A model generated the notes under the pieces. It saw only the letters and a list, made by a program, of their open reading frames with translations, was not told where the DNA came from and made no database searches. Position numbers and translations under genes: made by a program. Below, one piece after another: positions 1 through 64,000 of a DNA stretch of 64,000 nt (position 1 is the stretch's first letter; each line of letters begins with the position of its first letter). Location of the stretch: assembly GCA_031213475.1 (NCBI GenBank), contig JARUPZ010000013.1:2503231-2567230 (forward strand), in the 5' to 3' direction. This DNA is from Nereocystis luetkeana. Its lineage: Eukaryota; Sar; Phaeophyceae; Laminariales; Laminariaceae.

Positions 1-430
1 GAGGTCTGAGCATCATATTGATGTCTGGGTGTGGCATCATCGTTGTCATGTTGCTGTTGTTTTCACATTAAATAGCTCATGCCCACAATCCTATACCGAG
101 TTCGTGATCGCAGGACAGTTTCCAAGAAAAACGGAGCGGAAGAATACCTCAATAAATAGTGAAAACACGAAAAAACATACCTGGTAGTCAAATCAAATGT
201 TAAATACGAACAGATACCGATACACATCACAGCTGAAGCACGTATAATCAGGAACAGGTCAAATCCTTCCACCGCAAGTTGCAACCTATGCAATGAGATA
301 CACAAAACGAAACGAAGTAACGTAAAGTTAACCGAAATGAAATGAAATACATCAGATCACAGCTTAAAATGAGGCCGAATCAAATAGATCCCAAGGTCAA
401 AAGACCTCCGAACGAGCTCCGGAAGCACAC
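1..430 (-). repeat. LINE 3' untranslated fragment
   Basis: Read on the reverse strand, this stretch matches the 3' untranslated part of the LINE copies ending near 15135 and 28953. It has the 'cgtgcttcagctgtgatgtgta' type segment, then 'gaggtattcttccgctcc' and 'gaaactgtcctgcgatcac'. It is diverged, and no coding part of the LINE is visible beside it. Confidence 0.45.
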
Positions 431-544
431 AAACGAAGTAAAATAAAATGGGAGCGAACCGAAAGCTGCGCCCCCCCCGGCGAGACCTAAGTAGATAGCA
501 TTGTGCCGCCCACCCCCCCCCTTGTCTTTCCACAGGTGGTGCAA

Positions 545-950
545 GTCCGTGCCAACCTTTCCATTTTTTTTTTTTCTTCATTTTTTGGTCCCTCTTTTCC
601 CCTAAGTAAGGTACATTTTCCCTTTTTCGTTCAATCCATTTCTTTGCCAAAATTTCTTTTTTGCCGTTTTTCGTTTCGTCGTTTTTTTTCCCTGTTTTCC
701 CGCCTGTGTAACCTTTTCGCTTCTTTCTGTTGCTTCCTTTCTTTTCTTGGTGGCGGAATCTGTTTTTACCCTCGGTGCTACAAAAACACCCTTCTCGACG
801 CTGCTTGCGAGCCAGCAACTCTGTAGTCTCTTCTACAATGTTCGCTTCCATTGCTAGACCTGCATTCTTTTTGTTGCCCAGTGTCCCATTTTTTAACCCT
901 TTCGAGTTCGATTTCGACATCGATTTTTCATGCCGTCATTTTTTTTCTGC
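545..950 (+). repeat. LINE 3' UTR-like pyrimidine-rich fragment
   Basis: A T/C-rich stretch with the same order of landmarks as the LINE 3' regions at 14500-14950 and 28350-28760: a 'tggcgga' block, a 'gcgagcc' block, then 'gagttcgatttcgacatcg'. It is diverged and has no coding content. It faces the opposite way to the fragment at 1-430. Confidence 0.4.
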
Positions 951-1388
951 AGTATTATTTTACGCTGCCGCCGATCACTCCTCTAAGTATTGGATTTGGA
1001 TGAGGCCTCCTGCCCCGAGGCCGGGGGGCTCGCGCTAAGAAAGTGCGCTCTCAGCGCGATGCCCACCCCTAGGATTGAAATGGCCGTGCAGAAAATGCCT
1101 ACTACTACGTGTGTGTTGGGTGGGTGGGACGGTCTGGATTTTTCTCCCTGCGCCTAACCCCCTGTTCTCGCTGCTAGCTCGTCTCCGCCGGAATGGGCGT
1201 ACGACGGTAACGATTCTGAGCAAAAGAGTACTAAATTGTGGAATCACCTCTTGTATCCAATCGGGGTTCTGGTGATTGGTCAACGATATTAGTGCAGTAC
1301 CAGGGTATACCAGGTACCAGGTATTATTTTACGCTGCGGCCGATCACTCGATGCAAGTATTGGATTTGGATGAGGCCTCCTGCCCCGG
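947..1388. repeat. 70-bp direct repeat pair beside the recombinase remnant
   Basis: About 70 bp at 947-1017 recur in the same orientation at 1318-1388. The shared text includes 'gtattattttacgctgc', 'cgatcactc' and 'tattggatttggatgagg'. The pair lies 3' of the tyrosine-recombinase remnant. DIRS/PAT elements carry split direct repeats in this position, so the pair may be part of that element, but I cannot define the element's ends. Confidence 0.5.
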
Positions 1389-1485
1389 TCGGTGGTCCCA
1401 CCCAGACTTCGTTGTCATTCTTAGATTGTAATCGGCCACCTCCCGGGCGCTGTGTTCTCTCCCCAAACTTCTTATGGAACATGTG

Positions 1486-1972
1486 TCAGGCGTACTTCGG
1501 CGCGCACGCCAAAAAGTCTGACTCAAACGCCGCGGACAGTGGGAGGTCGCTCGCTGTGGCGTAGGTGCGGCCCCGTTGCCTCTTGGATGCCGAGACCCGC
1601 GAACTCGTTGTCGGCCCGATATAACACTTCGCGATTCTCTCCGTCTTCCACCCCCCGATCTTCATGATCTCGTCAACCGCCGTACCCGCCAGAGACTTGC
1701 TTACTGAGCCTCCTATGCGAAATGAGTGCATCGTGCAGTGGTCGGGCATCCCCACCGCTCTCAAATGCCCTTGCAGCGCCGTCGTCATGCGCTGAGCCGA
1801 CATAGGCACTGCTCCCCTGCCCCCGTCCGCAAGGACTACGGGGAACAGGTGCCCCTTTTGTCAAGCCCCATCCGATGCTCTGGGCTGCGGAGATGTATTC
1901 CGTTACCCCCCAGAACGCGCCGACTGATGGACACTCCTTGTCTGTCAACAGTACGACCGCTTCCCCGTGTGA
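1486..1972 (-). pseudogene. Tyrosine recombinase C-terminal remnant (DIRS/Crypton-like)
   Basis: The C-terminal catalytic half of a tyrosine recombinase. In the 107-residue open part (1809-1486) I see HxxR at H28 and R31 within MHSFRIGGS, the later aromatic position W54 in IGGWKT, and the nucleophile candidate Y63 in AKCYIG. This order and spacing fit the family. The upstream part (about 1972-1850) is in another frame and joins near 1848 through a frameshift; a stop precedes it. The first catalytic arginine box and the N-terminal DNA-binding domain are absent. No reverse transcriptase or RNase H lies next to it. The protein would cut and rejoin element circles during transposition; this copy cannot be functional. 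A DIRS-like retroelement or a Crypton are both possible. Confidence 0.7.
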
Positions 1973-2214
1973 GCATTACGGGTAAAGGTTTCGTTTGCGA
2001 CTCGCACGGCGTACCATACGTACCCGATACGTACGTATCCTCATCTCACTTTTGCTGTCTGCGTGAGATCAGCAACATGTTTCAGTTACTACTACGTACG
2101 CTGCTATTAATACTACTACGATACTACTGCTCTACTGCTGTTTAGCAGTGTCACTTTTTTACGACTGATTATTATGTTTTCCCCTTTTCGGATGTAAATA
2201 AAACTGTTCATAGC

Positions 2215-2262
2215 ATTCCACTCCAGACTTGTTGGAGCCTGTCCTAGGACCACAGACTGCCC
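2215..2262 (+). repeat. LINE-1 family terminal motif
   Basis: A diverged copy of the 3'-terminal LINE block seen at 15090-15135 (here 'ccactccagacttgttggagcctgtcc' followed by 'ggaccacagactgc'). It marks the end of an otherwise unrecognisable, 5'-truncated LINE insertion. Confidence 0.45.
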
Positions 2263-2270
2263 GTGTTAGA

Positions 2271-2615
2271 ACACCACCAACAGCAAGTGGGGGGAGGGAT
2301 TGGAGAACGTAGGAAAGCTACAGATAGAGCAAGAAGGCAGGGACGCTCTCCTACAACAGTAGGTACTGCCGATAGCAGTGAAGACCAATAACACCGTACG
2401 ACCTTCTGGGGTTGAAACATGCGCGTAGCAGTTACAAACCAGCCATTTTTATGGACAGCGGGTTTTTGGTGGATTTTTCTTCCGGGGTGCTTGGGGGGGA
2501 GGGCCCTTTCGGTTGGAGGTGGCAGGGTCAGGGGTACGGGGGGTAACAGTAGTAGTAGTAGTAATAGTAATAGTAGTAGTAGCAGTAGTAGTAGTAGTAG
2601 TAGCAGTAGTAGTAA

Positions 2616-2657
<42 letters not shown>

Positions 2658-2996
2658 GAGTAGTAGTAGTAATAGTAGTAGTAGTAGTAGTAGGAGTAGT
2701 AGTAGTAGTAGTAGTAGTAGTAATAATAGTAGTAGTAGTAGTAGTAGTAAGTAGTAGTAGTAGTAGTAGTGGTAATAGTAGTAGTAGTAGTAATAGTGTG
2801 GGGGGGGAGGGTTGGAGGAGGTAGAAGAGCTACAGAGAGGAAAAACCCGCATCGACTCTCTCCGTGGTACTACCGATAGCAGTGTAGACCAGCAACGCCG
2901 CACGACCTTCCGCGCGTCGAAACATGCGCGTCGCAGCAGTTATAAACCAGCCATTTTGATGAACAGCGGGTTTTTGGTAGATGCTTCTTAGGGGGT
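2271..2996 (+). repeat. Tandem duplication of about 200 bp around a microsatellite
   Basis: The block at 2281-2500 recurs at about 2805-2996: 'gggagggattggag' / 'gggagggttggagg', then 'gccgatagcagtg', 'gaaacatgcgcgt', 'aaccagccattttt' and 'acagcgggtttttgg'. The period is about 520 bp because an (AGT)n array lies between the two copies. Both copies are non-coding. Confidence 0.7.
2548..2800 (+). repeat. (AGT)n microsatellite
   Basis: About 250 bp of AGT triplets with occasional AAT, AGC and AGG interruptions. The long Ser, Val and Leu homopolymer reading frames across it are products of the repeat, not genes. Confidence 0.95.
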
Positions 2997-3002
2997 GCTT
3001 AA

Positions 3003-3091
3003 CCCCTTTAGAACCGCAGTCCCGTTTGGGGACAAAGCTACTTTAAATTTGACTGGTTTGTCCCCAGAACGGGACTGCGGTTCTAAAAGGG
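3003..3091. mobile_element. piggyBac-like MITE, TTAA-flanked
   Basis: An 89-bp element flanked on both sides by TTAA (2999-3002 and 3092-3095). Its ends start CCC and finish GGG. The terminal inverted repeats run about 34 bp, with the core AGAACCGCAGTCCCGTT in each arm. TTAA target duplication with CCC/GGG ends is the piggyBac signature. It is non-coding and would need a transposase supplied in trans. Related copies lie at 31866-31934 and 34637-34727. Confidence 0.8.
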
Positions 3092-3261
3092 TTAAGGAGG
3101 GTAGTGGTCGTTTTTTGGTGGATGATATGGAGGGATGTTGGTTGTAACTATCAGTCTTCATGATGAGCGTCACATCAGTTTTGATATTATGTCGTATGAT
3201 ACTGCCGCGCTTTTCTTCTGGAGAGTTCTTCAGTTAGTTTCTGTTAGTCGTTTTGTAGAAC

Positions 3262-3322
3262 AACATTACACGTTGATTGTCGGATGGCAAGCAAAATAGT
3301 AATAATAATAATACTCGTAGCA
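3262..3322 (+). mobile_element. (AAT)-tailed retroposon, 3' end
   Basis: A short plus-strand copy of the family whose other copies lie on the minus strand at 4483, 6265, 23590 and 24118. The shared 3' end 'gattgtcggatggcaag' runs into an AATAATAATAAT tail here. This copy defines the tail orientation. No coding capacity. Confidence 0.6.
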
Positions 3323-4482
3323 GATACTCGTACTCGGTTGGTCTTGTGATCTTCTATTATTGCACTACTTGCTGTACTGCTGCTGCTGCTGTTGATTTCG
3401 TATGAAATTAGCCGTACTACTCTGTATACAGTACAAGATGCACATCTCATCGACGAGAAGGGTACGGACCACACGCGACCGCCTCCTTCCATTGCTGCAT
3501 GCTGCTCTAACACCCCCGAAGACCCTACCTCCCAGATTGCTCAACCTGCTCGAGGTGCTGCTCTGTATTTGATACTTTACGACTCGCAAGCATTGTGTAT
3601 GATCGCAGAAACCGCAGCCACGAACATCTCAAAATATTTTAGTCTGCCGCAGAAAGAGTTGCTTGTTGTGTTGTTACATAGTATAGGCTGGTCCTCCGCG
3701 AATGAAAGCGCTTTGAGTTTTTATACGTGGAATACACGATCTGATGGGTTCCGAAAATATCCATCTCTTTTCTCTCTGTACTCTGAACTACAGCAGTCAT
3801 ACATACGTCAACAGCGTATCCCCGAGACTCACGTACACTCGCACGCCCAGCATAGTACCTGGTATTCCCCTATCCCTACCATTAATAATACCAAATGGGC
3901 ACACGATATACTCCGCACACATAACGTGCTGTATACCAGTACTCTATCTGGGATATTTGACAGCTAAGGACCGTAACACGCAAGATAGCACACACTTCCT
4001 CGGACGATTTTCAAAGCTGGGGGTCTCGACAGCGGGGAGGGCGTACTGAATACGCCGAGCGATGCGCCTATCTATGCAACCTTCTCGACGAAATGTTTCC
4101 AACGCCACCATCTTCGTTATGTGCCCCCATGGTTGGAGAAAACCGGGTCTGAATTCGTCCCATACGTAGGGGGGGGCTATCTTGCGTACCATACGGCATA
4201 CCAGGTATGATAGTAGAGCGGCACAGGTAACCCATTCTTAAACTTAACCGAACCCCCCGCCACGACTCGATGCCGGGAGGCAACGCTGTTGTACTTAAGA
4301 CACTGGAGGCCAGCCGTCTGGCAGTGGGAGAGGACAGGAAACTGCTGCATCCACAACGACCTCTCGCCTCTTTGTACCAGCCGCGTCGCTCATGATGATG
4401 GTGATGTCGGTTGCGGGACAAGCAAACCTCACTCACAGCGAACCACCACCGAATTCCATCGTCTGATGATGCTGGTCACACT
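3323..4482. other. Unassigned interval
   Basis: No gene or repeat boundary recognised. A 191-codon open frame (3392-3967, +) shows no domain, signal or splice logic and is probably chance. Confidence 0.5.
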
Positions 4483-4610
4483 CCCTATTATTGTTATTAT
4501 CATTTCTCTTGCCATCCGACAATAATGTGCAGCGTGATCTTCATTCAACATTGATCCCTCATAACTTTCCCGGAAGAAGAAAACCTCGGAAACCAAAATG
4601 ACACTCCCGA
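4483..4610 (-). mobile_element. (AAT)-tailed retroposon copy
   Basis: On the minus strand the unit reads from 'ggttttcttcttccggg' through 'gatcacgctgcacatt' and 'gtcggatggcaag' into an AATAATAAC tail. It has the same unit order as the copies at 6265-6395, 23590-23685 and 24118-24240. About 125 bp, non-coding, probably a SINE-type or truncated LINE tail mobilised by target-primed reverse transcription. Confidence 0.65.
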
Positions 4611-5139
4611 TTGTTACGTACCAGGTACGACGTACGTACGTACTTCGTATGGCTATTGTACAAGGGGGCTTCGCCGGCGGTCTAGCAAAGGCCGACGACG
4701 AAGCCAAGACTCGCAGGCCGCAGGCAAAGAAAATGCACTGCAAACAGGAGTTTACTATGCCAAGGGAGTGCGAAAAACAAGCCAGAAACTCCAAAATAAC
4801 GAGGCGAGACTCGGCCGTCGGGTGTACCCTGTACATATGCAATCTATTTTAAGGCTAGCAGTAAACTAGGGGCATCTGGAACACAAAGGCCATAATTCAA
4901 AACAACCCGGAGCGCTGTAATCACGGGACAATTTACGACATTTATTTAAGTATTTTTTCGTTTCCAGTTTTGGATACTTGGTTTTAGATACCCGAGGTGG
5001 GGGGAAGTGGAAGGATAACTACAACCAAGTGATCCAAACATGTAAACAAAGTACTACTTACTACTACTGCCAAATTTAAGGTCTGGTTGAACCGATACCT
5101 TGCCACCCGATGTATCGTTTCGTTTCTGCATTAATCGAC
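4611..5139. other. Unassigned interval
   Basis: Nothing recognised apart from a 'gtaccaggtac' motif at 4618 and a run of 'acgtacgtacgtac' just after it. Confidence 0.5.
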
Positions 5140-5640
5140 AGATGTATCAGTACCCGCCCCTTGTCGCCGCACTTGGCGGCTGCGTGGCGTAGCCGGCTCC
5201 TCTCCGCCTCGCCCTCGTGTCACCTCGCCACGAAACAACCCGCAGCTTCGACGACCCCCTGATACCACTTTCCGCTTTTCTCAGCCGCCCTCGGCCATAA
5301 CACCGTCCCTGATCCGAAGAGCAAAGGGCAGCTTTCCGAGGACTCTCCGTTGGCTTGAAAACCCTGTGAGTTCGCCTGCTACACAATGGGCCCAGTTATT
5401 TTCTCGACTGCCTGCTCCCGGGCGTTCCGTACCATCCATCGCCCCACCACCCTAGGAGCCAGTCGCTCATTGGTCGTCCGATGTACGCCGTCCACGAGGA
5501 GGAAGCGTCGTTGGCGGATGGTCGTGCCAACTCTCTCACATGATGCCTCCTTGAGGGCCTTGACGTACGACATGATGAAGTGGTCGATGCGTTGTCGACG
5601 CTGTGGACGTCAAGGCTCCGTACAGTAGGCGGCGTCTGTG
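5140..5640 (-). pseudogene. LINE reverse transcriptase-protein C-terminal fragment
   Basis: Minus-strand remnant of the C-terminal part of the LINE polyprotein. The stretch at 5573-5379 (starting MSYVKALKEASCE, later VHRTTNERLAPR) matches the corresponding part of LINE copy C (MSYAKALKKANARALRR, VQRTTNERQTRR). Downstream, in shifting frames, come 'LLFG', 'KWYQGVVEAA' and 'EAERSRLRHAA', which match the C-terminus of copy C. Several stops and frameshifts are present. This part lies after the polymerase and probably has a nucleic-acid-binding role; the copy is dead. Confidence 0.7.
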
Positions 5641-6013
5641 CTGTGCCATTCGGAGCACATTCAAGTGCTCGTGGTAGTTTTCGTGGAGTCCCCCCTTTCG
5701 ACGGTGTCTCTTCGACTCCCCCCTATCCCCCCCCCCCTAACATGACGGTATCATAGCTCCCTCTAGTGATCTTCCCTTCGCATAAAATCTTCTAAGGGGA
5801 TGGAGGATCACTCTGTAAGATGTTTTTAAGAGGGCACGCATAGACAGACGTTTCCGCAACATGTACACAATAACAATTCATGGAAATAAGGTAACGGACA
5901 CGTGCACAAGATCCGTGATTCAAAGCTTTAGAATAATTGATGCCAAATAAACAAGAATTCAGAGCTTTGCACGTAGCCCATTTTTGCCTATTTTTGCGCC
6001 CAATATTTTGCTG
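5641..6013. other. Unassigned interval
   Basis: No gene or repeat recognised. Confidence 0.4.
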
Positions 6014-6120
6014 GTACGGGGGACCACAGAGTAAATAGGACAAAATATTGTTAGTAAAAACAGGTAAATATATAGGTTTTTGTGTGCACCGTAGGTCGTA
6101 CTTATTATGGTCCCCCGTAA
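6014..6120. mobile_element. Short TIR MITE (TTACGGGGGACC family)
   Basis: About 107 bp that folds on itself: 'tacgggggaccacagagtaaatagga' at the left and 'ggtcgtacttattatggtcccccgtaa' at the right. The internal 'atattgttagtaaaaa' block is shared with the copy at 37413-37526. Non-coding. Confidence 0.75.
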
Positions 6121-6264
6121 CACCCCTTGCGGGAATGACATGAACATATAAGTATATATATACATATACATACTCTGACCCGCACCCTTTCCGGGGACGT
6201 CCAGAAAAGGGTTTTACGAAACTTATGGCAGTGTGAGCGCGAAGTGTTGAAAATATATATATCT

Positions 6265-6395
6265 ATATATTCTTATTGTTATTTCTCTTGCCATCCGACA
6301 ATGTGCAGCATGATCGTCAACATTGATCACTCATAACTTTCCCGAAAGAAGAAAACCTCGGAAACAAAAGAAAACCCACGCACCAAGTCTACCTC
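6265..6395 (-). mobile_element. (AAT)-tailed retroposon copy
   Basis: Same 120-bp unit as at 4483-4610 and 24118-24240, with the internal 'gcagcatgatcgtcaacatt' and 'gaagaaaacctcggaaac' blocks. On the minus strand it ends in an AATAACAATAAG tail next to an AT-rich run. Confidence 0.65.
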
Positions 6396-6760
6396 CTTTC
6401 TGTGCCAACTCTCGGCGTGTCTACTCCATTTGCTGTCCTTGCTCCTTCCTTCCCCTTACGTTTTTTTTTTGTTTTTTTTTTCTAGCTTTCAAAGAACAGC
6501 CGAAGATCTCCCCGTACAGCCGCTGTGGGATAAAAGAGGGGGAAAATGTTAGTTTTTCGTTTTTTTTTTTTTTTTTTCTTCCTTTGTCTCTAACGGCCGC
6601 AGGCGGCGTACTCTGTTTTTTCTCGTTGCAAATGGTCAACACGGTGATAAACACCAGCTCTTGCGACGATATACGCTCGATCCCGACATAGACTCAACCC
6701 ACGGCCAACGCGTTTGGTGTCGGGCAAGGCCAACGATTTCAGCTGACGACCTCGGATATA
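6396..6760. other. Flank of the LTR element
   Basis: Pyrimidine-rich non-coding DNA. It ends in ATATA at 6756-6760, the probable left target duplication of the LTR element. Confidence 0.4.
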
Positions 6761-7251
6761 TGTGAAGATATGGCCGAGGTAAGGGTAAGGGTAAGGGACG
6801 CAGGTGTATCTGGCAGCTGGGAAGTAGTGCTTCGCTTCTTCTGATATATATCTTCTTTATTGATGACTAGAGCTGAGGAGGTGCTCTGCTAGAGAAGTGA
6901 GAGGTAGGGGGGTGGGACTCGACGCTCAGATATACTCGTCCCACCCCACGCGACAAGCTCTCCTAAATTCCTCTTATCTAATGTACTCCTAAATAACTTT
7001 CCTATGGCTACCGAACGTTCTTCTGCTAATATAAGAACTTCTCACATTACGATCCTATCTGCGTTAAGGAACATTACTCTTGTCTAACGGCCTATCCGCC
7101 TTAGAGAACATTCCTAAAAGACGGTTACTCTCAACTACCGGAATATCCACCGGGTTAGTCCATTCTTTGGATTGTTCTCGTATTCCTCAGTCTACGAATC
7201 TGCCGACTATATTATCTGTATCTATAGCCCATGAGCACTCCACTCATATCA
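6761..7251 (-). repeat. 3' LTR of the gypsy element
   Basis: 491 bp that match 11505-11994 almost base for base, including 'gtaagggtaagggtaaggg' near the plus-strand left end. The LTR is TG...CA bounded. Just outside it at 7252-7275, the minus strand reads 'cagggtgggctaatg', a plausible polypurine tract. Confidence 0.9.
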
Positions 7252-8684
7252 CATTAGCCCACCCTGAATAGTCGTATATGCAGACCACAAGATGGTCGAA
7301 GGATGAGGACAAAGTTTATCCCAAAAGACCAGGAAAAGGTGGTCGAAAATGCGGGTATTCGAAACAAAAGAAATGAGGCTTTAGATTCCCCCACACCTCG
7401 TCATAAGACCCAAACACTGCGAAGGGGTGTTTACTGAGAACAGCCACTAAAAGGTATAGACCAAAAGGGAGGAAGATATAACATAAAGCGGAAGCGAAAG
7501 CAGAAAAAGGCGAAGCGAAAACCGTAGAAAGAAGAAAGAAAACAAGAGACAGAACATAAAGCCGAAGCGAAGGCGGAAGAAGAAAACTAAGGCCGAAGTG
7601 CAGGCGAAAGAAGGGCGCAGAGACGTATTACTGGGGCCATTGTCTGGGGCACAAAAATGTGCGAACGGGGGTTGGTCGCCGAACCGGGTTGGCAAACTAG
7701 GAAACTCGCGAAAGGAGCTGGCATCGCAATAAAAACAAACACATATATATATCTGGTAGGAGTAATGCCTTGTCGTGTGGCGGAGGTCCTAACGTGGTAG
7801 GTATCACTCAAGAGAAACGGGGCACTGCTAAAGTGCAAAGAGGGCTGCGTACACTAGGGGTTATTAAAACCGGGAGACGCAGCGAACAACGCTGCGTCTG
7901 GGAGACCTCTTCGTCGTAGGAACTATACCAACAAACTTAGTAAGGTATTTTTCTCAACAAGAAAAAACTTAAGAAGATCCGCAAGGAGATTGGCGTAATG
8001 CGTGCAGTTCAAGGTGGTAGATAGCGCAGGGCTAAAACACTAGCGTGTGCAACTCGGCCAACAGGGGCAACATCAAAGATGGTGTCGTTTGCCACAGAGC
8101 AGAGGGGCGCACGGAATACCGAACAAAAGATGAAGAAACCTAAGAAAAATAAAACAAAGCACGATCGGGACCAGGAAACTACCTGAAAGCAGAACACATG
8201 TCAAGGAAACTCGATCTTGGCAGGACCGCCATGGTTGATAACTCTGCGGCCTTCCGGGGCGGCAATGCTATCCGGACCCTACTTGGCAAACATAGAAGAA
8301 ACACGGGTGAGCTGGAAGCTCGATTTATTCCTTGCTCGATGACCGTCTGAAACAGGGGTAGGTGGAAACCTACGAAGGTCAGGGCACAGCCCAGGCTACG
8401 ACGCGATTTTACCTCGGCGTAGTATTGCCAAGAATTGGCGGTAGGCTAGTGAAATACACACACATATGAACATTACGGTATCGCGACATTTCGGCGGCCT
8501 GAACGTAAGGAGGCAACACGGAGGTGTAGGCGATAGGAAGAAAAATGAAGGTAGACGGAAACAAATGCACCCAAGAAGGTGGCTGCTGGTGACTATTGAA
8601 GACTAACCCTGAAGAACTACTCTAATATATTGTTGACTAACCAGAAACAAGTACCCAGAACTAAAAAAAAATGCTAAACCAAGG
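7252..8684 (-). other. 3' non-coding part of the gypsy element
   Basis: About 1.4 kb between the last recognisable coding sequence and the 3' LTR. It includes a degenerate purine-rich repeat around 7480-7610 ('gcggaagcgaaagcag', 'ggcgaagcgaaa'). No open frame resembles a known protein. The last 250 bp have a diverged relative at 35820-36080. Confidence 0.6.
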
Positions 8685-9703
8685 CTAACCAGGTGGGGCA
8701 GTGGAAACCGTGGGGGCTCCGCGGGACACATCAGAGTTCCGCAGCAGCCCACGTGCTAGGCTCCCATTCCCATGGCGTTGAAGACACCACGATCCGTACA
8801 CGGCATTCCGTGCTGTAGTGTAGCGGGCGGGTTGAAGGTCGATCTTGATCGGTCCGGGGTCATCCAGGAACCGGATGATGTAGGGGCCGCCCGGTGAAGG
8901 TTCCGGTGGAATTCCCGAAGAAGCGTCCGGGGGTGAGCGGTGAGCGATCTTGCCCAGCCACCAGAGGCCATCGCGCGCTTTGTACCATATGTGCGCTCCG
9001 GAGGGGAGGATGGTGGTGCTGAAGTTGTGGAGCCAGAGGCTGCGGGAGACCAGGGCGTAGCCGGGGGCGAGAAAGATTTGTCCTTGGGATCGTGCCAGTT
9101 CGCGGTGGGCAGCGCCGATGCGCATCTGGCGGTAGAGGCGGTTCGTCTGGCGGTGTTGTGTCGGCGCTCCTGACACTAGAGTAGGATGTTGCGCCGGAAG
9201 TGTTGAAGGTCCAGCTCGCGTTCCCAAGAGGGGCTGAGAAATCCAGCCCAGTGGGTCTCGTACAGAACAGCGATGACCCCGCCGCGGCCGCGTACGAGTT
9301 GATGGCCGGTGATCTGCTCGACCTCGAGGCGTTCCGGTGGGGGAGTGACGTCGTCGACGGTGACGTGGTAAGGTGGGGACTTGGCGGCAGAAGCTGTGAG
9401 TATGTATGTAGTGAGGTCCGCGGGCAGATGCTTGGGGATATCGCTGGTGTCGTCGGAGTTCCGGCAAGGTTTGCATCGTTGAACGGAGACGCGTGGCTTG
9501 GAGTCCCGTCCCGGAAGGTCGGATGGAAGGTCGAGGAAAAGTAGCTTGTCGTGAAGATGGCGGATGTCGGGGTTGTTCGAGGCGGCCGTCGATCCAACGG
9601 CGAGGGCCTTGAAGGGCCCATTCCAGTTCAGGGAAAGCTTCGTCTTGAGTACGGTTGCGTCGGTGCCCTTTTTGACGACTTGGTGAATGGTTGAGACGGA
9701 GTT
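8685..9703 (-). pseudogene. Integrase C-terminal extension: chromodomain-like plus terminal domain
   Basis: Continues the integrase frame after its TAA at 9704-9706. First comes a KLSLNWNGPFKALAVG stretch (about 9640-9590), typical of the integrase C-terminal region. Then comes a chromodomain-like segment (about 9340-9180) with EVEQITGH, LYETHWAGF and WERELDLQHF. Near 9180 the frame shifts; the new frame carries GAHIWYKARDGLWWLGKI and YIIRFLDDPGPIKIDL, ending GSWCLQ, a tryptophan-rich terminal domain. Chromodomains in this position direct chromoviruses to modified chromatin. The stop and the frameshift mean this copy could not make the domain. Confidence 0.75.
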
Positions 9704-10624
9704 TTAGACCCAAACCCAGCCGCCGACGGTGAAGGGGGGGAATGCTCGGAGGGCGGCCATGATTGGTGCGTTGCGGCGCTGGAGACGCGAGACGGTGAGT
9801 CGGTGTAGTTCGCGGACGAGAGAGTACGCGCGTCGTTGTCGGTCGGTGGCGAGGTTGATGTAGACCAGATGATCGCGGTCTAAGCTTTGGTGGCCGCCGA
9901 TGTTGTCGGGTTCGAAGGCCGAGAGCGGGAGGCGAAGAAGGCGGCCCATGTGGATTTCGTTAGGCGCAAGCCCTGTAGCGGCGTTCACGGAGTTGTTGTA
10001 GGCCGACGACATGTGTGGCAGTAGCACATCCCAGTCGGTCTGCGTTTCGTTGCCGACCATAGAGTGCATTTGGGCCAACACATGGTTAACGCGCTCGACG
10101 CCGCCGTGGGTGCAGGGGTGGTAGGAGCTGGTGTTGACCTTGCGGATTCCAAGGCGCTCGTAGACGATATTGGCAAGCCTGGAGGTAAAGTGTAGTCCGT
10201 TGTCGGAGAGAAGCGTAACCGGGCACTCCCAGAGAGGGACGTATTCGTTCAGGAAGATGTCGGTGGTGCCGGCGGCCGTGAACTGCGCCGCTGAAACGGC
10301 AAACATATCGGCGCGCCGGCTGAAGCGGTCGGTGAAGAGAAGGATGTGGACGTTGCCGCGCGGCGTGAGCGGCAGGGGTCCGAAGTAGTCGACGCTGACG
10401 GTGATGCCAGGCCCGTTGGGCAAAGGAAGAGAAAGGATGAGCAAGCGAATGGTGTGCCGGGTGGTTTTCCGCGCCTGACATTGAAGGCAGCGGCGGATCC
10501 ACCAGTGGACGGAAGCGTCCTGGCGAATCCACCAAAAGAAACGTGCCAGCATGCGGACCGTTCGGGTGACTCCTAGGTGTAGAGAGGTGGTGGCGTGGCA
10601 GGTGTTCAGCACCCAGGGGCGCAT
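9704..10624 (-). pseudogene. Ty3/gypsy integrase core
   Basis: 306 residues from the first ATG after a stop. The zinc-binding HHCC module is at H10, H16, C46 and C49. The catalytic triad is D79 (VDYFG), D141 (LLSDNG) and E177 (GGVERVN), with exactly 35 residues between the last two, the DD35E spacing of retroviral-type integrases. The protein would insert element cDNA into chromosomes. The frame is continuous with the leader ORF upstream except for one TGA at 10625-10627, and it ends at a TAA after GGWVWV where related proteins normally continue. Both look like nonsense changes in a longer polyprotein. Catalytic residues are intact, so the core itself is well preserved. Confidence 0.9.
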
Positions 10625-11461
10625 TCACATTGGCACATAGATGCGTGGGGTAAGGGGGGTGGGTGGTGGTAGGCTGTTCCCGGGTGGGGGTGGGGGTGGT
10701 CGTTGGACCAGGAGGGTGGTTTCGTCGTCCGTACGGTGCAGCTTGCTTTTGGAGGTAAGGGTGAGGACGTCCGGAAGTTGTGGGCGCCCGGCCGAGGGGA
10801 TGAAATCCAGGAGGTCGTTCGGCGGGGGGGCAGGGGAGTCCAACGACAGGAAGCGTATGGTGGCGCAGCACAGGGGCTCTGTTCGTTGTTCTCGCGCCCA
10901 GTCTCTGAAGGTGTAGTGCTCGACGCGGGCGAGGAGGTGGGGGTCGTCATCGGGTTCGACGATGGGCTCCGGGAGGGGCAGCGACGGTGGTGTTGGTGCC
11001 GGCGGAGAAGGCGTTGTTGGAGGGGTCGGGGTTGGGTTTGCGGGCGCAAACGGGTCGGGTGGCGCGGGAGCTGTGGCTGAAGGCGCCGTAGGAGGAGGAG
11101 GTCTTGGCTGGACCCCGGCCGGGGGCGTGGGCGCACTGTGGGTGGGTGTAGATCGTCTGCGTACGACGGGTTGTGGTCGACGGCCGAAGCAATAGTCGGC
11201 TGTGGGTCGAGGGGTTCCCGCGGCAGCGGCAATGCGATGGCGGGTCCGAGAAGATATCAGGCCTGAGACGGCTGGTTCCGTGCCGCCAGTGGTGGACGGC
11301 GGAGAGATGACGGACGGCCTGGAAGCCGAGCCTGGAGGAGCTCGGCTGTTCACGGCGGCGTTCTCGGGGCCAACAAGCAGTCCGGCGGTGGAGTCAGGGG
11401 TCGCAATAGGCCCGACGTGTCGACGTGCCCGAGTGGTTAAGGGAATGGATTGGAAACCCAT
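10625..11461 (-). pseudogene. Pro-rich leader frame fused to the integrase N-terminal region
   Basis: 278 codons. The ATG lies inside the antisense of the tRNA-Ser sequence, so its first dozen residues are translated from tRNA complement. Next comes a long Pro/Thr/Ala-rich, low-complexity stretch (about residues 85-165), then a segment (about 175-278, including FRDWAREQR and TSKSKLHRTDDE) that resembles the linker just ahead of integrase in gypsy polyproteins. It ends at TGA immediately before the integrase ATG in the same frame. There is no Gag zinc knuckle, aspartic protease or YxDD motif. Protease, RT and RNase H appear to have been deleted. Whether the Pro-rich part is Gag-derived is unknown. 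Confidence 0.55.
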
Positions 11462-11502
11462 TGTGATTTCACGCGCAGGCTCGAGTCCTGCCGTCGACGC
11501 CA
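11419..11502 (+). tRNA. Full-length tRNA-Ser(GGA) sequence with CCA, at the element's primer-binding site
   Basis: A complete class II cloverleaf. Acceptor GTCGACG pairs perfectly with CGTCGAC over seven pairs. The D stem is CCC/GGG. The anticodon stem is ATGGA/CCCAT with one A-C mismatch next to the loop TTGGAAA, giving anticodon GGA (codon UCC). The long variable arm is GTGA/TCAC. The T stem GCAGG/CCTGC is perfect, with loop CTCGAGT (C where T54 is usual). The 3' end reads discriminator G then CCA at 11500-11502. Eukaryotic nuclear tRNA genes do not encode CCA, so this was copied from mature tRNA. It lies two bases inside the 5' LTR on the element's complementary strand, exactly where the primer-binding site belongs. 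I read it as a primer-binding site extended over the whole tRNA, not an ordinary tRNA gene. Box A and box B each carry about one deviation, so transcription is possible but unproven. Confidence 0.8.
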
Positions 11503-11504
11503 GA

Positions 11505-11994
11505 TGTGAAGATATGGCCGAGGTAAGGGTAAGGGTAAGGGACGCAGGTATATCTGGCAGCTGGGAAGCAGTGCTTCGCTTCTTCTGATATATATCTTCT
11601 TTATTGATGACTAGAGCTGAGGAGGTGCTCTAGTAGAGAAGTGAGAGGTAGGGGGGTGGGACTCGACGCTCAGATATACTCGTCCCACCCCACGCTACAA
11701 GCTCTCCTAAATTCCTCTTATCTAACGTACTCCTAAATAACTTCCTATGGCTACCGAACGGTCTTCTGCTAATATACGAACTTCTCACATTACGATCCTA
11801 TCTGCGTTAAGGAACATTACTCTTGTCTAACGGCCTATCCGCCTTAGAGAACATTCCTAAAAGACGGTTACTCTCAACTACCGGAATATCCACCGGGTTA
11901 ATCCATTCTTTGGATTATTCTCGTATTCCTCAGGCTACGAATCTGCCGACTATATTATCTGTATCTATAGCCCATGAGCACTCCACTCATATCA
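11505..11994 (-). repeat. 5' LTR of the gypsy element
   Basis: 490 bp, TG...CA bounded, about 97-98% identical by eye to 6761-7251. The minus-strand 3' edge is followed by a TC spacer and then TGG, the start of the tRNA-complementary primer-binding site. Confidence 0.9.
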
Positions 11995-13363
11995 AATATA
12001 TCAGGTGGATCCAATGTTTAAGGGGCGAGAGCTTGCCGGCGGCGTCCTACGATCTTCTCTCAAATCCGAAAAAACTTTTATTGGCTATTCGAGACGGATC
12101 GAGAATTGTTATCATCTGGTTTTGTGCACACCAGCGGCCAAACTGTTTTTTTATCACACGCCCGGCCTGCACCTGTATGTTGTCGTTTAAGTGTTATAAA
12201 TCGCGTCTAGCTATCACGATTTTAATCGCAATTTGCGGTGATGGTGTTGATCGCAAAACTCGACCCGTTATGACGATTGATCAAGAAAGCCTCGGCTACA
12301 TCCCCACCGTACAGACATCCAGCAAGCCTGCTGGCTGCTAGGCGACAGTCTCAGCCCTTGCGTGGACCACACCACCGACTGTGTATTCGTGTTCGTAGCA
12401 CTGGTGCGGTAATTGTGTCTGGTGGTTGGATTGTTGTGACGCGTGAAAGGGTGGTCGTGGTCGTCGGTGACGAAGGCACGTTGAATACAGAGTAACAAGT
12501 ACAACAATCATCTCAAGAGGCCAACATCGCTCGGGGATCACGGAGGACCCATGGGAGCCCGTTGTGTAGATACGCAACGACTTTGGTTGTGGGATCGTGG
12601 CTGGACGTGGGTCTCAGACACCCAAATCATCATCGGTTTCGTTGCTTCCGCGCAATGCATTCTTGTGCTTGCATCTACAATTAATTAGGGTATATATACG
12701 TTTGACACAAGCAATGACTCATGGTTGAAACTTGCGCTGCGCCGCGGCGGCGGGTGCCGGACACTCTCTCTATCACTGCTATCTGCTATATATAAGTCGG
12801 GTTCCTCTTGAAATGCACCGCTTTGTGCCCGAATCGCCATTATTCGCGATACGAATATGTGCCACTATTTTTCATCGACGACTAATCGCGACAAAAAAAC
12901 GAAGTATGCGATCAGTCACATTAATCGTGGGGCACCTTTCTTGGCGCGGTTTACAACAGTGGGTTGTATACACCTAATACCGGCGTCCTTCCGTTCGCGA
13001 TTGCCTTTTCGCCACGCCTCCATCTCTCTGGGGAGGATGTGGTGGTAGCTTGTTATATTTTTCATTTTCCAAGGACGCTCATACTCTGCCTTTTATCCTC
13101 TCCCCCCACCCCCGTCTCGTTGTAGGGATGCGAGGGTGGTCATACCTGGTATTACTTGAGCCATCTATGGCATGAGTGCCCCCCCTCCCTCCCCCGCTCG
13201 CCGAGGGTGGAAGGCGCCGTAGCTTCGGTGTGCACAGACAGCAGCGTCGAGGCTCGCCCCGTGCTTACCGATATCTCTCTGACGCTTTGAAAGCTAAGGC
13301 AAGTATTACTGGTGCATTACACACACAGTACTGCTGTAGTATGATACCTGTCAAAGATTAGTA
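11995..13363. other. Unassigned interval
   Basis: Unique-looking DNA to the right of the LTR element. A 172-codon frame that starts in the LTR (11823-12341, +) is a read-through artefact. Nothing else recognised; 'tacctggta' occurs at 13145. Confidence 0.4.
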
Positions 13364-15135
13364 AACCTAACGGCCTGGAGAGGATGATGACGGTGATCGT
13401 GACTGCATGTGCCGCTTTCGGCTTGACGGTCTCGGAGGCCTAGACGGAGACAATGTCTTTGCAAACGAATGATGGGGGGAACGTGCCGTTCACCGTCACC
13501 GCAGCCGGCGAAGTGTACAAACAAACGACCGAGGTTGTGTATTTGGACGGGGCTATCCGCGCAGATTGGACGAGCAGAAGTGTCGAGGTAACGCGTCGAC
13601 TCCAGAGAGCATGGGCCTGCTTCGGGCGGTTTTAGATTGAAATCTATGACCGCCCGGGTGGGCGCCTACGCCTGAAGGTGCGAATGCTGAGAGACGAGGT
13701 GATCGAAACGTTGCTCTACGGTTGCGTTACTTGGAGCCCGAGAAAGACTGATTAGGGTAGGCTACGGGAGGCCCACTACAAGATGCTCCTCCGATGCATC
13801 GGCTGGCGAAAACGAAAGCGCGAAGACCACATTCTATCCTATGCTACCGCGCTTCTCAGGACAAACTCTGAGATCGTTGAGATGACGGTCCGCAGACGTA
13901 GGCTATAGTTTGCGGGCGTTGTGACACGCATAGGAGAGGAGCGTCTGCCGAAGAGGGCGATGTTTGGGGAGATGTTTGGGGGTAACGCTTCTCCAGAGGA
14001 CAGGAGTGGGAGTGGATGAGGTACCTTGAGGAGGACCGCAAGGCGTTTGGCGTCAAGCTCGAAGGGTGGCGCGAGGCAGCACAGAAAGCCGGCAGGTGGT
14101 TCCGACGGGTCGAGGAAGGGGGGGGAGGTTTTCATGCGGAACTGGCGTGAGGATGAGAAGGAGGCATCATCAGAACGACACAGGAAGGCTGCAACCACGA
14201 CAACAACCGTTGACGCCAACGCACGTGCGCCGAATGGCAGGGAAGAGGGGGGGGGGCGAAAGGGGGACGAGCGAGAAGGAGGGGAGGAGGGGGGGGGGGG
14301 AGGGGGAGGCGTTCTGCCCAACAGAGTGAGGCCTGGGTGTGGCCATCATTCGTCATGATGCTTTCCCTTGTTTGGAACCAAAGTAACTAGCATGGTGCCA
14401 CCCGGGCAACTTTACGTGTCTGTAGGCACCAGTTCCTCCCGTTCGTATTATCTTTCCCCCCCGCCCTTCTTTTGTCCCTTCTTTTCATCTCTCCTTCTTT
14501 TTCGTTAGTACTTCTTCGTGTCTCTGTTTGTATTTCTTCCGTTTTGCTTTTTTAGTTTTTTTTTTCGCTGTCTGCTTTTTTCGTTTTCTGCTTCGCTTCG
14601 TCTTCCTCTTTGTTTTTCGTTCGCTAGTCTCTTTTTAGCTCCCCTGGTGTTCTTAGTGGCGGATTACGTATGTTTGTCTTTTTGGTATTATCTCTGTTCT
14701 ACACTCCTCGCGTAGCGTGTGAGCCTGCAATCTGCGAAAAATTGCGCATCTTCTTCTTGTGTGTTTCCCTTCTTGATTTCTTGCTTTCCATTGCTTCCTT
14801 GCCTGACTTGAACTTTGTTTTATTTTGCTTCCCTTTAGGACTATTAATAGTGATTTTTCGATTTTGGTTTCGATTTGTCGACGTCGAGTTGTTGTTGTCA
14901 TCCTGTCTATTTTTTCTGGCTAGGATGTGGTATTTTCGTTTTTTGTGGCAACCTGTACAGCGTTCCGCAAGTATCAGATACGTACGTGCCCGGACGTCAA
15001 TTTTTTATGTTTTGTTTGAGGTGTAGATGTGCATCAGTTATCATGTGTACTATTATTTGCTTATTTTATTTTTACCGAGGTGTTTTTTCCACTCCGGAGT
15101 TATTGGAGACTGTCCTGCGACCACGGACTGCAAAG
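13364..15135 (+). mobile_element. LINE copy A, 5'-truncated
   Basis: A 5'-truncated LINE that starts just downstream of the point equivalent to the polymerase YADD motif of copy B and then parallels 27222-28953 closely. The coding remnant runs from 13364 to about 14350 in broken frames and includes the 'LLYGCVTWSPRK' type block and the 'GWREAAQKAGRWFRR' block. A pyrimidine-rich 3' UTR follows, ending in the family motif 'ggagactgtcctgcgaccac'. The tail opens directly into a (TTG)n run at 15136. No intact frame remains. Confidence 0.8.
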
Positions 15136-15231
<96 letters not shown>

Positions 15232-15240
15232 GTTGTTGTT
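15136..15240 (+). repeat. (TTG)n microsatellite at the LINE tail
   Basis: About 35 nearly perfect TTG units that begin exactly where the LINE 3' motif ends. Long Leu/Val/Cys/Asn frames here come from the repeat. Confidence 0.95.
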
Positions 15241-16077
15241 GTCACATTATGAACTCTCTGATGACGAAGGATTCCGTGGTCACACATTGTATGGTGTGGC
15301 GATGAGTTAATGTGAGAACAACAACACCATCATCATCAGATAAGTGTCAAATTCATCATTCTTGGCTGCACGTATACGAACGAAGCAGCTGATACTTGTT
15401 TAGTTTTGTATGAGGGAAACACATCAAAATCTAGCGTATGCACATATAGCAGTATTGACCATATAAACTATCCGGAGATTGATGATGTGATACATACCTT
15501 CCGTTCCCCTCGCTGCCTCGGCAAGGAATGCTGCGAGGCATGCCCTATCAGCCTAATAGCGAGTGGGCTAGGTCTTTCTGGCGGGTGTAAGGCCGGACTC
15601 ACCCTCAAAGAGTGATACCTTCTTGCTGCTGCCTGTGGCCGCGAGGCTCAGGCGGCAGTAGAGTTGGGTCGTACGTGGTGCGTCAGGCACGGAGACCTAC
15701 GATTCGCGCGTCTTTTTTAGGCAGCTGCGGCAGAGCAGCAATGCTCAATCGGGGTGTCCGTGCGCGGAGGCAGGCGCCACCACAGGCCACACTACGGCAC
15801 AGTCTATTGCGCCGGTAGGAGGCTGGATTCGACGACGAGGGAGGAGGGAGACTGAGCGTCGACGTGCGGGGAAGAGACGGATTGACCTCCCCCTGCGCGA
15901 GAATTTTTATTTTTCAGATCAGAACCGCAAGTGCGAGGAGCATTTTGTTTTTCAGGATGACGGAGAAAGGGGATCGACTGGAAGGGAATGGCAACGAGTG
16001 CACGCGCGAAGGAGCGGGTGGATTGGGCCAAGGCGATGAGGCGGCCATGAAGAGCGGCAGGAAGGCGGTGCGCGGAG
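15241..16077. other. LINE tail fragment, then an unassigned stretch
   Basis: 15245-15330 resembles the second LINE family's 3' end ('gaactctctgatgacgaagga', 'gagttaatgtgagaacaac'). A Cys-containing 69-codon frame at 15406-15615 (+) has no clear family. Beyond it, broken Arg-rich frames lead into the LINE-2 3' region and may be its decayed coding end. Confidence 0.4.
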
Positions 16078-16750
16078 ACCCATGATCTGCGCGCACACTA
16101 TCATCACGAGAGAAGCAGTCATAATTTGTTTTTTCCTGGTATTGTTTTTCACGAGGCAGAATAGTATCTACCGGTACTTGCTATAAACGTCGTCACTGGT
16201 TTTTGTAGTTTAACGAGTTGTATACCCTTCATGGGGAATAACCTACGCAATTATCAAGGACGTGGTATCATAACTGTGCTGCACCTTTTTGTGTCAGACA
16301 GTCCAGGAAGAGATGGCGATCGTTGATATTCGTGTGGTAGTAAAGTTCGATTGCTCCCTTTTTCACTGCATATCCGCGAGTCTTCACTCTGACAGCACTC
16401 CAGATAGCTGGCAGGTGTGCTCCTCTTTCGTATTCACGACTACCGTGCGTTTCGTACGGTGCAGGCAGCACTTCAGACAGCATCCGCTGTAGTCAGCAGA
16501 CACGAGTTGGTTAGTGGTGGGAACGGTACTCTATGTTATAGTTGAGAGGATATACCCGCGGCTATGTTAGTTCAGTTTGCACATTGGGTTTAGCTCGTGT
16601 GCGCTTTCTTCGTCTCGTGTATTTTGAGGCAGCCGAATTTTCGATTTTTTTTGTTTTTCGGATCTTCCTAGGGCTCCAGCTCCTTTGTGTGACCACGGAC
16701 TCCTTCATCAGAGAGTTAATGTGAGAACAACAACAACAACAACAACGTAC
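16078..16750 (+). mobile_element. LINE-2 family 3' end
   Basis: About 670 bp that parallel 32903-33625 block by block: 'gcgcgcacac' then 'agaagcagtcat', 'gttgtatacccttcatg', 'gattgctccctttttcactgcat', 'tcgtacggtg.aggcagcac', 'agttcagtttgcac', 'ttttcggatc', and finally 'gttaatgtgagaacaacaac'. This is a 3' untranslated region with an AAC tail. No coding part is recognised. Confidence 0.7.
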
Positions 16751-17393
16751 GATATGAACCAACCCCGTAATCCACAGCTAGTCGTATACTGCTGTATATA
16801 CATTCGTTTGCTGGGCCTGCTGAATCATAATTCATACGTAATGGGAAGAGGTGTGCTACTGCTGTGCCGAGTTCCGACCGTACTTGTGCCGGAACACCGC
16901 CGCAATACAGGCAGTGTTTGTAAGAATGTCGTAATTTCCCTAAAACTTGTTATATAGAGACAGACCCGGAATTCGGACGTCATAATCCGTAATTCGATGA
17001 TGACGTGGTGGTCAACATTGTCCCCCCATGGCATCCTATAATACGAAATACGTCCGTCCGTAAATACTACTACCAGGTATTGTGCATGGAATACGGGAGT
17101 ATAGTTCAGGGCATCTACCGACAGGCCTCCCATGTAACGGGAAACGTGCGTAGCTCAGAATGATATGGGGGCTCCGAGAATGCCCCATCATGAAGCAGTA
17201 TTCATTCGTCGGGCCCAGATTCCTGATTTATAGTCCTACAGCAACTGCACGTGAGGGGGTGTACTTGAGTACTTATTTTTGCCAATTAATTCCTCGAGTT
17301 TGTGCATCCTGACCGCGCCAGATACATATCGAAACTGGTACATGCATACGCGCCGGCTTGTGCCGGAGCGGCTGAGGCTCCCAATCGATTGCT
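16751..17393. other. Unassigned interval
   Basis: No gene or repeat recognised; one 'taccaggta' motif near 17068. Confidence 0.4.
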
Positions 17394-19160
17394 TTAATAC
17401 GCACATGAAGCGCGTAAAGCCGCTCGTGGGCGTATTCTGTACTCACACGCCGGCCTTGGATAGAGCTGTCCCCCCTTGAAGGCCGGCCCAGCCTTGCACG
17501 AAGGCTGTCCGCTGCCCTCGGGCCCGTTGGGTCTTTTCTCGTTCACGCACACCCTCGCTCTGGCCGCCTGAAGTTTGGGGCTCCTGCCCCGAAACGTCAA
17601 CGTGCCCCACCAGGCCTGACGCAGCGCCTTCATTCACCCGCGCCACGAGTCGGGAAAGGATGGGCGCCTTTATGGGTGTCCTTGTACCGCAGATGGATGC
17701 GAAGAGAGGGTGCCGCCCGCCCTGTATCGTGAGCCCACGTATATTTCCTTCTTCAGGTCAAAATTCATTGCGGGCAACTGGCGCAATGGCGTCAGGTGTG
17801 CGGCAGGGTTGCTTAAGGGACGTTGCAAGTTGGCTCCCTTCTCCGGCTGGACGTACTCCGACTCCACTCGGAAGGTGAAAACTTTGCTCTTGCACTGCGT
17901 CAGGATCTCTCCCCTCCCCCTCACTCCGTAACGTCGCCATGAACAGGATGAGTTGTTTATCGGCTTGCCTCACAAGCGGCTTCTCTCCTGTTGACACGGG
18001 AGGGAAGAAATGTCGGATTGGAAATGAGGCACTGCCCGTACGTGCTTGGTAATGGCTCCTGCAATACCCTCCACCGCCAGGTGCCGGGGGCTGCGTGCTA
18101 TCACCCCGGACATGTTGAAGCTTGCACGCACAATACGAAGATCACATCTTCTTCCCCCCTTCTTCCCCCATTAAACATGGGTTGCCTGCTTGGCGTTGGC
18201 CTTGATTCCGGCGGTGATGGCCTGTTGGTTGGCTTATTCAGATCCTTTTATCGGCAGTCTTGTAACCGCCGTGGCAGTTCTTGGTGGCATTGCGTCCCCC
18301 GCGATTACACGACCGGTGCGTTGGCAGGCTACTGATACAGCAGCCTACCCCTCTCGGACTGAGTCCCGAGCCTAGACTGGACTAACGTCTCGCTGACTTG
18401 AGTTCGATGGAAAAATATTAAAGAGTTGCTGCCCCACGAGCTCGTTCCTTGTCGATGGCCACCGAATGACCGATTACCCCGATGTATGACGAGCGACGTG
18501 CTCATTAAGGAGGAACCCAGCGCTTTGCGAGCCATAGGTTTGCGCAGACAGGTGAACACTGACCAATTGACACATCGGTTGACATGAGACACGGGTTTCG
18601 CTTGGTTCTCGTTTGGTTCGAGGTGGTACTTGGTAAACATCAGGTAGATGCCCCCTTCCTAAGAGCTCGGTGCTGGTTTGCTTTCGGCTATCTCCGTGTT
18701 TCGGTTTCTTCACGAGCATTTAATTTAGATGGTGTTCCGACGTCGGGAGCCCATCGGCTCACCTCCATCTTCTGGCGAGGAGCTTGTACAGCTCGGCCCT
18801 CTGGCCATGACAGTCACACACATCAAAGTGATACCACAGGCGTTCATCACGCTGCAGCTTTTCCTGCTGAGGGTGGCGAAGTGGCAGAAGCTGCGGCGGC
18901 TGCTGTGGCCGGTGATGACCTTAGATATTCTCCGAGCTGGACAAGTGTACCGTCACTGTGGGGTTTCCCGCCAGCAGCTGCTGAGCACGTCCGTGACCCC
19001 TGTTGGCGGCGGGTCTAAGAGTGAGGCAGTCGGCGCACCAGGGTCGATGCTCGTAGCGGCATCTTCGCCATTTCCTCCCTCGACTGGGTCCACTCGGGCA
19101 ATATCAGCTAGCATCGTTGTGAGTATTGGACATACCGCGGGAGCTGGGGGTTAACCTATA
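17394..19160 (-). other. Degenerate coding-like DNA, unidentified
   Basis: GC-rich DNA with several overlapping 65-100-codon frames on the minus strand (17997-17758, 17924-17670, 17646-17443 and 17633-17394) and a 141-144-codon pair on the plus strand (18584-19154). Codon-like texture and multiple frame changes suggest a decayed element polyprotein. I recognise no motif of reverse transcriptase, integrase, recombinase or transposase, so I assign no function. Confidence 0.3.
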
Positions 19161-19254
19161 CCGTCCTTTTCGGACCAATGTGGGCGAATTAGATCATTGC
19201 TTTTGTTTCTCGCGTCACCAAAGCAGCATTGAGCGCGACGTCATTGGCCTCCCC

Positions 19255-20380
19255 ATTGACTCAACATGAAAGCCCCACCGAAGCGCCTTGGAACCACCAC
19301 GGAAACAACACGCGCCCCCATGTAACCACGGTTTCCCCAAAACAATACAACGGCAGATCCATCGCATGGCCATGGACTCACCATGGAAGCATCATGGGGA
19401 CACACAGATGCATCACGGTAGCAGCCATGGCGGGAAAACGACGTACGCGCCATGGGAATACAATGAAAGCACAACGGAAGCAGCAAGGGGACAGCATGGG
19501 CACAAACGGAAGCACCACGTAGGCACCAGAAAGGCACCATGGAAACACCACGGAAGCACTATTGACCCCAGTGGAAGCACCGCGGCAGCATAACGGACCA
19601 CGGAAGCACCATGGACGCACTATGTATCCTTGACCTCGCCACGACGGACGCACCAAAAGCACCCAGCACCGACTACGGAGGCACGACATAAACACCACGG
19701 AGTCACTATGAACCAAACAAGGAGGCACCATGCACCCATCACGAGAAACCACCATGGGGATACCATGAACCCACCTCGAAAGAACCATGTACGAACCATG
19801 GGGACACCACGGAAGAGCCATGAACCCATCACAGACCCACCACGGCAGCACCACAGACCCACCACGGGATCACAACGAAAGCACCACGAGGATAAACCAT
19901 TGACCCACCACGATTTTTTTAATGGAGCCCCACAGAAGCATCACGGACTCACCATGAACCACTGGGTAATCACGGCTTCTTACACTACACGTCACATACC
20001 TGATGTGTTCTGCAACCAAAGTGACGCTTTGCCGGCGGGAGCACCAAGGACCCACCACGGAAACACTATGGACGCATCCCGGACACACCACGGAGACACC
20101 ATGAGCCCACCACGGGATCACCATGAAGGCACCATTGAACCCCTACGCAGGCACGACGGAGCCCCCCCGGAAGCACCATGCTGACCATCGACCCAGCAAG
20201 GGAGCACCATGGACCTACCACGTGAGCCCCGTGGTGCTATCACAGGGACGCCTCGGAAGAACCATATGGAGGCACCGTGGACCCGCCATCCAAGCACCAT
20301 GGATCCACCACGGAAAAACTATGAAAACACCGTGGACCCACGATTGAAGAACTATGGAAACACCACGAACCCATGTCGTT
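19255..20380 (+). repeat. Degenerate minisatellite, left arm
   Basis: About 1.1 kb of degenerate 12-15-bp units built from CACCATGGA, AGCACCACGGA and ACCCACCACGG. Frames on the plus strand read His/Thr/Pro/Arg-rich peptides because the period keeps close to a multiple of three. I see no start context or domain to support a gene. Confidence 0.85.
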
Positions 20381-21205
20381 TCCGTGGTAATGATATTATG
20401 TTCCCGTGGTGCCTCCTTGATTCCTGCATGTACCCCCTTGGCGCTTCCGTGGTAGAACCATGGTGCTTCCTTCGTGCCCCCTTAATGCCTCGATGTGTCT
20501 TCCGAGTTCCAGCTGCGGGTCAGTGGTGGTGATCTCGAGGTGGGTCTGTGGTGAATACCTGGTCATGCCGTGGTGGGTCCATGGTGCCTCCACATGGTGT
20601 TCCCGTGGTGGGTTCATGATTCCTTTGTGGTGGATCCGTGGTGCTCCCGTGGCGTTTGGTGATGTGTTTCATGGTGCTTTCGTGGTGGGTTCCGGGTGGG
20701 TCCGTGTTTGCTTGCGTGGTATCCCCAGGATGGGTGCCGGATACTTCCATAGTGCTTCCGTGATGCCTCCAGGGTGCCTGCATGATACCTCCGTGTGTCT
20801 CCCAGGTGTCCCCATCGTCCACCCCCTGTGGGTCTATGGTGCTTCCGTGGTGGGTTCTCAGGATCTCTATGGTGCCTGCATGGTGCTGCTGCCGTGATGA
20901 CCCCGTGGCGCCTCCATGGTGCTGCTGCCGTCATGCTTCCGCCGTGGATCCATGGTGCCACCGTAGTGGGTCTATGGTGTTCCCGTGATCGGCAATATGG
21001 CGCCCCACGGACGCGCCTTGGGGGCGAGGTAAAAACACGACGAAACCCCATGGAACCACGGCTTGCCCATGAAAGCACATAGTAGGTCCCCGGAAGCTTC
21101 CGTGGTGGATCCGTGGTGGGTCCGTAGTGCCTGCATGGTCCGGGTGGGTCCTCCGTGCTCTCGTCGTGTCTTCGTAGCGCTTCCATGGTGCTGATGCCGT
21201 GATAC
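20381..21205 (-). repeat. Degenerate minisatellite, right arm in inverted polarity
   Basis: The same units as 19255-20380 but reverse-complemented (TCCGTGGTG, CCATGGTGC, GTGGGTCC). The switch is abrupt near 20380, where '...accacgaacccatgtcg' is followed by 'tttccgtggtaatg'. A short return to plus polarity occurs at about 21000-21080. The minus strand of this arm encodes the same His/Pro-rich texture as the plus strand of the left arm. Confidence 0.85.
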
Positions 21206-22059
21206 TTTTGTTCCGTGTACCTATTCTTGCCCAATCTGCACCAGAACTGCTGTACCTCCGTACTCTTCTCTGGGCTGATGGGCAAGTATGTATTCTACTG
21301 TGTTGAAGTACATATCATAGGCGTTTGACTGTTCTACCTGGGACAGTGGATCGGAGCGGCCGCTGTGCTGCTGCTGGCGAAAATATCACGTACGACTCAT
21401 AATTTACAGTAGTGCCCAATATGCACTGATCACTCCAGCTCGCTTGTTGGCGCCTGCAACTACACTATCTTTGTATGTTTTTCGTAGATGGACGGGTAAG
21501 CTCTCACGTAAGTGGCATGGTGGTTCTACAGCGCAGCGACAAGGTCGGGTGTTGGAGCAAAGGAATTCCGAAGCCGCTGCGGCATAAGACAGCACGGGCG
21601 GGGTTGCACAGTCATGGAGGAGACACGCAACACAGAAACGATAGCGAGGGGTCTCCCCAAATGTGACGGAATGGGCTGTTCCGTTTTTCCAGCTGGAAGG
21701 CGAAACTACGTGTCCACCTCACCTTGGGCGCCCTGGAAGGTTCAATATTCTACAGGGCAGGGCGTGCCCGAACCCACCTGGCGATACCGACACCATCGAC
21801 GACAGCGCAAACATAATCCAAATCGCGGAGCGGTGGAAGGCCGACAACGACTACTTCTACTCCATCGTCTTCCTCGCTACAGCCGATGGCACCCGTACAT
21901 TAGTCGGACAGTAAGAGGAAAGACGACCGACGACGGCGCCGACGACTGAATAGCAGCGTCGGTAGCACTGGTTGACAAGTACAATAGCAATACCATCGCC
22001 GGTCGCGTGATAAGCTACGAAATATTGCACGACTCCAGGCTGCAGGTCGGACATATCCT
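21206..22059. other. Unassigned interval
   Basis: A 145-codon frame (21512-21949, +) contains no recognisable motif. No repeat identified. Confidence 0.4.
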
Positions 22060-22268
22060 CGAAACAAATAGTGCACTCACGGGAGTGCACCAATGATCTC
22101 CTATCTGCCTTGCCAATTTTTGGCTCGATGGAAACGTTCGAAGCTAAAGCAGACAAACGAAAAATCCCAGAATCAAAACTGCAGCAGAAGTGCTTCCAAT
22201 GTCGTTGTTGTCGGGAAACTGTATTGTGTTTGGTGTGCAGTGCAACAGCTGGTTTACGCAGACCCTGA
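22060..22268 (+). pseudogene. Cys-rich zinc-finger fragment of a probable DDE transposase
   Basis: The reading HSRECTNDLLSALP, then SMETFEAKADKRK, then KCFQCRCCRETVLC parallels the fragments at 59843-60157 (HSRKCTKELMSGLP, TCFHCLCFRDF) and 59075-59175. The conserved order is HSR.CT, a GLP-like turn, a basic spacer, then a CxxCxC cluster. A C-terminal Cys-rich finger of this kind is typical of piggyBac-type transposases, but no catalytic domain is present, so the family is tentative. Confidence 0.45.
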
Positions 22269-22757
22269 ACGGAGGACATAAAAAATGTATATCCTCAGAG
22301 AAAAACGCCGTGAACATATAACAAAACGGCTAACAGGGAATCAAAATACACCATGGCCAGAACAGAAACGCCCCTGACACCTTGGAAACCCAGACTCCGG
22401 GAACGACAACAACTTTGATATTCCCAGGTAATCTATGTCATTCCTTGCAGACAGTGCCATCGGCCAATTGGGGGCCCGTCTAATGTTTTTGTTAGATACT
22501 CTTCCTATTACTGGAAAACTCCCCATTCCGCACCAACCTTACACATACATTCAAATAAACTTTAGAAGACGCCTCTAGCATGGATTTGGGCAACTTGTGA
22601 TATAGTTGAAATCAACCAATGCGTAGCCTTTATCTCTCTATTGAAAGGTATCGCCAGCAGAAATGCCGACGACCTCGGGAGTGTTGGCAATGCCCTGTAC
22701 ACCATTGACACGACCGCGAGCGACATGATACCCAGTGTTTTCCTCGGAGATGTTGAG
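22269..22757. other. Unassigned interval
   Basis: No gene or repeat recognised. Confidence 0.4.
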
Positions 22758-23006
22758 AACCGCTGTTTCAGTGGGTGGTCCGCGTGCCTACTAAGATCTT
22801 GTTCGTGGGTTCAAGTCTCGCCGAGTACATACTCGTAAATACTTCTTCGCGCAAAACAATTGATTAGCGGAAAGCGCGAAAGCGTGAGTTAGCTACATTG
22901 AATGAAAATCGACGAGCATTGGGAATGCTGAACCCTATGCGCGACTAAAAAGGAAGGCACATACCGGGGGGAGACGGGACGACACCTGTGACCACGGCTT
23001 GTCGAA
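22758..23006 (+). mobile_element. tRNA-derived SINE copy S1
   Basis: The head carries a polymerase III B-box-like 'gtgggttcaagtctcgccgag' after 'gtggtccgcgtgcctactaag'. The body has 'gtgagttagctac', 'gaaaatcgacgagca' and 'gggaatgctg.accctatgcgcgac', and the end reads 'gacacctgtgaccacggcttgtc'. The same order occurs at 59197-59455 (+) and 34455-34850 (-). Non-coding, mobilised by LINE proteins. Confidence 0.75.
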
Positions 23007-23084
23007 AAATAATGACCGCTAGGGGGAAAACCTCCTATCTATGAGTTTGACATCGAAATGATTAAATAAAAAATTAAGAAAAAC

Positions 23085-23490
<406 letters not shown>

Positions 23491-23589
23491 GACACAGACG
23501 ACCAAAAATGTTTTTACTACTACTACTACAATATACCTGGGAAATTACTACTGCTTCGCTGCAATTTTGTGATCGATGATTGGCGGTAT

Positions 23590-23685
23590 TATAATTTCTC
23601 TTGCCATCCGACAATGTGCAGCATGATCTTCAACATGGATAACTCATAACTCTCCGGAAAAAAGAAAACCTCGGAAACAATTGAA
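23590..23685 (-). mobile_element. (AAT)-tailed retroposon copy
   Basis: Carries the family blocks 'cttgccatccgacaatgtg', 'agcatgatcttcaacatgg' and 'gaaaacctcggaaac' on the plus strand. On the minus strand it ends in a short AT-rich tail. Confidence 0.6.
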
Positions 23686-23861
23686 ATGTCAAATTAATTA
23701 GTGGATTAGGATTGATCGTATTTTAAACATATTATAAACGACGATGTTCAGTTTGTTCCCGTTTTGAAATGGGGCCTAAACCCTAAAAACTCTTTTCCAG
23801 TAATATAACGATGTTGTTCGGACTTGGCACACAATTATCCAGTAAGATGTGTACGTGGCAA

Positions 23862-25045
23862 CTACTATTAATAATAGAGCCTGGTATCACCTAAAACTCG
23901 GGGGAGTATGCGATATCTATATATACCCCCCAAAATAAACATGACTAAGTACTAAAAAGTTGATATTTCTTAGTCATCATGTCCATATCACGTGTTTTTC
24001 TTGATATTATACCGCTGTGAGATGTGAGAAATGCAGGGTATATGTCATATATCGTGTGATATATGATACCAGGTATATGATGCGGATAAAATGTATAGTG
24101 ATATATCATATACTAAGTATATTATTATTTCTCTTGGCCTCCGACGATGTGCAGCATGATCTTCAACATGGATCACTCATAACCTTCCCGAAAGAAGAAA
24201 ACCTCGGAAACAAAAGGAAACCCTAACCCAAGTCTACCTCCCACATATATATATATATATATATATGTTGTTATATTTTTATATCATATATATACGTATA
24301 ATGTTTTATATAATATATATACCTTGTTTATTGTGATATACCTGGTATCACTTCATATCTGCCCTATATATCGTGCTTTCTTGTGCTAATACCACCTATA
24401 TATATGTGTACGTCACCGCCGTGTCACATCGGTACATCCTCGTGGTTGGGGCCTGTGTCACACTGATGGCAGAACACTTGCTCGGTACTTGGCGATCTGT
24501 GCGCGCTACGTACGACACGGTGCACAGTGCATGAATTATAATGCAGCGACCCCTTCTCCGCGAGGTTATACTGCGTGTAGATGTGTGTGGTGTAATGCAG
24601 ACAACGGTTAGTTGGTGTATTGCGATGACTACGAGATTGTGTACACTCACTGCCAGTAGTACTGGTACCAGGTACAAGGTAGGTACATATATCGATGTCA
24701 AAGGCGACTGCTGCATGTAGCTGTGGCAAGCTTGTGGCCGCAGGCGATGGCGCGTTCGACTCGCTCATCGCGGATCAAGACCGCACGACAGGAAGACAGC
24801 AGCAGACACCGACCCCTGGTGCGTCTCCTCATGTGTTCGTCACGCTTCGTACTCGTACTCGTACATACGCACGAGGGATACACTGTTGTACGTATATTCC
24901 ACCCAAAATGTGCGCCCGAAAGGTACAAGATATATCGTCAAGACAACAAAAGCCGACATATTATGCCACGTATCGGATAGATATATCACGCATTTCACCT
25001 CATATAGGCCGATATATAATATTATATAATCTTATGTAGGCCGGT
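23862..25045 (+). mobile_element. hAT-like TIR element, right end missing
   Basis: The left end reads 'taataatagagcctggtatcacc' and the interior is the reverse complement of the complete copy at 44101-45296. Landmarks include 'gtcaaaggcgactgctgcatg', 'gccgcaggcgatggcgcg' and 'atcgcggatcaagaccgcac', and palindromic AT-rich stretches of 'gatatatcata' type. The right terminal repeat is not found after 25045, so the copy is truncated or eroded. No intact transposase. An (AAT)-tailed retroposon (24118-24240) sits inside it. Confidence 0.7.
24118..24240 (-). mobile_element. (AAT)-tailed retroposon copy nested in the hAT-like element
   Basis: The best-preserved copy of the unit: plus-strand order 'ttattatttctcttggcctccgac', 'catgatcttcaacatggat', 'gaaagaagaaaacctcgg', 'aagtctacctcc'. 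It interrupts the AT-rich left part of the hAT-like copy; the equivalent position of the 44101-45296 copy lacks it. Confidence 0.65.
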
Positions 25046-25509
25046 ATCTCCCTTAATAGCAGGTGTGTATAGAACCACTTACTTGAATCTCACTGAGCGT
25101 GCTCGGTTGGTTGGCACATCCCTGGCCTCTCAGAGCTCCCACTTCGAAACCGCCCCCGTTCATTACTTCGGACCTTTCCTGCGGGTTTTTGTTTTCTCCC
25201 TTTCTTTTGGCACTCTCTGTGCGTTCTTCCGTTTTCTTCTTTCGCTTCGTGTGCGTGTGTGCCCTCCGAGTGCGGCACCGCGAGTGAGCCCAGCGCCGTC
25301 GCCCGCGGAGCGAAGCGCCTTGTACATACTTGTGCATGCATACATAGGGAGATCACCAAACTTACCCCCCCCCACCGCCTGGTTCAATTGCGAGTGTCGA
25401 TGATAAGGCGACTGCTCTAGTGGAGACCGTGCTGTCGACCGCTGGTAAACTAGCACATTATACCAGTCGTAAGCAATGACCACTGGGCTGGTGTACGCCC
25501 GAAGAGGTA
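25046..25509. other. Unassigned interval
   Basis: No gene or repeat recognised ahead of the LINE. Confidence 0.4.
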
Positions 25510-25512
25510 AAA

Positions 25513-27223
25513 GCAGAGGTGCCCTCACGATGGCAGAAGAAGGAAAATGCGAGGACGCAACTACGTGCTAACCCGAGCGACAAAAATCTGCGGAAAGCTT
25601 GGAAGGTTGCCACGAAACAGCTCAAACGTGCGAGGACGGACGGAGTGCAGGCGTTCTTCGAAGAAGACGTCCGTCAACTCGAAAGACGTATCCAAGAAGG
25701 CGATCAGTTTGGGTTCTACAAGCGCCTTAAGGGGAGGGATGTGCAAGGGAACAGGACTTTCATTTCGCAGTATATCAGGGACGAAGATGGTAGATTACTG
25801 CGAGACATCGGCCTCATCCGTGAACGATGGGTAAGGTGGTTCCATAAGCTGCTAAACACCAAGTCATCGACCCTTGGTTGTGGTTTGCGGTAGTTTGATA
25901 CAGGTCTACGGATATTGGGGGTTTCATGTATTGTGGGGTTTTGTATTATGTATCGAGGCATTATTTGGTACGCCTCGTGGTTGGAGCTGCTCCTCCGGGA
26001 GCAGTCGCTGATGTTAATGATACGGCCCAGGCTTTGATGATAACGATACTGCCTGCCTATACGTGAGTGGTGCAGCCGGTGACAATTTTGGTTCGGCTTA
26101 CCTCCTGTGTGTGGTTTATGCGGTGGGGTCTCTGACAGAACGGTATTATTGATACACCTGGTGTGTGTTGTGTTTGGTGTATTGTACAAGTATCTTGTTT
26201 TCTCTCCTCGATCTACGCCATAGGGGCACGCCGCGTGGTTAGATAAGCCAAAGTATACAGCAAGCGTATTCAAACAACCCTCGACCCGACGATCCTCGGC
26301 GAGCTCAAGGTCTGGCCCTCGTGCAGTCCGCTGGACGACGTCCCGTCTAGATACGAGGTGGAAACGGCGATCCGGGCGATGACGAACCGCAAGGCGGTTG
26401 GGCCTGATGGTCTCCCAGCTGAACTTCTGAAGGTCCTGGCCGACAAAGGAGACTCGGACACCTTGGGAAGCTTCTACGAGATCATCGTCGCTGTGTGGAG
26501 GGGAGGGGTCGTGCCGCAGCAATGGAGAGATGAAACGATTAAGGTGCTCACAAAAAGAAAGACAGGACGGAGTGTGGTATCTATGGTGGCATTTCCCTTG
26601 TCGTGCATGCCGGCAAAGTACTCCTCAAAGTCATCGCGCGCCGCCTAAGCGACTACAGCGAACGGGAAGACATCTTGCCAGAGGAGCAGTGTGGCGTTAG
26701 GCGCGAATGGTGGCCGGTCGACATGATGTTCGTGGTGCGACGCTTGCAGGAATTGGCAAGGAAGGACACTTCGCTGTTCATGTGCTTTGTCGACCTCACT
26801 AAAGCCTATGACTTCGTCGACCGAACCCTCCTGTGGGTTGTCTTGGCTCGCTTTGGCGTGCCACCTAGAATGCTCACCGTTATCCGCCGATTCCACGACG
26901 GCATGCGAGCATGCGTGCGGCTGGATGACGGCGAGTGCTCAGATATGTTCGACGTGAAGCAGGGCCTATGGCAAGGGTGCGTGCTCGCGCTAATGCTGTT
27001 CAACATGTTTTTCACAGCGGTGCTGCGTGTGGCGGAGAAACGCTTCGCCGCTGATAAAGCCATCACGGACAGCATAGTGCAACTCCAACGAAAGCAGGAG
27101 AAGACACAAAAGAAGAGAGCGAAGGCACGGGCCGGACAAGCCGACGGACAGGAGAAGGATAAAGAGACCCAGGCACTGTGGGCTGTGCTGTATGCTGACG
27201 ATGCGAGCATAGCATCGCGATAA
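25513..27223 (+). pseudogene. LINE reverse transcriptase, copy B
   Basis: Reverse transcriptase for target-primed insertion of LINE RNA. The upstream segment (25519-25874) reads RKAWKVATKQLKRAR and FYKRLKGRDVQG, typical of the region ahead of the fingers domain. After the solo LTR the frame resumes with RAMTNRKAVGPDGLPAELLK (26382 onward) and WRDETIKVL. Around 26590 a frameshift moves the reading into 26603-27223, which holds [22 protein letters not shown], the first catalytic aspartate in [13 protein letters not shown], and YADD, the second catalytic pair, near the end. The endonuclease domain is missing. Dead by insertion, frameshift and 5' truncation. Confidence 0.85.
25875..26276. mobile_element. 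Solo LTR with 5-bp target duplication ACCCT
   Basis: A 402-bp insertion that begins TG (TGGTTGTGG) and ends CA (TTCAAACA), flanked by ACCCT at 25870-25874 and again at 26277-26281. Taking out the insertion and one ACCCT leaves the surrounding LINE reading frame uninterrupted across the site, which confirms the boundaries. TG...CA ends with a 5-bp duplication are the mark of an LTR retrotransposon; the internal part was lost by LTR-LTR recombination. It is not related to the 6761/11505 LTRs as far as I can see. Confidence 0.85.
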
Positions 27224-29007
27224 CCTAACGGCCTGGAGAGGAGGATGACGGTGATCGTGACTGCATGTACCGCTTTTGGCCTGACGACTCGGAGGCGAAG
27301 ACGGGGATAATGTATCTGCAAACGAAAGATGGGGGGAACGTGCCGTTCACCGTCACCGCAGCCGGCCAAGTGTAAAACCAAGCGACCGAGTGTGTGTATT
27401 TGGGCGGGGCTATCAGCGCAGATTGAACGAGCAGAAGTGTCGAGGCAACCCGTCGACTTCAGAGGGCATGGGCCTGCTTCGGGTGGGATATGAAGGAAAT
27501 ATATGACCGCCCGGGTGTGCGCCTACGCCTGAAGGTGCGAATGCTGACAGACGAGGTGATCGAATCGTTGCTCTACGGTTGCGTTACTTGGAGCCCGAGC
27601 AAGACTGGTTAGGGTAGGCTACGGGAGGCCCACCACAAGATGCTCCTCCGATGCATCGGCTGGCGAAAACGAAAGCGCGAAGACCACATTCTATCCTATG
27701 CTAGCGCACTTCTAAGTACAAACTCTGAGATCGTTGAGACGACGATACGCAGACGTAGGCTATAGTTTGCGGGCTTTGTGACACGCATGGAAGAGGAGCT
27801 CCTGCCGAAGGGGGGTGGTTTTTGAGGAGATGTTTGGGGGTAAGGGTTTCTCCGGACCACAGGAGTGGGAGTGGATTAGATACCTTGAGGAGGACCGCCA
27901 GGAGTTTGGCCTCAAGGTCGAAGGGTGGCGCGAGGCTGCACAGAAAGCCGGCAGATGGTTCCGACGGGTCGAGGAAGGGGGAAGGTTTTCATGTGGAAAT
28001 GACATAAGGATGAGAAGGAGGTATTGGCAGAACGGCACAGGATGGCTGCAACCACTACCACAACCGTTGACGCCGACGCGAGTGCGTTGAATGGCAGGGA
28101 AGAGCGGGGGGGGCGAACGGGGAACGAGGTGGAATGGAGGGGGGTGGGGGGGGGGGGGAGGGGGAGGCGTTCTGCCAAACAGAGTGAGACCTGGGTATGG
28201 CCGTCATCGTCATGATGCGCTCCCTTCGTTGGGACCCAGGTAACTACCATGGTTTCACCCGGGCAACTTTGCGTGTCTGTATCCTCCAGTGCCTGCTTTT
28301 CGTATTATCTTTCCCCCCCGCCCCGTGTTTGTCCCTTTTCTGTCCCTTCTTTTGTCCCTTCTTTTGTCCTTTCTTTCCATATTTCCTTCTTTCTCGTGTG
28401 TACCTCTTTGTGTCGCTGTTTGTATCTTCCGTTTTGATTTTTTGCTTTTTGCTATCTGCTTTTCTCCGTCTCCCTTTTTGTTTTTTGTCTGCTAGTCACT
28501 TTTTTGCTTCCCTGGTATTCTTCGTGGCGGAGTGCGTATGCTTGTTTCTTTGTTTTTATCTCTGTTCTACACCCCTCGCGAAGCATGCGAGCCTGCAATC
28601 TGCGAAACAATTGCGGATTCTCTTGTGTGTTTCTATTCTTGCTTTCTTGCTTTCTATTGCTTCCTTGCCTGACTTGAACTGTTTATATTTTTCTTCCCTT
28701 TCGGATGTGTTATTTTTTCTATTTCGATCTCGATTTCGACGTCGAGTTGTTATTTTCATCCTGTCTAAATTGTCTGGGTAGTGTGTGGTCCTCTCGGTAT
28801 ATGTGGCGACTTGTACAGCGTACCGCATGTATCTGATACGTACGTGCGCGGACCTCCTTTTTATGTTTTGTCTGAGGTGTAGATGTGCTGCAGCTATCAT
28901 GTGTACTACTATTTTTTTACCGAGGTATTTCTTCCACTCCAGAGTGCGCATTCTTGAACGGTGGGCGAGATTTGTCGGCACCCTCCTGACCACGAAATCG
29001 TCTAAGC

Positions 29008-30225
29008 TTGACTCAACCATCAGCGCCCTATTTCCAACAACGGTCGTTGGCACCATCGCTTGGAGATGAACCGACCATGGATGATATGACGGCGGTAATT
29101 CGGGGTATGCCAAACTGGAAAGCGGTGGGACCAGACTCCCTTCCGGCCGAGTTACTGAAAATCGACCACCCCGAGTTCATCCGGTACTTTCACAACCTAC
29201 TTGCCAACGTGTGGAGAACGGGTGACGCCCCCCAGCAATACAAAGATGCGACCATTAAGGTCCTTCATAAAAAGAAGGATCGCTCTGATTACAACAATTA
29301 CCGAGGGATTTTGCTTGTTGCCCATTCAGGCAAAGTTTTGCTGAAAATGGTCGCGTCTCGCCTCAGTAACTACTGCGAGGCCAAAGGTATACTCCCCGAG
29401 GAACAGTGCGGCTTTCGCCCAGCAAGATTAACGGTCGACATGCCGTTCGTTGTGCGCCGACTGCAAGAACTCGGACGAGCTAGAAAAATCCCCCTGTACA
29501 TGTGCTTCACCGACCTGCAGAAAGCAAATGACTCCGTCGACCGTGATCTACTGTGGGTGGTGCTCGCACGGTTCGGCGTACCAGAGAAGGTGCTCACCAT
29601 CACCCACCAGTTCCAGGAAGGCATGCGAGCCCGCATGCGTACGGATGACGGTGAGCACTCGGAATGGTTCGACGTCACTCAGGGGCTGCGGCAAGGGTGT
29701 GGCTTGTACCCACTTCTGTTCAAAGTCTCTTTCGCTGCTGTGATACACGCCGTGCTGATGCGTTTCAGTGAAGACCCAGATATTTTGGGGGGCTTGGTTC
29801 ACCTCGAGGAGGACCTCGGCGAGGACGGGGTGAAGGTTGACCCACTAACTTACGTACGGAGGGCAGTGTGGGGTACGCTGTACGCGGACGATGCAGGCAT
29901 TGTGTCCAAGTCGGCGGAAGGCCTTGCGAAGATGATCACCGTCATTGTAACCGTTTTGGAAGCAGCAGGCCTCGCCGTATCCGAAAAGAAAACGGAGACC
30001 ATGCTGCTGCGGACACTGAATCAGGCACCGCGGACCTCACCGCTCGTCATCGAAGCAGCGGGACAGAGATACAGGCAGACGATGCAGGGTTTGTACCTGG
30101 GCGGTCTTGTCGTCGCAAGCGCTGACATTATGCCAGAGATCATACGACGGATCCGACTCGCATGGACATGCTACAATCGGTTCAAACGGGGACTTATGAT
30201 ATGGAGGATGCGCCGTATACTCTAA
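29008..30225 (+). pseudogene. LINE reverse transcriptase, copy C (405-codon open frame)
   Basis: The largest uninterrupted transposon frame in the window. It has fingers-to-palm order: [38 protein letters not shown] with [13 protein letters not shown], the first catalytic aspartate in [16 protein letters not shown] (the usual Tyr of KAYD is Asn here), [11 protein letters not shown], then [10 protein letters not shown] with the two catalytic aspartates, followed by a thumb-like region. The endonuclease domain and start region are missing and the ends are frameshifted, so the copy cannot move by itself. The non-LTR clade is not decidable from this fragment. Confidence 0.85.
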
Positions 30226-30850
30226 ACGTGTGCACGCAAAATCCCGAGGTGATGGCGACCCTGCTGTACGGGTGCGACGCGTGACGTGGACTCTTGATCA
30301 GGATCACTTCGCTGAGCTCAGATCGGCACACCACAAACTCCTCCAACGGATCATTGGCTTCCAGCGCCGACACTGCACTGACAACCTCATGTCGTACGCG
30401 AAGGCCCTCAAAAAGGCCAATGCGAGAGCGTTGAGACGACCACCCGCAAACGACGTCTCCTGGGCCGTACAGCGGACGACCAATGAGCGGCAGACCCGCC
30501 GGGCGATGTTTGGGGCGATGGCTGCTGGAGAGAACCCAGGTCCTAGGACGAGGCCGACCGGAAAATAACTGGGCCCAGTGTCTAGCAGACGATCTCAGAG
30601 TTTTTCAAGCCACCGAGGGGTTCACGAAAAGCCCCCTTCTGCTGTTCGGAGTAGAGACGTTGTCATGGCCGGCGGCGGCTTACATGAGCGGGAAGCGGTA
30701 CCGGGGGGTCGCCGAAGCGGCGGACTGTTTCAAGGCGAGGTGACACAAGGACGAAGCACAGAAGAGCCGGCTGCGCCACGCAGCAGAGGACGCGAAGAAC
30801 GGCGACAAGGGGAGGGGGGGAGGGCGGAGGGGCAGCTGTACTGATAAAGC
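30226..30850 (+). pseudogene. LINE C-terminal region, copy C
   Basis: Continues the polyprotein in broken frames: a 'TLLYGCDA' block near 30255, FAELRSAHHKLLQRIIGFQRR (about 30307-30370), VQRTTNERQTRR (about 30470-30505), NWAQCLADDLRVFQATEG (about 30568-30620) and WPAAAYMSGKRYRGVAEAADCF. This Arg/His-rich region follows the polymerase in many LINEs. Matching fragments occur at 5140-5640 and 38110-38470. Confidence 0.7.
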
Positions 30851-31352
30851 TGTCGACGAATGCAAAAACGGAAAGATAGATCGGGTAGCTGGGTATCGGT
30901 TCGACTAGCTCTTACAGACTTTTGCCCGTATCTCCCTCTGTTTCGTGTTGCTTCGTCCGCGCAGCAGATATCTGCCCTTCCTGAGTACGCATGATTTCCG
31001 TTCAGCAGCTTCTTGAAGTCCTTGCGTCGTTTGTATTCAGTTTTTTTCAGTTTTTTGTTTGTTTTTATTGTCTTTTTGTTCATATGTTTCCGGTCTTGCT
31101 TGTGTTGTTGTGTTCTCGTACCCGGTACGCCGGCATCTCACTTGCTTGACACTTGAATTTGCGATTTATTTCCATGTTTTGGCTATCTTCTTCTGTGATG
31201 TCTGTGACGACAGAATCATTATCTCTCTAGGATAAATAATCAGGACGGACACTGGGTGTACTGATGGAGCTGGGTAAAAAAGACGATTTAATGTGAAGAC
31301 AATCACAACAACAGAGTTATTGTGGAGTCTGTCCTGCGACCACGGACTGCAT

Positions 31353-31722
31353 TGCATTGTGTGGCGATAAGTTAATGCGATATAACAACATACACAACAA
31401 GAAAAAAACATAAAGCAACCATATACAGAGTACTTACTTACTGCCGCTGTGCCGTTGGGCCATATCGCCAGGTCGCCATTTATCCTTCCTGTACAGTAGT
31501 ATTCCACTCCATCCAGAGTTATTGGACCCTGTCCTGTGAGCACGGACTGCGCTTTGTAGCGAATAATTAATTAATGTGAGCATATAATGAAAAACAACTC
31601 CGAATAATACAATAACAACAACAGCATCCCCGATCATCAGGGCCCAGAGAGGCAAAGACGCCGAATGACCACGAGAGTACAGAAAGCAAACGCCGGAGAG
31701 GACCGCGCGGTTCGGGGTAATT
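31353..31722. other. Short LINE tail and unassigned DNA
   Basis: A second LINE-1 terminal motif lies at 31500-31550 ('ccactccatccagagttattgg', 'gagcacggactgc'), followed by 'ttaatgtgagcatataatg'. The rest is unassigned. Confidence 0.4.
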
Positions 31723-31755
31723 ATGTAATTGTTGTGGTTGTTGTTGCTGTTGTGG

Positions 31756-31792
<37 letters not shown>

Positions 31793-31815
31793 GGTTGTTG
31801 TTGTTGTTGTTGCTG
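31723..31815 (+). repeat. (TTG)n microsatellite with TGG interruptions
   Basis: About 90 bp of TTG units with a few TGG and CTG changes. Gln- and Val-rich frames here are repeat products. Confidence 0.9.
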
Positions 31816-31865
31816 CTGTTCTCCCACTAACTCATCATACAGAACCGCATTCATTCCCGTTTTTG

Positions 31866-31934
31866 GAGGGCAAACCACTCAAAATTTCAAGTACTCGTAG
31901 TTTGTCCCCACAACGGGACTGCGGTTCTAAAGGG
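31866..31934. mobile_element. piggyBac-like MITE, left end missing
   Basis: Shares 'tttgtccccacaacgggactgcggttctaaagggg' with the complete copy at 3003-3091 and ends in GGGG followed by TTAA at 31935-31938. The left terminal repeat is absent. Confidence 0.65.
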
Positions 31935-31938
31935 GTTA

Positions 31939-32290
31939 ACTCCTCTGACGAAGGAAGCCGTGGTCACACAAAGGTGCGGGAGCCCTATTAATAGGAAGAT
32001 CCGAAACACCCCCTTAAAAAATCGAAATTCGGCTGCCTATTAATAACAAACATGCAAGAAGAGACGAAGAAGGCGCACACACGATGAAATCAACGTTGCT
32101 AACTGAACTACTGAACTACCATGGCCGCGCGTATGTTGTTGTTGTTTTGTTGTTCTCCCGTGAACTCTCTGACGAAGGAGTCGGTGGTCACATAAAGGTG
32201 CTGGGGCCCTAGGAAGATCCGAAAAACCACAAAAAAATGAGAAATTCGGCTGCCTATATCCTCTCTCAACATAACAGTATCATGTAGAGT
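31939..32290 (-). mobile_element. Two adjacent LINE-2 3' tails
   Basis: On the minus strand, two successive copies of the LINE-2 terminal block occur: 'cggatcttcct', 'gggctcc', 'tttgtgtgaccacgg', 'cttcgtcagag'. They are centred at about 31945-32040 and 32160-32250. An AAC-type tail ('ttgttgttgttttgttgttc' on the plus strand) lies between them. The lengths suggest heavily 5'-truncated insertions. Confidence 0.65.
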
Positions 32291-32550
32291 TATGACCATC
32301 CAAGAATCAGCTTACTTTTTTACTGTTTGTGGAATTGTGCGTGCCCCCAGAACGCACCACGCCACCGAGAACCGTAAACCTGAAAGACCTTCCGGGAAAT
32401 TTACGTTAATTGAAAAAAAGATACCTGGTACCAGGTACGCAAGTATTTTTCGAAGTTCCGAGTTGTTGATTGTTGTTTGTTGCTGGTGCTGACTATAGGT
32501 CCCCGGCACTCGCATTTTTTTATCTTCTTGTACAACGTATCAGGTAGGTA

Positions 32551-32720
<170 letters not shown>

Positions 32721-32754
32721 TTGTTATTATTATTAATACGACTCGTAGTATCAG

Positions 32755-32790
32755 GCTTTCCATCCGACAATGTGCAGCATGATGAGCTTT
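32755..32790 (-). mobile_element. (AAT)-tailed retroposon remnant
   Basis: Only the last part of the unit is left: plus-strand 'tttccatccgacaatgtg' and 'cagcatgatgagc'. Its minus-strand tail opens into the long (AAT)n/(ATT)n array. Confidence 0.55.
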
Positions 32791-32902
32791 CACGTTGGTC
32801 AATCAAAACATCTTTCACGTTGACATTCCTGAAATAACAAATTTCCGTATACGAAGGAAACCTGTACAACAAGTCTATAGATACCACCAGCAGGACAGCA
32901 CA

Positions 32903-33625
32903 CGAAGACCCATGACCGGCGCGCACACCATCACGAGAGAGAAGCAGTCATCGTTTTTTTCTGTTTTTTGTTTCTCACGAGAGGCAGTAAGTAGTATGCA
33001 CTTGTTAATAATGTCACTGCTGGTCTCTGAAGTGTGTTGGCGAGTTGTATACCCTTCATGTGAATGACCCCGCAATTTTCACAGGGACGTGGCATCACAG
33101 CTAGTAGCTGTCTTTGCTGCACCTTTTGTGTTAATTAATATTCGTGTGGTGTTTTTTTCGGCTCTATTGCTCCTTTTTCACTGCATGTCCGCGAGTCGCC
33201 ACTCTGGCAGCACCCCAGACATCATTGATTCAGACATGTTTCTCTCTGTGCTCACGGCTGTCGTGTGCTTCGTACGGTGTAGGCAGCACTCCAGACAGCC
33301 GCTGTAGTCCGCAGCCACGAGTTCGTTATAGTAGTGGTGGGAACGGGGGGGGAAAACTCTATGGTGTATAGGTGAGAGGATGTACACGTACGTGGCCATG
33401 TTGTTACCAGCACAATGTACATTCTGTATTATTACAGTAGTTCAGTTTGCACGTTGATTTCAGCTTGTTGTGTGCACCTTCTCCGTCGCTTGTATTTTTG
33501 GCACCCGAACTTCGTTTGTTTTGATGTTTTTCGGATCATCCTACAGCAGTAGTAGGGCTCCAGCACCTTTGTGTGACCAAGGACTCCTTCGTATAAGAGT
33601 TAATGTGAGAACAACCACAACAACA
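32903..33625 (+). mobile_element. LINE-2 family 3' end
   Basis: Second plus-strand copy of the 16078-16750 block, with all landmarks in order and a terminal 'gttaatgtgagaacaacc' plus 'acaacaac' tail. Non-coding. Confidence 0.7.
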
Positions 33626-33950
33626 GTTAGTTGCATGTTCCAAGTTAATAATCCTATACGCATACACGTATGTACTGCTACCACCCCCAAACGGGCAGTA
33701 CCTGTAGCCAACAATATGACGAACTACTGAATTGCAGAAGGTTCAGAGGTCAAAAACAGCTCCGAATATTCGAGAGAAGAACGCCTGAGAACATACCAAA
33801 TATATTCCGGCAGCACATCACACATCAAACACCCCACGCGCGCAAACCGCAAAGCACCCCCCCCCGCAATTTAGTCCTAAACACTCTGGCCTCCAGCTGC
33901 GTTCCTCCGACCCCAGCATCATTGCTGCTACTACTACTGCTACTACGAGG
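33626..33950. other. Upstream region of the secreted-protein gene
   Basis: No repeat identified. It includes a C-run at 33861-33868 and a CTA-rich stretch just before the TATA-like site. Confidence 0.4.
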
Positions 33951-33954
33951 CCGA

Positions 33955-33960
33955 TATAAA
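33955..33960 (+). promoter_or_regulatory. TATA-box-like site
   Basis: TATAAA lies 45 bp ahead of the ATG at 34005 and about 25-30 bp ahead of a plausible start in 'tcgtgtacgtcg'. The spacing fits a core promoter with a very short leader. Confidence 0.4.
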
Positions 33961-34004
33961 GCTATCCGCAGCTTGTCGTGTACGTCGAGGTGGACTTTGA
34001 AATT

Positions 34005-37000
34005 ATGGTCAAGCTGACGGTGCTATTCACTGTCCTCCTCGCTGTTCTGCCAACAGCCGGTGGCCAAGACACGTGCGCAGTATTTGGTGAGCAAATACAT
34101 AGATAGGAAGTACGTATTGATAAAAATAGTACCTGGTACCTAGTATTATACCACGTAGGACGTACACAGAACATACCAAAAGCACCATGGCTGGGGTCGC
34201 CGTGTGTACCGGTACTCGATCCCACCTATAGCACAAAAGAGTCAGTCGCGAGTAACCTGCAGGCACTGCGTAATACAGGAAACACATGACGACCCGGCGA
34301 TCGTACGATATTAATTAAACAAGGGCGCCAGAAAAAAAAAAAATGTCGCACAGAACACACCGCACACACACATACCAACCAGTACGAGTACCTGATAAAT
34401 GTATACGGTATTTATTTTCATCTATTTTTTATCATCACGTCTATTAATACTTCCAGGTCGATCTTTTCGACAAGCCGGCACAGGAAGTTCTCGTGCTATT
34501 CCTTCTTGCTTTCATTTCTATGAATATCGCGCACAGGGTTCAGCACTATTATTCCCACTGCTCGTCGATTTTCATCGAAAATATTGCTACAAAGAGGAAA
34601 GAGCAACTCACAGCGGTCTCGCTCTTTCCGCCATTCACCCCTTTTAGGACCGCAGTCTCCTTTACAGGACAAACTACTTAGAATTTCAGTGGTTTGCCCC
34701 CAAAACGGGACTGACTGCAGTTCTAGTATTTTTTTTCAAGAGAACGCCCACGCGCGTATGTATGGACTCGGTGAGACTCGAACTCACAAAATTGATGTTA
34801 TAATACACGTAGATACGCGGACCACTTATTGTCAAGCCACCGCAGACTCCGCATTTGATGTTCCTTATAATATTCGTACGATGGTGGCAAGTAGTCATAA
34901 ATTTTGACTTGCCGATATAAACCTATCTATCTTTCTCAATAAAAGTAGGAATTTTCACTCGCTCATTCATGAAGTCTGAGGTGTGAGGAGGCAAACCGAG
35001 GAGGTCCTCGTGCGTGGACTACATACAGTCCGAGGTTTAGCAATCTGGGAGAAGGATTCTTTACGCGTGTTATTATTTTAAAATAAGGTAGCTCGTTCTG
35101 TGCACTTCGGAATCGTCGCCCGCAATTAATCGATGCACACGCGGCAGAGCCGCGTCTATGGGCGGTTTTGGCCCGTTTTGGTTGCGGTTTGGGGTCAGGG
35201 TTAGGGTTAGGGGTTGGGTCTTCACCTGTACCTTGATCCCAACAGGAACCAAAACACCTGAACAGCCTACCAACCTAAAGATCCTTTCTCCAAGATTGTA
35301 ATGGGACCTCGGACTACAGCTCGGAATGAGTGAAACAAATCGAAAGCGGCGCACCCGCGTTCCTGGTCTGCGCTGGGTCCGAGTTTGGGACGACAGACAG
35401 TGATGTTAAAGTTAGGGCTATGTGAGCTAGAGTAATGGGTTCGTACAGTATGAGTCTACGCCAGTGCCTTGGACACACACACCATCGGGAGTGCTTCATA
35501 CAGTATACCTGGTATACAATATAGCCTGCACATTTGTCGTGAGCGACGACCCGACCCCTGGAAGGCCCATCTTATAGCCACTAAGCGTATACTGCTGTAG
35601 GCTTCAAGTAGAAGAATTACAAGACACAGCTACTGTATAACTGCAATACGTTTTATCTGTGGTTTGGTGTCATACGAGGCATGTGCTTACCCATAAAATT
35701 GGAAAACGAAATCGAAAACCGACAGCTACATTACAACAGCTGTAGCTGTGAGATCGAGGATTCTGTTGATACTTACTTATCGTTGCAAGCGTACAGGGGT
35801 ACACAAAAAAAGAAGAGAACAAAGTCGCACTCGCTTTTCTTAGTGCCCGTGCGCCTTGTCTGGTTTCCTGCGTTTTATTTTTATTCTCTCCTTCCGCTTA
35901 CCGTTTTTTCTTGGGTGAGGCGTCGAAGCCTCACTACGAGGTGTGGGGTAGATCTCTCCCCTCACTTCTGTTTTGAATAGCCGCATCTTCGATCTCTCTT
36001 CCCGATTTTTGGATGACATGGTCATCATCTCGTATCGTCGTGTGATTTGCATCTACGACTATTCAGGGTGGGCTAATGTGATGGAGTAGTATATCTATCG
36101 TAAAGGAACGCACATTCCCCGTTTGCGAATCTTATACGGTTTCGCGTAGCGTTTTGGGAACATTCTCGTATGTATGTATGTATGCGGATCTTGTATAACT
36201 ACACGTACGTAGCTCTCTGGGAATCTTCTGTATGGGAATACTCGTATCTATCTGCAGACCAGGTTAGTTTTGGTTGGCATCTGGGCTGAGTCGTGTCCCT
36301 GGCGAAGCGCACTACTACCGCTCACTCGAGTTTTCCCCCTTCCTCTCAACTCACTTGAGGAGCAATAATGAGAAGTTCGTGAAAAAATACAAGCAGCGTG
36401 CACTACCCAGCACCGACATTCCTGTGCTCCTTGACCAGCTTATATGGGTGCCCCTCTCTTCACAGCACTCGCCACGATGTCGGACGTGCTTGAAAACAAA
36501 CTATTAATTATTGCGAGGTTGGGATTTTTCGTCAGAAATGACATAAAACATGGGTTTTTTTCAGATTATTCTTTTTACATCTGAAAATTTGCCCCTCCCC
36601 TGCTTGCTGTGACTCGAAAGAAGAAGTGGGGTGTCGATTTTTTCGTTGTGTACCCTCGATGTGAATACTCGTACAGAAGTTGTAGATATTTTTTTGATGT
36701 TCACACAAAAAAAATGTTCATATTATACTACTACAGGTAATGCAAGTCATGAATGAATTTCCATCCTGGAAGCACACGATATAATAAGTGGTACGGTGGC
36801 ACGTACGTACCAGGTTGATTTTGTGTATGTATCGGTGTTGTGTTCACATGACACATCTTTCTTTCTACCCAACTGCTGTACATCAGTACTTTTTTTTATA
36901 TCTCACCCGGCGTCCGTCCTAAAAGTATTTTTTATCCTACTTATCATGGAGAGATAGATACAGGTTCTCTGGTCGAAACAGACTGTGTGAGACAGCGAAC

Positions 37001-40000
37001 CCCCCCCACGCAAATTAATCAAAGCAAAACAACGTAAAATGCCAACGTACCGGATACAGCATAATAGGCCCGCCAATAAGAAAGTGTGCAGTAAGAACAT
37101 AATGCTCACTTTGTGGAGAACGCTAAGAACTTGGGTTAAGAAAAACGGCTCAGTGGTGGACTCTACACGAAATCCTGCATAGATAGTAGTCTAGCTCAAA
37201 GTTGTTTGAAGATGGCGCCCCAACAAGAATCTCAGGCTTGCCCAGGTCAGGTGTTTCATGTTGGCGGGCCCATACTACTGTATGTACGAGAACACAATAA
37301 TAAAACAGGCCAGAAGGGGAAACAAAACAGAAGTACTATAAACAAAAATTACGTACGAGTATGTAACGACACGGGATACGAATAATAAGCAAGAATATCA
37401 GAAAAGCTGCTATTACGGGGGACCATAGTTAATAGGACCAACTATTGTTAGTAAAAATGGTTAAATATATACCACTGGTAGTTTTTTATGTATACCATAG
37501 GTCCTATTAACTACGGTCCCCCGTAATAGAAGAACATAATGTACGAGTACGTGATGAAGAGGCACAGATAACTACTACTGCACGGACGAAGCAACACGAT
37601 AAAGAGGAACATGCTGGCGCAAGAACGGCGGCAGGGAGAAAGGGATACATGTCCTACTCGGTGATTATGCCACACCATCTGCCATCTCGTTCCTAATCTC
37701 TCTCGTTAATAGCGATTTACCAAATGTCAGTACTGCCGCAGTCGCCCCCCCCCCCCCATCGAACAATCCAACTAAAAAACAAAATTATCCGCACCAGTCC
37801 AATGAGATTCAATGGCCATACTGTATAGGCCCGCCAATAAGAAAGTGCCCGATAAAAACATAATGCTCACTTTTGGGGCTAACCTATTCATAGTAAAATT
37901 GGGTTTGAAACAAACGGCTCGGTGGTGAACTCTAAACTAAATCCTATATAGTAGCCTATACTATGCTCAAGGCAGATGGTGCCCCGATAAGAATATCAGG
38001 TTTGCAGATTTGGTGTTTCTTGTTGGCGGGCTCAAACTGGGGTAACACACGTTGCACTGATTTGTCGAACCGAATCTTGTTACACGATCTACCCTTTCGT
38101 TGTTTCCTTCGTCGACAGCAATTTCAAAGAGTACGGCTACCCCCTCCCTCCCCTACCCTCGTCGCCGCTCTTGGCATCCTGAGCTGCGTGGCGCAGCCAG
38201 CCCCTCTCCGTCTCGCAGTGAAAGAGTTCCGCCACTTCGACGACCCCCTGACCGCTTCCCGATTTTCTTGTGTGTAGCCACCCAGCCGTAACACTGCCTC
38301 TACTCCGAACAGCAAAGGGGAGCTTTACGTGGATTCCTCGGTGGCTCGAAACACCCTGAGGTCGTCTGCCAGACGTTGAGCCCAGCTCTTTTCTGTTCGG
38401 CCTGGTCCTTGGTTCGTACAGCTTCACTGCGACAGCTGTTTCTTTATGATCCTCGTGCAAGTTCGTGACGTTAATTCAATAATCCTGGCTGCTCGTCGCA
38501 TGAACTGTTCCGTCCGTGACAATTTTCGAGCTCACAGCTTCGTTTTTTTGTCTTCTTCGTATAATATCCAGGCGGCGATTGCCACAAAAGCGGTCTAGAC
38601 TGCTGCGACCCCACGCACGACTGCGATGAAGGTTTCTGCAACACATGGACCTTCTCCCCTCGCCACGGTAAGTATTCCAGCTACGGGGGGGGTTTGAGTT
38701 GGCTGGACCCTACTGTTTTATCCGTGGGAGTTCTTCCAGTTTTATACATGTTTCGCCACAAATAATGCGTCACGCTTATTATAGTAGCACGCATCTCGAA
38801 ATATGTTGTCGATTTTGGTCCATTATGTACTCCAGATATGTGGCATACATACTCAATTACGGGCCGTGGGCTTGGGTGCAGCGTGTCTTCGGTGTCCTGT
38901 ATACCGGTATCCTTCGCGCAGAAGCATAACGCTTTCCACGCGAAAAATAACGTACACAAAATTTGCGCTCGACGGGAAAAAAAATACTTGTTTGACGACG
39001 CCACAAGAAAAGAAGACAATGTGTCGTAACTCGCTCGCTCTTCTTGTGTAAAACCGCCACAGGCCAGGTCTGCGGCGAGGACTGCGGAAATACTTCGTGC
39101 GCCCTCTTCCGTGAGGACTGCATCGAAGGACTTTGCCAGCCCGGGGTGGGAAACAAGTGCTCTGCGTTAGGTGAGAACCGTCAAGGACCACGTGCACCGC
39201 CGTAAGGGCGTGACAAACACAACTACTACTGCACCTTCTGCAATACGTACTCGTACCTGAAGCACGAATTAAATTGCGTCAGCTGCGAGTTCTCTCGATT
39301 TCAATTTTGCGACCTGCGCGGTACATCAGGTCGTGCTTTTTATACATTGTTCGCGAGGTGTGTACTCTATCATAGGTCGGTAACCCCTCCCCTGAATGCG
39401 ACCAAAGTCAGCGGGACGTTAGTACTTTTTTCAGGGGTGATTTTGACCCGTAGCACTATGCTCACGGATATATACTACGACATTTATACCAGCCGCATTC
39501 TGAGAAGAACGTTATGCGTGCGGATTGTTCCACTCAGTCGTGCGTACAGTTGTGTGTGTTGCTGCCCCGACCACCTTGGAAGGTTGATGGAATTGCGATA
39601 GTGAAGCAAGTTTTGTTTTGTGTTTATTAGCGGAAGCTGAGCCAACTCATATGCACTACTGAACGCTCGTTTTCGCCTTCGCCTCCTCGATTATTCTCAC
39701 TGTCGCTGATACAGCTGCCGAGTGCAGCAACTCCATTCCCTGCTGCGACACGGACCATGACTGCATTGTGCCCCCGGAGATGGACACGCGAGAAAATTTC
39801 CTCCATCACGGGTTCTGCGAGGTTGCAGAATCTGGCACGGGTAAGCTACCACCAAAACGATAAATATTGGGAGTAGGGTCACTTGCTGTAAGTATGAGTA
39901 CGGACAGAGGATTTTGTTGACCTAGGAACGAAGTACCTGTTGTTCATGTACAGCGCAGTGCAGCTGAAATTGAGTAAACATCGGTGCAGCGCCTCTTTTG

Positions 40001-41261
40001 TTTCGGTGTTTCGATACAGTATGCTGATCTACAGTAGACGAGAAGCCTCATCTGAATTCCAGCGTGTAAGCCCTGCGGGCATCCCGTGTTTCGCCTCCAA
40101 ACGCTTTCATAATGTGTATCCGGTATTATATTCGGCACTATCCACGTCTCGATTCCCTTTCTTTGGCGTACAATAAGCCCTCGAGCTCGTTTGCTGGCAG
40201 TCTCGCAAGGCCGCCAGCTAAGTACTGCAATGCCCTTCGGGAGTTGGCCACTTGCGACTGTCGCTTTTACCTCCCACAACCCAACGCTTGTTGTGACGTT
40301 TGATATATCTGTACCTCTCAAATTCCCATGCTTACAGTAATGTGTCTTGTGTCCGTGTCCGTGTCTACGCACGCTCCTCTCTCCCTCCCACCCCGTCTGT
40401 CACGATCGGTCCACGCCTGCACAGGGGGTCCATGCTCCAGCGAGGACAACTGTAGGTTCCAGTTCGAACTCTGCGTGGACGGCATTTGTAAGGTAAACCC
40501 CAGCGTGCAAGAAGACGCTTCGATCAAGACCACTGTATCCGTCAGCGCTAACGGGTACGACACTCGCTCCTCGGACAATGGCGGCTGCGGCGACACTGGC
40601 TGCTTGCCGGAGCTGGCGCGCGACGGCAACACCACACCTGAGTCTAGGTGGTCGTGCAGCAGAAAACTAGGCGAGGGGAAGTGCTACTTGGAGTTCGAGT
40701 TCGACTCTCCCCAGGACGTGATCAGCATGAACATTGCCTTCCACAAGGGCGACGAGCGCACCCGGAAAATCAAGGTGGATTGATCAGGCGTGGTCTTCGC
40801 CTAAGACAACTTAACGCACACGGCATGCTTTGTTTCAGACGGGGCATTCATGTGCGTACCGTAGCATCTTGTTTGAGAGCACTCGGGATCTGTTAACTAA
40901 AATCACTACGAAGTATTTCATGTACGATAAAGAAAGGGAGCTTCATCCCCATGGCGTAGGCAAACATCACTCGCTCGCCTGTGGTACATCGTTCACTTCA
41001 CGTTTGTTTGTTTTTTCTGCACCACACCGCACGGCATCGCAACGCACTCCGCCGCACCCCAACGTTGAACATATTCTCCAGGTACTTGGTGACGGGTCGA
41101 ACCTCGGCACCTTTACCTCGAGCGGCACGACCGTCGACTTCGAAAACTGGACCATCAATGCCGCTGACGTTTCGACTATCAAGCTCGTCGCCCGTGACTT
41201 GGGTTACAACGACTGGCTTAGCATCACCGAGGCAAGAGCGTTTTTGGGTCCGTGGAGCTGA
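34005..41261 (+). CDS. Secreted Cys-rich protein with C-terminal galactose-binding-like module
   Basis: Predicted exons: 34005-34086, 38572-38667, 39063-39170, 39715-39840, 40425-40774 and 41082-41261 (TGA). They join to 942 bases, 313 residues, with no stop. All introns are GT-AG; the first four break after codon base 1, the last between codons. Residues 1-20 are a hydrophobic signal peptide (MVKLTVLFTVLLAVLP...). Residues 24 to about 155 are Cys-rich modules: CCDPTHDCDEGFC on exon 2 resembles CCDTDHDC on exon 4, and exon 3 (CGEDC...DCIEGLC) resembles the start of exon 5. From about 200 a beta-rich module (WSCSRKLGEGKCYLEFEF, then NIAFHKGDERTRKIK, then GTFTSSGTTVDFENW and LSITEARAFL) fits the F5/8 type C-like, carbohydrate-binding fold. 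A wall or extracellular matrix role is inference. The last donor (AAG/GTGGAT) is weak; reading through instead stops after two codons and loses the fold. Additional phase-1 exons could hide in intron 1. Confidence 0.75.
34455..34850 (-). mobile_element. tRNA-derived SINE copy S3, split by a MITE
   Basis: On the minus strand the head runs from about 34850 ('gcggtggcttgac', 'gtggtccgcgta', B-box 'gtgagttcgagtctcaccgag'). The body resumes at 34590-34455 ('gaaaatcgacgagcagtggg', 'ctgaaccctgtgcgcgat', 'gcttgtcgaaaagatc'). The two parts are separated by the piggyBac-like MITE at 34637-34727. It lies in intron 1 of the secreted-protein gene. Confidence 0.7.
34637..34727. mobile_element. piggyBac-like MITE inside the SINE
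   Basis: About 90 bp: left 'ccccttttaggaccgcagtc', right 'aaaacgggactgactgcag', with the shared internal 'ggacaaactacttagaattt'. The TTAA flanks have decayed. Its age is bounded by the SINE it splits. Confidence 0.65.
35030..35312 (+). mobile_element. Telomere-repeat-bearing MITE, copy a
   Basis: About 280 bp. The left end is 'ccgaggtttagcaatctgg' with 'gagaaggattc'; the right end is the inverted 'gatcctttctccaagattg' with 'gggacctcgg'. The middle holds 'gtcagggttagggttagggg', then 'gatcccaacaggaacc' and 'aacagcctaccaacctaaag'. Non-coding. Other copies lie at 43791, 54797 (inverted) and 61550. Confidence 0.75.
35820..36250 (+). mobile_element. Diverged 3' end of a gypsy relative
   Basis: 'tacgactattcagggtgggc' then 'taatgtgat.gagt' (about 36053-36088) matches the minus-strand junction between the internal region and 3' LTR of the 6761-11994 element. 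About 100 bp upstream, 'gaggtgtggggtagatct' matches the same internal region. The LTR part is more diverged, with blocks such as 'gggaacattctcgtatg'. A fragment, in intron 1 of the secreted-protein gene. Confidence 0.6.
36251..37066. other. Intron 1 DNA, unassigned
   Basis: No exon-like Cys-rich stretch or known repeat seen. Confidence 0.4.
37067..37270. mobile_element. MITE with GGCCCGCCAA ends, copy 1
   Basis: 204 bp. The left end GGCCCGCCAATAAGAAA and the right end TTTCATGTTGGCGGGCC are inverted repeats. Interior blocks 'aacataatgctcac', 'acggctc.gtggtg' and 'tgg.gcccc' are shared with the copy at 37828-38032. Confidence 0.75.
37413..37526. mobile_element. TA-flanked hairpin MITE (TTACGGGGGACC family)
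   Basis: 114 bp flanked by TA on each side (37411-37412 and 37527-37528). The arms 'ttacgggggaccatagttaa' and 'ttaactacggtcccccgtaa' pair almost perfectly for nearly 30 bp. TA target duplication suggests a Tc1/mariner-type source. A relative lies at 6014-6120. Confidence 0.8.
37828..38032. mobile_element. MITE with GGCCCGCCAA ends, copy 2
   Basis: 205 bp, the same layout as 37067-37270 with moderate divergence: left GGCCCGCCAATAAGAAA, right TTTCTTGTTGGCGGGCT. The two copies lie 560 bp apart in the same orientation. Confidence 0.75.
38110..38470 (-). pseudogene. LINE C-terminal fragment in intron 1
   Basis: The minus-strand stretch including GIHVKLPFAVRSRG and RGWLRHAAQDAKSGDEGRG aligns with the C-terminal end of copy C (FTKSPLLLFGVETLSW, SRLRHAAEDAKNGDKGRG) in mixed frames. 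A short dead fragment about 100 bp upstream of exon 2 of the secreted-protein gene. Confidence 0.6.
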
Positions 41262-41345
41262 TACCCCACTAACTAACGAATTCCTTCATCAACTGTTTCG
41301 CACATAAATACGTACCTGGTATTTATCAGTGGAGTGGTACTTGAA

Positions 41346-41459
41346 CTGATCTGCGATTTAATAGCAGGAGTGCTACTTGCGCTACTAGAACCGATCTGCG
41401 AACTGATCTGCGATTTAATGGCAGGAGTGCTACTTGCGCTACTAGAACCGATCTGCGAT
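41346..41459 (+). repeat. 57-bp tandem duplication
   Basis: 'ctgatctgcgatttaatrgc' followed by 'aggagtgctacttgcgctac' and 'tagaaccgatctgcga' occurs twice, starting at 41346 and 41403, with one base difference noted. It lies about 85 bp after the stop of the secreted-protein gene, so probably in its 3' UTR. Confidence 0.85.
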
Positions 41460-43790
41460 TGGTTGGTTTCGTTAAATCATGGGTGTGACTTTTTTGCGGA
41501 AGGTAGGTGGGAAATACTGAAAATATACCTCAATAGCACGTCGAAGCACTTGATAGAATATATATGCTGGAATAAAATAGCCTTGCGTGCTCGGTAATGT
41601 TTCTCTCCTACAGTGCATGTAGTGTGCCTATAGTGGGCAGTTTACCACCAGGTAGTAGTTGCGTCAGGCGGTACACGGCCGTACCTGCAGTCGGGCAATG
41701 CCGCGGTAGCGGTGGTGCCTTTACTGAGCTCCTGGCAGTGACAACAAAAACCAGCGACTGCTAAATACGGTTTGATGCATTCGTCCGTTCATCTACTACT
41801 GTTGTACACCCTCAAGAACGACCACCGCGGGTGCATATGGCGATCGCCCATTCCCTCCCCCCTCTCTGCCGTCAGGTTTGTTTCTGGGATCTTGAGAGCT
41901 TCGTTCTTGAGCTCTGTTGTACGGCGCCGTGCGGATGACTACAGTTACTGTCGAACAACAGTCGTGGTGCAAGCAATCACAGCCTCCTGATGGGGCCTAT
42001 TGGTCGCCTTCAATCAAGTCTCAAAGTGGTTATTTGACCCAGTCGCATAGTGTGCCATATATATGTTCAACAAAGCGCTACGAGTATGCACACATGTCTG
42101 TATTCTCCTACAAAAGGGGGTAGCATTGGGCGGGCTCGTCTCGCTTACGCGTGGGGAGCTCTTGCCAATGAGTAAAGTATTCGCCTCGTTGTTTTTAGCA
42201 ATCGTCGACCACGGTATCCGGCATGATGAGCCAAGCATGAAAAAAAGCGTCCAACTCCTCCCCACAGGCATTTGACGCTTTGCTTTACATCCTTTGCTTC
42301 CCTTTTCACCTCGCCGGTTTTTGGTCCGCAGGTCCAGCTACTGGACAGGAAATACCAAAGGACCTGCTAACTGCACTTCTGTACACTGATCGGAAGATCC
42401 ACCTCGTGCCATTCAGCGGCAACCGAAGCTCCACGCGCAAACCACGCGTGCATCTCATCAGCGGACGACGTGTTCCTGTCGTCATGGATGGGCGGGAGGA
42501 GGCTCATCGTAATATACACTACTGTACCGTATCGCAACGTTGGATGCACAACATCTTGATGATGTATGGCCGCTGCGTGGCAATGAAAACAGAGATTGGT
42601 CGTGGTCGGACCTGTTGCAAAATTTATACCTGGTACAAAGTATGTACCTGGTATTGTTGTATCAGATGGTTGGATGTGGGGACACACGTAAATAGGCTGT
42701 TTGTGTATGGAGTGGTGTGGCTCAAGGCACGCACTTGCAGGGAGGGGTTGTTTATGCTGGGCTCCCATCCATGAGTTGCAAAATCTTCGTGGCTGATAAA
42801 AAGAACTGATTGAGGTATGAGAAGACCGACTACTGCTGTGTGTTGGGAGTCAAAACGGTATGCCCGAGGTTCACCCGAACGGCATTTATTTCGTAGCGAT
42901 ACCTATTATTGCCTGGTGTATTGCCCACTCGCCTATGCATGTACCTGTATACGCTAGGGCATCAGTGAGGGCTCCGGCGCCTTTCGTGTGAATTCCCCGA
43001 GAGGGAACGGGCAGCCTCCCGCGTAGGGGCGACCAGGGTCCCACTATGGCGATATACGCAAGCATACACACCCGAAAATCAAATCGAAATATGGTGCCCG
43101 AAACAACCAAGGAGCAAAGTGCTCGAGACGGAGGAAGGAATCAGACACCACCTCGGAACAAAAAAAAAACTGCCTAGAAGTTGTTTTTACCGCACGGCGG
43201 TAGTATGAACGCAAATAACATACGTATATCGCCTTCCGTCGAGTTTTTTTTGTGCTTTCATATGTATGTGCAAAAACATTTTCGTCTACGTACGGCGAAA
43301 AACGATGCCCGGCACGAAACTCCTGTTGGGGCTCGCACCTACCCGTGTTGTGGCGCGCGCAGCTTTTGTTGTGTCACCAATTTCGACCCATGAGTGGCGC
43401 CAGAGGACCACACAATGTAGAGGCTAAACAATGCCCGTTGGTACACGAGGTGTATTATGGTTTACACACAACGCATGATCGGGTTCGTGCACATGAGTGA
43501 CTTCGAGTAACTTGCGTTTATTGTATCGGACTCGTCTGATCCGAAACGAACACCACGTGTCCTCACATTTGCGAACACCACCGAAATCCAGCTGGGCGTG
43601 CAAACTTCGTCCCTTAAGTTGCCGATCCAGGCAGAGTTGTACGCCGAGATGATCCCAGGTTACTACAAAACGTTTTTCGGCTTCGACTCTGCAGCTTTGC
43701 GAGTCGTACATATACGTACTAGTTTGTCGCGAAGGCAATTCGCGGGAGAATATGAGTGGATACCTCCGCTCGTATGAGGTAAGTGGAGTA
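41460..43790. other. Unassigned interval
   Basis: A possible acceptor at 42331 ('ggtccgcag') opens a long plus frame (to 42774), but I cannot tie it to a family or a donor. No repeat other than three 'tacctggta' motifs (41312, 42627, 42645). Confidence 0.35.
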
Positions 43791-44090
43791 GGTTTAGCAG
43801 TTTGGGAGAAGGGATCTTTAGGGATGTTTTTTACTTGAAAAATGTGTAGCGTGGTCTGCACTTCGGAATCGTCGTCCGCAACTGAGAAATTTCCTGGTTC
43901 GATGAAAACTCGGCGTAGCCGCGTTTATCGCGAGTTTTGGCCCGTTTTGGGTGCGGTTTGGGGTCAGGGTTAGGGTTAGGGTTAGAGTCAGGGTTGGGTT
44001 GGGTCTTCGCCCGTAGCTTGATCCCAACAGGAGCCAAAACACCCGAACAGCCTCCCAACCTAAAGATCCCTTCTCCCAGATTGTTAAAGG
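43791..44090 (+). mobile_element. Telomere-repeat-bearing MITE, copy b
   Basis: 300 bp with the inverted ends 'tttgggagaagggatcttta' and 'taaagatcccttctcccaga'. Internally 'gggtcagggttagggttagg' is followed by another 'gttaga' unit. Very similar to copy d at 61550-61844. Confidence 0.8.
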
Positions 44091-44100
44091 TCCTCGGTAA

Positions 44101-45296
44101 TAATAGAGCCTGGTATCAGTATAGGGCTACCCTATATATACCCCCTATACGATATATATGATGTTTCCATAGTACTTTGTCATGTTTTTTTTCGCCGGAA
44201 CATGCGAAATATATCATATCGTATTACATCGCTATATATAGGGGTTTTCAGCACGATATGACTAAAACGTCATACGATATTTGGTATATATATGATATAT
44301 ACGCCCGCTATGAAGCGATATATCGGCCTACCAGGGTATATAAGGTGATATAAGATGATATATCGGCCTATATGAGGTGAAAAATACGTGATCTAGCTAT
44401 CCGATATGTATGTGGCATAATATGTCGACTTTTGACGATATCTCTTGCATCTTTCGGGCGTACATTTTGGGCGGAATATACGTGCAGTATATACCTGGTA
44501 CGTGGATACGAGTACGAGTACGAAGCGTGACACACACAAGGGAACGCACCCGGGGTCTGTGCCCGCTGCTGTCTTCCTGTCGTGCGGTTTTGATCCGCGA
44601 TTAGCGAGTCGAACGCGCCATCGCCTGCGGCCACAAGCGAGCCACAGCTACAGCACGCAGTCGCCTTCGACATCGATATATGTACCGGTATGTGCCTACC
44701 TTGTACCTGGTACAAATACTACCGGCAGTGAGTGTATGTACACAATGTTGTGGTCATCGCAATACACAAACTAACTGTTGTCTGCATTACACCACACATC
44801 TACAAGGCATATAACCTCGCGGAGAAGGGTTGTTACATCATAATTCGTGCATTTTGTGTATCGGGTCGTACGTAGCGGGCACAATTCGCCAAGTACCGAG
44901 CAAGTGCTCTGCCATCAGTGTGGCACATGTCAGGCCCCAATCATGAGCAAGTACCGATGTGAAACGGCGGTGACGCACATATATAGGCGGCATTAGCTCA
45001 AGAAAGCACGACATATAGGGCAGATATGAAGTGATATATCACAATATACAAGGTATATTATGTAAAACATTATTTGCATATGATATATCACAATATATAT
45101 GTGATGTATCACACGATATATGGCATGACATCTCATATACCCTGCATATATCACATCTCATAGCGATATATCGAAAAATACCCGTGATATGGACATGACT
45201 AAGAAATATCAACTTTTATGACTCAGTCATGTTTTTTGGGGGGGTATATATATATATCATATGCCCCCCCCGAGTTATAGGTGATACCAGGCTCTA
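44101..45296. mobile_element. hAT-like non-autonomous TIR element, complete
   Basis: About 1.2 kb. The 15-bp ends TAGAGCCTGGTATCA (44104-44118) and TGATACCAGGCTCTA (45282-45296) are perfect inverted repeats. CTCGGTAA stands at 44093-44100 and again at 45297-45304, an 8-bp target duplication as hAT transposases make; three extra bases (TAA) lie between it and the left repeat. The interior is AT-rich with nested 'gatatatcata' palindromes around a 600-bp core. No transposase frame. The core is the reverse complement of 24400-25040. It inserted at the right edge of the telomere-bearing MITE. Confidence 0.8.
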
Positions 45297-46367
45297 CTCG
45301 GTAAGTGTGTCACAGCAGCAGCAGCAGCGGCAGTATTTTGGTGGCTTTTCATGGCGAGTAGACGCTTTGCGGGAGTCAGGTGTTGGTGCGTGTAATTTTT
45401 ATTGGCAGGCCACGGCGGGAGGAGGCAGTAGCAGCGAAGCAGTTAGGAGTGTACAACGTGTACGACATGGTGATACATCATGGGTTAGGGGTACGTTGAG
45501 ACCATAGGCATGTTGATGACGAGGACAATCGATATGGCACCCCCGAGTTCCACACTTGGACGTCATTTCTATACTCTACTCCATGCGCACAAGTACCCTC
45601 CCTGTCCCATCATCGGGAGTGACCATTCATTATCTCGTCCCGGTCCTTTCCGAAAAAAGTGTATCGTTCGGCATTGATCCGCGGAGTGAACCCCTTGATA
45701 CGCGCTACTACTGGTACCCAGGAGCACAATATCACAACCATTCGGAATGTTCACGCTCGAAAACAAGAAATATTGAACAGCCGAGATTTGAACGCTACAC
45801 CCAACCTTGGTTGTACAGCGCTAGCCACTGGCCTACAGAGTCAGCTCTGACTATAACAGGCTGGCCTCCGCAATGTTTTGGTCGCTGTTCCAAAAAGGCG
45901 AACATCTCGTTATCCTCTGACCCCGCCCGCTTCAGACATTCTCCCTCCGTCCATGTCTCTCTGCACCCTCCACAACTTGCCCTTAAAAACCACAGACAAC
46001 AAAAAATCATGGAAACACCCTCGAGTGCCGGCATGCAGCTTTAACCGGTTTACTACGATTGACGAGAGGATGATCTATTGTAGCACTGCTCCAGGGTCGA
46101 GTATCCTCCAGTTTTGGGTTCGGTTATGGAGGGGAGACACAATATTAACAGCACGCCCGATCACAATACCACACGCAGCTTGCAAAGATCAGCTTCGACA
46201 AATTCTCCTTCTCACAGCTGACGTGTCTGCTTCATATTTATGAAAGATTATTACCGGCGACAATGCTAACAGCGCAAAACCAGAGTATAAAGCAATAATG
46301 CTAACAACGCAAAACACGAGACCAGCGAGTAACTACGTCATTGTCGTCGTTGAGGTTTCCTGTCTTG
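45297..46367. other. Unassigned interval between the hAT-like element and NGDN
   Basis: A (CAG)n-like stretch at 45312-45330. A minus-strand tRNA-like head lies at about 45783-45855: box A-like 'taggccagtggctag' and box B-like 'gcgttcaaatctcg'. This may be a second SINE family. The stretch at 46254-46320 contains 'aatgctaaca.cgcaaaac' twice. No gene recognised. Confidence 0.4.
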
Positions 46368-47732
46368 TTATTTGCCCCTCCTCCTCCCCCCTCTAGACAT
46401 GCTTCCTCCGACTGCGCCCATCGCGCGCCCCAAGGCCCCCTTCCGCTTTCCCCCGCCTCTTCGTCCTCTCCCTCCGCTGAACACGTCATCTTCGCCGCCT
46501 TCCATCTCCACTCCAAACCCGTCGGCGTCCTTAGCGGCTCTGACGAAGTCGGCAGCGCTCCCTACATCCGCGATGGTCTCCAGCCTTCCCGCGTCCTTCT
46601 CCATCTGCGCCCTTGCCTTCTTGGCCTTACGTGTCACCGTCAAGCGAACCATGTGATCCTCCTCAAAGTCCAGCCTTTCTTTGTCCTCATCGAGAAGACG
46701 TTTCATCTTGTTCTCCGAAACTCCCGCGGCGCCCGCATTTCCAGGAGCCTTGACGGTCTCGGGCTGTTCGCCGAATTCCTCTCGAAGGGTCTCCATTACC
46801 TCCCCGCGGCGCAACTTGTCCAGCCTCTTTTCCAGCCGTCTCTCGTTTCTCGCCGCACCCCCGGCCCCTGGCACAGCAAGGCCATCTTCGTCATAGGGTA
46901 CAGACGACAGCCGTGGCGCACGGTAGAGGCCCGACTCCGACCCCTCCCTGGTTTGAGCTAAGGCCGAGCCGCTCCTTTCCAAGTCCCCGTATCTCGAGTT
47001 CTCGCCTGTCCCGTCGGGTTCTTCCCCCCGCAGAGCCATCACCTCTGGGCGAGGCCTGAAACTCAGGGGGTCATCTTCGTCGTCCCCTGCCTCAGAAAAC
47101 GCCACACTCTTTGGCCCAGCCGAGGCGAGCCGCAGCAGCTTGTCCGTCTGGTACTTGAGCTTCCGGTCCATCGGCCGAAGCTTCTCCATTATCGTACGTA
47201 GCTCTACCATCCTCCCGGCCACTCCTGCCCCACGGATGGCCTGTCCCGTTGCCTTAGCTGCAGCGTACGAACAAACCTCCCGGCAGTAGCTGAGGAGCAA
47301 AGTCTGCTTCGCCGCAAAGAACGAGGCTCCCTCGTCCCTCGGGCCTGGATCCTCCGCGACCTCCCCGGCGGCCCGTGCAGCAAGCGTCGCAACCTTCTCT
47401 TCCAAACCCTTGGAGCGGGCCTTCAACTCCTCCAAAACTTTGCGCAGCTTAGGCTTCTCTTCCTCGATCACCGCCGCCGCCTCCGCCGCCGTGACCTCGC
47501 TATGATCGTCGTCCACATCCATGGCCTTGTCGCCACGCTTAGTGCGCGAACGTTTGCTCTTTCCCCCACCCACCACTCTGCTGCTGCTGCTGCTGCGATT
47601 GCCAGGGACAGACCCATCCATCACCTTGGGAAGCTTGTGTTTCTTGCCAGGAGACTTGATACCCTTCTTCGGGTTCGAGAGTGCTTCGACCGTGTTGGCA
47701 GGGCTCTTGGCGCCTCCTGGTGGGGCCGCCAT
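46368..47732 (-). CDS. NGDN: Neuroguidin/Lcp5-like protein (Sas10/Utp3/C1D family)
   Basis: 454 residues in one exon. The ATG at 47732 has a strong context (CCACCATGG); the frame extends 70 codons further upstream without conserved sequence, so I start here. The family acts in the nucleolus in the U3 small-subunit processome, helping 18S rRNA maturation. A basic, Ser-rich N-terminus (1-75) leads to the Sas10/C1D domain (about 95-205), ending in the family hallmark KLRPMDRKLKYQTDKLLRLA at 184-203. Then FRPRPEVM (225-232), YRAPRLSSVPYDED (270-283), and the conserved charged block DEDKERLDFEEDHMVRLTV (348-366) with a lysine-rich continuation. The C-terminus (420-454) is Gly/Arg/Lys-rich, as expected for nucleolar RNA-binding tails. 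All conserved blocks of the family appear in order without stops, so the gene looks intact. Absence of introns is unusual beside the intron-rich gene upstream. Confidence 0.92.
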   Translation of the reverse strand: MAAPPGGAKSPANTVEALSNPKKGIKSPGKKHKLPKVMDGSVPGNRSSSSSRVVGGGKSKRSRTKRGDKAMDVDDDHSEVTAAEAAAVIEEEKPKLRKVLEELKARSKGLEEKVATLAARAAGEVAEDPGPRDEGASFFAAKQTLLLSYCREVCSYAAAKATGQAIRGAGVAGRMVELRTIMEKLRPMDRKLKYQTDKLLRLASAGPKSVAFSEAGDDEDDPLSFRPRPEVMALRGEEPDGTGENSRYGDLERSGSALAQTREGSESGLYRAPRLSSVPYDEDGLAVPGAGGAARNERRLEKRLDKLRRGEVMETLREEFGEQPETVKAPGNAGAAGVSENKMKRLLDEDKERLDFEEDHMVRLTVTRKAKKARAQMEKDAGRLETIADVGSAADFVRAAKDADGFGVEMEGGEDDVFSGGRGRRGGGKRKGALGRAMGAVGGSMSRGGRRRGK

Positions 47733-48120
47733 GGTGGAGAAGGAGCTGACTCTCTCCCCTTCTAGACTCCTATGTTTTGCCCGCGTTAGTCTTAGTCGTG
47801 AGCGCTCCCGTAGATGGGCGGTAGGTGTGGAAGGGTGGATGGATGGTGGGCTCGACGTCGAGGGTTGGCTCCTTTGTCTCGAGCGAACAGGGTACCGCTG
47901 CACGAAGGACAATAGCGGTAGAGGTGGAGGGAGGGAAACCACAAATTAAAACAGGGAATAACAACAGTGCACAGGGGAGAGGGCAGAGACAGACGGAGGG
48001 GGGACGTCTGAGGCGGTTCGAGGGGGGGACAAGTTACTAACCCTTGCGGGACGCGGGTGCAGCGGCCGAAACAATCGCGAGTTCGGTCTGATCAGCGCTG
48101 ACCCTGTAGACGATTAGGTA
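47733..48120. other. Upstream region of NGDN
   Basis: Probable 5' UTR and promoter for the minus-strand gene. No TATA-like box at a convincing distance. Confidence 0.4.
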
Positions 48121-50960
48121 GAGCTTTATAACCACCAATGTTGAGTCGGCAGTACGGTTCTCGCCGATGTCCTATTCGTTGCTGTCGAGCGTGCACCGCT
48201 CGAGACATCAGGAATGAAATTGCAGTGTGCTCCCGGATACCAGTAGCGCGTGGAGGGAGATTTGCCCCGGAGATTAACGCCGAGACCGAATCGAACTCAC
48301 AAAAAATACAGTCTGCGTTCGTCTCCGCCCGGGACCACCGAACAGCAAGCAGACAGCAACCCGCCCACCCCCATGCTCACACAAGATATCTACCTGCCCT
48401 CCCATCCACTCACTCCACCACCCACCCAGCATAAGTATCTGCAAGCCACTGTAAGACACAAGACCAAATTCTTTGGATGGGGTTTCAACACAACTTGAAA
48501 GACGGCTACGATGGAAAAGTCGTCCAAACGTCCGATGTGGGCCGATTTATTTTCGCAGTAAGGGGCGCTGAGGAAATCGGGACCTTGGCTAAACACGATC
48601 ACCAAACCAAGCATAATCGCGACCAAAAATGTATAGCTGACTGCACAAAAATCGAAGTGTACGCCAAGCGCTGTAGCTTCTGCAACAAGCGGCAGAGGCA
48701 CATCGACAGCAAGGACATATTTACAAGTTGGTTGATATTTGTGCGAGTACAGCGGTTAGCTGTTATTGCTTGTGCTGCAGCGCGCTGCTGTTATTGTGGC
48801 AACCGGGAAGCGCCCTTGCCAAAAATCGAAGGTCGACCGACGAAAAAACGTGGCAGGGGCTCCAGGACTGAACCCGCGAAAATAGCTAGTACATTTCTGC
48901 CCACAGCAGTGGCATCTACGTATATTTTGGCAGCGTGGATGGGTGATCTTGGGGGCTTCGATCAACATCCCACATGCTTCAATGAAATAAGTTGATTTTA
49001 AAACCTTCGATAGCCCCGGACAAGATCGTTCGAATACGCTTATTTTCACAGCGAGGTTTGAACTGCAGCGCTCGTGGTAGCGTCGCTGCAGAGAGCACAG
49101 CATTGGGGTAAATATGAAACAGAAATCGAAACGTTTCGTAGAGCCGCATCCAACATGCCTAAACAGGCCTTGGGGAATTGACGTATTTTTGTTGATTTTG
49201 CCCACGCCCTCCTATCAAAAGCGAGCACAAGTCACACGTTTGTTTTCAAACACGTGGAACGATCTATGTGACGTGATGTGGGAACCGGCACCCCTCAACA
49301 TGAGATGCCTGGATATCACGTAGAAACCCCTCCGAGAGGAGGCAGGACAGATAGGATGTATCCACGGTAGGTTTCCCAGCAGACTACCAGCAGCACGGGG
49401 GCAGACGCAAACCTCAACCACCTGCCCACTCAATCTCAACCACCGAGCTCTATTCCCGCGCACACAGCAAATAACAGTAGGTGAACGGCGCACACAGCAG
49501 GCAGACAGTAGCTAGTTCCGCACAACAGTAGGTTCCCACCCAGCAGCACAGCAGCACCGCAGCAGCAGCGGAACACAAGCAAACCCCAAACACCTGGCCA
49601 ACCTACCCACCCAGCAACATCCGGCTTCGGTGTGTGTTGCAAATACTGGGGGGGTGTGCTTCGGGGGCCTCATTTACTGCGTTGGTGTGTGTGTGCGTTG
49701 GCGAGAGCGGCGCCGTAATACTGCGTTGGTGTGCGCGTTGCCGACCCAACCCAATCGAACCCGTGCTATCGCGCGCTGAACTCCAACCAACACCAATCCC
49801 TCACCAAATAGAGGCAGTGTGTTGCCGTGTCGCTGGTGGAGCCAACCCACCGCAACCAACCGATGCTACCGCACGCACACCACGCGAAAGGCAAACCTAA
49901 CGCAACCCAACAAAAGGCAAAATGTTTTGCAACCTGGCCCTTGGTGTGTGCGTCCAAACATGGTTGAAGCCCGAAAGTGTTCGGTAAGATATTAAGCAAC
50001 GCCCTCTTATAACATTTGGGTGTATGATTCCACTCGCACTTCATACATTCACGCCACGAAGTAGAGTCGACCGTAACCTGTGCCGACCGCAGAGTGAAAC
50101 TGAATAGGGAGCGCGTTGTCGATTCACACAAGAGTATTTCACACATTCCCGCTCAAATGAATACCAAACGGTCTCTTCTTGTAAAAGATTTCGTTGGCTG
50201 CGGACCGGGTACGCCGCGAGGTCGAAAGTTATCACACCGCTTGGAGAGCATTTCAAGTTAGGCCGCGCGTGGAATGAGCGGAATCAGGACAGTCGTTTCG
50301 GCGGTCACCCAAGTCACGAAGCTCAGATTTGACGCGGGTTTGCTGTTGGTACGGTGGGTGTTTCGGGACCCTCCGTCAGTGCCGCAGTTTCCACCCACCT
50401 ACAATGGTGCCATCAAGGGTACTGTTTCGATGGCCGACCCCAGCCCAGTTTATGTTCCAAGGAAAAATGCATTGCAATCTTGTCAGGTGTGCGAGGCCCC
50501 GTGAATACACAAAAACGGACACAGACGACATCGGTATTCATAGAACAAAATGCACGCGCGATCGGAGTAGCACGCGCAGCGTGCAAACACTTTCGATCTT
50601 ACACCTGAGGTCCTTATTGTTGCAGGAAACAAAAACGACACGACCACACACCACACTAGCAGCGCAGTCAGTCGCAGCACACCAGCAGGAGTAGCAGCAG
50701 ACGCAGCAGCAACGGTGCGTAGCTTTCAAATATTCACGTGTACGTATCAACGAATCCCTTCTCGTGCTGCTGTCGCTGCCGGTTGTTCAGAAATGGTCGA
50801 GCCAGGTGCGGCAGGATCTGTTTTTTTCAAGGATGGCTAAACCAAGGATTAAGGGGGGGGGGGGGCGAGGATTTTTGTAGCGTCCCTTGGTTTCATTTTT
50901 AGGCAACAGGACACACGCATATTTCTCTTCAAACTGGATTTGTGCGGCCCAACTCTCAGG
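48121..50960. other. Unassigned interval
   Basis: Contains a minus-strand B-box-like 'gtgagttcgattcgg' at about 48285-48300, which may be a decayed SINE. There is CAC/CAG-rich low-complexity DNA at 49380-49620, a GTGTGTG-rich run at 49660-49740 and a CCAACC-rich run at 49740-49920. No supportable gene. Confidence 0.35.
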
Positions 50961-50964
50961 CCAA

Positions 50965-51186
50965 TCAGATTGACCCACATAGCCAAAGATAGCTTGAGAT
51001 CACCCAAGCTTGGGCAGGAATGGCTGAAGAGAACAGGACGGTCGACTGAGAGGTCTTCACCCCCTGTGCCATCGCGCCCACGGAAGGTACGAGCGTGCCA
51101 AGGGCCCTAAAGTACATGTCGATCGTGAAGACAAGGGCGTTGCGGATGTTCCGAGTCGATTTTGATCCGATCTTGGGATTGATCAC
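50965..51186 (-). other. Exon-like open stretch, unidentified
   Basis: A minus-strand frame with helical, HEAT/TOG-like texture (SKSTRNIRNALVFTID, MYFRALGTLVPSVGAM). An AG-type acceptor ('gtggtcag') sits just upstream. I cannot pair it with other exons. A TOG-array protein fragment is one possibility, but chance is equally likely. Confidence 0.2.
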
Positions 51187-52923
51187 TGACCACGGGGCGT
51201 TTGGTAGCCAGAGGCCTCATCCACGCCCAATAGGGTATGGGGCCACAACAAGAAACGCCCCGAGACAAAACATACCACCTAGAGACGGGGCGATTATGGT
51301 CGCCCATGTCATAGAGGGCTCGTTGTGACCTGTCACCCGCGCAAAAAAAAGGTGTGGCTGGAGGTTCGTCGGGCTGTTAGCTGTTTTTCGGTGTTTTCGT
51401 GACTGATAATAAACTTTAATCGCACGCCTCTAGGTTTCGCTTGAGGTCCCCGAGAGACTCCATGGGTCGTCATGGTAGCCCACGGCCATTAATCTTGAGC
51501 AGAAATACGTGTTTGTGGTTATCTACTCGTAGGGTAGACATTGGCTGGACACGGCGCTGAGAAGATGGTAAAACCAGGTTTTGTGTGAGTTTTCGTGTCT
51601 CGCTGTATGTACCTCATGGATATTGGTCAGGCACTCGAGACACGTGACCTTGAAACACCCAGTTTACGCGCGCCGCCGGGTCCACAACCCCAGAACCCAA
51701 AAACGAGAGGATAGCTTCAAAGTTGAGCCTCAAGTCGTTCAGGCCTTCCCAAAGCTTCACACCGGTGGCTGCTGGTGACGTTGTTGAATGGTTGGCGTTT
51801 CCGTAACGTGAAAATACGAAAACATCAAGACTGCGAGTCCTGGACTAGAAGCCAGAGTACAACCGATTAACTGCGTTTCAGTATCGGAAGTCATCGCCCA
51901 GCAAGACCCGTAAGGGTACGTAGTCTGAGCGTTACTGTACAGACTACCACTTTGCGCCAGATCTTTGAGGGTTAAACACGCCATTATTATGACACGGTGA
52001 CTGTGTGTGCCAGGTCGACTCGTACCAGTATATAATAATGGTGCGAGTGTAGCTTGTCAACCATGCCCAATCCAGGATTCAGGAAGTGAATGTCGTAGGT
52101 GCAGAGCGTGCTGTACGATTCCGGACTGCAGCATAACAGCCTTTCAGTTGTCGACATGAATATTGAAACGATGCTTACATTCCCGTCGACAAAGGTAATG
52201 TATACAGTAGTACATCAGAGAAATCCTGCAGCACAGCTCACGTCCATACCGGTATAGTACACCTGGTATGCCACATGAGCGCTCCTGTCAAAAAATTACC
52301 AGGTACCTAGAATGTATCTGACAATGCTGTGCACGCCGTAACCCCCAAACGAGTACTCGTGGACGAGCAGAGTTTTCGTTCGCTCCGATGAGATATAATC
52401 GAAGGCAACGGTTTCTGGTAGGCATACTAGGTATATACTGGTGTGGTACGTACTTCCCCTTGCACTGCATTATCATGCGAATCCCGCCTCACATACGTTT
52501 CCATTCCAACCATGTTGTTTTGTACTTATCGCGACGCAGGTGGCGGGACGGAGACTCCCTTCGCTAAAGACGAGTTGGTACGGATACTGCCTGAACAACC
52601 GATTGGGGAAGAAGTGGATTGCCTTTCTAGATGCCGACATTTAGTGTCTGTGGGACGGAAAAGTTGAAAGAGTGGAAGAATCCTCACAACGCAGTAGGGG
52701 CACAACGGCGTGTATAAAGAGGTAAATCGCGTTCGTTGGGAAGCTCGGAGCAGGGAATGACGGAGGGCCCCTTAAGTTAGACGCTAAACACACAGACCAC
52801 CCGTTTCGCAATTCCGGGTTAAAAAGAAATAACGCCGAGAGGGCACTCCCTTTTTTGGGGGGTAAACCGGTACATCGCCACGTGAGGACGACGAAAGCGC
52901 CGACGCCGCAGCAGCGGGGATAC
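51187..52923. other. Unassigned interval
   Basis: Around 51205-51240 (-) a short match to the 'ttggatgaggcctc' segment of the 947-1388 repeat pair. No gene supported; a short frame after an acceptor-like 'gcgacgcag' at 52541 ends at 52644 without recognisable features. Confidence 0.35.
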
Positions 52924-53004
52924 CCGGCCCAGCAGCTGAACAAAGGTCCTGTTCACTTCTTCCAGCACGCTGCGCTTGATCGAGCGCTCATCCCCAACAG
53001 CCAT
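52924..53004 (-). other. Possible first coding exon, gene unknown
   Basis: An ATG at 53004 in a strong CACCATGG context opens 27 codons (MAVGDERSIKRSVLEEVNRT...) that end at a GT donor (CGG/GTATCC) between codons. The amphipathic, charged sequence looks coding. No second exon could be placed, so gene identity and even reality remain open. Confidence 0.25.
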
Positions 53005-54796
53005 GGTGCTTGAGTGATGGGGGGAAAGAGTTCTGAGATGGACAGATACTTGCTACGTGCGGTTTGTCTCTCGCAAGGTCAGGTAGCCATACTTGTGGTG
53101 TGTACCAGGCTACCGCGTTGCCGATGGTTTGCACTTGTATCGTATGTATACCTACAAGCCAAAGTCAGGTAACGTTTACAATAATACAGCGATTCGGAGA
53201 AATCTATATTCACCAAGACGAAATCGATCCATTTTAGCGAAACGCCGCAAATAATGAGACAGCCCTTTTGACTACAGTAGGAAATCATCAGGCTCCGGCC
53301 CCCCCACCGGTAAAAATATATATACACGTACGTATGCCTGGTATACAACACCGTAGCGTGTTTTCTTTTCTTCCTGAATTGCGGAGAGTTCTGCTGAGCC
53401 ACACTTAACTACATAAACCGCCTGCCCACACAAGTGCTCGGCCCGTGGTTATAACACATGTTGCAGGCGATATTGTCAGACACACCTTTATACTGTGCTG
53501 TAGGCATCGTAAGCAGTAGTAACGTCGTATAGCGGTAGGAGTGGTGGCACCTGCCACGAACAGTTCTGTTGGACGTGTCAGGTGCAGATTTCTCGTCTTC
53601 ACATTTATAAATCCAGAAGACTCGTTCGGGCATCAGGAAACACGCAACATATCGAGTGCGTGTACAAAATGTTCTAGGTTACGACCGCAAAGCCCGGCCT
53701 ACAGCGACGATAACCCTGGCCTCCTGTGTCCTGGTGCCGCAACTGCTGTTGCGGTACTGCCTTGCTGTCGTTTGGTTGCTTACCGCTGATGTGGATGCCA
53801 CCGTCAGAGCTGCTGCTGCTGATGACGTCAATTTATCAACAAAAACCACGAGGCACACGATCCTATACCTGCTACGCCAAAGGTAGAATACATACGTAGA
53901 TGTTCGTACGCCTTGGTTCTGCACAATCCGTACTTATCCAGCATAGTAGGGTATTTGCGAAATAACCGATTTATGGTTGGGTCGAAAACCACAGGCTATT
54001 CACCAAATCAAACCAAAATTGGGTTTGAAACTGCTTGCAAGAACCCAAGACAGTCATATCGGTTTCGAACCGGAAATAAAACTCCAGGAGAATGGGATGC
54101 AACAATAAATGACAAATAACGTTAAAGTACGAAAAATGGCACACCAACTGCTTCGTGCAAGATTCTGCTCGTTGTTGCTGCGGCGTGGCTCGCTGCGTGT
54201 GTGCTCTGTGCTCTATGGCAGTCATGCGAAGAGTGCCAATTGTAAGAGTGCCTATAGATGCGACCGAAACACGTTGTGGAGTGCGTGCGTAGGCGTGCTG
54301 TCGGTGTGCGTGAGGTGCGACAACATGCCCCAGAGCCCAATGTACCGCTAGTTTGTTGCCGCAGCAAGAACAAACAGCACAGCAGAGCAACAACTTCAGC
54401 AGCATTCCACAACGCACACAACGCCGTCAACGATGTTGAAGTTGCACCCTGCCAGCCCTCCGCCGTGTATGGCTGCATGACTTTGCCGGCCAACGCGGGG
54501 GGGGCTCGAGTTGACACGGACTCCCCAAAAGAACCGTGCGCTTGCTTATATGGCTTGGTGGTGTGAGGCAACCGATGTGTCATGCCGCCCTCTTTCTGGC
54601 TCCCGAGGTACGCCGTGCTTATGAGTACGTAACGTGGACGATCACGGTTTCTTGCTAAATAAGATGCTTTCATTCGTCCGGGGCAACTCGGAGTTATCCT
54701 GGCCAACAAAATTAGGATTCTTATCGAAACCCAAGCAGCCATACCCAATCCGATTTTTTGTGAAGATATGGGCCATATCAGCCGATTTCAGGTCCC
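53005..54796. other. Unassigned interval
   Basis: Several 80-200-codon frames overlap on both strands at 53.6-54.75 kb without domain, splice or signal support. No repeat identified. Confidence 0.35.
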
Positions 54797-55088
54797 ACCA
54801 GAATCTGCGAGCTCGGATCTTAAGGTTGGTAGGCTGTTCAGGTATTTTGGTTCCTGTTACGTAGGATCAAGGTAAGACCCAACCCAACCTCTAACCGAAA
54901 CCCTAACTCTGACTCCAAACCGCAGCCAAAACGGGCCAAAACTGGCCATAAACGGGGCTGCGCCGCGTTTGCATCTAACCAGGAAATTTCTCAACTGCGG
55001 ACGACGATTCTGAAGCGCAGACCGCGCTACTCAATTTTCGAGTCAAAAGCACTCGTAAAGACCATAGCTCACAGATTGCAAAACCTAC
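54797..55088 (-). mobile_element. Telomere-repeat-bearing MITE, copy c (inverted)
   Basis: The reverse complement of the family: 'cttaaggttggtaggctgtt', then 'aacccaacctctaaccg' and 'aaaccctaactctgactcc', then 'ctgcggacgacgattctga' and 'cacagattgcaaaacct'. The terminal repeats are more eroded than in copies b and d. Confidence 0.7.
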
Positions 55089-56796
55089 TGCCCGATTTTG
55101 GGTCCTTATTATGGGAAGCTGATTATTTTTTGGGATCGGGAGATTAGAAATATGCCAAAGCGAACTATAATCTTAACTTCGCATACACCAATAATGCATC
55201 GCAGATTTGACTATTGCAGATATTGAGGTCGTGCCTGACTACCACCAATCGCTGTTGAGAGTAGCTACGCTTATCGCTCCTGTTTTCATCTGACGTCATG
55301 ACGACTCGCATACGAGATGTTTATCATACGTAAAAGTACCCGTAATATCGTGAACCCCCGCGTTGGTCGTGGTTTGGCTGAGTTAATGTTCAGAGCCCCT
55401 CCAACTGAATGCACGACTCGTGCGGCTGCCTGTACGACCGTAATGCAACGCGCCGGAAACCATAGTCAATCCTATGGTCACCTCACGTTGCCGATCCCCA
55501 ACAGTAGGAAAGCTCTCAGGACACGTTAGAGACTTCGGAGCGGAGAATACAGCGGTAGGAGCACTAGCGACGGCCATAAATGACGATTACTACATTATTA
55601 CAGATTTGTGACCACTGCTGTTTGGTAGGCGAAGTGACCATGCAGCAAAGCACGGGGTCGTACGATACGGACCTACGGACGCAACAGGATCCTACCAGCC
55701 CAGCTGCGATGTCGCTGTATTTTGCGAGGCTGTTAAAAATCCTCAAGCCTACATGATGTTGGCCGGTATCTCCGAGTCTAAGGTAGGGTCCAAAGGCATA
55801 CACCAGTCTCTCACACGTCAGCCTACGTACGGACAACAGTGTACATACTCGTGCAGCAGTACTCGTTCGCACGAGGGAGCTGGTACAAGGTGTACTGTTA
55901 ATAGGAGGCTCGAAGTACAGCTGGGTATAGTATATTTGCCATCTACCCGCGAGCGAGAATGATCAGAGTTTCCGAAAGGGCACAGGGGCAAAAGGGTCGA
56001 CTTGTGCCTGTAACGAGTATGCTCAGCGATGTGGCGGTGGTACTACTATTAATATTGTACAGCACTCGTGTATGTAAACATGGGGACATACAGGTACAGT
56101 GCTCGTAGCTACGTACTGCAGCCAGAAATACATCCAGTGCTCAGCTTGGTTCACCGGAGCCTCCTAAAATATCAGTTGGGTGTACATGTATATGATTGAT
56201 GTTTACGGCTGATATGCACTGATTACACACACGACTCTGGAAATATAACCCCTCACCTACAAGAAAACCGCCACTGGACCAAGCTAGCGATATGACGGCC
56301 GGACGGACAGCAGCTGCGCTTTGTGTTTGAGAGCCGGTTGCGCTGCCATCCAAAATTGTTTTGACATTGGGTTTCCATACTATTTAGCGGCATTATAAAA
56401 TGGGAATTAGGGGATTGTCGACCTCTCACTGCTGTACTTTTTTCATGCATGCAAGGTGCACCTGCTGGATACCTTTACCCACAGGAGCAGACCGAAACGC
56501 TCGACGACTGGCTCAACACGAACACTAAGGTAAGGGTAGAGTGCGTAGAACGGGATGTTGCGGACAGAACACATTAGTGGTAGGAGAAGCCAAAGCAGTA
56601 TAAATACATACGCTATGACTGCTGCTGCGCTGCTGTTGAGATGCATTCTACGATCGCGATAATAGGCTGCTGGGTGGACTAGCATCGCAGCCTAGCTGAT
56701 TATTGGGGGTGCGGAGGTAAAGTACGTCCGCTAACTGACTCTCTCATGTCAACGAGACGCACTACCACAGATGAGCTCCCTCAGCAAAGTCGTTTC
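55089..56796. other. Unassigned interval
   Basis: A plus-strand stretch at about 55650-55790 (QPSCDVAVFCEAVKNPQAYMML, ending in AAG/GTAGGG) is exon-like but short and unplaced. No repeat recognised. Confidence 0.3.
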
Positions 56797-57351
56797 CTAT
56801 ACGGTTAGATTTTTGAGCTTCAGATTTTGCCCCGATCGCATTTTCTCATGATGTGAAGTTGGCAAATCGAAACAGGCTTCCTATGCGGAAAAATCAGATT
56901 TATTGTGTATGTAGAGAGTCGGTCAAAGCAAACGCCGAGACCAACTGCTGTTTTTGTGGTTTGGCGCCGCGAAGATAAGTGCTGGGTGCGCTGCCCTGCG
57001 CGTAAGACCCAAGCGTGCGAGCCAAGGTTGACTGTCTCTAGTCTGGCGGCAAAGAGACGTGGCGAGTGCGCCAGAGTTAACCTGTCTTGGTATTTTGTGT
57101 TCCATTTTGTGACTGACTGACTGCTGCTGTACCGCAGTGTAGTCTACGAGTACTCGTAAGTATCCACGCAGAGGTGCGTGCCAAGTGCTCTTCGCTTGAT
57201 CTCTAGGCCCGAGCCCGCGCCAGGCGACTGTAGTCTGGCCACGGAGGGACAAGCCGCCCGAGCGTCGGGCGCGAAGCAACATCATGATACCGCTTGGTCA
57301 CCATCCAACTCATCGATCGTTCTGCTGCTGCTGTTTGCTGTCATGGGTAAA
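56797..57351 (+). mobile_element. 0.8-kb TIR element, left part only (E1)
   Basis: Begins 'gtttcctatacggttagatt' and follows the same order as E2 for about 545 bp ('gttggcaaatcgaaacagg', 'gagccaagg.tgact', 'agacgtggcgagtgcg', 'gcccgagcccgcgccag', 'catcgatcgttctgctgctg'). It stops at 'ctgtcatgggtaa', where E2 starts. The right third is missing. Confidence 0.75.
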
Positions 57352-58151
57352 GGCCGTTTCCTATGCGGTTCGATTTTTGAGCTTCAGATTTTGGCCCGAT
57401 CGCCTTTTCAGATGTAAAGTTGGCAAATCGTAACAGCCTTCCTATGCGGAAAAACCAGATTTATTGTGTGTGTAGAGATTTGAGCAAACGCCGAGACCAA
57501 CTGCTGTTTTTGTGGTCTGGCGCCGCGAAGAGACGCGCTGGGTGCGCTGCACTGTGCGTAGGACCCAAGCGTCCGAGCCAAGGCTGACCATCTCTGGTCT
57601 GGCGGCGAAGAGACGTGGCGAGTGCGCTAGAGCCACCTGTTTTGGTATTTTGGGTTCCATGTTTTGACTGACTGCTGTTGCTGCTGTACAGCAGTGTACG
57701 TACAAGTACTCGTACGTATCCACGGAGAGGTGCGTGCCGAATGCGCTTCTCTTGGTCTCTAGGCCCGAGCCCGCGCCAGGCGACTGACGTCTGGCCACGG
57801 AGGGTCGCGCCGCCCGCCGCCCGAGCGTCGGGCGCGAAGCGACGCCGCTATACAGCTGTGTAACCTTCCAACTCATCGATCGTTCTGCTGCTGTTTGCTG
57901 TCATGGATAACATCTTGAATTTAGAGAGCATCCCATTTTTCGATTTGAAAATCTGATGACCCAGATCGTCGGATTTTGGGCCAAAATGTCGGATTTTGGG
58001 CCAAAATCCGACGACTTGGGTCATCGGATTCTCAAATCGAAAAAAATCCGGTCAGGTTTTGCATATTTCGACTGCATAAGCAGGGTCATTCGTTTTTGAG
58101 ATCGAAAAATACAAATCTGAAGCTCGAAATCGAACCGCATAGGAAACAGCC
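57352..58151 (+). mobile_element. 0.8-kb TIR element, complete (E2)
   Basis: 800 bp. The left end GGCCGTTTCCTATGCGG (57352 on, continuing to about 57391) and the right end (58113-58151) are inverted repeats of about 39 bp with few mismatches. The interior holds a GC-rich block and, near the right, the palindrome at 57940-58040. No transposase-like frame. Confidence 0.8.
57940..58040. repeat. Large palindrome inside E2
   Basis: The arms 'tcgatttgaaaatctgatga' (57940 on, continuing 'cccagatcgtcggattttgg') and 'ccaaaatccgacgacttggg' (continuing 'tcatcggattctcaaatcga') pair nearly throughout, with a short repeated 'gtcggattttgggccaaaat' in the loop. Related palindromes lie at 58181-58255 and 58846-58966. 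Confidence 0.8.
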
Positions 58152-58256
58152 TAACACCTTGAATTTAGAGAGCATGCCACTTTTCGATTTGAAAATCTGA
58201 TGACCCAGGTCGTCAGGTTTCGAGCCAAAATCAGACGACTTGGGTCATCGGGTTCT
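58152..58256 (+). mobile_element. Partial unit between E2 and E3
   Basis: Repeats only the palindrome-bearing section of the element ('cttgaatttagagagcatgc' to 'cttgggtcatcgggttctct'). It looks like a leftover of a further copy after recombination. Confidence 0.65.
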
Positions 58257-59068
58257 CTGGCCGTTTTCTATGCGGTTCGATTTTTGAGCTTCAGATTTAG
58301 CCCCGATCGCATTTTCAGATGTGAAGTTGGCAAATCGAAACAGTCTTCCTATCCGGAAAAATCAGATTTATTGCGGTTGTAGAGATTCGAGCAAACGCCG
58401 AGTGCAACTGCTGTTTTTGTGGTTTGGCGCCGCGATGAGACGCGCTGGGTGCGGTGCCCTTCGCGTAGGACCCAAGCGTGCGAGCCAAGGCTGACTGCCT
58501 CTGGTCTGACGTCAAAGAGACGTGGCGAGTGCGCTAGAGCCAACCTGTTTTGGTATTTTGTGTTCCATTTTGTGACCGGCTGTTGCTGCTGTACAGCAGT
58601 GTAGTCTACGAGTACTCGTACGTATCCACGGAGAGGTGCGTGCCGAGTGCGCTTCTCCTGGTCTCTAGGCCCGAGCCTGCGCCAAGCGACTGTAGTCTGG
58701 CCACGGAGGGACGCCCCCCCCGCCGCCCGAGCGTCGGGCGCGAAGCAACGCCGCTATCCCGCTCTGTCACCAACCAACTCATCGATCGTTCTGCTGCTGC
58801 TGTTTGCTGTCATGGATAACATCTTGAATTGAGAGAGCATGCCATTTTTCGATTTGAAAATCAAATGACCCAGGTCGTCGGATTTTGGCCTTTGAAAATC
58901 TGATGACCCAGGTCGTCGTATTTTGGGCCAAATCCGACGACTTGGGTCATCGGTTTCTCAAATCGATTTTTTTCCGGTCGGATTTTGCATATTTGGACTG
59001 CATAAGCAGGGTGATTCGCTTTTGATATCGAAAAACACAAATCTGAAGCTCGAAATCGAACCGCATAG
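58257..59068 (+). mobile_element. 0.8-kb TIR element, complete (E3)
   Basis: 812 bp with left 'ggccgttttctatgcggttc' and right 'gaaccgcataggatacaggc'. It follows E2 in every block and includes a palindrome at about 58846-58966. Same orientation as E1 and E2. Confidence 0.8.
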
Positions 59069-59074
59069 GATACA

Positions 59075-59175
59075 GGCTTGTACACCTGTGTTGCACTGCC
59101 CACTAAACACAAAAAAGTCCCGACAACAAAGACAATGGAAGCACGTCTGCCACCTTTTTTTTGCTGAGGACATTT
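59075..59175 (-). pseudogene. Cys-rich zinc-finger fragment of a probable DDE transposase
   Basis: The minus frame reads RWQTCFHCLCCRDFFVF, then GQCNTGVQACILC. It shares the CFHCLCxRDF core with 59843-60157. A fragment of about 35 codons. Confidence 0.5.
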
Positions 59176-59196
59176 CGTTTTTTTGCTTTGCAGTCC

Positions 59197-59455
59197 CCGG
59201 TGGCTTGGTCGGTGGTCCGCGTGCCTATCAAGATCAATTTCGTGGGTTCAAGTCTCACCGAGTGCATGCTCGAAGGGACTTTTTCTACTCGCAGCATGAA
59301 AAAAGAAATTGATTAGCAGAAATCGCGAGAGAGTGAGTTAGCTACTTTCGATGAAAATCGACGAGCAGTGGGAATGCTGCACCCTATGCGCGACAAAAAA
59401 TAAAGGCACGTACCGGGAGAGAGAAGGGACGACACCTGTGACCACGGCTTGTCCC
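59197..59455 (+). mobile_element. tRNA-derived SINE copy S2
   Basis: Head 'ccggtggcttggtcggtgg' with a box A-like start, then 'gtgggttcaagtctcaccga' as box B, body 'gtgagttagctactttcgat', 'gacgagcagtgggaatgctg', and end 'gacacctgtgaccacggctt'. Closest to S1 at 22758-23006. Confidence 0.75.
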
Positions 59456-60160
59456 GAAGATCGCCCAGGGTAAAACTGAAACCCCCTACGAGCTAGGCTG
59501 GAAAGTAATAGTGATGTTAAAAAAGAAGAAAAAAAGTAGTAGCTCCGAACGTTTCCCTCGAGACAAAGTTTGGCAGACCGGATATGAACTGGTTGGTGCA
59601 CTCCCGTGAATGGTTGAAAATGTGTCTACAGTACAAGAAACCGAAATTTTAAGCGCCTGGAACCACATTTTCAACTTCTAGCGACAAGGTCCGCCCCGAA
59701 GGAGTACGCGAAAAAGGCTCCTTCTCGTTCTGCAGCAGAAAAAGTATTCTTGGCTACATTACAAGAAACCGAAAATTCAAGCGTCTGAAACCATATTTTC
59801 AACCTTCAGCGACAAAGTCCGCCCCGAAGGAGGATACGAAAAGTGCTGTCGCTTTGGCACACTCACGGAAGTGCACCAAGGAGCTCATGTCTGGTCTGCC
59901 CTTGTTGGCTCCATGGAAACGTTCGGAGCCAGAGCAGGAAAAAAAAGAATGTCCCCACGAAACAAAAGGGCGGCAGACGTGCTTCCATTGTCTTTGTTTT
60001 CGGGACTTTTGGCAATATCAGCTTTTTTTGTGGGCAGTGCAAGACAGGTGTATACTGCCTCTGCTGTATCAGGGCGTGTAAGTCCAGTTTTTGGTTGTGC
60101 CTCCGGCTCCCGAAACCCCTTGAGGACTGTTTGGCGCACGTTTTAGTTGGAATTTGACTC
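59456..60160 (+). pseudogene. Transposase-like zinc-finger fragments
   Basis: Plus frame 59843-60157 carries, in mixed frames, HSRKCTKELMSGLP and TCFHCLCFRDF, then FCGQCKTGVYCLCC. The minus strand at 59601-59486 has a related, degraded stretch. The sections 59610-59670 and 59755-59835 are repeats of each other ('acaagaaaccgaaa', 'ccatattttcaac', 'cgacaaagtccgccccgaag'). A piggyBac-type source is suggested by the Cys cluster; no catalytic domain is seen. Confidence 0.45.
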
Positions 60161-60901
60161 AAATATGTTGTATATGTGCAGTGCAGTGCTGATGGGGTGA
60201 ATCCTTGACATAGTTTCAACACAATTTTGCTTTTTGCCATTCCTTCACCCGGACGAGTGTCTTCTGTATAAGAGTACTTCCAACGAGTAAAATCTAAAGG
60301 CCGGCCCTTTCGGCTTGTCAGCAAGGCAGCCCGGTCTCTCCCGTTACCCTGACATCATTTTGAGGGACTTGTACACTATTGGAAGCGGTATGTATATGGG
60401 GTAGCACAGACATGGTGTGTGGAGAGGCATTTAGTTTCTGTCGGAGCACGACCGTCGAAAACGTTTCGCGCTTTTGTACCCGCCTTCGGTTTCGTGTTAC
60501 TGTGGTTTGACTTGATTGCAGTAGGATTCCATACGCCCGTATGGCCAACGAAAAGGAGACAGGGGGTATCGTGAGAGGTTCTTCGGTACGTATCGCTTTT
60601 CGGGACGAGGCAAGCCCCACCCGCAGCTGGCAGAATTGTGCACGTAGCAGCGCCAAATGGAGCCAGCCTCCGGTGGCGACGAAAGTCACGCAGCTGACGA
60701 GTATGACGAGGGCTTACAATGTTTAACCACCAGAGATTGAAAGCGTTGTCTCGTAAGCTGTGTGGCAAGTACTATAGATAATAACCGAACTCGAGGTATA
60801 ATCCTGCTACCCGTGCACCGCATAAACAGAGAACACGTGCAAGAAAACCAGACGAGGCGAAGAAACACCACAGCGACAGGATAAGATCATAGTGAGGTGC
60901 C

Positions 60902-60948
<47 letters not shown>

Positions 60949-61549
60949 TTCTTGCCGCTGCTGTTGTACTGGCGAGAGTAACCTCCCCGCAACCGAACTA
61001 GCGTCGAATCGAACAGAGAAAAAAGGCACCTGCAAAGCAAGGGGAATGAAAACACTTGGTGTATAAGTTCATACGTCGCCATCCTGGACACCGCGAGATT
61101 GAATTCCTATACTGGTACTGGCGGGGTTGAGGGACGGCCTCCTACCTGCCGTAGTCGTATCTGCCATGATTCTTGCTGGGCGAATACCGATTATTGTGCC
61201 GAGCCAACACGAACGAACATCTACGTACGCGGTCGTACGTATCCGTGGCGTTTTGGTTACTTTTTAAATATAATCCCAAACACGTTTGAGTTGCTCCCAC
61301 CATAAAGAACCCTCCGAGCGCCGTCCCACTATTAAAAGCACAGGGTTCTTTAATAAAGTTATTTGGAACGGTAGCGACCCACCAATATACAATTTTTCCT
61401 TTCTTTTTTCTTTGACCTCTTCTTATTTTGTCGAGTGCACATATTACACCATGTATGTGTTCCTGGTGTTATTTGGTTGCAAGTGATGCGGAATGATTTA
61501 CCTCAACTCGGTAGTGCCGTTTCCCTTACGGACTGGTATGAGACGAGTA
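60161..61549. other. Unassigned interval with a (CTG)n run
   Basis: A (CTG)n/(CAG)n run at 60901-60962 gives a Gln-rich minus frame (61035-60772) that lacks other protein-like features. No other repeat or gene identified. Confidence 0.4.
60901..60962 (-). repeat. (CAG)n microsatellite
   Basis: About 20 triplets with TTG and CCG interruptions; on the minus strand it reads as poly-Gln. Confidence 0.85.
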
Positions 61550-61844
61550 GGTTTAGCAGTCTGGGAGAATGGATCTTTAGGGATGTTTTTTACTTGAAAA
61601 ATGTGTAGCGTTGTCTGCACTTCGGAATCGTCGTCCGCATCTGAGAAATTTCCTGATTCGATGCAAACTCGGCGTAGCCGCGGTTATGGCTAGTTTTGGC
61701 CTGTTTCGGCTGCGGTTTGGGGTTAGGGTTAGGGTTAGAGTCAGGGGTTGGGTTGGGTCTTCGCCCGTGCCTTGATCCCAACAGGAACCAAAACATCCGA
61801 ACAGCCTACCAACCTAAAGATCCCTTCTCCCAGATTGTTAAAGG
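61550..61844 (+). mobile_element. Telomere-repeat-bearing MITE, copy d
   Basis: 295 bp. Inverted ends 'tctgggagaatggatcttta' and 'taaagatcccttctcccaga'. Internal 'ggggttagggttagggttag'. Nearly collinear with copy b at 43791-44090. Confidence 0.8.
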
Positions 61845-61995
61845 TCCATGAGACTGTCGTGCGCACTGTTTCGCACACTGGTACTTGTTTGTCTTCTCCC
61901 AACAATGCAGAGGCATTTTTGCCACGACAGCCTGTTTTTGTGACCAGACAGGATGTCGAGGAAGTGAGTTAATGTGAGAAGATCCTCATCATCAC
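61845..61995. other. Short spacer
   Basis: Ends in 'gtgagttaatgtgagaagat', resembling the LINE-2 tail. Otherwise unassigned. Confidence 0.3.
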
Positions 61996-62960
61996 CAGTG
62001 CAGGCTCGCCAGCACAGGACTCCCTTTACCAATTTAGAGCGGTAGCGGCCCACCCGTATACCAGCGCAGTCCCACCAGCACAGGATTCCCTATGGTGATT
62101 TGGAGCTGTAGCGACCCACCAGCATACCAGCACAGGATTCCCTGTAGTGCTCTGGAGCGATACGAGCTGGGCCAGCCGAAAAATGGATAAACCTTCCGAA
62201 GGTCGTATCTCGTGAATCACTGCGATTTTGGACTTGAAACTTGAAGGCGCTGACCCTGACACTACACTGAACGCGCAGAAAAAAAGTAGATTAAAGGTAA
62301 GACATGTATATATTCCGAGTCGATCTCGACGAGTTATCGGCGGAAACTCAAAAACGCCAATTTTTCAACACAAATTTCGCAACAAAGTCGTCGTTCCCGA
62401 TCAAGGCGAAAATTGATGGAGGAGTAGCTGAAGAACCCGGGAAAACATCGATATTACTTTACTAGCCCAATTCGCCACCCATCAAAAGATATTGCCACAA
62501 CGCGATTGTCATACATAAAACAAGTAAAATTACGAGAGATGTAGGTTTTTCTGCGTGCCACGCTCAATTTGGCGAGGTTTGGTTCAAAAACTAAACCTCA
62601 TATTTGAATTGCATGTGCAAACAAACGGAGAACACGTTTTTTTCGTTCTTGTTTTTTCCGGACATGTTCCGGCCTTTTTTTGTGTTTTCGTTTGTTGTAT
62701 CGGTCATATCCCTAGAACAAATCTAGAACAATAAGAAGGCGAGTTTTTTGGTTGTTTGTTCGTGCATGATCAACACGGTCCCAAAAAATCACATCCCAAT
62801 ATGTAATATTGAGAGGGGCATCGCCGATCAACAAAAAAATAAGCACCTCGGCTGGCCCAGCTCGTAGCAACTCACCAGTATACCAGCGCAGTCCCGCCAG
62901 TACAGGCTTGTCTATATAGTGCTTTGGAGCGGTAGCGACGCACCAGAATACTAGCGCAGT
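61996..62960 (+). repeat. 65-bp tandem repeat, interrupted
   Basis: Units of about 65 bp ('ccagcgcagtcccaccagca', 'caggattccct', 'ggagcggtagcgacccacc', 'ag.ata') at 61996-62160 and 62867-62960, roughly four in total with one shortened. The insertion at 62163-62864 splits one unit. Confidence 0.8.
62163..62864. mobile_element. TA-flanked TIR element (Tc1/mariner-like, non-autonomous)
   Basis: 702 bp. Perfect 17-bp ends CGAGCTGGGCCAGCCGA (62163-62179) and TCGGCTGGCCCAGCTCG (62848-62864), with TA duplicated at 62161-62162 and 62865-62866. Removing the element and one TA restores the 'ggagcg.tagc' text of the surrounding tandem unit, which confirms both the ends and the TA target. No transposase frame. 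Confidence 0.85.
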
Positions 62961-62964
62961 GGAT

Positions 62965-63445
62965 CTGTGTCCTGGTTGATGTGTGCTGTACGTTGTGTGT
63001 GCGTCCCCTGCGTGCTACGTGCTGTCCCCTGAGTGATGTGTACCCGCTTTGTCCTTTGTTTGTGCTGCGTGCTCTGCGTGCTGTGTGCTATTTCCTGTCT
63101 GTATACTTTGTACTGCTGTGTGCTCTGTGTCACCACAGTGGCAGGCACTCCCGCACCTGCTCTTTATTTACATATAAACCCCCTCCACGGATGCGTATAC
63201 AACACGCTTCCGGCTTTTTTTCGTCCCTTTTATTATGCCCTGGGAATTATGCAGTACCCCTCTCGCAGCATACAGGCAGGACACAGCACATAGGACACAC
63301 ACAGAGCACAGCAAGCACACAGAGCACGCACCAAATATCCAGAGTACACGGCACACAGAGCACACGCCGCACACAGCGCAACACGGGGCACAGCGTGTAG
63401 ACAGAACACAGCACGCAGCACACAGGGAGCACACACACAATGCAT
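62965..63445. repeat. Degenerate 'gtgctgtgtgct' arrays in opposite polarity
   Basis: 62965-63130 is built from GTGCTGTGTGCT/GCGTGCT units. 63270-63445 is built from AGCACACAGCAC/GCACGCA units, the reverse complement. About 140 bp of unrelated sequence separates them, so the strand could fold into a long imperfect hairpin. Cys-rich frames across it are repeat products. Confidence 0.75.
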
Positions 63446-64000
63446 AGCATATCATAGCGCGATGACAAGGCGTATGCAGGGTGTTGGTTCCCCTATGGTC
63501 AAATCCGTGATCATCGTCCATTTGTTGGATAGGAGTAGACGATGGCACACATTACATACTTTCACGAGTGCACAAAACCACGGTTTTCACCCAAATACGT
63601 TCTAGCAAGGCGTTCCAGTTCGAGGCGGTTATTTCCCTCAGCAAAGGTTTACACAAGACGGGTTTTTGAGCAACACGAATCCCACAGAAAAACGCACATA
63701 ACCGTCGCATCTATGATTACGTGGCATCCGGCTTGACGGTCGGTGGGCCTTTCTTTACATGTACGTCAACCACGTTGTCATACTCCAACTGGCGTGGTTT
63801 CGCGAAGGCAAGACCCTCAAATCCCTTTTATAAACACTGCTTGCTGAACGAACGACAGGTCTGCAGGGCTCAGCCCAGAGTGTCCTTGCTCTGTTCGCCT
63901 CCGCTTCTCGTCTCCCTTGGGGATATCACCGCCGCTGCGATTTTGGGCGAGAATGGGGCGTTGCGCACACGACTCGTGTACAAAGGATCCGGAGTTCAAT
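63446..64000. other. Unassigned right edge
   Basis: No gene or repeat recognised up to the window end. Confidence 0.4.

Follow-up and report, generated by a model that had tools for sequence, protein, structure and literature searches.

Primer-binding sites extending up to a whole tRNA-Ser, with changes that fit misread tRNA modifications, in LTR retrotransposons of Nereocystis luetkeana

The window, meaning the whole 64-kb stretch of DNA that was analysed, contains a Ty3/gypsy-like long terminal repeat (LTR) element on the minus strand at positions 11994-6761. Its features, including an extended primer-binding site (PBS), are given below in the order in which the element reads.

11505..11994, minus strand: 5' LTR, 490 bp, TG...CA, 97.6% identical to the 3' LTR
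11503..11504, minus strand: spacer between LTR and PBS, two bases, TC on the element strand
11485..11502, minus strand: ordinary 18-nt PBS, complement of the tRNA-Ser 3' end including CCA
11419..11484, minus strand: over-extension, complement of the remaining tRNA-Ser up to its 5' end
10625..11461, minus strand: open reading frame (ORF) of 278 codons, with its ATG and first codons within the antisense tRNA (MGFQSIPLTTRARR...)
9704..10624, minus strand: integrase ORF, zinc-binding domain above the cut-off, core at 28.2 bits (cut-off 32.6)
6761..7251, minus strand: 3' LTR, 491 bp, pairing with the 5' LTR

The element thus has the two similar LTRs with TG...CA ends and the tRNA PBS after the 5' LTR that are typical of Ty3/gypsy elements, the 97.6% identity of the LTR pair corresponding to 11 differences over 491 sites. 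TATAT occurs near both outer ends, with one base between the upstream copy and the TG of the LTR, so that the putative target-site duplication is imperfect. Integrase was the sole Ty3/gypsy enzyme domain in the parts scanned (four ORFs and one further stretch, exclusive of 7252-8684); no reverse transcriptase (RT) was found in these parts, and the window copy is therefore probably non-autonomous. Relatives of a sister integrase (P0010, P0092) carry RT, RNase H and integrase, and those relatives that are named by organism come from Ectocarpus. The 278-codon ORF matched no Pfam family. A telomere-like run, GGTAAGGGTAAGGGTAAGGG, is present in both LTRs (11521-11540 and 6776-6796) as well as in other LTRs of the group, and a direct repeat of 1.7 kb (85% identical) lies outside the element at 13364-15058 and 27222-28914.

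ARAGORN called one tRNA in the whole window, a tRNA-Ser at 11419-11502 on the plus strand with anticodon GGA and a length of 84 nt including CCA. This bears out the preliminary description, which had placed the complement of a complete 84-nt tRNA-Ser with CCA two bases from the 5' LTR (11502-11419 on the element strand), although the range given there, 11419..11504, has to be trimmed to 11419-11502, since 11503-11504 is the spacer and the LTR ends at 11505. The ordinary 18-nt part of the site ends at the base preceding tRNA position 58 (linear index 66). In the over-extension, the window copy carries A26 and G34, retains A58 and shows one additional change, T62C (linear index). Host genes with the same tRNA body have G26 together with A34 or C34, i.e. 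anticodon AGA or CGA, and no CCA. The proposed identity as tRNA-Ser(GGA) has to be corrected as well. A host tRNA-Ser(GGA) gene was considered as the source and rejected, as the searches found no intact one; a GGA/G26 place without an evident LTR (L189) is an eroded sequence that is not called as a tRNA. The apparent tRNA-Ser(GGA) of the window is very probably a tRNA-Ser(AGA) with inosine at position 34. Five tRNA-Ser(AGA) genes are found within approximately 13 kb of the genome (G000 C15:6712304-6725603).

Host tRNA genes lack an encoded CCA and have a close T-run terminator, neither of which applies to the window site. The first TTTT on the plus strand lies 574 bases beyond the window tRNA, compared with 0-8 bases at 10 host genes; among 29 element copies examined it lies at 4 bases in L080, is absent from the stretch of L120 and lies at 86-823 bases in the others. 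The preliminary description had also proposed a tRNA promoter in antisense to the element. The tRNA does lie opposite to the element strand, but with no terminator nearby an antisense Pol III promoter appears unlikely to yield a tRNA.

A pattern search of the genome located 1035 exact copies of the 18-nt PBS and 172 places matching a 35-nt extended PBS pattern with ≤2 mismatches, and backward-read control patterns (tRNA 5' half, 35-nt extended PBS and 18-nt PBS) gave 0 matches. A search with the window site, of the kind suggested in the preliminary description, brought up further full-length sites adjoining other LTRs. Judging from these full-length copies beside other LTRs genome-wide and from the empty controls, the antisense tRNA of the window is not a chance match. 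A pattern of the tRNA 5' half that allowed any base at positions 26 and 34 gave 45 matches, of which 11 have G26, 33 have A26 and 1 has T26. Of the 34 A26 or T26 places, 31 had a PBS in register, while L081, L082 and L087 had none within two mismatches; the downstream sequence of L082 nevertheless matches a known subfamily. Among the 11 G26 places, 10 correspond exactly to gene sequences, lack CCA and have a T-run 0-8 bases downstream; the eleventh (L076) is a diverged copy, likewise lacking CCA. A distal tRNA pattern gave 0 matches in viral contigs.

The distribution of site lengths was assessed in a sample of exact PBSs taken irrespective of the sequence behind them, namely the complete set of 37 on contig C1 together with the first 30 on C2. 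Fifty-six of the 67 sites stop before tRNA position 58, aligning over 19-23 positions (the 18 nt plus one open position plus chance matches), 10 extend to 44-84 nt, and one (L153, aligned over 33 positions) is ambiguous and looks like chance. By raw count, 14 of 28 loci with an 18-nt PBS (L149-L176) have A as the next base, which could represent a one-base over-copy opposite m1A58. In two LTR groups an A box-like sequence in the LTR end is combined with a B box-like sequence just after the 18-nt PBS (TATAGCTCAGTAGGT ... PBS ... GGGTTCGAACC in L150, L151 and L177; TAGCCCAACGGACTAAG ... PBS ... GAGTTCGAATCTC in L178, L200 and L207), a layout reminiscent of a Pol III promoter or tRNA split across the junction of LTR and PBS; when introns were allowed, ARAGORN called 0 tRNAs in 40 short PBS loci. 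Three PBS loci (L202, L203 and L204) are identical over 140 bases and lie within approximately 113 kb (C2:8616886-8730228), representing either a recent burst or a segmental duplication.

To define the extended set, 82 of the 100 places listed among the 172 were examined; of 104 copies, 2 were duplicates and 8 measured less than 35 nt, and setting these aside left 94 distinct copies. L002, L081, L082 and L087 were dropped for having no PBS within 2 mismatches, and host loci and repeated entries were excluded as well. The 94 copies form 84 junction groups, whose ends fall at tRNA index 38-50 (8 groups), 36-37 (12), 33-35 (11), 28-32 (14), 26-27 (10), 6-25 (6) and 1-5 (23). The complement of the tRNA continues past position 58, and instead of staying within the T loop, with an end at 55 or 54, the sites have ends that span index 50 to 1. 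Beyond position 58, the enzyme would thus tend either to reach the end of the tRNA or to halt on the way, be it within the anticodon arm or on G26.

The extended copies were compared with the host tRNA-Ser genes (AGA or CGA; G26) as reference. Outside positions 26, 34 and 58, 145 of 5597 cells are changed across the 94 copies, a background of 2.6%, which is somewhat lowered by the search rules, as ≤2 other mismatches were allowed and alignments end where matching ends; these rules do not lower a background of tens of per cent to 2.6%. The three positions stand far above this level. Position 26 differs from the host genes in 35 of 37 copies (A in 34, T in 1), G26 being kept in L120 and L126, and position 58 differs in 55 of 94 copies (T in 41, G in 10, C in 2, deleted in 2). 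At position 34, G is found in 28, C in 34, T in 1 and A in 0 of 63 copies, so that 29 of the 63 differ from the host genes. Counting each junction group once gave the same picture, with changes in 27 of 28 groups at position 26 and 51 of 84 at position 58, and G in 24, C in 29 and A in 0 of 53 at position 34. Position 9 remained an unaltered G in 32 of 32 copies, and position 32 is T. RT is expected to misread m1A mostly as T and m2,2G as A, and the changes at 26, 34 and 58 fit reverse-transcription misreading of m2,2G26, inosine-34 and m1A58. A gene of the Trm1 family, responsible for m2,2G26, is present in the genome (371.6 bits). In S. pombe, sequencing reads of tRNAs show misreading at G9, G26, C32, A34 and A58 but none at i6A37 (PMC4697793).

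In the antisense frame, the change at position 26 replaces ATC by ATT and leaves the amino acid as it is, and coding selection therefore does not explain it. An A34, by contrast, would place TAA at codon 4, so that the missing A34 may partly reflect selection, and the changes at position 34 could also have been shaped in this way; the increase in G34 carries more weight than the absence of A34. For the T34 seen in L017 and L081, a host tRNA-Ser(UGA) was considered as the source and rejected, because the UGA genes (L190, L191) have a very different PBS region; T34 probably arose from C by a later mutation to T. Besides carrying the CCA, the copies are altered at the three positions at which modification would be expected in a eukaryotic tRNA-Ser, and the view that the site arose by reverse transcription of a mature tRNA primer past position 58 finds strong support.

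The preliminary description had further proposed that RT once read through the whole primer, past the modified base of the T loop, and that the extended site was then inherited. As far as sequence comparison can tell, the mechanism is right and the word "once" is not. A single ancient read-through, with all extended copies as its descendants, partial sites as deletions and the states at 26, 34 and 58 as later mutations, would account for the near universality of A26 and for seven copies of one group that have a common junction, which indicate that inheritance occurs too. As a single origin for all copies it is nonetheless very improbable, because the 94 copies fall into 84 junction groups and 14 LTR-end groups; because the five largest LTR groups each show several states of position 58, and four of these five contain G34 as well as C34 (both Ser isoacceptor types); and because the remaining positions vary so little. 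It also conflicts with the linkage between position 34 and the acceptor base in partial copies, where G34 tends to occur together with the acceptor base typical of AGA genes and C34 together with the CGA type (9:4 and 3:15, p 0.0075). This linkage is absent from the full-length copies (12:3 and 10:6, p 0.43), and the window copy itself combines G34 with CGA-type acceptor bases; we read the full-length sites as putative mosaics of several rounds. Sites of all lengths occur within the LTR group of the window, with 18-nt sites in L034, L035, L036, L157 and L170, partial sites in L003, L004, L005 and L018, and full sites in the window and L002. Two pairs of copies from the same subfamily (L004/L157 and L011/L155) have common downstream sequence within the pair and differ in having or lacking a tail. 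As for the seven-copy subfamily, LTR swapping at the PBS was considered and rejected, the apparent LTR divergence of 27-34% reflecting flank read beyond a shorter LTR. As regards a possibly faster renewal of the tRNA part than of the DNA behind it, five copies carry 1-4 changes in 63 tRNA positions, compared with 0.7-9.3% in the first 290 downstream bases. No 18-nt version of the seven-copy subfamily was found; at two places with 3 mismatches the PBS part does not fit.

Even less credible is a host tRNA gene, pseudogene or tRNA-derived SINE that came to lie beside the element, or was inserted into it, by chance. ARAGORN does call an intact tRNA in the window, but the CCA and the constant register with the PBS across many unrelated LTR groups already contradict such an origin, as do the lack of a terminator and the A26 of the copies compared with the G26 of host genes. 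Two other explanations could apply to part of the copies. Cleaved 3' tRNA halves, used as primers and copied to their end, would leave ends in the anticodon loop, where 23 of the 84 junction groups do end (index 33-37). The 24 groups ending at 26-32 and the 23 ending at 1-5 are not obtainable from a tRNA half, and stops of HIV-1 at the bulky base 37 are already known (PMC13191261), so that this contribution is judged unlikely. Somewhat less unlikely, though still doubtful, is priming by hypomodified tRNA lacking m1A58, on which read-through would require no unusual enzyme. A58 is kept in 39 of 94 copies, and an unmodified primer was copied to its 5' end in vitro (PMC13191261), but the more frequent outcome at position 58 is a change, which an unmodified A would not give.

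Taken at the level of sequence, the results demonstrate that a mature tRNA-Ser, complete with CCA, has been copied beside LTRs many times and to differing lengths, and that the copies show changes of the kind expected from misread modified bases. As the copies bear typical misreadings of three marks on the mature tRNA, the enzyme would have read the tRNA itself, and done so many times. The antisense tRNA is, with high probability, an over-extended PBS, formed by an RT that repeatedly passes m1A58 into its primer and leaves a tail that survives plus-strand transfer. By analogy with retroviral replication, we infer that the copying takes place in plus-strand strong-stop synthesis and that the tail is kept at the second strand transfer. 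RT would then copy the 3' end of the tRNA-Ser primer while this is still joined to the minus-strand DNA, usually halting before m1A58 and leaving an 18-nt PBS. Often it would instead pass m1A58, frequently misreading it, and halt further on, be it within the anticodon arm, before m2,2G26 or on reaching the 5' end of the tRNA. The plus strand would take this tail along as it moves to the opposite end of the minus strand, and new copies would thus be born with sites of approximately 44 to 84 nt.

Traces that may stem from such tails were found in several copies. Directly behind the tRNA copy, both L016 and L065 have GCCA and then the start of the inverted LTR end (approximately 11 bases in L065), as would be expected if a single-stranded tail folds into the acceptor stem and self-primes. 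More generally, if only scores exceeding those of all shuffled controls shown are counted, 17 of 104 copies have a second, directly oriented LTR end at a distance of ≤130 bases, and 5 have an inverted one (L016, L094, L095, L104 and L109); L065 falls below this threshold. The tRNA also supplies the leader ATG, as had been suggested, the 278-codon ORF beginning at 11461 within the antisense tRNA. Among 32 near-full-length copies considered, 7 were unscored, and in the 25 scored the frame from this ATG runs for 278 codons in the window, 215 in L014 and 12-114 in 20 others, and reaches the end of the sequence examined (514-516) in L007, L015 and L020. Given such varying lengths, the tRNA ATG opens a long frame in some lineages only.

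The extended sites occupy the same place as the ordinary 18-nt tRNA-primed PBS of LTR retrotransposons and match the same tRNA 3' end with CCA; the ordinary form is also the majority in this genome, whereas the window site spans the whole tRNA. The 18-nt length of the PBS is ascribed to a stop at m1A58. As reviewed in PMC13191261 (section 10), m1A58 stops retroviral enzymes, a primer over-extension sequence, the closest known counterpart of the kelp sites, serves ends at 55 or 54 in lentiviruses and spumaviruses, and HIV-1 products reaching position 37 or the tRNA 5' end are described as inactive. The kelp sites resemble the lentiviral and spumaviral ones in that the match to the tRNA continues behind the PBS and beyond position 58, which leaves over-copied plus strands able to transfer; they differ in extending as far as the anticodon arm, G26 or the tRNA 5' end, in containing misread bases and in occurring in many element copies. 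For mouse endogenous retroviruses, it has been asked whether PBS changes reflect modified tRNA bases, and there the variants do not match the known modification positions (PMC7472051), in contrast to the three matching positions found here. The misreading of G26, A34 and A58 is shared with tRNA sequencing (PMC4697793 and PMC13210174), where it occurs in the test tube, unlike the present misreadings, which are fixed in genomic DNA. No mention of a full-tRNA PBS was found in the titles and abstract openings of the literature searched, a scope outside which most subscription papers lie.

Once formed, a full-length site would presumably allow all strong-stop products to anneal and be rewritten by either Ser isoacceptor, and one may speculate that this capacity to anneal them all gives the full-length state an advantage. 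A broader reading, whose prospects we put a little short of even, is that the full-length site is no accident but a working, self-renewing state in which all strong-stop products (ending at 58, 37, 26 or the 5' end) are transferable, which is rewritten from the Ser isoacceptor that served as primer in the preceding cycle, provides a frame start in some lineages and leaves in the genome an inherited record of tRNA modification. If so, the wobble base of the primer (inosine or C) would set codon 4 as CAA or GAA, and an unedited A34 would give the stop TAA. This is a natural genome in which 10 of 67 sampled sites extend beyond m1A58, with both outcomes kept in numbers. It displays what may be the evolutionary fate of over-extended plus strands, in the form of retained tails, LTR-end duplications, apparent fold-backs and new reading-frame starts, and its PBS sequences would become a fossil record of tRNA modification and of the identity of the priming tRNA.
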